From NCBI GenBank assembly GCA_947476645.1, contig CANJRM010000025.1, positions 1 through 32,527 on the forward strand: a DNA stretch of 32,527 nt. The letters run 5' to 3'. The stretch comes from Bacteroidota bacterium. Its GTDB lineage: Bacteria > Bacteroidota > Bacteroidia > Chitinophagales > LD1. The translations under genes were made by a program, and so were the position numbers. The notes under the pieces were generated by a model. It had not been told where the DNA came from. It made no database searches and saw nothing but the letters and a program-made list of their open reading frames with translations. Shown here in pieces: positions 1-32,527 of this stretch. Numbering within the stretch: position 1 is the first letter of the stretch; each line of letters begins with the position of its first letter.

Positions 1-1490
1 ACAGTATGATGTATTAGCGACCAGTTCACAAAACTATAACCAACATTCGGCAGCGCAGAAATATTCAACAGCGTTCCGCTCGCATCTTGCAGTAAGGTCG
101 GGTAAGAAGAAATAACCGTTCCGTTCACATTCACACTTCCTGCAGCGGGAATATTTGCAACAACCACCAGATTTGATGAATCAGGAATAAGCGCAAAGTT
201 GACGGTAAGCGTATCGTTTTGCGTAATCGTAAAGGAAGCATTGTTCGAACTGCTGCTTGGGCTTAGAACGTGATGCAGCAGTGTCCAGTTCACAAAATTA
301 TATCCACCGTTAGGAGTGGCTGAAATGTTTACGAGTGTTCCCGTTTGGTATTGCACTTGTGAAGGATAAACAGAAATCACAGTGCCGTTCACTGTTGCAC
401 TTCCACCCGCAGGTATGTTGGCTAATACCGTTAACTTAAAACTATCTGGCGGCAGCGGAACAAAGAAGGCATAGATAGTATCACTTTGTGTAATGGTGCA
501 TGTAATCGGATTTGCAGTATCATTTGGCAGTGGTGCCGCATGAACAATGTGCCAGTTGAAAAATGCATAACCTGCATTTGGTGTAGCAGAAACATTCAGC
601 AAAGTTCCTGTAGTTACATTAAGCACCGAAGGATAAGTAGTGTAAGTAGTTCCGTTAACGGTTATACTTCCGCCCACTGTAGGAAATGCCTGAACTACCA
701 CATTGTAATTGGCAACTGTATCTGTTTTAAATGTAGCCAGTAAAGTATCATGTTGCTGAATAATAAAGGATGCAGCTATAGCAGAATCATTTGGAGAAAC
801 AGTATGATGAATCAACGTCCATCGAACAAAACTATATCCGGCATTAGCAGTAGCTAAAAGATTTACCGTGCTTCCGTTCAAATGCTGCATCACAGTAGGA
901 TAAGTGGAGATAACCGTTCCGTTCACAGTCACCGTTCCTGCCGGTGCAATATTTGACAGCACCACTAAGTTCGATGAATCGCTTTGATAATTTGCGGTGA
1001 GTGTATCATCAACCAAAATCATAAAGCCAACATTCGGTGCCGAATTGTTTGGCAACAACGTATGATGAAGAATACTCCAGTTCACAAAATTGTATCCTGC
1101 GTTTGGCGTTTCAAATATGTTCAGAATGGTGCTATCGGCAAAAGTGAAAGTGTAAGGATACGAAGGCGGAGTAACTCCGTTCACCGAAATATTTCCTCCC
1201 GGGTTTGGATTAGTTACAACCGTTAATCGAACCGAATCGGTAGGAATAAATACAGCGGTGAGACTATCGCCTGAATTTACTAAGTCAAACCAAATACTGT
1301 CAGTAACTAAACTTGGATTGATAGTATGTCCCTGAATTGTCCAATGCGAAAACTGATAGCCAGGATTAGCACTTGCTTTACAAACAAGATTCACTCCGCC
1401 AAAATAAGTAGAGTGCCATGGATAAGCCGGAGGATTAATGGTATTCACCAAAACAGTTCCGCTGTTTGCAGGATAAACATTTACAATTAA
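1..1490 (-). repeat. Six tandem InlB-type repeats inside the CotH protein
   Basis: The unit boundaries, set on the first conserved L/Y strand, are 1227-1490, 969-1226, 708-968, 435-707, 171-434 and 1-170 (cut by the edge). Units are 258-273 bases, always a multiple of three. Each has the pattern LTVVAN..P.GG, VNGTVISxYP, ISATPNAGYxFVNW, HHTLxPNxS, DTLTAxF. The G-Y-x-F-x-x-W core is typical of the bacterial InlB B-repeat/Big family. Units have diverged at DNA level, so the array is not a recent expansion. Confidence 0.85.
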
Positions 1491-3464
1491 AGGATAAGGA
1501 CCTGTTACATGGTAGCAGGTATCCATTGCCGCACCAATTACAGAGCAACGACCCGTAATTTGACCGCGCAGATATTGCACATTCTGCAACCACTGATTAT
1601 AACTTCCTCCCCAGCGAGTGCACTGTCTTTGCATTTCAGGTTGAATGCGTGCAATCATGGTATCAAGATGATTAGTCATGTTGGTGCAGTTGAATGCACT
1701 GTTGAGTAAGTCGGCAAAACGATTGATATAGAGTTGTTCAAAATCGGGATTCTGCATCAACGCGTTGAAGATTACAATATGCCCCATCTCGGCACCTATA
1801 TTCGGATTGCTATAATCAGGTCCACCGCCATTGGCAGAATTTACATCACAAGGATTTGCATTGAAATCTGTATTCGCCCAACCCGTAAAATTTTCTCCAA
1901 GGTTAAAAGTGTTGTCTTCATCCCATAACCAGTATTTCCATTTTACAATGTTTGGCGTTTTGCGTCCGCGCCACCACGCAGTATTCCAATTCAACCAATC
2001 GCTGTCAACAGTATAAAGCCCGAGTGCAATCGCATCAATCATGCTCATCACATTCAAGCGATCAGTTACAAAAGTGTAATTGGCAGGAATGGCGAGATTG
2101 TTTGATATAACAAAATTGTAAAGGTTCGTCCACGCAGTATCGCTTCCGTATTGCACATTCATACTGCCCCAATATTTTAAGTCATCTACATATTGCTCCG
2201 GCTGATTGTAGTAATGATTAAAATAATCAGCGTCAACTCTATCGCGAATTTCATACACGCCCCAGTATTGTCCGTTGATAAAAACCAAACAATGCTCCAT
2301 TCTTCTGAAGTCTACATTCAGGTTAAATTTTTCGGCAAGTGTTTGCACGTAAGCATCGCGTATATGCGCGGCAGGGTTTGGTAAATTTCCGGGGAAATTA
2401 TCAGAAGCTGCGGCTTTCAAAATCAACCAGTGATAGTGATGGCGCGTAGTAGTGGTAAACATTTTATAGTCTATCTCGTGCCCTGTGCCATACTCATCTT
2501 CAATATTAAAATCCATTCCCTTTTGCGGATAAGCCCAAGAGTCATTCCCGTGAGGAGAGTATTCACTTTCAATTTCAAAAATCTGCGCATTATTAGTGCC
2601 GAAGTACTCCATACTTCCCGCTGTAAAATTTACGTTGCCGTTAAAAAGATTATTGAACTGGTCGCTCGTCAACGACATTACAGGAAGTGTATGCGTTTCA
2701 TTAATGAAGTAAGAATTTGTTTCGTCAAAACTTCCTGCATACACACTGCTGTTATCAAATGCCCGCGCGCGAATTACAGTGTTGGCTGAAACAGAAATGG
2801 GACCTGCATATAGCGTAGAAGCGGTAGTTGGAACGGCACCGTTCGTTGTATAACGAATAGAGGTATTTGCCATGGAACAGGTAAGCGAAACCGATTGAGT
2901 GCCTGAATAAAATCCTGCTGGAAGTGAAAACTGAACCTTGGGAACGTAAGCAGGATAAGCAGTTTGCGTATTGTTCGAAGCGTTGGGAGTAGGCGTTTGA
3001 AATACAGTCCAGTTACCTGCACCGTTAGTTGCTCTGCCGCGCGAATGATTTACGCGTGTAGGATAAACAGTAGTTGAATCTACAATCACACCCGAAGTAT
3101 TCGTAAGCAATAAAACTTCAGAAGTATCCGATTGAGTAAGCTTGAAATTAGTGTGTTGCTGCCCGCTGAATACACCGCCACGATTAGAGCAGAAAAAAAT
3201 CTTGAAACCGTTTGCGTTCACCGTAACCCCGGCAGGAATTTGCCATTTGGTCAAATTGCCCGGGCTATCGCTCAAATACCATCCGCCAATATTTACAGCG
3301 GCACCTGTAGGATTATAGATTTCCAACCAGTCATTGTATTCACCGCTGGCATCGGCATAAACCGATTTGTTAGCGGCTGAAAATTCGTTGATAACAACCT
3401 GGGCATTCAGTAAAGAGAAAACCCCCATTACAAATGCGAAGAGAAGAGCGTAATTTTTTTTCAT
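1..3464 (-). CDS. Giant secreted CotH-kinase / lamin-tail / InlB-repeat protein, 3' end beyond the window
   Basis: The frame starts at ATG 3464 and stays open to the left edge, giving at least 1154 residues; I checked it in frame at three widely spaced points. Order of parts: signal peptide (residues 1-21, ending LLNAQ); lamin-tail domain about 23-125 (VVINEFSAAN, NDWLEIYNP, IGGWYLSD); chitobiase-C-like strand domain about 170-245 (IRYTTNGAVPT); CotH-kinase-like region about 255-620 with WKYWLWDEDN at 511-518, where the D-x-D is the expected metal-binding pair; then InlB-type repeats of 86-91 residues from base 1490 to the edge. CotH proteins are atypical kinases; in Bacteroidota this architecture is usually an extracellular or cell-wall protein. 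A T9SS sorting domain is expected beyond the edge but is not visible. A TACATTTG promoter box lies 25 bases upstream of the start. Domain calls are by motif only. Confidence 0.85.
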   Translation of the reverse strand, partial: MKKNYALLFAFVMGVFSLLNAQVVINEFSAANKSVYADASGEYNDWLEIYNPTGAAVNIGGWYLSDSPGNLTKWQIPAGVTVNANGFKIFFCSNRGGVFSGQQHTNFKLTQSDTSEVLLLTNTSGVIVDSTTVYPTRVNHSRGRATNGAGNWTVFQTPTPNASNNTQTAYPAYVPKVQFSLPAGFYSGTQSVSLTCSMANTSIRYTTNGAVPTTASTLYAGPISVSANTVIRARAFDNSSVYAGSFDETNSYFINETHTLPVMSLTSDQFNNLFNGNVNFTAGSMEYFGTNNAQIFEIESEYSPHGNDSWAYPQKGMDFNIEDEYGTGHEIDYKMFTTTTRHHYHWLILKAAASDNFPGNLPNPAAHIRDAYVQTLAEKFNLNVDFRRMEHCLVFINGQYWGVYEIRDRVDADYFNHYYNQPEQYVDDLKYWGSMNVQYGSDTAWTNLYNFVISNNLAIPANYTFVTDRLNVMSMIDAIALGLYTVDSDWLNWNTAWWRGRKTPNIVKWKYWLWDEDNTFNLGENFTGWANTDFNANPCDVNSANGGGPDYSNPNIGAEMGHIVIFNALMQNPDFEQLYINRFADLLNSAFNCTNMTNHLDTMIARIQPEMQRQCTRWGGSYNQWLQNVQYLRGQITGRCSVIGAAMDTCYHVTGPYPLIVNVYPANSGTVLVNTINPPAYPWHSTYFGGVNLVCKASANPGYQFSHWTIQGHTINPSLVTDSIWFDLVNSGDSLTAVFIPTDSVRLTVVTNPNPGGNISVNGVTPPSYPYTFTFADSTILNIFETPNAGYNFVNWSILHHTLLPNNSAPNVGFMILVDDTLTANYQSDSSNLVVLSNIAPAGTVTVNGTVISTYPTVMQHLNGSTVNLLATANAGYSFVRWTLIHHTVSPNDSAIAASFIIQQHDTLLATFKTDTVANYNVVVQAFPTVGGSITVNGTTYTTYPSVLNVTTGTLLNVSATPNAGYAFFNWHIVHAAPLPNDTANPITCTITQSDTIYAFFVPLPPDSFKLTVLANIPAGGSATVNGTVISVYPSQVQYQTGTLVNISATPNGGYNFVNWTLLHHVLSPSSSSNNASFTITQNDTLTVNFALIPDSSNLVVVANIPAAGSVNVNGTVISSYPTLLQDASGTLLNISALPNVGYSFVNWSLIHHT

Positions 3465-3488
3465 TTCGGAGTGTGATAAAACAATCTT

Positions 3489-3496
3489 CAAATGTA
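3489..3496 (-). promoter_or_regulatory. Bacteroidota -7 box for the CotH gene
   Basis: The minus strand reads TACATTTG, an exact match to the Bacteroidota -7 consensus TAnnTTTG, ending 25 bases before the ATG at 3464. No clean TTG is seen at the usual distance upstream, so the -33 element is weak or absent. Confidence 0.55.
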
Positions 3497-3562
3497 GATT
3501 TTAAAATGAAATCTTAAGGGCGCTGAAGGTACTCTTGAAACAATTGTGAACCCGATATTGTT

Positions 3563-4558
3563 CTAAGCAGTTTCAGGCGAAACAATTGCCCGCTTCACAA
3601 TATTGAAATAGTTTTTCTCCAGCGTACCGTTTTTGTAATACCCTCTTTCTAGAAGAAGCTTATGCATAAGCGGAAGATTATAGGAAGGAGCACCCATACA
3701 CAAGTGATGTTCCGAATGATAGTTCACATGATGTGGAGCAAACAAAATTCGTTCAACGAAATTGGCATAAGTAGTGCGCGTGTTCTTCTGCGGATTGTGA
3801 AAATCTTCCACCATGCTGTGCTCTGCCATACTGCGCACGCGAATGCAAAAGTTGTAAGTAGTCAGCATAGCTCCAATCCAAAGCAGATATAACCACGGCT
3901 TACCAAACGCATAAAGAATACCGAACAGAATCAAATTAGCAGCCACGGGGCCAGCCATATTTTTAACCGCGTTCAAAATAATTTCACTGAATGTTTTGTC
4001 TTTCAACGATACACGCTCTGCTTTTCCGTTGAGCGCATATTTCACAAAACCCAGTTGCATAAAAATTACACCTAGCAAAGATTTTAAACCCGATAAACCA
4101 AACAGGTCGCGCAAAAATTTTCGGGTCATGCTCATGCGTGAAGTCGGATAACCTTCTGTAAGTGGAACATCGGGGTCATCATCTAAACCGGTATTGATAT
4201 GATGCTGCGTGTGATACGGACGATACTTATCTACATCATGAAAAATAGGATATGCGCCCAACCAATTTCCAACAAAGCGATTTACACGCCGAGAGGTAAA
4301 CACACTATCATGTGAACAATCATGCAGAATAATAGCACATGCCAATTGCTTTCCGCCAATAATAAAAAGGGCAATAACGATGGTGAAAGGATTCGTCCAC
4401 ATACCTGCAATAAAAAAAGCAAAGGCGATCCATAACCACGTGTCAGCAATTTCTAAAAATGCTTTCAGGTTATTTTTTTGCATCAGCAATTTTATTTCAT
4501 CGTTGCTCAAATACTCGTGCAGTGTTTTGTTATACCACTTCAAATGATTTTCAGCCAT
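3563..4558 (-). CDS. Membrane fatty acid desaturase family protein
   Basis: 331 residues with the three histidine boxes of the membrane di-iron desaturase/hydroxylase superfamily: HDCSH at 79-83, HTQHH at 116-120 and HSEHH at 281-285, plus an extra HH at 276-277. Hydrophobic segments at about 41-78, 160-175 and 201-232 fit the four-helix membrane fold with the boxes on the cytoplasmic side. The family introduces double bonds or hydroxyls into acyl chains using O2 and an electron donor; the substrate cannot be told from sequence. The length is normal and all box histidines are present. It lies 55 bases downstream of the GT39-like gene on the same strand and could be co-transcribed with it. Confidence 0.88.
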   Translation of the reverse strand: MAENHLKWYNKTLHEYLSNDEIKLLMQKNNLKAFLEIADTWLWIAFAFFIAGMWTNPFTIVIALFIIGGKQLACAIILHDCSHDSVFTSRRVNRFVGNWLGAYPIFHDVDKYRPYHTQHHINTGLDDDPDVPLTEGYPTSRMSMTRKFLRDLFGLSGLKSLLGVIFMQLGFVKYALNGKAERVSLKDKTFSEIILNAVKNMAGPVAANLILFGILYAFGKPWLYLLWIGAMLTTYNFCIRVRSMAEHSMVEDFHNPQKNTRTTYANFVERILFAPHHVNYHSEHHLCMGAPSYNLPLMHKLLLERGYYKNGTLEKNYFNIVKRAIVSPETA

Positions 4559-4613
4559 AGTTCAAAAGTAGAAATTAGTAAGTAGAAAATTACAAAGCTG
4601 CGCATTACCCGCA

Positions 4614-6575
4614 TTAATAAACCATTCCCTGATTAATAAGCTGCGAAGCAGTGGTAGCACATTGGTCTTCGAGCGTTATGTGTTTCTGCTGTGCCTGTTT
4701 TTGCATCATGTTCAACCAGTTTTGGTTTTTGCGCATGCGCTCGTCATACATAAAAATTTCTTTCTGCCGTTCAGCATACCACAAAGCTGTTTTGGTAACT
4801 GCCGCTTTTGTTTCCTCACCGTTTTCTCTGGCACCTTTTTCAATTTGAGCCATCCATTCGGCATTGCTTGTTATTTGCTTTTCATAATCGTTTGCGCTTA
4901 ACGCTGGCGTTGGTGCAGAAACTACAATCGGATCCGACAAATCAGAATCTCTGCCTTCAGTATTTTTTACAACGAAATATTCAGTCCCCATCGATTTAAA
5001 AATTTCATGATTGCTGAATTTTTTGAAAGAAACATTTCCGAGGAAAGAATCGAGCAATTGAAATTGTTTGTCGCTTAATATTAAAATGGAAGGAGTATCT
5101 GCACAATAAGCGTAAGCCAGTTCTGTAAGCCGGTGCTCCTCTTTAATATTTTCAAAATGGCGACTTAAATAAAAAGGCAAACTTGGTGGTTCCCATCGGC
5201 TGTTACCTATAAAGACCGAACATTCTTTTGATTCATTTTCAAGCGAAGCCGCCAGTTTTTTATTGCAGTTTTTAAACTCATCAATAAAAGGTAAAGCAAT
5301 AACCCAAACTAAGATTTGCAAAACTATAGCGTATCCAAAAACGCCTTGTGAAACTTTGCCGTGCTGGCTCAAATAAATACTTCTGAGCGTAACAAGCAGA
5401 AGAGAAATTCCAATTCCTGTGAAAACGATTTTTTGCGACAACGGTAATTTCAAATACAGCGAAGCGCATAGTATTGCTAACGCAATTAAAACCTGAAGCA
5501 CGAAGTGAATGATTACGAAAACTTTCTTCGGCATTTCGTTACTGCTTAAACGCTGAGCCAGCATGAAAGCAAACGGAATATGAGCCGCCAACACATAGCT
5601 GGGTAATTTACTTGGCGATAACTCATAAATAAACCATCCTGCAAAAAACCACGCTCCGAAAATCAGCGCGTGCTCTTTATCCTTGAAAAAATTCTTTGCA
5701 GTAGCGTAAAACGCACCGGGAATAAACATCAAATAAGGAAAGAAGAAAACAACAATCAGCAGCAAATGAACTCCGGGTGGTCCCGTTTGCCCGAGCACAC
5801 TTCCGTTTATTCGCTTTAATATATACCAGTCATACATCCACTTTAAAAATACACCGCCATCATTCAACGTAGTTAAGTGGCACCAGTAAGCAAAAGGAAT
5901 GATCGAGAGCGGTAAGAAAAACCAAGGATGAAGCAGCAGTAAGTTTTTTCGCAGCGGATGCAACAGCAAAAGTACTGCACCAAAAATGCCTGTGAAAATG
6001 ATTACAGGCGGCCCCTTGGTAAGCAATGCCGCGGCAAACGAAATCCAGAATACTAAAACGAAAATTTTCTTTCGCTGCAGCAAAACAAAAAGTATAGAGA
6101 TAGCGCAAAGTGTGGTAAAAAAAAGCAGAGTAGAATCAACCACCGAAACTTTTGCAAGCACTGGAATTAAAACAGAAGTGCTCAAAATTACCGCAGCAGT
6201 AAAACCTTGCTTTCGTCCGAATAAAGAGCCACCTGCGAAAAACACAAGCAGATAAGTGAGCACAGTAAACACCGCAGCAGGAAAACGTAGCGCAAACTCG
6301 TTTACGCCAAACAATTTATACGACAGCGCAATGTTCCAGAAATGCAGCGGTGGTTTGCGGTGAATTTCGCTCCACATGGCATGTGGCACCACCCAGTTAT
6401 TTGTCTTCAACATTACATTGCCAAACGAAGCATAAGCACCCTCATCCTGATCCCAAATACTGATACTACCGTTATGAATAAATGCGGTAAGAATTACGAA
6501 AACGAAAAAGGCGGGATAAATAAATTTTGTGTCGCTTATAACTTTCGAATACCTGTCAATGATTTTGGTGTACAT
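4614..6575 (-). CDS. GT39/ArnT-like polytopic membrane glycosyltransferase
   Basis: 653 residues. Many hydrophobic helices fill residues about 18-440, followed by a soluble C-terminal region of about 210 residues rich in charged and Ala/Gln-rich helix. Near the first loop, WDQDEGAY (41-48) supplies the D-E pair conserved in the first periplasmic loop of PMT/ArnT-type transferases. IHRKPPLHFW and the long run of hydrophobic helices agree with that family, which moves a sugar from a polyprenyl-phosphate carrier onto protein or lipid A on the outer face of the inner membrane. The acceptor and sugar are unknown. The C-terminal tail (about 580-653) has no recognisable domain. Start: the only ATG before the first membrane helix. 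Confidence 0.8.
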   Translation of the reverse strand: MYTKIIDRYSKVISDTKFIYPAFFVFVILTAFIHNGSISIWDQDEGAYASFGNVMLKTNNWVVPHAMWSEIHRKPPLHFWNIALSYKLFGVNEFALRFPAAVFTVLTYLLVFFAGGSLFGRKQGFTAAVILSTSVLIPVLAKVSVVDSTLLFFTTLCAISILFVLLQRKKIFVLVFWISFAAALLTKGPPVIIFTGIFGAVLLLLHPLRKNLLLLHPWFFLPLSIIPFAYWCHLTTLNDGGVFLKWMYDWYILKRINGSVLGQTGPPGVHLLLIVVFFFPYLMFIPGAFYATAKNFFKDKEHALIFGAWFFAGWFIYELSPSKLPSYVLAAHIPFAFMLAQRLSSNEMPKKVFVIIHFVLQVLIALAILCASLYLKLPLSQKIVFTGIGISLLLVTLRSIYLSQHGKVSQGVFGYAIVLQILVWVIALPFIDEFKNCNKKLAASLENESKECSVFIGNSRWEPPSLPFYLSRHFENIKEEHRLTELAYAYCADTPSILILSDKQFQLLDSFLGNVSFKKFSNHEIFKSMGTEYFVVKNTEGRDSDLSDPIVVSAPTPALSANDYEKQITSNAEWMAQIEKGARENGEETKAAVTKTALWYAERQKEIFMYDERMRKNQNWLNMMQKQAQQKHITLEDQCATTASQLINQGMVY

Positions 6576-6632
6576 CTCACAATTTGAGTGGCTAATCTAA
6601 AAGTATTCAAATACTAAGCTCAAACTGTAACA

Positions 6633-6662
6633 CAAACAGCCCCAATCTCTCGGGGCTGTTTG
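6633..6662 (-). terminator. Strong hairpin, possible terminator
   Basis: A perfect 11-bp stem (CAAACAGCCCC paired with GGGGCTGTTTG) closes an 8-base loop. It lies between the stop of the carboxypeptidase-regulatory-like gene and the start of the GT39-like gene, where a terminator is expected. There is no long T run after it on either strand beyond the TTTG in the stem, so its efficiency is uncertain. Confidence 0.5.
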
Positions 6663-6678
6663 CATTCGGTTGTTTGTT

Positions 6679-6694
6679 CCCGCAGCATTGCGGG
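6679..6694. repeat. Small GC-rich palindrome CCCGCAGCATTGCGGG
   Basis: Six-base arms (CCCGCA/TGCGGG) flank GCAT. It lies 42 bases from REP-like copy A in the same intergenic stretch. It may belong to a second dispersed palindrome family or be part of a longer REP-containing module; only one copy is seen here. Confidence 0.35.
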
Positions 6695-6735
6695 ATGGCA
6701 CAAAGTACCGGAGGTGGATGCCTGCTTTTGTCTCA

Positions 6736-6761
6736 GCAGGGTCTCCGCTTCGGGACCCTGC
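6736..6761 (+). repeat. REP-like palindrome, copy A
   Basis: A 26-base element with 8-bp outer arms GCAGGGTC/GACCCTGC, an unpaired T, a 3-bp inner stem CCG/CGG and loop CTT. It is preceded by GTCTCA and followed by GTT, flanks shared with copies C and D. It sits alone between the GT39-like and carboxypeptidase-regulatory-like genes, 3 kb from the RAYT. Confidence 0.8.
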
Positions 6762-6799
6762 GTTCGGCTGTTCCATTTACTCATCCACTCATTTGCTCA

Positions 6800-7699
6800 T
6801 CACTTCGCTGTCATCTCAATCTCCACCTTCGTATTCTGTCCCTGCTTCACAACCACCTCCGTCAACTCCACATCATTATACCCATCGGCTTTGCATTGCA
6901 CAGTATATGTTCCGTGTTTAATCGCCACTATTTTTAGGAACCCTTTCTTATTCGTAACACCGCTTATTCCCAACTCCACTAGCTTCACCTCTGCTCCGGC
7001 TATCGGGTTACCATCTTTGTCAGTTACAAATGCGCCTATTTTCGTATGGTCTGTTTTAGGGTCAACAACAATGCGCGCATTATCATAGTTCTGCACAAAC
7101 TCAGTATTGCCATCATTAAACACCACCACCAATTTATCCATACGGTTTTTCAAAAATTTCTTCACCTCACTTACAGCCGCATTCAAATTTGCAGTATCCG
7201 TTTTTCTTTCACTGCGTTTTGTTCGGGGTTGCGGCACTAATCCTTCAAAATCATCAACAGCATTTTTAAAATCAGTAAGCATTAGAGGAGTTATTCCATA
7301 ATCAGCTAAAGCAACCACGTTCGTGTTCGCTGCCTCATAAATGTTTCGGCAGTTCGAAATCAAATCATCATCCTTTGCTTTTTGCAAACCGCTGAGCGTA
7401 AAACGCATACTCTCTTTTAGAGTAGTCATTTCTTTTTCATCAGCATAAGCAAACACAATTCCTGCCAATGAATTTCCAAACTCGGCTAAGTTCTTCTTCA
7501 TCGCATTCTTGTTCGCGGTATAACCTTTTATGTTCATCGCTTGCCGCGTGGCAAGCGATGTTATATTCGCGTTCTTTGCGCTCAATAAAATAAGTGAATT
7601 TTTAAACCCCGTGTTGGCATCTACAATACCTTGGTTGGCTTTGCATTCGGTTTCAACTACACGGCTCATGTTGAACCCGGCCATAGTTATAGCATTCAT
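6800..7699 (-). CDS. Carboxypeptidase-regulatory-like domain protein with helical N-terminal region
   Basis: 299 residues from ATG 7699. The C-terminal ~80 residues form a CarboxypepD_reg-like Ig fold (IGAFVTDKDGNPIAGAEV, NKKGFLKIVAIKHGTYTVQC, GYNDVELTEVVVKQGQNTKV), common in Bacteroidota surface proteins. The N-terminal ~200 residues are mostly helical and unrecognised. No signal peptide is visible from this start. The frame stays open for another 41 codons upstream (7700-7822) with coding-like composition (ITAYFTWATEKNNAVERGKW) but no ATG, GTG or TTG, so the true N-terminus is probably longer and either mis-sequenced or frameshifted. A hairpin at 6633-6662 may end its transcript. Confidence 0.7.
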   Translation of the reverse strand: MNAITMAGFNMSRVVETECKANQGIVDANTGFKNSLILLSAKNANITSLATRQAMNIKGYTANKNAMKKNLAEFGNSLAGIVFAYADEKEMTTLKESMRFTLSGLQKAKDDDLISNCRNIYEAANTNVVALADYGITPLMLTDFKNAVDDFEGLVPQPRTKRSERKTDTANLNAAVSEVKKFLKNRMDKLVVVFNDGNTEFVQNYDNARIVVDPKTDHTKIGAFVTDKDGNPIAGAEVKLVELGISGVTNKKGFLKIVAIKHGTYTVQCKADGYNDVELTEVVVKQGQNTKVEIEMTAK

Positions 7700-7850
7700 A
7701 ACATTTTTGTTTTGTGCCCACTTCCCTCTTTCAACTGCATTGTTTTTTTCAGTTGCCCAAGTAAAGTAAGCGGTTATTAAAAAATGTTGATTTGCTTCAT
7801 CTATGGTATTCTTGTTTTGATTTTATGTTTTGATTCTGCTTATTTTTCAT
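7700..7850 (-). pseudogene. Probable missing 5' part of the preceding gene, separated by a frameshift
   Basis: The 41 codons directly upstream of ATG 7699 encode a protein-like stretch (NTIDEANQHFLITAYFTWAT, then EKNNAVERGKWAQNKNV) and are preceded by TAA at 7823-7825. An ATG at 7850 in the neighbouring frame reads MKNKQNQNIKSKQ and then hits TGA after 17 codons. One base lost, or two gained, near 7815-7830 would fuse the two into a protein of about 349 residues. A purine-rich GGATTGAGA precedes ATG 7850. This could be a true mutation, an assembly error in an A-rich stretch, or an unusual start. Confidence 0.4.
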
Positions 7851-7909
7851 TCTCAATCCTAAATCCTACTTCCTCTTTTTCCCTTTCGATTACTAAACGT
7901 GTACCAGGT

Positions 7910-8023
7910 TTATTTTATTGTGTGTTCATACAAAAATTTTAACGCTTCTTTAAATTTCGGTTGGTATTGGCTGTAAAAATGCATTGCATTTTCCAGCTGA
8001 GTTGCGGAATTTGTAGGTTGCAT
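7910..8023 (-). CDS. Possible 37-residue small protein
   Basis: The frame runs from ATG 8023 to TAA 7910. The product starts MQPTNSATQLENAMHFYSQY and ends LKFLYEHTIK; it is amphipathic, probably helical, with no signal or membrane segment. It lies between the seven-repeat cargo gene and the carboxypeptidase-regulatory-like gene on the same strand. I do not recognise it. It could equally be a remnant or chance; composition is the only support. Confidence 0.28.
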   Translation of the reverse strand: MQPTNSATQLENAMHFYSQYQPKFKEALKFLYEHTIK

Positions 8024-8083
8024 AGCAGCTATTGTATTTTCATTCTCAAATTCTCACATCCGCTAATTCGCTAATTGTTTCTC

Positions 8084-9727
8084 TCACTCCTTCACCACCT
8101 TCTTCGTAAACAACTCCCCGTTTTGTGTAACGGTAATAAAGTAGAAGCCACCCGGCAGGTAGCTTAAATCAAGCACCTTGGTATAGTTACTACTCAGGTT
8201 GGTTTCTTCTCTTTTATAAATCAGTTGCCCAAGCGCATTAGTAATAGTAAACGTAGCTTCATGTATATTCTCTCCCTTCAATGCAATTGATAAATCACTA
8301 CTAAACGGGTTGGGGTAAACCTGTATTTGTCTTGTGTCTTGTGTCTCATGTCTATCATCTATCCCCGTTACTGTATCCATACAAAACTTCATTATCCAGT
8401 AATCGTAACTACTATCCCATGCCGCTTGTGTTTTATAACCGCCTATACCTGCCTTACTCGTATTAGCTACTGCGTAGCAGCCATCTGCAGTTTGCACGGC
8501 ATAGCCGCGTTCATCAATGCCCATAGTAAATATCGTTTTATCCCATTGTTTTAATCCGTTGGAATCTATTTTTAAAACCCAAGTATTTTGTGAGCCCAAA
8601 CTAAGTTCTGTTCTTATATAATTTGAATCAATTGAAGCCGGATTGTATGTATCACCTGTTAGTAAATATCCGCCATCATTTGTTTGTGATGTGCCTACTG
8701 GATACGCTCCCCCGCTATATCCTGTTTCCCAAACTTTGTTTCCAGAATTATCTATTTTAACTAACCAAAAAGGGCCGTAATCAATTCCTTTATTGCCGCT
8801 TGTTAATGAGCCAGTACTTCCTGATAACATGTATCCCCCATTAATTTCTATAATATCATGTAGTTTATCTGTACCCCCCCCCCCAAATCGCTTATCCCAC
8901 TCTTTCTGTCCCGCTGAATCAATTTTCACCACCCAGTAATCTGTTGTAGAGTGGTTAATAGTAGTATCCCAGTTATCTTCCGTTTTATCACCTCCTGACC
9001 GAGAGAAAGAAAACCCACCCAAAATATAACCTCCATCCAATGTTTGCTCAACCGTCCACAAATCATCATCATCAGTTCCTCCAAATCTTTTATCCCACTG
9101 CTTTAACCCCATGGAATCTATCTTTACTACCCAGTAATCAAAATAAACACCTGTAGCATCTCTGTTTGTTTCCGTCTTATCTCCGCTTATTCCTGAACCC
9201 GACCTGCCGCCCAATATATAACCGCCTTCACGGGTATTGACAAGGCACCACAATAAATCATCACGATTGCCTCCAAATGTCTTATCCCACTGCTTATTAC
9301 CTTGAGCATCGGTTTTTACTACCCAATAATCCCAGCCACCTCTGCCAGGCTCTGTTTTGTCTCCCCCTGCAGCTCCACCCGAAAAACCACCCAAAATATA
9401 ACCTCCATCTAAACTCGGTTGCAAAGCAGTTAACGCTCCACCGAATACTCCTCCAAATCGTTTATCCCATTCTTTGTTTCCTGTTGAATTAACCTTTACA
9501 ATCCAAAAATCTTCCGTGCCTATATTTGCCTGTGTTTTATCTCCGCTTATTCCCGATGCAGAACTACCGCCTAAAATACACCCCCCATCTATTACTTGTT
9601 TTAGCGACCATAACTCTTCAAAATCAGTTCCCCCATAGCGTTTATCCCACTGTTTATGAAAATAGGGCTGAGCGTTCAAAATTTGAATGTTCAACACAGT
9701 TAATAATAAAACGAGGTTCGTTTTCAA
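8084..9727 (-). CDS. Secreted seven-repeat (propeller-like) protein with T9SS type A sorting domain
   Basis: 547 residues. It starts at TTG 9727, one codon after an in-frame TAA (9731-9733), so no upstream start is possible; the leader MKTNLVLLLTVLNIQILNAQ is a good signal peptide. Seven repeats of about 55-65 residues follow, each with K-x-W-D-K-R-F-G-G, DGGYILGGxS, GDKTE and DYWVVKID. The number suggests a seven-bladed beta-propeller (inference). Residues about 465-547 are a T9SS type A sorting domain (VYPNPFSSDLSI, NALGQLIYK, LPGGFYFITV), so the protein should cross the outer membrane by T9SS. An 11-G run lies at residues 282-285 in repeat 5. The ligand or activity is unknown. Confidence 0.85.
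   Translation of the reverse strand: MKTNLVLLLTVLNIQILNAQPYFHKQWDKRYGGTDFEELWSLKQVIDGGCILGGSSASGISGDKTQANIGTEDFWIVKVNSTGNKEWDKRFGGVFGGALTALQPSLDGGYILGGFSGGAAGGDKTEPGRGGWDYWVVKTDAQGNKQWDKTFGGNRDDLLWCLVNTREGGYILGGRSGSGISGDKTETNRDATGVYFDYWVVKIDSMGLKQWDKRFGGTDDDDLWTVEQTLDGGYILGGFSFSRSGGDKTEDNWDTTINHSTTDYWVVKIDSAGQKEWDKRFGGGGTDKLHDIIEINGGYMLSGSTGSLTSGNKGIDYGPFWLVKIDNSGNKVWETGYSGGAYPVGTSQTNDGGYLLTGDTYNPASIDSNYIRTELSLGSQNTWVLKIDSNGLKQWDKTIFTMGIDERGYAVQTADGCYAVANTSKAGIGGYKTQAAWDSSYDYWIMKFCMDTVTGIDDRHETQDTRQIQVYPNPFSSDLSIALKGENIHEATFTITNALGQLIYKREETNLSSNYTKVLDLSYLPGGFYFITVTQNGELFTKKVVKE
8874..8884 (-). repeat. Homopolymeric G11 tract within coding sequence
   Basis: On the coding strand eleven G bases in a row encode the Gly run in RFGGGGTDK (residues 282-285). 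The matching place in repeats 1-4 has only two glycines (FGG). Such tracts slip during replication; a change not divisible by three would cut the protein before its sorting domain. Confidence 0.85.
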
Positions 9728-9730
9728 GGT

Positions 9731-9856
9731 TTATAATTTCACCAGTTTGCCTGTAAGGGTTTCACCTGTGTTTGTTTTTATTTGATAGTAATATACTCCG
9801 CTGTTTTCTTTAGCAGCATCCCACACTATTTTTCCGTTGGTATTGGTAAAATACGT
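9731..9856 (-). pseudogene. Orphan 3' end of a T9SS cargo gene
   Basis: Read from 9856 to the TAA at 9731-9733, 41 codons encode TYFTNTNGKIVWDAAKENSG and VYYYQIKTNTGETLTGKLVK then L. This is the tail of a FlgD-Ig/T9SS type A sorting domain: N-G-K-x-V-W-D, S-G-V-Y-Y-Y, final GKLVKL. Upstream, the frame runs through REP-like copy B (AAGSRGGDPAG) and on to the RAYT stop codon, with no body of a cargo gene. It ends one codon before the TTG start of the seven-repeat gene and is in the same frame as both the RAYT and that gene. Probably the remains of a gene destroyed or displaced by the RAYT/REP insertion. Confidence 0.65.
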
Positions 9857-9860
9857 CCCC

Positions 9861-9886
9861 GCAGGGTCTCCGCCTCGGGACCCTGC
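9861..9886 (+). repeat. REP-like palindrome, copy B, downstream of RAYT
   Basis: It has the same 26-base element as copy A with loop CCT (outer arms GCAGGGTC/GACCCTGC, inner CCG/CGG). It lies 66 bases past the RAYT stop and points opposite to copies C and D, so it forms an inverted pair with copy C around the transposase gene. Its outer flanks (GTCCCC before, GGC after) differ from the GTCTnA/GTT flanks of the other copies. Confidence 0.8.
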
Positions 9887-9952
9887 GGCAGTAATAGACC
9901 AATCCCTCCACCCTGCGCGAATAAATGACCAAAACCAAAAAGCAAAAACAAC

Positions 9953-10576
9953 CTAATTGTATTCATCAGGATACCATATTTCTCTATAATCTCGCGGTTT
10001 AAAATGCTTCACCACACCCAATTCATAAAATGATGCACTGCTGTGTTCGTAATCAGTAAACTCATCAACTAAATTCCATTTCCCTTTCACCGGGTTATGG
10101 TGAATATAATCCAACTTTTGCGAAACAAATTTATCACTCACCACATACTTCGCATCAAACGATGGTTCAAACACGCGGTGCTTTTGTCCTTTCTTTTTAT
10201 CCGTTTTACTAACCCCTTCGGCTAACCGCTGCAAAATCCTTATGGTTAACGCAGGGTCTCGAAACGAAGACCCTGCTGAGACTTCTTCGCTTTGCAACTG
10301 TAGCCGCTTAATTATTTCATAAGCCATAAAACGCTTTCCATTAGCTACAAGTTTATTGAGATTTCTCTCCTCGTTTCTCAAATGAATTATAGCGTGAAAA
10401 TGATTGGGCATTATTACATAGCTAAGAATATCAGCTTCATCTTTTACTTTTAAATAGTCAAACCAGCTATACACTAAGTCATAGCCATTCGCCATTTCAA
10501 ACAGCGGCAACCACTCAAAACAAGTGAAAGTGATATACCAGTCTTTTTCATAACTATGTTGCGTACGAACCGACAT
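9953..10576 (-). CDS. REP-associated tyrosine transposase (RAYT), IS200-like Y1 family
   Basis: 207 residues from ATG 10576. The HUH motif HFH lies in MPNHFHAIIHL (residues 59-61) and the likely catalytic Tyr in LDYIHHNPVKGKW (residue 157), the pattern of Y1_Tnp/RAYT proteins, which nick single-stranded palindromes. An in-frame ATG at 10642 would add 22 residues, but these are encoded by REP copy C and look non-native (SKQGLRLGTLRF), so I chose 10576. Residues 101-109 (AGSSFRDPA) are encoded by REP copy D lying inside the gene without breaking the frame; they fall in the linker between the HUH motif and the Tyr helix. The gene is a single copy here, flanked by inverted REPs B and C. No tnpB partner is present. 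Confidence 0.85.
   Translation of the reverse strand: MSVRTQHSYEKDWYITFTCFEWLPLFEMANGYDLVYSWFDYLKVKDEADILSYVIMPNHFHAIIHLRNEERNLNKLVANGKRFMAYEIIKRLQLQSEEVSAGSSFRDPALTIRILQRLAEGVSKTDKKKGQKHRVFEPSFDAKYVVSDKFVSQKLDYIHHNPVKGKWNLVDEFTDYEHSSASFYELGVVKHFKPRDYREIWYPDEYN
10251..10276 (-). repeat. REP-like palindrome, copy D, inside the RAYT gene
   Basis: Outer arms GCAGGGTC/GACCCTGC are identical to the other copies. Read on the minus strand, the inner stem is TCG/CGA with loop TTT instead of CCG/CGG with CTT or CCT, a compensatory C-G to T-A change that keeps pairing. Flanks GTCTCA and GTT match copy A. It is read in frame as AGSSFRDPA within the transposase. Confidence 0.78.
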
Positions 10577-10608
10577 GGAATAAAAATAACTAAAAGCTAC
10601 CTCAAAAC

Positions 10609-10634
10609 GCAGGGTCCCGAGGCGGAGACCCTGC
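10609..10634 (-). repeat. REP-like palindrome, copy C, upstream of RAYT
   Basis: On the minus strand it has arms GCAGGGTC/GACCCTGC, inner stem CCG/CGG and loop CCT, preceded by GTCTAA and followed by GTT. It lies 32 bases before the chosen RAYT start and is inverted relative to copy B. Confidence 0.8.
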
Positions 10635-10734
10635 TTAGACAATCCTCTTCATTCCCTCCACCCTCCGCGTGTCATTACAGTTCCTTTGTTCACTTTGCTG
10701 CTTTGTGGTTGACCTTCCTTGCTCTGCCGCGCTC

Positions 10735-11051
10735 TATTATATCCTCAAGAAATGCTCACGCATTCCTTCCGCATCATCACAAGTTTTTCCCGCACGTTCA
10801 CGCGTTCTTAATTAATATACACAAGCAGTCAGGAAATACTCACTAGTTTCTTCCGCATGGTCACGCGTTCAAAAGAAATAGACACAAGTAGTTAAGAAAT
10901 GCTCACGTGGTTTCTCCGCACGTTCACGAGTTCTAAAGTAATAGACACCAGTAGTCAGGAAATGCTCACGGGTTTCTTCCGCATCATCACAAATTTCTTC
11001 CGCACGTTCATCTTTAGTAACGAAATAAAGGCAGTCTTTCCAAGAATACAT
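10735..11051 (-). pseudogene. Decayed repeat-protein reading frame
   Basis: From ATG 11051 the frame reads MYSWKDCLYFVTKDERAEEI and passes through the 63-bp repeats. The first 60 codons are open, then TGA (10869-10871) falls where the unit above has AGA (VYFF-stop against VYYFRT). The next unit has TAA in the same place (VY-stop-LRT), and the last ends LRI with two stops. Frame and residue pattern are kept across all units, so this looks like a former coding array broken by stops rather than random repeats. No function is recognised; the 60-codon front piece might still be expressed. Confidence 0.45.
10739..11030 (-). repeat. Degenerate tandem repeat, 63-bp unit, four copies
   Basis: On the plus strand, units begin at about 10739, at 10819, 10882 and 10945. 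The two middle ones are exactly 63 bases (10819-10881 and 10882-10944); the outer two carry an extra internal CCGCAtcatCAC segment and are about 80-85 bases. Shared blocks are AGGAAATGCTCAC, TTTCTTCCGCA, GTTCACG and ACACAAGTAGTC. Read on the minus strand all units keep one frame, with consensus RERAEExCDDAEExREHFL then TTxVYYFRT. The stretch from 10643 to 11059 holds no intact gene. Confidence 0.75.
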
Positions 11052-11059
11052 TAAAGGAT

Positions 11060-12415
11060 TTAGAACGAAGTCCCCAACTTCAAATAAATACCCGCGCCAT
11101 AGTAATGCTTAGGAGCGCACAACCCAATCAGGTTGGGTGTGCCGAGCGAAAAATCAAAATGCTTCCAGCATTTGGCTATTTCAAAACCCAGATTGAATTT
11201 GCTGTAACCACCCGCGCCTGCGCTCATGCTTACAATCAAATCCTTCTGAATAAAATAATTGGCTTTCACATAACCATACACATAATATTTCGGCAGGTAA
11301 CGATACTGCAAACCAAAACTCAACACCAGTTTATCATGCAACAAAGGTTTCGAAAAAACCACGTTCACACTAAACGGCATAAACAGCGAATACTGATTGT
11401 TTGATTTGGTAGGTAAATAAGAGCGCACCGCACTATCCAATTTCAGCGTGTCAAAAGTTTGACTGCTGAACGTAGTTAAGTCTGGCAAAACAAAACCTGC
11501 AAAGTGCGCAGTCTTCACAGCCGAATAATTCACAGGGTTCTTACGGTAGGTAGTGTAGCCAATATCGGCTATATCAAATGTCAGCTTCCATTTGTTGCGG
11601 TTCATAAACCCGATATGAAAATCACCCGAGCCGCCAATGCCGTTGAGTTCCCCGAACTTCGTAGCTCCTTCCTTTGCTGCATTAAAAGTTAAGTCGTAAT
11701 TAAAATCCAGATACTCGCCATCGGCTGCGGTGTAAATACTCGCGTGTCCCGTTCTTATTTCCTGCTGATTAAACACCTGCAAAAACGAAAGTCCTAAACC
11801 CACATCCATTTGATAACTGCCGTAATCAAATTTCTTTTTCACACCAGCCGAAACCTGATTATACATGTAATTGTAGAAACGAATATTGCTCAAATCGGCA
11901 CTGTCACCTTCAAAACGCGCGTTGCCATAAAACACAGTTTCAAACGCTTCTTTACCTGCACTCAACTCGCGCATCTGTCGGTGATTGAAAGTGAAAAAGA
12001 AAGTGCAATCCAGTTTCTTCACATAATGGCGAAGCGTGTAGCCGGTCTTCAACTGGTCTTCAAATCGTATGCGGTCGTTTATTCGTCCGTCTATTCTATC
12101 AATAAGCCCCTTCGAAATATTTTGTTTGAACAAGAGCGCAAAACCTAAACCCGCAGGAACTTCTTTTGAGTTGGCATCGTAATCAAAACATATGGTGCTT
12201 CTCCAGGTAGCACTATCTCTGAAATCTTCATTAAAAAAATAATTGATACCCGAATTAGTATAGTTATAAAGTCGCGCGTTGTTCTCGTTAGTCGCAAACT
12301 TTATCTTTTTAGTTTTTACAACTTCGGTAGAATCAGCGGCAGATAGAAACAAACTGAGGAAACTGAAAAAGAAAATTGCTACGCTTAATCGTGTATAATT
12401 AAAATTCTTGCCCAT
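11060..12415 (-). CDS. DUF5723-like outer-membrane beta-barrel protein
   Basis: 451 residues with an N-terminal signal peptide (hydrophobic core about 10-25, cleavage near LSAADS) and many alternating aromatic/polar strands (HYVKKLDCTFFFTFNH, KFDYGSYQMDVGLGLSFL, KLVLSFGLQYRYLPKYYVYG), ending in KLGTSF with a C-terminal Phe typical of BAM-inserted barrels. Length and pattern fit the DUF5723 family of Bacteroidota, role unknown. It follows the large lipoprotein gene by 44 bases on the same strand, so the two are probably one transcription unit and may form one surface complex. The family name is from memory of the pattern. Confidence 0.7.
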   Translation of the reverse strand: MGKNFNYTRLSVAIFFFSFLSLFLSAADSTEVVKTKKIKFATNENNARLYNYTNSGINYFFNEDFRDSATWRSTICFDYDANSKEVPAGLGFALLFKQNISKGLIDRIDGRINDRIRFEDQLKTGYTLRHYVKKLDCTFFFTFNHRQMRELSAGKEAFETVFYGNARFEGDSADLSNIRFYNYMYNQVSAGVKKKFDYGSYQMDVGLGLSFLQVFNQQEIRTGHASIYTAADGEYLDFNYDLTFNAAKEGATKFGELNGIGGSGDFHIGFMNRNKWKLTFDIADIGYTTYRKNPVNYSAVKTAHFAGFVLPDLTTFSSQTFDTLKLDSAVRSYLPTKSNNQYSLFMPFSVNVVFSKPLLHDKLVLSFGLQYRYLPKYYVYGYVKANYFIQKDLIVSMSAGAGGYSKFNLGFEIAKCWKHFDFSLGTPNLIGLCAPKHYYGAGIYLKLGTSF

Positions 12416-12459
12416 AGTTCTTGCTTCGTATTTCGTGTTCGTTCAATTAATGTTTGTGC

Positions 12460-14574
12460 TTAAAACTTAGCGTTCACCTTGTAATTAAACCGCGCGGTAA
12501 ACGTAATACCTAAAGTATAAGTGCTGTAAATTTTCGTTGGCAAGCCATTACAAAGTTGCGATGAAGTGCTGTTGAAATCAGCAGTAGCTACTGCATGGCG
12601 CGCCAGTTTTACTTTGGTCATTCTTTCTTCACTTACATACAAAGGCACTTTGCTCTTGGTAGGAGCCTGCACTTTGCAATTCGCATCAGGCACTCCGCCT
12701 GCTATGTGCGCATTCGATGCAAGCGTATCTACCACTTGCCAGTTTTCATCGTAAAGCAGAATAGTAATGTCGGCATCAATAGGATAAATGTTTTCGGTAA
12801 TCAAATTCAAAACACCATCGGTTATGCCGTTGATGTTCGTGTTGGTTCCTGCAATATTAAAATCGAATGTATCGACTAACACTAAATGATTTGCAATAAT
12901 CGAGAGCGGAACTTCTGCATTCAATCCAATCTTTAAACCGCTTTCCAGATACGCGAAGTCGCGGTATTGACCGTTGTTGCCGTTTACATTCGTTCGCACT
13001 TCTACATCATACTTCAGTTTGTTTGGCAAAATTCCTAACAGGTCTTTAATGTTTGAGTTAGTACTGTTGATTAAAAATTCGCTGTGGGCAGGAGTAAGAG
13101 GAAAATCAGTAGCACGACTAATTACGAATGGTTGACCAACAATAGAACCACTCAGCGTTCGCGAACCATTGTTCTGGCTCATAGCAGTTAACCCGTTAAT
13201 CCTAACCTGACCGTCAACACCAATTCCGTTATCAACCGTAAAGGTCATCTTCACATCTTCTAAACCAATAGAACCGCTTTTGAAAATATCGAGAAAAGCA
13301 AAGTCAGCGCTATCCTTTCCGGTAATCGTATCTCTGCCTGCATAACCTTTAATATAATTCGGTGCTACCTGAGTTATTTCATAACGCATAATAATACTGT
13401 CGGCAGTAGTAATGTGGTGAATCAATCCGTCAGAATCTATATGCGCAACAATCCGCTGCGTGTAAGCATTAAATTTCGAACCGTCTTTGCCGCTCAGGTT
13501 AATCGCAAACCCCGCAATATTAATCATGGTATCAATCGTAATAGTTCCGCCAACAGGTGCAGGAGGAACTACCGTGTATTCATTCAGCGGAACGCCATGG
13601 CTGTCAAAAGCACCAACCAAAGTATAATCCAAATAAAGTTTTTGCTGCACCGAACTCGTAATGAAAATATGTAAGAAGCCCGAGCGCGCATCTACGTACG
13701 TAAATTTGCGGTCACCTATCACTTGCTCCAAATCTTCGGTAAGGTCAACTACATTTTGAGCCGGAAACTTTGCCCATGCTTCGGTTGCTTTAAGTGTGCG
13801 AACAGTTGCTTTTAGTTCTATGTAATTCGATGTATCAATCAAAACCGAAGCACCGTTACTTCCGGGTGAACTTAAATTGTCAATTACAAAATCAAGTTGA
13901 TTGGTAATACGCGAACCGGCAATAGGAATACTGAAAACAATTAAGCTGTTTGCCGCTATCGGTGGACAATCGTAAGTGCCAACAAGAGAGTGGTCACCTG
14001 TGTTGAACAACGAAATTCTTGCGGTTGAAATAGGAATAGGCAAATGATTTTCTGCTACTATTTCCACTTCTCCCGAACTTAAATAAGCACTATCAAAAAG
14101 GTCGGGTGCAGCATAGTGAAACGGTGGCATTGATAACCCGCTAACTGGCGGAATAGGTAATGAACTGCCGTTGAAAGTGATAAGAAATTGTCCCAACCCC
14201 TGAGTGCTTGGAGTAAGCAAAGCGTTCTGCGCTATCATACCGAGTGATGCTTTAAAATCTACATACTGATTAGGTAAACGCAAATCTGTTAAGTTGAATT
14301 TCTGTCCTATCGAAGTATCGGGAATGTTTACGATTTGCTCTGCCAAATTGAAATTGTATAACTGCGAATTGTAAACCAACTTCATAGAGTTATCAGGATT
14401 GGTTTTAAGGATAGAAGTATCCTTCACTAAATTACGAAGCGTGAGATTTGTTGTAGCTATAGGAACCAAGAGTTCCGTATCCCAATTTGTTTTGGCATCC
14501 TTCTTACACGAAGACAGAACAGAAGCAACGATAAAAAACAAGACAACCTTTTGAATAGTAATAGACAATTTCAT
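12460..14574 (-). CDS. Large lipoprotein paired with the DUF5723-like barrel
   Basis: 704 residues. The signal peptide ends in lipobox VLSSC with Cys at residue 23, followed by KKDAKTNWDTELLVPIATT. The charged residues just after the Cys would suit surface export in Bacteroidota, but this is inference. The rest is beta-rich, with alternating strands and frequent Asn/Asp/Gly turns, and no catalytic motif that I recognise. The 44-base gap to the barrel gene and the common pairing of such genes in this phylum suggest a joint role at the outer membrane. Start ATG 14574 is the only one that gives a signal peptide. Confidence 0.7.
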   Translation of the reverse strand: MKLSITIQKVVLFFIVASVLSSCKKDAKTNWDTELLVPIATTNLTLRNLVKDTSILKTNPDNSMKLVYNSQLYNFNLAEQIVNIPDTSIGQKFNLTDLRLPNQYVDFKASLGMIAQNALLTPSTQGLGQFLITFNGSSLPIPPVSGLSMPPFHYAAPDLFDSAYLSSGEVEIVAENHLPIPISTARISLFNTGDHSLVGTYDCPPIAANSLIVFSIPIAGSRITNQLDFVIDNLSSPGSNGASVLIDTSNYIELKATVRTLKATEAWAKFPAQNVVDLTEDLEQVIGDRKFTYVDARSGFLHIFITSSVQQKLYLDYTLVGAFDSHGVPLNEYTVVPPAPVGGTITIDTMINIAGFAINLSGKDGSKFNAYTQRIVAHIDSDGLIHHITTADSIIMRYEITQVAPNYIKGYAGRDTITGKDSADFAFLDIFKSGSIGLEDVKMTFTVDNGIGVDGQVRINGLTAMSQNNGSRTLSGSIVGQPFVISRATDFPLTPAHSEFLINSTNSNIKDLLGILPNKLKYDVEVRTNVNGNNGQYRDFAYLESGLKIGLNAEVPLSIIANHLVLVDTFDFNIAGTNTNINGITDGVLNLITENIYPIDADITILLYDENWQVVDTLASNAHIAGGVPDANCKVQAPTKSKVPLYVSEERMTKVKLARHAVATADFNSTSSQLCNGLPTKIYSTYTLGITFTARFNYKVNAKF

Positions 14575-14643
14575 TCGCTGTTTTTTAATGAAGGTTCTAA
14601 AATATAAAAAGGATAGCAGTTGTTCGCGAAAACAGAATTTCGT

Positions 14644-15435
14644 TTAAGGAACAAAATAGTTCGGGCGCAATTTGCCGAAATCATCTAAATAACCTGCGTA
14701 AGCAGTAAGCCCTGTAATAAAGGTGAAATCAGTAGGTTTTTTGATGGGAACATAGCCATAACCACACAAAACAATTCCGTTGTTTCGCGCAGGAAAAATG
14801 GCGGGGTCTATTTTTCTTGCAGTCGTATTCAACACCATAGTAGTGTTATTGTTTTGCAACGAGTAAGAAGGCGAAAGGAACTCTTCAAAAATTCCTTTAT
14901 CAGTAATGCTGAAATAGAAACCCGAAGTAAAACCCGGAATAATGGTGTTAGCGTAAGCTTCATCTTCAAAATAATAGAGTTGCGCTTTCACTAACACAAT
15001 AGTTTGTTTGCCCTTCAGCTCCGTTTCTTTGTTGTGTTGGTAAGCTGAAATTTCGTAACTGCCTTTAAAAGCAGCAGGGTCAATGGTAACATTTGCCGTA
15101 ATGAAATTTATGGTAGAAGGATTTGCAGAATACACATGTGCAGAAGCGGGAGGATTTATTTCTGAAATATTGCCGTTGTTGTCAATGGTAAAATCAATAT
15201 AAGAACCGTAATGATGAGTATCATCAGCAATAATTCCTGTTCCCGTATTGATGTAATGAGGTCCGGCTGCAAGCAAAACTGTTTTTACTCCCTGATGAAA
15301 AGTTCCGTGTCCGTTGCTGTCAATTTCAAAACCACCTACGTAAGCACCTGGATTGATGGTAATTGAAAACAACTGAGAAAAAACGGAGAGCGAAACAAAA
15401 AATAGGAAAGAGAGAAGCAGAAGTCTTTTTTGCAT
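14644..15435 (-). CDS. Secreted protein of unknown function with three internal repeats
   Basis: 263 residues with a clear signal peptide (MQKRLLLLSFLFFVSLSVFS). The mature part has a recurring motif: INPGAYVGGFEI (26-37), IDPAAFKGSYEI (118-129) and IDPAIFPARNNG (209-220), each starting a stretch of about 90 residues of strand-rich sequence (GTFHQGVKTVLLAAGPHYI, YGSYIDFTIDNNGNI). No sorting domain is seen at the C-terminus (LRPNYFVP). It starts 43 bases after the sufE stop on the same strand, so it may be read from the suf transcript, though a link to Fe-S assembly would be speculative. Confidence 0.6.
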   Translation of the reverse strand: MQKRLLLLSFLFFVSLSVFSQLFSITINPGAYVGGFEIDSNGHGTFHQGVKTVLLAAGPHYINTGTGIIADDTHHYGSYIDFTIDNNGNISEINPPASAHVYSANPSTINFITANVTIDPAAFKGSYEISAYQHNKETELKGKQTIVLVKAQLYYFEDEAYANTIIPGFTSGFYFSITDKGIFEEFLSPSYSLQNNNTTMVLNTTARKIDPAIFPARNNGIVLCGYGYVPIKKPTDFTFITGLTAYAGYLDDFGKLRPNYFVP

Positions 15436-15478
15436 AGAGCGAATATAATACTGTCAGCGTTTTCTATGAAGAGTACAA

Positions 15479-15895
15479 TCAGGCAAAGGCAGTTGCGTAG
15501 GCTTTCATTTTTACAATCATTGAACTCAATCCATTTGACCGCTGCGAGGAAAGATGCGCGCGCAGATTTATTTTATCAATAAAACCAAGAGGAGAGGAGA
15601 TAATCTCATTTGCTTTCTGTCCCGATAAAACCCGAACAAGAAGCGCGACAATTCCTTTTGTGATAGCACTGTTTGAATCAGCCTCAAAAAATATTCGCCC
15701 ATCTTTTTCATAAGCATGCAGCCAAACTTTGCTCTGGCAGCCCTTCACTAAAAAATCATCGGTTTGATATTTTGAATCTAATGCAGGTAGTTTCTTCCCA
15801 ATATCGATAATGTATTCGTACTTGTCCATTTGGTCATCGAACAAATCGAATTCTTCAGCAATTTCATTTTCAATTTCGGTGATTGATTTCTGCAT
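15479..15895 (-). CDS. sufE: SufE, sulfur acceptor for SufS
   Basis: 138 residues, normal for the family. The persulfide-carrying Cys is C53 in VKGCQSKVWLHA, the SufE signature. SNSAITKGIVALLVRVLSG and LRAHLSSQRSNGLSSMIVKM are the usual conserved helices. SufE takes sulfur from the SufS persulfide and passes it to SufBCD in the cytoplasm. It starts 9 bases after the sufS stop and ends the suf series, followed by a secreted protein gene. Confidence 0.93.
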   Translation of the reverse strand: MQKSITEIENEIAEEFDLFDDQMDKYEYIIDIGKKLPALDSKYQTDDFLVKGCQSKVWLHAYEKDGRIFFEADSNSAITKGIVALLVRVLSGQKANEIISSPLGFIDKINLRAHLSSQRSNGLSSMIVKMKAYATAFA

Positions 15896-15904
15896 GTTGC
15901 AATG

Positions 15905-17113
15905 CTACGAAAGTATTTTCACAGCGCGTTTCAATGCGTTTACGGTTACATCAATTTCTTCCTTGGTATTGTAGAAAGCAAAGGATGCACGGCAGGTTCC
16001 TTCAATTTTTAATCTTTCCATCAATGGCTGACAACAGTGATGCCCTGTGCGAATAGCGATGCCTTGTTCGTTGAGAAGAACGCCTAAATCGTAAGGATGA
16101 ATATCGTTTACCAAGAAAGAAATAACAGAAGCTTTGTTTTTAGCAGTTCCTACAATTCGTAAACCTTCTACTTCTAAAAACTTCTCTGTTCCGTAGGCGA
16201 GTAGTTCTTCTTCGTAAGCGGCAATTTTATCTAAGCCTATTTCGCTGATGTAATTGATGGCAGCACCCAATGAGATTCCACCTTCAATATGCGGAGTGCC
16301 TGCTTCAAATTTATAAGGCAAATCGTTGTAAGTAGTTCCTGCAAACGAAACGCTTTTTATCATTTCTCCTCCGCCCATGTAAGGGTTCATCGCTTCGAGT
16401 AAACTTTCTTTGCCGTAAAGAATTCCAATTCCTGTTCCGGCAAAAACTTTGTGTCCGCTAAAGCCGAGGAAATCGCAATCCAAATCTTTTACATCAAACT
16501 TTTTATGCGGCAAAGCCTGTGCTCCGTCAATAAAAACTACTGCACCTACTTTATGTGCTTCGGTTATAATTTCTTTAACCGGATGGATAGAGCCGAGTGC
16601 ATTGGAGATGTAAGCAATGGAAACAATCTTCGTTTTTTCTGAAAGCAGTTTGAGATATTCTTCGAAAATTATTTCACCGGAATCGTTGATGGGAATAACG
16701 CGAAGTGTAGCTCCTTTTTCTTCGCATAACATTTGCCAGGGAACGATGTTCGAGTGATGCTCCATTTCACTCACAATAATTTCATCACCAACTTTAATAA
16801 ATTTTCTTCCATAAGAAGTAGCTACCAAATTTACCGCTTCAGTAGTGCCTCGAACAAAATTTATTTCGCGTTCGTTGGCGTTGATGTGTTGCGCAACAGT
16901 AGTTCTTGCGTTCTCATATTTTTCTGTTGCTAATTGCGCGAGGTGATGCGCACCGCGGTGGATGTTACTATTGTAGTGTTCGTAATAATCTTTAATGGCA
17001 TTGATAACAGCCAAGGGCTTTTGTGAAGTAGCAGCGTTATCAAAATAAATAAGCGGCTTGCCGTTTACGTTTTGATGTAGGATAGGAAACTGCGCGCGAA
17101 TAGAAGCGTTCAT
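15905..17113 (-). CDS. sufS: SufS, cysteine desulfurase
   Basis: 402 residues, class V aminotransferase fold. The PLP lysine is K222 in FSGHKVFAGTGIG; D196 (VVFIDGAQA) should hold the PLP nitrogen; the catalytic Cys is C360 in RTGHHCCQP, with a second Cys (361) where many relatives have Ala. The enzyme converts cysteine to alanine and gives sulfur to SufE. Its ATG overlaps the sufD stop by one base (TGATG), a translational-coupling arrangement. Confidence 0.95.
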   Translation of the reverse strand: MNASIRAQFPILHQNVNGKPLIYFDNAATSQKPLAVINAIKDYYEHYNSNIHRGAHHLAQLATEKYENARTTVAQHINANEREINFVRGTTEAVNLVATSYGRKFIKVGDEIIVSEMEHHSNIVPWQMLCEEKGATLRVIPINDSGEIIFEEYLKLLSEKTKIVSIAYISNALGSIHPVKEIITEAHKVGAVVFIDGAQALPHKKFDVKDLDCDFLGFSGHKVFAGTGIGILYGKESLLEAMNPYMGGGEMIKSVSFAGTTYNDLPYKFEAGTPHIEGGISLGAAINYISEIGLDKIAAYEEELLAYGTEKFLEVEGLRIVGTAKNKASVISFLVNDIHPYDLGVLLNEQGIAIRTGHHCCQPLMERLKIEGTCRASFAFYNTKEEIDVTVNALKRAVKILS

Positions 17114-18420
17114 CAGAAATTCACTTTTAATTCATCTTTCAATTTGTCGCACAAAAACTGACGAATTGGTTTGCTGTGCACGTGGTCAATAACTTCGTGT
17201 GCAAAAGCATAAGTGAGAATTTGAGTAGCTTCTTCCTTTGTGATTCCACGTGCACGTTGATAGAAAAGCGCATTCTCATCTAATTGACCAACTGCTGCTC
17301 CGTGACTGCACTTAACATCATCGGCAAAAATTTCTAATTGCGGTTTGCTGTTGATGCTTGCATCATTTGATAATAGCAATGCTTTGCTCGATTGAAAAGC
17401 ATTTGTCTTCTGTGCATCCTGCCTTACAAAAATTTTTCCGTTGAATACACCCGTTGATTCATCGTTTAACACGCCTTTGTAAAGTTGATTGCTGGTGCAG
17501 TTAGGCGCAACATGGTCAACCAGAATATGATTGTCGATGTGCGCATTTTCTTTTCCGAAATACAAACCATTTAAATCAGCATGAGCATTCTCCCCAATCA
17601 AACGTGCTGTAGCATTATTTCTTATGAGCGCATTACCGGTTCCGGTATTAGGTGAAGAGAATGTAATTGTTGAGGCGCTGAATTTTCCATCGCGCTCAAC
17701 CTGACTTTCTAAAGTATGAATGCCGATAGAGTTGCTTACTTCTAGTTGAAGTTTCACAATATCAATGGAGGCGTTCTTACCGACAAACACTTCCGATACA
17801 TGATTGTATTGAACGTTGATGTTGCTGGCGTTGCGGAAATCTTCTGCAATTTGAATCGAAGCACCTTCTTCTACAATAGCTAAGCTTCTGGTTTGAGTAA
17901 ACGCGTTTACATCGGAAGCGGTAAAGAAATACTGAATGTAAATTGGTTCGTTAATCGCTACGTTTTTTTGAACGTGAATGAACGCGCCATCATTTACGAA
18001 AGCCGTATTCAATGCCGCAAAATGTTCTTCGTTGTAATTAATCAGCTTGCCGAAATATCTTTCTACTAAAGATGTATGAGAACTAAACGCCTCCTTCAAA
18101 CTGCAAATGGTCAATCCTTTTGTATCAGGTACTATACTTAATTCAGGATGAAAAATTCCGTTCAGGAAAATAATGCGGAACGCGTAGGGAGGTAAACTGG
18201 CAATGTAGTTTTTCACTGTAGTGTTTACTTGACTGTCAGCAGGTGTGAGCGAAAGTTGTTCGTTCAGTTTCGTTTTAATGTTGGTGTATTTCCATTCTTC
18301 ATGACGCGAAGATGGAATGCCGAGTTTTTCGAAAGCAGTAAATGCATTCTTTCTTAACTCAACAACATTGGTATTGCTGACCTCTGCAAACTGTTTAGAT
18401 ATGTTTTCTGCAAAACTCAT
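17113..18420 (-). CDS. sufD: SufD, Fe-S assembly scaffold subunit
   Basis: 435 residues. It is a SufBD beta-helix protein: the C-terminal core has KCSHGAAVGQLDENALFYQRARG and ITKEEATQILTYAFAHEVID, the SufD signature, and the middle is a run of short strands. SufD pairs with SufB on the SufC ATPase and is needed for iron entry. It begins 1 base after the sufC stop and its stop overlaps the sufS start. Confidence 0.92.
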   Translation of the reverse strand: MSFAENISKQFAEVSNTNVVELRKNAFTAFEKLGIPSSRHEEWKYTNIKTKLNEQLSLTPADSQVNTTVKNYIASLPPYAFRIIFLNGIFHPELSIVPDTKGLTICSLKEAFSSHTSLVERYFGKLINYNEEHFAALNTAFVNDGAFIHVQKNVAINEPIYIQYFFTASDVNAFTQTRSLAIVEEGASIQIAEDFRNASNINVQYNHVSEVFVGKNASIDIVKLQLEVSNSIGIHTLESQVERDGKFSASTITFSSPNTGTGNALIRNNATARLIGENAHADLNGLYFGKENAHIDNHILVDHVAPNCTSNQLYKGVLNDESTGVFNGKIFVRQDAQKTNAFQSSKALLLSNDASINSKPQLEIFADDVKCSHGAAVGQLDENALFYQRARGITKEEATQILTYAFAHEVIDHVHSKPIRQFLCDKLKDELKVNF

Positions 18421-18421
18421 G

Positions 18422-19180
18422 TTATACCAGTTCGCTGTTTTCTTCTTTAATCCAATCGTATCCTTGTTCTTCTAGCTTCAGTGCAAGTTCTTTTCCTCCG
18501 CTCTTTACAATCTTGCCGCCATACATTACATGCACATAATCGGGAACGATATAGTTGAGTAAACGCTGATAGTGAGTTATTATCAAAAAACTTCTGTCCT
18601 TGTTTTTCAATTGGTTCACTCCGTTGGCTACAATGCGAAGTGCATCAATATCCAAACCGGAATCTGTTTCATCTAACAAGCAAAGAGTTGGTTCAAGCAT
18701 TGCCATCTGAAAAATTTCATTGCGCTTTTTTTCTCCGCCACTAAAACCTTCATTGATAGAACGACTGGTGAATTCTTTATTCATTTCCACCAACGCCAAT
18801 TTCTCTTTCATAAGTTTCAAAAAATCTTTTGCATCCATTGGCTCTAAGCCCTGATGTTTGCGCTTTGCATTCACTGCCGCTTTCATAAAGTTGGTAGTGC
18901 TTACACCAGGGATTTCTACCGGATATTGAAATGCCAGAAACACGCCTTCGCGTGCGCGTTCATCGGCACTCATTTCTAATAAATTCTTTCCATTGAAACT
19001 TACTTCGCCCGTGAGCACTTCATAATCTTCTTTGCCTGCAAGTGTAGATGCAAGGGTTGATTTGCCGGTCCCATTTGGTCCCATGATGGCGTGGATTTCA
19101 CCAGGCTTGATTTCGAGATTGAAATCTTTAAGGATTTGCTTTTCGGCTATTCCTACGTTTAGGTTTTTGATTGATAACAT
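18422..19180 (-). CDS. sufC: SufC, Fe-S assembly ABC ATPase
   Basis: 252 residues. Walker [10 protein letters not shown] (34-42), Q-loop [12 protein letters not shown], signature [10 protein letters not shown] (146-155), Walker [13 protein letters not shown] (Glu 171) and the switch His in [10 protein letters not shown]. Together with the length these are diagnostic for SufC, a soluble ABC ATPase that drives conformational change in SufBD. Its start overlaps the end of a small frame located between sufB and sufC. Confidence 0.95.
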
Positions 19181-19322
19181 CGCTCTTGTTCTTTTTTCTG
19201 TTTCGTGTTCGTTTATCTTCTGTTGCGTATGCGTCTTTTCTAAGTTCTTCGTAAATGGGTTTTAATACCCGCTTGTAAATTGTCTTTCCGGTGGAGTAGA
19301 TTTTAAATAGTCTGAAAATCAT
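19128..19322 (-). CDS. Possible 64-residue basic protein between sufB and sufC
   Basis: The frame starts 25 bases after sufB and overlaps the first 53 bases of sufC. The product has a helical N-terminal part ([20 protein letters not shown]) and a very Lys/Arg/Asn-rich tail, part of which is read from the sufC start. There is no signal peptide or known domain. The 167-base gap between sufB and sufC is unusually long for this operon, which makes a small gene conceivable; a simple spacer is just as likely. Confidence 0.32.
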
Positions 19323-19347
19323 TTTGCGATTGTTTTTGCAAAATTAC

Positions 19348-20793
19348 TTAACCTACGCTTCCTTCCAGACTGATTGATAACAGCTTTTGCGCTTCAACCA
19401 TAAACTCCATTGGCAGTTGCTTGAAAACTTCTTTACAATAACCATTTATAATCATGCTCACGGCTTCTTCATTGGTTAATCCACGTTGATTGCAGTAGAA
19501 CAAAAGGTCTTCACCAATTTTGGAAGTAGTTGCTTCATGCTCTACTTTACCGGTCATGTTTTTTATTTCCAGATACGGGAACGTATGCGCACCGCATTTA
19601 TCACCAATCAATAGACTATCGCACTGCGATGAGTTGTAGGCGTTATCTGCAGTTTTATGCACCTGTACTTGTCCTCTGTAAGAGTTCTGGGATTTACCCG
19701 CACTGATTCCCTTGCTTACAATACGGCTCTTGGTGTTTTTACCAATGTGAATCATTTTGGTTCCGGTATCGGCTTGTTGGTAATTATTGGTTACGGCAAC
19801 AGAATAAAATTCACCAATAGAATTATCGCCTTTCAAAATACAGCTTGGATATTTCCATGTAATAGCACTTCCTGTTTCTACTTGTGTCCAGGAAATTTTC
19901 GAATTCTTTCCTTTGCACATTCCGCGTTTGGTAACAAAATTATAGATGCCACCTTTGCCTTCTTTATCTCCAGGATACCAGTTCTGAACTGTAGAATATT
20001 TTATCTCCGCATTATCCATAGTTACGAGCTCTACTACTGCCGCATGCAATTGATTTTCATCGCGCATAGGAGCGGTGCAACCTTCGAGATACGAAACATA
20101 ACTTCCTTCTTCGGCAATAATCAAAGTGCGTTCAAACTGACCGGTGTTCTCAGCGTTAATACGGAAGTAAGTAGAAAGCTCCATTGGGCAACGAACACCT
20201 TTTGGAATAAAAACAAAGCTTCCATCGCTGAAAACAGCACTGTTCAAAGCCGCATAATAATTATCGCGCTGGGGAACTACACTTCCTAAGTATTGCTTCA
20301 CCAGTTCCGGTTGCTCACGAATAGCTTCTGAAATGGAACAAAAAATAATTCCTTTCTCTTTCAGACTTTCGCGGAAGGTGGTAATAACACTTTCACTATC
20401 CATTACATAATCAACTGCAACACCTGCCAATAATTTTTGCTCCTGAATAGGAATGCCCAATTTATCGTAAGTATTGCGAATCTCGGGGTCAACATCATCT
20501 AAAGAGTTGATGATCTTTTTCTTCTTCTGAGCCGCGTAGTAGTAAATGCTTTGAAAATCAATGGTAGGAAAATGAACGTTCTGCCATTTAGGTTGTTCCA
20601 TTTTGAGCCATGCACGATAAGCCTTTAATCGCCATTCAAGCATCCATTCGGGTTCGTTCTTCTTGGCAGAAATGAAACGCACCGTGTCTTCACTTAAACC
20701 AATAGCCGCGAACTCCTGCTCAATGTTGGTGGTGAAGCCATACTTGTAGTCGTTAGCTACAACTTCGTCAATAATTTTATCGTTCTCTGCCAT
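19348..20793 (-). CDS. sufB: SufB, Fe-S assembly scaffold subunit
   Basis: 481 residues from ATG 20793 ([10 protein letters not shown]). An in-frame ATG at 20829 adds 12 residues but lies upstream of the TAGATTTG promoter box, so the shorter start is preferred; it also fits the usual ~480 residues. Family blocks are [93 protein letters not shown] and [20 protein letters not shown]. With SufC and SufD it forms the scaffold where clusters are built. First gene of the suf series. Confidence 0.95.
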
Positions 20794-20807
20794 AAAAATT
20801 GTAGGCG

Positions 20808-20815
20808 CAAATCTA
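20808..20815 (-). promoter_or_regulatory. Bacteroidota -7 box for the suf operon
   Basis: The minus strand reads TAGATTTG, an exact fit to TAnnTTTG, ending 14 bases before the preferred sufB ATG. Transcription would begin a few bases before that ATG, giving a very short leader. No good TTG is found exactly 19 bases upstream. Confidence 0.5.
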
Positions 20816-20830
20816 ATCGCTTTTTGCACA

Positions 20831-20849
20831 GTTTAGACAGGTTCTAAAC
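20831..20849. promoter_or_regulatory. Perfect inverted repeat upstream of sufB, candidate operator
   Basis: GTTTAGACAGGTTCTAAAC: 7-base arms GTTTAGA/TCTAAAC around CAGGT. It begins 15 bases upstream of the -7 box and so covers the -33 region, where a repressor would block the polymerase. It does not match the IscR or Fur consensus sites I know. The stop of the next gene upstream (MFS) is 36 bases away, so it could also be a weak hairpin in that gene's 3' end. Confidence 0.42.
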
Positions 20850-20884
20850 AAAATTAAAGCAGATAAAGTTCATCAAATGAGGAA

Positions 20885-22147
20885 CTATTCCTCGATAACT
20901 GTGCTGATAACAGGCGCAACTTCAGCATTGAAGGCAAAGAAAAAAACCAAGCCCGCGAGCAATGTCATTGCTGCTGCAACAACCATGGGCAAACGAACAT
21001 CAAAGTTCAAAAGAAAACCTGCGATAATGGGTGGAATGGTAAATGCAAAAGATTGCATGGATTGTTGAATGCCGAGCATTTCTCCTTGGGCATCTTTAGA
21101 TGCTAATGACGAAACAATACTTGTTTGATTGGGTTGTGTGAGTCCCTGAAAAATGGCGATGAAAGGATTGCAGAAGTAAAGTAGGTAAGGTTGGTCAGGT
21201 ACTAATACCAATAGAATTGCCGTTGCTAATCCAAACAAAGAAAAGCGCAACACCTTTGAAGGAGCTAAGCGTTTAGCTACTTGCCGCGTAATTCCTCCTT
21301 GTGTTATGGCAATCCAAATGCCGATATAGCCAAACAACATTCCAATTTGCGCATTCGTAAAATGAAATTTGTGAATGAGGTAAACCTGATTGAATTGCAT
21401 GAAGAAACTCCATCCGAACGCCTGAAAAAATATAGTGAGCAATATCACGCGCATGTTTTCCATGCGAATTGCTTTTCGCAAATTGTGAATGCCTGCAAAA
21501 ATGGTGAGCTCTTTTGTTTCAACAGGAACAAAGGTCTCAGGAAACTGCTTGTAAACGTAAATCATGTTCACCACCGTAAGAAAAGCGGTGAAGACTAATG
21601 GAGTGGAAGGATTGAACCACGAAACAATAGATGGGCTTGAAAGAATTCCGCCCAAGGTTGGACCAAGAATAAATCCTAAGCCAAAAGCCATTCCTACGAT
21701 GCCAAAGTTTTTTGCTTTCTCTTCGGGTTTGCTTACATCGGCTAACGCAGCGAGTGCGATGGAAATATTTCCACCCATGAAACCGGGGATAGCGCGCGAT
21801 ACAAAAAGCAACCACAATAATTTGGTGTGAATGGCATAAGCAAAAAGCGCGTAGCCAACAAAGGTTCCTATGAGCGAAATCTGAAGAATTCTTTTTCTAC
21901 CAAATCTGTCTGCTAAAGTTCCAAGTATTGGTGCTCCGAAAAATTGAAAGAATGGAAACGTAGCAGCGAAGAAACCGTACATAATGTTTCTTGTATGCTC
22001 CGCCATTTCGGGTGGAAGAATACTTTGCGCAGGATTCAGAAATAAATTCGGTGTAATAGGAATGATGATTCCAATGCCGAGCATATCAATAAACACAGTA
22101 ATAAAGACAGCGAGAAGTGGACTGATTTGCTTTTTACCGTTAGCCAT
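20885..22147 (-). CDS. MFS transporter, TetA-like
   Basis: 420 residues with about 12 hydrophobic helices. Motif A in loop 2-3 is GTLADRFGRKRILQ; motif C in helix 5 is GMAFGLGFILGPTLGG, characteristic of drug/H+ antiporters; the N-terminal DMLGIGIIIPITP is typical of the Tet family. It should export a small molecule in exchange for protons across the inner membrane; the substrate is unknown and resistance cannot be inferred. It starts 35 bases after the peptidoglycan-binding protein gene on the same strand and is probably co-transcribed with it. Confidence 0.85.
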   Translation of the reverse strand: MANGKKQISPLLAVFITVFIDMLGIGIIIPITPNLFLNPAQSILPPEMAEHTRNIMYGFFAATFPFFQFFGAPILGTLADRFGRKRILQISLIGTFVGYALFAYAIHTKLLWLLFVSRAIPGFMGGNISIALAALADVSKPEEKAKNFGIVGMAFGLGFILGPTLGGILSSPSIVSWFNPSTPLVFTAFLTVVNMIYVYKQFPETFVPVETKELTIFAGIHNLRKAIRMENMRVILLTIFFQAFGWSFFMQFNQVYLIHKFHFTNAQIGMLFGYIGIWIAITQGGITRQVAKRLAPSKVLRFSLFGLATAILLVLVPDQPYLLYFCNPFIAIFQGLTQPNQTSIVSSLASKDAQGEMLGIQQSMQSFAFTIPPIIAGFLLNFDVRLPMVVAAAMTLLAGLVFFFAFNAEVAPVISTVIEE

Positions 22148-22182
22148 TATGGATTTGAAATTGGGAGATGCTCTACTAAAAA

Positions 22183-23244
22183 TTATTCTTTCACTCCCAA
22201 CGCTTTCAATGTTTCAAGATTTAAATTACCAACTGGCAATCCTTTATCCTGTTGAAATTTGATAAGCGCTTGTTTTGTTTTTCCTCCCATTTGGTTGTCA
22301 ATAACACCCGGGTCGTAACCTTCGCGCTTCAATGCATTTTGAATTTCAGAAATTTTATTATCGGTTACCAATGGCTCGCATAAAACTTCTTTCCATTCTT
22401 GATAGCCGCCTTTCTTAACCAATACTTTTTTCATAATGGTTTTGTAAGAAGCCGGAACATCAATTTTGTTTTCGCGAGCGGCTTCAATTAATTTTTTGCG
22501 TGGAACTACTTTAGTTATCGCAGGCACATCTACTTCATTAGTTACTGCCGCAGTTTTCTCTACTTTCTTCGAAACCTTTTCATAAACAGTAGGAACTTCT
22601 TTTAAACACCACACTTCACAATCTTTTGGATTTGCCGATAAACAATTCTTATCTGCTTTTCCTCTCACCCACATTTTTGTGGCTTCGGCTACTAATTTAC
22701 TTTCTGTAACAATTTCGTATTGTGCCGGAGTAGTAACCGATTTTTTAGAAGCGGCTTTTACAACAACCGTATCATAAACTGTTTCATACTTAGCAGGTAT
22801 TTTTTCAATCTTAACCGAAGCAGGTTTATCAATCACTTGCTCTTCTTTTATTTCATACTGGTCGGGAACTAAGCAATGCGCGTAACATTTTCCTGGAACT
22901 CCATCAGCAGGGAAATCTGGTGCGCCATTCGGGTTGGTTGGTTTTTTTGCCGCCACAGGTTCAACTGTTTTTGCAGGTTCAACAATTTTATTTTCTTCCT
23001 TTTTTACAACAGGAGTTTCTTTTACAGTCTCTTGCTTAGCAACTTTTTTAGGTTGCTCTTTTTGTTCGGCAGGTGTGTTTGGCGGCACGGGAACAGTTTT
23101 ACCACCTTCCCAAATTACAGCATTCGGGTTTTCGCTTTTGTATTTATCAATATTCGGATTACCTGTATTAATGAAAATTTGCGCCTGTAACGAAGTGAAG
23201 AGAAACAAGGCAGGTGCTGCGAGTAAAATTTTTGATGGCTTCAT
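22183..23244 (-). CDS. Secreted repeat protein with C-terminal peptidoglycan-binding domain
   Basis: 353 residues: signal peptide 1-22 (PALFLFTSLQAQ); a Pro/Lys/Glu/Val-rich linker about 50-115; about six repeats of ~23 residues (about 128-285) with pattern (V/I)PAxYExVxxxVxVKxAS; and a PG_binding_1-like domain about 295-353 (ISEIQNALKREGYDPGVIDN, TKQALIKFQQDKGLP). Six cysteines are grouped: C120 and C124 (CYAHC), C191, C199 and C203 (NC, DC, WC), and C289. This suggests disulfides or metal binding in the periplasm. It probably bridges the envelope by holding peptidoglycan. A full TTG-N19-TACATTTG promoter precedes it. Confidence 0.7.
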   Translation of the reverse strand: MKPSKILLAAPALFLFTSLQAQIFINTGNPNIDKYKSENPNAVIWEGGKTVPVPPNTPAEQKEQPKKVAKQETVKETPVVKKEENKIVEPAKTVEPVAAKKPTNPNGAPDFPADGVPGKCYAHCLVPDQYEIKEEQVIDKPASVKIEKIPAKYETVYDTVVVKAASKKSVTTPAQYEIVTESKLVAEATKMWVRGKADKNCLSANPKDCEVWCLKEVPTVYEKVSKKVEKTAAVTNEVDVPAITKVVPRKKLIEAARENKIDVPASYKTIMKKVLVKKGGYQEWKEVLCEPLVTDNKISEIQNALKREGYDPGVIDNQMGGKTKQALIKFQQDKGLPVGNLNLETLKALGVKE

Positions 23245-23265
23245 AACGATGATTTATGTATTGCT

Positions 23266-23273
23266 CAAATGTA
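23266..23273 (-). promoter_or_regulatory. Second TACATTTG box, proximal
   Basis: A second exact TACATTTG lies 17 bases nearer the gene than the main box at 23283-23290. It has no well-spaced TTG of its own and may be a duplicate or alternative -7 element. Confidence 0.35.
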
Positions 23274-23282
23274 TGCTATAAA

Positions 23283-23312
23283 CAAATGTAGCCACAAAAA
23301 TTTCCGTTGCAA
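23283..23312 (-). promoter_or_regulatory. Textbook Bacteroidota promoter TTG-N19-TACATTTG
   Basis: On the minus strand, TTG (23310-23312), 19 bases, then TACATTTG (23283-23290). Spacing and both boxes match the Bacteroidota sigma-ABfr consensus. It drives the peptidoglycan-binding repeat protein and probably the MFS gene. Confidence 0.75.
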
Positions 23313-23353
23313 TTACAAACAGTTTATTCTTGCGTGTTTCAAAAAATATTCAA

Positions 23354-24178
23354 ATGGAAAATACAGAACAGTTAAGAGCCCAGATAGAACAGGCTTGGGA
23401 CGACCGCAAACTTTTGCAATACGACAAAACTCAGCAAGCCATAAAAGACGTTATTGAACTGCTCGATAAAGGCAAAATAAGAATGGCAGAGCACAATCTC
23501 GCGGGCTGGACAGTGAATGAGTGGCTCAAGAAAGCAGTGATTCTCTATTTCCCGATTATGCAAATGGAAACTATTGAAGTTGGTCCGTTTGAGTTTCACG
23601 ATAAAATTCCGTTGAAGAAAAATTATAAGGAACTAGGTGTGCGCGTAGTGCCTCAGGCTATTGCACGCTACGGAAGTTATGTAGCGAAAGGCGTTATCTT
23701 GATGCCGAGTTATGTGAACATTGGTGCTTATGTAGATGAAGGTACGATGGTAGATACCTGGGCAACCGTTGGCTCATGTGCGCAGATTGGAAAAAATGTT
23801 CATCTCAGCGGTGGCGTTGGAATTGGCGGAGTATTAGAACCAATACAAGCAGCACCTGTTATTATAGAAGATAACTGTTTCATTGGTTCTCGTTGTATAG
23901 TCGTAGAAGGTGTGCGTGTTGAAAAAGAAGCGGTACTCGGTGCTAACGTAGTGCTGACCATGAGCACAAAAATCATTGATGTTACGCAGAAAGAACCTAT
24001 CGAATATAAAGGAGTTGTTCCTGCACGTTCGGTGGTTATTCCAGGAAGTTATACGAAAGAATTTCCTGCAGGAAAATATCAAGTGCCATGTGCGCTTATC
24101 ATCGGCACACGAAAAGAATCAACTGATAAAAAGACTTCGTTGAATGATGCGCTTAGAGAACACAGTGTGGCCGTGTAA
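23354..24178 (+). CDS. dapD: DapD, tetrahydrodipicolinate N-succinyltransferase
   Basis: 274 residues from ATG 23354 (MENTEQLRAQIEQAWDDRKL). An upstream in-frame ATG at 23330 adds eight residues not expected for the family. The N-terminal helical part is followed by a left-handed beta-helix of hexapeptide repeats (GSYVAKGVILMPSYVNIGAY, GTMVDTWATVGSCAQIGKNV, HLSGGVGIGGVLEP) and the C-terminal PARSVVIPGSY. It adds a succinyl group from succinyl-CoA to tetrahydrodipicolinate in lysine/diaminopimelate synthesis. It is divergent from the peptidoglycan-binding gene and convergent with the GH5 gene; no hairpin is seen in the 23-base gap at its end. Confidence 0.95.
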   Translation: MENTEQLRAQIEQAWDDRKLLQYDKTQQAIKDVIELLDKGKIRMAEHNLAGWTVNEWLKKAVILYFPIMQMETIEVGPFEFHDKIPLKKNYKELGVRVVPQAIARYGSYVAKGVILMPSYVNIGAYVDEGTMVDTWATVGSCAQIGKNVHLSGGVGIGGVLEPIQAAPVIIEDNCFIGSRCIVVEGVRVEKEAVLGANVVLTMSTKIIDVTQKEPIEYKGVVPARSVVIPGSYTKEFPAGKYQVPCALIIGTRKESTDKKTSLNDALREHSVAV

Positions 24179-24201
24179 TTGGGTTTGGGAATGAAATTTT
24201 C

Positions 24202-25509
24202 CTAATCCACAACAAACTTCTTCGTTACTCTTCTATCTCTGGTAGTAAACTGAGCAAAATAAATTCCTTTTGCCAAACAGAGAGGAATGGTTACGTCACT
24301 TTGAGTAAAATTTTGCTGCTGTATCAACCTGCCGAGACTATCAAATATTTTGCAAATGAAAGATGGAACTCCTTGAACAGAAACATGAATGGATTTTCCG
24401 GAAGCAATAAAATTGGGGTATAAATTTACTTCGAAGATTCCCTGATTCAATTCTCCATTCACAGAATTTAAAACAGTATCGCCATATAAATGAAGCGAGT
24501 GAGAAAAGCAGGGGATGATACTATCGGCAGAAATTTCGTGCGAGTTGAACATGGTAAAATCCCATCGCCAATCCCAATAGAACCACGGAATGTGGGTTGA
24601 ATCTAATTGACTTCCCATATACTGGATCCAATTGCACCGACTTGCTGCATCTGCGTATTCACCTACACCAAACTCACCAAGAAAAACAGGAACATTAAAT
24701 GTATCACGCCAGTGGTTGAGACGTGTCATTCCTTCATACAAAATAGATTCATAGAAACTTGTTGGTATAATAGGAAAAGGAGTGCCGGTAGGAAAAACAG
24801 GATTAGTCCAAGAAAAACCCTGATGCGTAAAATCAACAGGGTCATAACAATGCCAGGTGTAAATCAGATTAGTATCAGCAAGGGGTTTGTAATTGGTTGT
24901 ATAGGCAATTCCAATACTTGATGCGTTGGGAGAAACGATTATGGTATGTGCTGTGGTAAACTGACGAATAGAATCAATCGCATCTTTCATCATAATATTA
25001 AGAGAGTCCAACGCAAAAAAAAGAGGAGGCTCATTCAAGAGTTCAAACGTATAATGAGCAGGGTCAAGATAGCGGTACTTATTCGCCAACACGGCCCATA
25101 GGTGAGCAAAGCGTTCGCGGTTTGTTCTCCAATGCTCATTGTCCAATGACCATTCGTGATGATTATCTATTATTAGGTTCATCTGCAATTCATCTGTCCA
25201 TTGAATAACAGAATCAATGCGTGCAAAAAGAAGATTATTTGTATCTACAGTATACGGTGCTATCGAATCCGTAATTCGTGCGAAGCAAATAGGGAGACGA
25301 ATGGATTTCATTCCTGCTTCTTTTATTTTGGCAAGATCTGCTTTTGAGTATCCGTTTGCGGTTGGCCAATTTGGTTGCCATGCTGCTTCAAGCCAGTTAG
25401 AAAGATTCATTCCTTTTTCGAAAGCAGCGCATCGTTGAGCAGCTATTGACTGGCCGTTTATTTGAAAGCAAAGAAATGGCATAAACAAAAGGAGGAGCAT
25501 TTTTTTCAT
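24202..25509 (-). CDS. GH5-family secreted glycosidase with T9SS sorting domain
   Basis: 435 residues from ATG 25509 (MKKMLLLLFMPFLCFQINGQ, a good signal peptide). Earlier starts (TTG 25530, ATG 25518) overlap or adjoin the TACATTTG box and are unlikely. GH5 features, numbered from 25530: GMNLSNWLEA (40-49), IDNHHEWSLD (121-130), acid/base E167 in LLNEPP, TWHCYDP (225-231), nucleophile E286 in FLGEFGVGEYA, and WFYWDWRW (316-323). It probably cleaves a beta-glucan or cellulose-like chain; the subfamily is unknown. The last ~80 residues (VNLYPNFIASGKSIHV, DSLGRLIQQ, LAKGIYFAQF, KKFVVD) are a T9SS type A sorting domain, so the enzyme acts outside or on the surface. Confidence 0.87.
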   Translation of the reverse strand: MKKMLLLLFMPFLCFQINGQSIAAQRCAAFEKGMNLSNWLEAAWQPNWPTANGYSKADLAKIKEAGMKSIRLPICFARITDSIAPYTVDTNNLLFARIDSVIQWTDELQMNLIIDNHHEWSLDNEHWRTNRERFAHLWAVLANKYRYLDPAHYTFELLNEPPLFFALDSLNIMMKDAIDSIRQFTTAHTIIVSPNASSIGIAYTTNYKPLADTNLIYTWHCYDPVDFTHQGFSWTNPVFPTGTPFPIIPTSFYESILYEGMTRLNHWRDTFNVPVFLGEFGVGEYADAASRCNWIQYMGSQLDSTHIPWFYWDWRWDFTMFNSHEISADSIIPCFSHSLHLYGDTVLNSVNGELNQGIFEVNLYPNFIASGKSIHVSVQGVPSFICKIFDSLGRLIQQQNFTQSDVTIPLCLAKGIYFAQFTTRDRRVTKKFVVD

Positions 25510-25527
25510 TGGTGACATACTTTTGAA

Positions 25528-25535
25528 CAAATGTA
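25528..25535 (-). promoter_or_regulatory. -7 box for the GH5 gene
   Basis: TACATTTG on the minus strand, ending 18 bases before ATG 25509. It argues for that start over the two upstream candidates. No TTG lies exactly 19 bases upstream. Confidence 0.5.
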
Positions 25536-25660
25536 AACTCTTTTAAAGCGAAAGCACAGCCATTGTAATACGGTCTTATTCAGCTTTAATATCCGTTCCT
25601 GCAATTTAACACAGAGTATAAAGTAGCTTCATACTTTCGCGGGTATTCAAATATACGCAC

Positions 25661-26719
25661 ATGAAAGAAGGTCTACTTATTTACGGATGCTACGGATACA
25701 CTGGTAAACTCATAAGCGAGCACGCTGTCGAATGTGGATTGAAACCCGTGTTAGCCGGTCGCGATGAAGTGCGAACCAAGGAACTTGCCACTGAATTAAA
25801 TTTGCCTTACCGCGTTTTTGCTTTGGATAATATTGAGTCTGTTGCCGAGCAATTAAAAGATTTTAAAGTGGTGTTGCATTGTGCCGGACCATTCGCACAC
25901 ACGGCTGCTGTAATGGCTAAAGCGTGTATGCAAGCCAAGACTCATTACTTAGATATTACCGGAGAGTTTACCGTGTTTGAAAAAATGTTTAAGCTGAGTG
26001 AAGAAGCAAAACGCGCGGGCATAATGTTAATGCCCGGTGTTGGTTTTGATGTAGTGCCCACAGACTGTATGGCTCTTTATTTAAAAGAAAAATTAAACGG
26101 TGCTGAAACATTGGAAATGGCATTGTATCAAAAAGGCGGAAAGCTTTCGCACGGCACAGCTATTACCGTTGCTGAAAATTTAGGAGCGGGTTGTGTGGTG
26201 CGTAAAGATTCGAAGTTGGTGAAAATTCGTGCAGGAAGTTTAACGCGAGTAATTGATTTTGGTGATACAAAAAGAAAAGGTGTTGCTATTCCATGGGGCG
26301 ATGTGTCCACTGCTTTTCGCACGACTAAAATTCCAAACATTACTATTTATAATGTGGTTCCTCAAAGTGTAATTGACGGCATGAAGTTGAGCAACTACAT
26401 CGGTTTCATTTTAAATACAGGAATTGTAAAACGTTTCTTAACCAACCGAATTAAAAAGCGCCCAGCAGGTCCTGAAAAAGAGCAGCGTGAAAATGCGCAC
26501 AGCGTTGTTTGGGGTGAAGTGAAAAATTTGTTAGGCGTTTCGAAATCTGCTGTACTTGAGCTACCCGAAGGTTATACGCTTACTGCATGGACGGCTGTTC
26601 GCATTGCTCAAAACGTACTTGCCACTGAACCACCACACGGCACTTATACTCCTGCTGCTGTTTATGGCAAAGATTTTATTCTTCGGTTTGATAAAGTGAA
26701 ACGAAGAGATTTGAATTAG
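25661..26719 (+). CDS. Saccharopine dehydrogenase-like NAD(P)-binding oxidoreductase
   Basis: 352 residues. A Rossmann nucleotide-binding start (LLIYGCYGYTGKLISEHA, with G-x-x-G-x-x-G) is followed by VVLHCAGPFAHTAAVMAKAC and HYLDITGEFTVFEKM, the pattern of the saccharopine dehydrogenase NADP-binding/trans-acting enoyl reductase group. A second Rossmann-associated domain follows (GIMLMPGVGFDVVPTDC). Despite the name, such proteins often act on lipids or polyketide-like substrates rather than in lysine metabolism, so the substrate is open. A possible promoter TACTTTCG lies just upstream. It is a single gene, divergent from GH5. Confidence 0.78.
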   Translation: MKEGLLIYGCYGYTGKLISEHAVECGLKPVLAGRDEVRTKELATELNLPYRVFALDNIESVAEQLKDFKVVLHCAGPFAHTAAVMAKACMQAKTHYLDITGEFTVFEKMFKLSEEAKRAGIMLMPGVGFDVVPTDCMALYLKEKLNGAETLEMALYQKGGKLSHGTAITVAENLGAGCVVRKDSKLVKIRAGSLTRVIDFGDTKRKGVAIPWGDVSTAFRTTKIPNITIYNVVPQSVIDGMKLSNYIGFILNTGIVKRFLTNRIKKRPAGPEKEQRENAHSVVWGEVKNLLGVSKSAVLELPEGYTLTAWTAVRIAQNVLATEPPHGTYTPAAVYGKDFILRFDKVKRRDLN

Positions 26720-26789
26720 CATTTCGCTTCTTCGTTTTCCGCTAAACGTTTTAATTTGCAATTGATTACTGTTGCATTAAATCGTTTGC

Positions 26790-27599
26790 ATGAAACACCT
26801 ATTTACATTCTCCTTAGTTTTTTTTTCGCTCATTATTTTTTCTCAGACCTATCCGTTTGCCGAGGGCTTTGAGGGTCAGCCAAACAATTTTCCGCCAGCG
26901 GGCTGGGGCGGAAGCATGAAGGTGTTGAGTAACCACGGCATCAACGACAACAAAGCAATTTGTGCGCGTGTAAGCAGTGCGGTTACTGTTGATTCGGCAA
27001 TCACTCCGTTGATTGGTCCGCTTACTTCGCAATCGACTATTATATTTAAGTATCGCGCTATTGAGTATAATATCTATCCTTCTACACCAAAAGATTTTGA
27101 TGTGGGCGACCAAATTGAAATGCTTTTCAGCACCGATGGAATTTCGTATCAAACGGTTTACCTGATCGATATGAACAACCACAACACGAGTTTTAATTTT
27201 GTGCAGAAAAAAGTTTTTATCACTCAGTTTGCAGGTAACAATGCTTATGTAAAAATTCGTTGCTCGTATGGAAACGGGGCAAGTTTTTATGTTGACATAG
27301 ATACCTTTCAGGTGCGCAACGACCCAACTGCTTCGGGCATAAGTAATTTGAGTGATGAAGAGAATATTTCTGTTTATCCGAATCCGGCACACAATGAGTT
27401 TACAGTTTCGGGTTTACAATTTTTAAAAGGAAATGAGAAGACTTTATCTGTTTATGATATAACGGGAAGAAAAATTTACTCCGCTCTACTTCCAACTTTA
27501 AACTTCAAACTTGAAACTTCTACCTGGCTCCACGGAATTTATTTTGTGGAAGTAAGTGATGAAACCAAAAAGATTACCCGCAAATTAATTATTGAATAG
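26790..27599 (+). CDS. Secreted protein with T9SS type A sorting domain
   Basis: 269 residues. Signal peptide MKHLFTFSLVFFSLIIFSQ; then a beta-sandwich resembling choice-of-anchor/MAM-like domains (FAEGFEGQPNNFPPAGWGG, MLFSTDGISYQTVYL); then a T9SS type A domain about 190-269 (ISVYPNPAHNEFTVSG, VYDITGRKIYS, WLHGIYFVEV, KLIIE). Cargo for T9SS; ligand or activity unknown. Its TAG stop shares one base with the GTG start of hldD (TAGTG), so the two are translationally coupled. Confidence 0.8.
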   Translation: MKHLFTFSLVFFSLIIFSQTYPFAEGFEGQPNNFPPAGWGGSMKVLSNHGINDNKAICARVSSAVTVDSAITPLIGPLTSQSTIIFKYRAIEYNIYPSTPKDFDVGDQIEMLFSTDGISYQTVYLIDMNNHNTSFNFVQKKVFITQFAGNNAYVKIRCSYGNGASFYVDIDTFQVRNDPTASGISNLSDEENISVYPNPAHNEFTVSGLQFLKGNEKTLSVYDITGRKIYSALLPTLNFKLETSTWLHGIYFVEVSDETKKITRKLIIE

Positions 27600-28570
27600 T
27601 GAAGCAACTTGTTGTAACCGGTGCTGCGGGTTTTATAGGAAGTAATCTTGCCCGTAAGTTAAACGAAAAAGGATTTTCGAAGCTCATTTTGGTTGATGAC
27701 TTTACGGAACACAAAGAAGAAAACCTTGATGGCGTTTCTTGCACTCAACGAATTCATCGAGATGATTTTATTGAATGGCTAACCGAAAACAACCACGAGG
27801 TTGAATTCATTTTTCACTTAGGCGCACGGACAGATACCACTGAATTTAATTTCCGAATTCTCGATTCACTCAACCTCAGTTATTCAAAATCGTTATGGGA
27901 AGTCTGCACCATTAAGCAAATTCCATTGCTCTATGCTTCTTCTGCAGCTACTTATGGCCTGGGAGAAAACGGATTCAGTGATGATGATGCAACTGCTAAA
28001 ATTTTAAAGCCGTTGAATCCTTACGGTTTATCGAAACAGCTTTTCGATTTGTTTGTGTTAGAGCAAAAAACTACTCCGCCTTTTTGGTGTGGTTTAAAAT
28101 TCTTCAACGTGTACGGTCCGCATGAATTTCATAAACAACGAATGGCTTCGGTGGTATTGCATGCATTCAAACAAATAAGCGAAACAGGAAAAGTAAAACT
28201 CTTTAAAAGTCATCATCCTGATTTTAAAGATGGCGAGCAATTGCGCGATTTTATTTATGTAGATGATGTGGTGGATGTGTGCCTTTATTTTTTTGAGCAA
28301 CATCAGAACTCATTAAATGGCATCTACAATTTAGGAACGGGCAAGGCGAGAGCTTTTAATGATTTAGTGCGCGCCATTTTCTCTTCACTTCAACTTGCTC
28401 CGCAAATCGAATACGTTCCCACACCCGAAGATATTCGCGATAAGTATCAGTATTTCACTGAGGCGAAAATGAAGAAGCTCCGAGGCGCTGGTTACAGCAA
28501 AGAGTTTCTGTCACTCGAAGAAGGCGTTAAACAGTATGTAGTTTTTCTACAAAAGCAGGAACCGAAATAG
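27599..28570 (+). CDS. hldD: HldD, ADP-L-glycero-D-manno-heptose 6-epimerase
   Basis: 323 residues starting at GTG 27599, overlapping the upstream stop by one base. Extended SDR fold: VTGAAGFIGSNLA (G8, G11, G14), catalytic S114/S115 (YASSAATYG), Y142xxxK146 (PYGLSK), and the family stretches FFNVYGPHEFHKQRMASVV and DIRDKYQYFTEAKM. It epimerises the heptose nucleotide used for the LPS inner core. It is convergent with the thioesterase gene, with only 2 bases between stops. Confidence 0.9.
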   Translation: MKQLVVTGAAGFIGSNLARKLNEKGFSKLILVDDFTEHKEENLDGVSCTQRIHRDDFIEWLTENNHEVEFIFHLGARTDTTEFNFRILDSLNLSYSKSLWEVCTIKQIPLLYASSAATYGLGENGFSDDDATAKILKPLNPYGLSKQLFDLFVLEQKTTPPFWCGLKFFNVYGPHEFHKQRMASVVLHAFKQISETGKVKLFKSHHPDFKDGEQLRDFIYVDDVVDVCLYFFEQHQNSLNGIYNLGTGKARAFNDLVRAIFSSLQLAPQIEYVPTPEDIRDKYQYFTEAKMKKLRGAGYSKEFLSLEEGVKQYVVFLQKQEPK

Positions 28571-28572
28571 TT

Positions 28573-28992
28573 TTAAAAATCTTTCACCGCGCAAGTCAAA
28601 CGTGAAACACAAACCAACTTCTTCTCTTCATTTACAATTTCAATACTCCAAACGTGCAGGGTTCTGCCCACGTGAATCGGCTTTACTGTTCCATACACAA
28701 AACCTGTTTTTACCGAGCGCAGGTGATTGGCGTTTATTTCTATTCCCACTGCCATTTGTTTGGTGATGTCAAGACAAAGCGTTGATGCCACACTGCCCAA
28801 CGATTCTGCCAACACGCACGATGCACCACCATGCAAGAGACCGAAGGGTTGATGTGTTCTTTCGTTCACGGGCATTCGCGCGGTTATAAAATCATCGCCC
28901 ACTTCTAAAAATTCAATTCCCAAAAAATCATCAATGCTTTTATTGGGAAACATATTTTTCAATTCTGCAGTTGGTTTGTGTTTCCAAATCAT
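28573..28992 (-). CDS. Hotdog-fold thioesterase, PaaI/YdiI-like
   Basis: 139 residues. The signature HQPFGLLHGGASCVLAESLGS (H47, H54, G55, G56, E63) is that of the PaaI/EntH/MenI thioesterase group, with E63 as likely catalytic base. It hydrolyses an acyl-CoA or aryl-CoA thioester, possibly 1,4-dihydroxy-2-naphthoyl-CoA in menaquinone synthesis, or proofreads CoA esters; sequence alone cannot choose. It is divergent from the saccharopine dehydrogenase gene with 57 bases between starts. Confidence 0.82.
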   Translation of the reverse strand: MIWKHKPTAELKNMFPNKSIDDFLGIEFLEVGDDFITARMPVNERTHQPFGLLHGGASCVLAESLGSVASTLCLDITKQMAVGIEINANHLRSVKTGFVYGTVKPIHVGRTLHVWSIEIVNEEKKLVCVSRLTCAVKDF

Positions 28993-29049
28993 GTTTTTGT
29001 TTTTAGTGTGGCAAAGAAATTCATTTTCTATTATTGCGACTCATTCATT

Positions 29050-30342
29050 ATGCGAAACATTCTCATACTCGGTGCCGGCAAATCATCCATTGCGTTGATT
29101 GACTACTTGGTTGAAAAATCTTCGACCGAAGAATGGCAGATTACCGTGGCTGATATTACTGGTGCACAAGCCCTGCAAAAGACAAAAGGCAGAGAGAACA
29201 CACACGCCATAGGTTTTGATTTCTACAACGAACCCAATCGCAAACGAATTATTTCAGAAGCAGATATTGTTATTTCCATGCTTCCTGCCGTGATGCATAT
29301 TCCTGTAGCGGAAGATTGTCTCGCACTCAAAAAAAATCTGGTTACTCCTTCTTACATATCCGATGCCATGCGCGACATGGATGAAAAAGTAAAAAAGAAA
29401 GGACTCATTTTTATGAATGAAATAGGTCTTGACCCGGGCATTGACCACATGAGTTCGATGCAAATGATTGACCGCTTGAAAGATGAAAGCAAAATAATTA
29501 CAGCTTACAAATCGCACTGCGGTGGTTTGGTAGCTCCTGAAAACGATGACAACCTTTGGCATTACAAATTCACCTGGAATCCGCGTAACGTAATTCTTGC
29601 GGGTCAAGGCGAAGGAGAAATTCAATGGCTCGAAAAGGGGAAGAAAAAGAAAATTACTTACGAAGAACTCTTCACGCATACAGAAGAATTAAAGATTCCG
29701 CGCTACGGAAAATTTGAAAGCTATCCGAATCGTGACTCATTGAAATACGTTTCTGAATACGGATTAAAAGGAGTAAAAACCATGTATCGCGGCACTTTGC
29801 GCAGACCACCGTTTTGCAAAGGATGGAACGCACTTGTGCAATTAGGATTCACCAATCGCAAAGAAAGATTGACACATAAATTACAGGAAGAAGTAGCAAC
29901 CCTCATGAAAGGCAAATCTGTAATTGCCGATAAACAAATTCACCAATTGATTCTTTCGACTGCGGTAGTGCCAATGCTTTCGTTGCACAAAGACAAATGG
30001 ATTGTTCCCGCTGAACTTCTTCAACATGTTTTGGAACATACCTGGTCTATGCAGGCAAATGATAAGGACATGGTGGTGATGGTTCACGAAATAGAATACA
30101 CGGGTAAAACGGGCAGAGGAAAGAAAACGCTTCAATCATCATTGGTTTGTGTGGGCAAAGATTCTGAACATACCGCCATGGCGCAAACCGTTGGTTTGCC
30201 GGTAGCTATTGCTACCAAAATGATTTTGAATAATGAAATTAAAAAGAAGGGAGTGTTGATGCCGAAACACGCGGAAATCTATAATCCTATATTAGCCGAA
30301 TTGAAAGAATACGGAATTGAGTTTAAGGAAAAAATTAGCTGA
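29050..30342 (+). CDS. Saccharopine dehydrogenase (glutamate-forming type)
   Basis: 430 residues from ATG 29050 (MRNILILGAGKSSIALIDYL, G8-x-G10 Rossmann loop). The in-frame ATG at 28978 would overlap the divergent thioesterase gene and adds 24 implausible residues. Family features: VISMLPAVMHIPVAEDCL, EIGLDPGIDHMSSMQMIDRL, KSHCGGLVAPENDDNLWHYK, WNPRNVILAGQGEGEIQWLE. The enzyme type joins or splits saccharopine with NAD(P); in Bacteroidota it more often serves lysine breakdown. It is distinct from the 352-residue relative 3 kb upstream. Confidence 0.85.
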   Translation: MRNILILGAGKSSIALIDYLVEKSSTEEWQITVADITGAQALQKTKGRENTHAIGFDFYNEPNRKRIISEADIVISMLPAVMHIPVAEDCLALKKNLVTPSYISDAMRDMDEKVKKKGLIFMNEIGLDPGIDHMSSMQMIDRLKDESKIITAYKSHCGGLVAPENDDNLWHYKFTWNPRNVILAGQGEGEIQWLEKGKKKKITYEELFTHTEELKIPRYGKFESYPNRDSLKYVSEYGLKGVKTMYRGTLRRPPFCKGWNALVQLGFTNRKERLTHKLQEEVATLMKGKSVIADKQIHQLILSTAVVPMLSLHKDKWIVPAELLQHVLEHTWSMQANDKDMVVMVHEIEYTGKTGRGKKTLQSSLVCVGKDSEHTAMAQTVGLPVAIATKMILNNEIKKKGVLMPKHAEIYNPILAELKEYGIEFKEKIS

Positions 30343-30423
30343 TGTGTTGATTAGCAGATGAGATAATTAAAATTGTATTTCATCATCTGCTAATTTGCTA
30401 ATCATCTAATCAACTAATTACAA
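30343..30423 (+). other. Intergenic inverted repeats of CTAAT type
   Basis: In the 81-base gap, ATTAGCAGATGA (30350-30361) pairs exactly with TCATCTGCTAAT (30383-30394) around 21 bases, and GTTGATTAG (30345-30353) also pairs with CTAATCAAC (30407-30415). The two pairings compete. Runs of CTAATTnGCTAAT are also present at about 8061-8080. It could be a terminator, an attenuator or just low-complexity filler. Confidence 0.4.
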
Positions 30424-31965
30424 ATGAAAGAACAGATACAAAAGTTAAAGACAAAACAAGCACAGGCACTCCTCGGTGGCGGACAAAAACGTATTGATGA
30501 CCAACACAAAAAAGGAAAACTCACCGCGCGTGAACGTTTAGATTTACTGCTCGATGTAGGAAGCTTTGAGGAAATAGGAATGCTGGTTGAGCACCGCGGA
30601 AGAGATTTCGGTATTGACAAAGAAATTTATTTGGGTGATGGAGTGGTAACCGGTTACGGAACCATCAATGGAAGAATCGTTTATGTTTTTTCACAAGACT
30701 TCACTGTGTTTGGCGGTTCACTTTCAGAAACTCATGCCGAGAAGATTTGCAAGATAATGGATTTAGCTATGAAGAATGGCGCACCTGTTATTGGTTTAAA
30801 TGATTCTGGCGGTGCACGTATTCAGGAAGGTGTGGTTTCGCTCGGTGGTTATGCCGATATCTTTTATCGCAACACTATTGCCAGTGGAGTGATTCCGCAA
30901 ATCTCTGCCATCCTCGGTCCTTGCGCAGGTGGCGCGGTTTACTCTCCCGCCATTACCGATTTTATTATGATGGTGGAGCACACTTCCTACATGTTCGTTA
31001 CCGGACCAAATGTGGTGAAGACAGTAACGCACGAAGATGTAACGAGCGAAGAACTTGGTGGTGCACAGGCACACGCGAGCAAAAGCGGTGTTACACATTT
31101 TACTTACGCCAACGAAGTGGAGTGCATCAACTCTATCAAAAGATTAGTGAGTTACATGCCACAGAACTGCGATGAACAAGCACCTATTTATGATTATGAA
31201 GAGGCGAATGAAACTCGCGAAAAGCTGAACACTATCATTCCTTCCAATCCGAATCAACCCTATGATATTCGTGAAGTAATTACAGAACTCACCGATGCAG
31301 AATCGTTTCACGAAGTGCATAAAGACTATGCGGAAAATATCGTGGTAGGTTTTTCGCGCATTGCGGGAAGAAGTATTGGTGTAGTGGCAAATCAGCCCGC
31401 AGTGCTTGCCGGAGTGCTCGATATTAATTCATCGAAAAAAGGCGCGCGCTTTGTGCGCTTCTGCGATTGCTTCAATATTCCTTTGCTTACGCTGGTTGAT
31501 GTTCCCGGCTTTTTGCCCGGCACCGACCAGGAATGGCATGGCATTATCACCAACGGAGCTAAATTGCTTTATGCTTTCAGCGAAGCAACGGTTCCTAAAA
31601 TTACAGTGATTGTGCGAAAAGCGTATGGCGGTGCTTACGATGTAATGAACAGCAAACACATAGGTGCCGATATGAATTACGCCTGGCCTAATGCCGAAAT
31701 TGCGGTGGTGGGTGCCAAAGGAGCGGCTGAAATTATTTTCAAGAAAGAGATTTCATCAGCAGCAAATCCTGCCGAAAAACTAAAGGAAGTGGTAGATGCT
31801 TATGCCGAAAACTTTGCTCACCCTTACAAAGCCGCAGCCCGTGGTTTTGTAGATGAAGTAATTGAACCTTCACAAACCCGCATCAAACTGATTCGTGCAT
31901 TTAAAATGACCGAGAACAAAGCGGTGAAACTACCTAGGAAGAAACACGGGAATATTCCTCTCTAA
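30424..31965 (+). CDS. Acyl-CoA carboxylase beta (carboxyltransferase) subunit
   Basis: 513 residues. Crotonase-like carboxyltransferase halves: first oxyanion region [11 protein letters not shown] (127-137), [14 protein letters not shown] (167-180), second region [13 protein letters not shown] (398-410), plus [18 protein letters not shown]. This is the propionyl-CoA/acetyl-CoA carboxylase beta family; the PCC-like length and motifs favour propionyl-CoA. The biotin carboxylase/carrier subunit is not in the window. It follows the saccharopine dehydrogenase by 81 bases and may share its transcript. Start ATG 30424. Confidence 0.92.
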
Positions 31966-31970
31966 CTGTT

Positions 31971-32000
31971 TTGCTTTTCTGAATTATTCTTACATATTTG
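31971..32000 (+). promoter_or_regulatory. Promoter for the rpmB-rpmG operon
   Basis: TTG (31971-31973), 19 bases, CATATTTG (31993-32000): Bacteroidota spacing with one mismatch from TAnnTTTG. It lies 21 bases before the rpmB ATG and just after the carboxylase stop. Confidence 0.65.
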
Positions 32001-32021
32001 CGCCCTCTTAAAAAGAAAGCT

Positions 32022-32264
32022 ATGAGCAAAGTATGTGAATTAACCGGTAAGAAGCCAATGTTTGGTCACTCAGTTTCTCACTCAAACGCAAAAACCAATC
32101 GTAAGTTTTTGCCTAATTTGAAGAAGAAGAAATTCTTTATTCAGGAATTAGATGAGTGGGTAGAGTTGAAAGTGTCAACGTCTGCATTGCGCACCATTAA
32201 CAAAAAAGGTATCTACAACTACCTGAAAGATTTGAGCAAGAAAGGCGAAATCAAATTGAACTAA
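32022..32264 (+). CDS. rpmB: 50S ribosomal protein L28
   Basis: 80 residues from ATG 32022 (MSKVCELTGKKPMFGHSVSH), the typical L28 start; an in-frame start at 31998 overlaps the promoter box and is rejected. It has the usual SNAKTNRKFLPNL and STSALRTINKKGI. It is the first gene of rpmB-rpmG-DUF4295, a conserved Bacteroidota block. Confidence 0.96.
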   Translation: MSKVCELTGKKPMFGHSVSHSNAKTNRKFLPNLKKKKFFIQELDEWVELKVSTSALRTINKKGIYNYLKDLSKKGEIKLN

Positions 32265-32284
32265 TTTAATAGAACTATAAACCA

Positions 32285-32473
32285 ATGGCAAAGAAATCAA
32301 AAGGCAACCGCATACAGGTTATACTGGAATGCACCGAGCAAAAAGAAACGACTGTTCCGGGAACAAGCCGTTATATGACTTACAAAAACCGTAAGACCAC
32401 CACTGAGCGTTTGGAATTGAGAAAGTTCAATCCGAATTTGAAGAAGGTAACATTGCATAAAGAAATTAAATAG
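32285..32473 (+). CDS. rpmG: 50S ribosomal protein L33
   Basis: 62 residues, [20 protein letters not shown] and [20 protein letters not shown], standard L33. The zinc-type CxxC pairs are absent, so this is the cysteine-free (C-minus) form. It lies 20 bases after rpmB. Confidence 0.96.
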
Positions 32474-32482
32474 TAAAACACC

Positions 32483-32527
32483 ATGGCAAAAATTTCAAAG
32501 AACGCGAGAACAGACCGTGCTACAGTA
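32483..32527 (+). CDS. 5' end of a DUF4295-type small protein, cut by the window edge
   Basis: The frame opens at ATG 32483, 9 bases after rpmG, and reads MAKISKNARTDRATV before the edge. In Bacteroidota a ~50-residue basic DUF4295 protein sits here, usually followed by ftsY. The assignment rests on position and the basic start. Confidence 0.6.
   Translation, partial: MAKISKNARTDRATV

Follow-up and report, generated by a model that had tools for sequence, protein, structure and literature searches.

How REPs spread, and in particular what it is that moves, remains poorly understood, while in vitro cutting of REPs by RAYTs has been reported (in the available parts of PMC8266576). The matter arises here for a 32,527-nucleotide stretch of Bacteroidota DNA (the window), where four similar palindromes lie in and around the gene of a predicted RAYT. 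Do palindromes and enzyme form a REP/RAYT system, and if so, what would be its unit of movement? The features under discussion are as follows.

6736-6761, plus strand: REP-like hairpin copy A, head GTCTCA at 6730-6735, 61.7 bits
9861-9886, plus strand: REP-like hairpin copy B, head GTCCCC at 9855-9860, 56.5 bits
10251-10276, minus strand: REP-like hairpin copy C, head GTCTCA at 10277-10282, 59.2 bits
10609-10634, minus strand: REP-like hairpin copy D, head GTCTAA at 10635-10640, 59.5 bits
9953-10576, minus strand: predicted RAYT (TnpAREP) gene, 207 codons from ATG, with NHFH (HuH), YIHHNP (catalytic Tyr) and an HSSA tail
9855-10640, minus strand: putative REPtron, the RAYT between outward-facing REP heads, a layout also found in relatives

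All four hairpins were found at the coordinates and on the strands given by the original prediction, and the plan proposed there is correct: a 26-mer whose 8-bp arms GCAGGGTC/GACCCTGC enclose an unpaired T and a 3-bp inner stem closed by a 3-nt loop. Covariation, with inner stem TCG/CGA, does exist, but in the third copy (10251-10276, minus strand) and not the fourth; the latter, at 10609-10634, is the same sequence as the second (9861-9886) across the entire hairpin. The predicted flanks GTCTNA...GTT were seen at the copies beginning at 6736, 10251 and 10609, and that at 9861 has GTCCCC...GGC. Copy A stands 38 nt beyond the 3' end of the ORF at 6800-7699 (minus strand), and the sole ORF overlapping it (80 codons) was judged spurious. 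Copy B sits downstream of the RAYT gene and copy D 32 nt upstream of its start codon, both with heads pointing away from the gene, and copy C lies in frame within it.

The window has 10 occurrences of the 8-mer GCAGGGTC, where 0.37 would be expected; none of 100 shuffles reaches 10, and eight of the ten are arms of the four hairpins. Folded as single-stranded DNA, five copies including these four gave -10.8 to -15.4 kcal/mol (z -4.8 to -7.4); for the copy at 10251 the predicted fold favours the adjacent T as the bulge. Rfam, run on 6500-11100, returned no match at the hairpins, and the one match there at E ≤ 1 was to RF02706 (E 0.38, 19 bits, cut-off 86).

The product of ORF 9953-10576 is, judged by its sequence and modelled fold, a RAYT (TnpAREP), an HuH-tyrosine (Y1) enzyme. 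It matched the NCBIfam family REP_Tyr_transpos (NF047646) at 1.3e-21 with 77 bits, just below the cut-off of 80, and Pfam Y1_Tnp at 16.9 bits, with the cut-off at 23. Foldseek placed an AlphaFold2 model (12-row alignment, pLDDT 91.5) closest in the PDB to 4er8, a TnpAREP with its REP hairpin (E 1.8e-7, TM 0.56/0.68), followed at lower ranks by IS200/IS605 HuH-Y1 folds, and a PDB profile search again returned 4er8 (7.9e-6). Where other RAYTs have an aromatic W, this protein has F. One ORF list gives an alternative upstream TTG start for the gene.

RAYT relatives and the REP within the gene

Relatives of the enzyme were taken as the best 80 of 160 from a scan of genome contigs. A tree of 91 RAYTs separates a clade of 52 (SH-aLRT 100) from 39 distant proteins and pairs the window RAYT with that of genome G014 (support 95); near it lie Pelobium and Mucilaginibacter RAYTs, with REPs that have the same or almost the same GCAGGGTC arms. 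The SS tail is present in 49 of the 52 clade proteins and NH[LIV]H in 47.

Among these listed relatives, a strict hairpin was found within 300 nt of the RAYT at 21 of 40 close loci vs 1 of 40 distant ones, and a matched pair with heads outward at 15 vs 1; the opposite arrangement, heads inward, was seen at one close and two distant loci. The strict templates overlook degenerate or longer forms, a limit that applies to these flank counts and to the 19 close loci lacking a strict hairpin; when ten loci without one were folded, several showed variants with longer inner parts. The relatives' hairpins follow the same plan, with a head like [GT]TC[CT]NN in place of GT[AG]G, mainly GTCC, GTCT, TTCC or TTCT, and otherwise such forms as CCCC and CTCT. 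Co-divergence of REP arm and RAYT was not significant in a Mantel test on 25 loci (r 0.146, p 0.063), which relied on the same templates.

The position of copy C within the RAYT ORF, which the original prediction did not mention, sets the window protein apart. The copy contributes 14 residues that are missing from all 11 aligned relatives; they fall at about 100-113, in the loop between predicted helices 73-100 and 108-120 and at the start of the second helix, and mean pLDDT falls to 72 in this loop. The spacing between HuH and Tyr motifs, readable for 51 of the 52 clade proteins, is 82-85 in 49 of them (84 in 43); it is 98 in the window protein and 96 at locus L187. The L187 insert was considered as a second intragenic REP and rejected, its DNA differing from that locus's REP.

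Copies in the genome, the genus and the order

The exact-arm pattern found nine copies in the 3.56-Mb draft of the window genome, and a reversed control none. A covariance model built from these nine (R1) returned 20 rows at E ≤ 1, one of them duplicating a place on the opposite strand; at E ≤ 0.01 it gave 17 places (the draft being 89.9% complete, with 150 of 216 candidates scored). The original prediction had looked for tens of intergenic copies, often as inverted pairs, and this was borne out in part, by the 17 places and by the occurrence of inverted pairs: one in this genome, at C93:4182-4259, and three in G010, each over an 18-nt spacer. Compared with ORFs of at least 80 codons, nine of the 17 places overlap none, one is within the RAYT gene and seven coincide with presumably spurious ORFs of 80-194 codons. 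In a congener the R1 count reached at least 44, some matches being longer variants.

Across the nine exact-arm copies GTC is invariant, beginning six nt ahead of the foot, giving a head GTC[TC]NN. Read by eye, the inner stems in this genome are CCG/CGG, TCG/CGA, GTG/CAC, GCG/CGC and CCA/TGG. With the outer arms fixed by the search, the nine copies have both-side changes in two of the three inner pairs, and pairing was 100% vs 28-52% with slid partners. In the genus, GCAGGGTC N10 GACCCTGC found 41 copies in 8 of 18 genomes and a control pattern none; the inner 3+3 bases, left free in that search, were Watson-Crick paired in 37 (six types), included a wobble in three and a mismatch in one, and the bulge base was T in 39, A in one and G in one. 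Among 34 copies from several genomes, picked for perfect pairing, both-side changes occurred in 8 of 11 pairs. The family consists, as in REP/RAYT systems, of dispersed imperfect palindromes (20-40 nt) with compensatory changes, and the prediction of a REP-like family that covaries, is linked to a RAYT and has a head other than GTAG is supported.

Hairpins and the RAYT clade co-occur in the order, though not exclusively. With counts given as both/RAYT only/REP only/neither, R1 hits and RAYTs (E ≤ 1e-19 to P0001) in 99 genomes stood at 11/5/8/75 (p 1.7e-6; this and the following p values overstate independence, the genomes having common ancestry), at 4/5/2/70 with the genus excluded (p 0.001), and at 9/5/9/75 without the window's own genome and with G015 scored negative (p 4e-5). 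In 298 genomes of the order, a wider model (R2) and a RAYT profile gave 31/4/38/225 (p 9e-19), 25/4/31/220 with the genus excluded (p 2e-16) and 24/11/9/254 when at least five REP hits were required; here clade RAYT means at least 135 bits, a limit chosen after the scores had been viewed, in the gap from 140.9 to 128.7, by which G015 is negative, having been positive in the 99-genome test. The hairpins that trained R2 came from at least eight of the 298 genomes, and maybe from more via training loci; removing the eight left 23/4/38/225 (p 5e-14), and removing the genus as well 20/4/31/220 (p 4e-13).

Hairpins are found in 31 of 35 genomes with a clade RAYT vs 38 of 263 without one, R1 and R2 counts across many genomes being lower bounds, as filters were stricter there and candidates capped. 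The expectation that copies would be confined to genomes with this RAYT failed, since those 38 genomes have at least one hit and nine of the 263 have at least five; G009, with at least 26 hairpin hits, lacks a clade RAYT.

Possible traces of movement

We consider it very probable that the locus is a REP/RAYT system in which the hairpins, as single-stranded DNA, are substrates for the HuH-tyrosine enzyme whose gene lies between two of them. The RAYT would bind the folded strand, with its 8-bp stem, flipped T and short inner hairpin, and the [GT]TC[CT] head may serve it as guide. One cut would fall immediately 5' of the head and another, variable in position, on the 3' side of the hairpin; the freed strand would be rejoined elsewhere, probably on the lagging strand. 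Different 3' cuts in one reaction could yield solo REPs, REPs with adjoining DNA, or entire REPtrons. A conserved 3' cleavage dinucleotide, predicted by the guide model, was not seen by eye in the flanks.

When 30 clade loci were each compared with themselves, 22 repeated segments of at least 70 nt that hold a REP were found, across 13 loci. Twenty of the 22 stop within 6 nt of a REP head, where about 0.18 would be expected with a randomly placed head; the offsets were taken to the REP nearest the segment end, which biases them to small values where several REPs are present (L194). When 316 REP pairs within 29 genomes or loci were aligned head first, homology extended into the 3' flank only in 75, the 5' flank only in 6, both in 4 and neither in 231. 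The lean was toward the 3' flank in 11 genomes or loci and toward the 5' flank in one, and 35 of the 75 pairs sharing the 3' flank only come from G010, where REPs are paired over a constant spacer.

Whole units holding a RAYT are also repeated within a genome, clearly in G017 and less completely in G014, G086 and G094. In G017 the unit is at C10 and C6, 90.7% identical over 732 nt with both flanks unrelated. In G094 it is at C4, C32 and C36 (97-98.6%), with a sharp upstream edge at the head and differing downstream ends. The G086 repeat, at 85%, has a broken alignment, and the second copy in G014, 100% over 114 and 141 nt, rests on contig ends. The edges of repeated units lie about 2-9 nt beyond the heads, and at L250 and L253 truncated units abut the next head directly. 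RAYT codon 34 was considered as a hotspot for partial copies (L173, L208) and discarded, the endpoint being codon 42 in L250 and close to the gene's end in L253.

These edges have two competing readings. Tentatively, and with rather less than even confidence, we propose that in this clade the REP head is the fixed end of a one-ended single-stranded DNA reaction with a variable 3' cut, that REPtrons are autonomous mobile units and not domesticated single-copy genes, and that REPs are their shortest products. An explanation to which we give perhaps one chance in four is that the RAYT spreads the REPs but the head-anchored duplications come from template switching or slippage of replication where a strong hairpin stands, and not from the enzyme: the hairpins are stable, many duplications are tandem, and palindromes are reported to stall replication (in the available parts of PMC3733652). 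Slippage fits poorly with homology that breaks off on the head side rather than at the hairpin's other base, as both the pair and the segment counts have it, with REPs on both strands (a count made without regard to replication direction), and with the unrelated flanks of the two G017 units, which tandem slippage would not leave.

Nothing beyond solo REPs, a single pair and a single REPtron is seen in the window genome itself. Flanks are hardly ever shared among its copies (the 3' flank in 1 of 45 pairs, neither flank in 44), and no empty site was found for the REPtron, synteny with G014, G015 and G009 stopping at 11061-11062. Such a picture would also suit a relic, in which the RAYT is domesticated or idle and old copies are kept as mRNA 3'-end or terminator hairpins; the small number of copies in the genome, several of them degenerate, and the presence of REPs in some genomes without a RAYT speak for this. 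We regard it as improbable, since several copies have identical hairpins and a REP lies inside the RAYT, both consistent with movement, and the RAYT frame is open with its catalytic motifs intact.

With sharp natural junctions, in the form of segment edges at the head, 3' edges that vary and units that recur, and with a guide-like sequence other than GTAG, the clade makes it possible to test the guide model as well as the unit of movement.

Comparison with known systems

A CGTC superfamily of REPs has been reported in Bacteroidetes among other phyla, without a dedicated transposase (available parts of PMC3733652). The window hairpins have GTC in the head, and some copies read CGTC there. Membership is nevertheless highly improbable, and we rejected it: in the same parts of PMC3733652, the first two stem positions of CGTC families are nearly always AT, loops are 4-5 nt and tails mostly CCA, and no tyrosine transposase gene is flanked by them, whereas in the window the stem starts with GC and contains a bulged T, the loop is of 3 nt, and a RAYT is flanked. 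The GTAG superfamily does not fit either, the foot GT[AG]G being replaced by a GTC[TC]NN head.

The suggestion that the family may be undescribed was too strong as regards its kind, since atypical structures flanking Bacteroidetes RAYTs are already described in PMC6006769, in the parts available, as are the subclasses compared here. TnpAY1 subclass 2.6 (RAYT group 5) is one of the nearest likenesses: mostly from Bacteroidetes, it has recurrent gene-flanking structures without GT[AG]G, with further copies in the genome, an SS tail motif, and a median HuH-Tyr spacing of 82, against 84 here. Compared by published motifs, NH[LIV]H, WQ and YIH[QN]NP of that subclass stand against NHFH, FE and YIHHNP in the window; its structures are called 'weaker', whereas the window has a strong bulged hairpin, and the REP inside the RAYT and the duplicated units of relatives go beyond what is described for it (PMC6006769). 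Subclass 2.4 (RAYT group 4), which occurs in Bacteroidetes, shares the in-frame REP between the HuH and Tyr motifs; its REPs have GT[AG]G and its proteins no SS tail domain, whereas the window protein has the tail, and membership was rejected on both counts (PMC6006769). The in-frame REP is called unique to subclass 2.4, yet some 2.8 members are said to have one (PMC6006769), and the window RAYT carries its own outside the subclasses where it has been reported.

The group 2 E. coli REPtron and 4er8 resemble the window system in fold, in unpaired stem base(s), in a head 5' of the hairpin and in REPs surrounding the gene; they differ in a GTAG head, where here [GT]TC[CT] and two further nt precede the foot, and in the guide-contact region, W-Q there and F-E in the window (available parts of PMC8266576). 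IS200/IS605 elements (IS608, ISDra2) share the HuH-Y1 fold and an unpaired base in the hairpin, and, as with them, the unit recurs in some relatives; unlike them, the window system has inverted, outward-facing REPs at both ends and many solo hairpin copies.

Among the titles and abstracts listed in a literature search, mainly of openly accessible journals, none concerned this hairpin family, whose sequence may be new. The REP/RAYT kind itself is known, here in a clear Bacteroidota form; the head, the intragenic REP outside subclass 2.4 and the repeated units in relatives are its new aspects. The locus represents a little-studied variant of a known partnership of hairpin and enzyme, one that may help explain how these repeats make copies of themselves.

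Flanks of the window RAYT unit

The following features lie on either side of the RAYT unit (9855-10640, minus strand).

8084-9727, minus strand: repeat-unit protein carrying a Por secretion C-terminal sorting domain
about 9740-9855: possible remnant of a second, sorting-domain-like sequence, as read by eye
10745-11027: ~63-bp tandem repeats that separate the RAYT unit from the DUF5723 gene

The putative remnant runs up to REP copy B, and on the other side of the unit the synteny of the window with three of the compared genomes (G014, G015 and G009) stops at 11061-11062, just beyond the tandem repeats.

Duplications at RAYT loci of relatives

At two loci from genomes of two different names, the REP and the first ~34 codons of the RAYT gene are duplicated in tandem (L173, locus positions 1414-1778; L208, 1409-1799), with the same end codon in both. 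At a third locus, L188, the RAYT gene is bracketed by direct repeats (646-1312 and 2219-2878; 667 nt, 92%).

Other Y1 transposase genes and REP arrangements

The window's own draft genome holds a second Y1 transposase gene (L030, G000:C70:5184-5528; frame of 163 codons), which scores strongly against Pfam Y1_Tnp (85 bits) and gave no match to the window RAYT as query at E<=1e-5. A more distant RAYT, 37% identical (L074, G015:C9), lies between perfect palindromes (1365-1388 and 2014-2037) that have no bulge, sequence GTGTCGGATG..., and are another REP type.

In G010 (L090, C215:17200-19900), a REP pair is followed by ~1.6 kb with two small genes and then by another REP, at which the spacer sequence is nearly identical to that of the pair; the two genes resemble a toxin-antitoxin pair of the HigB/HigA type, and may be one.
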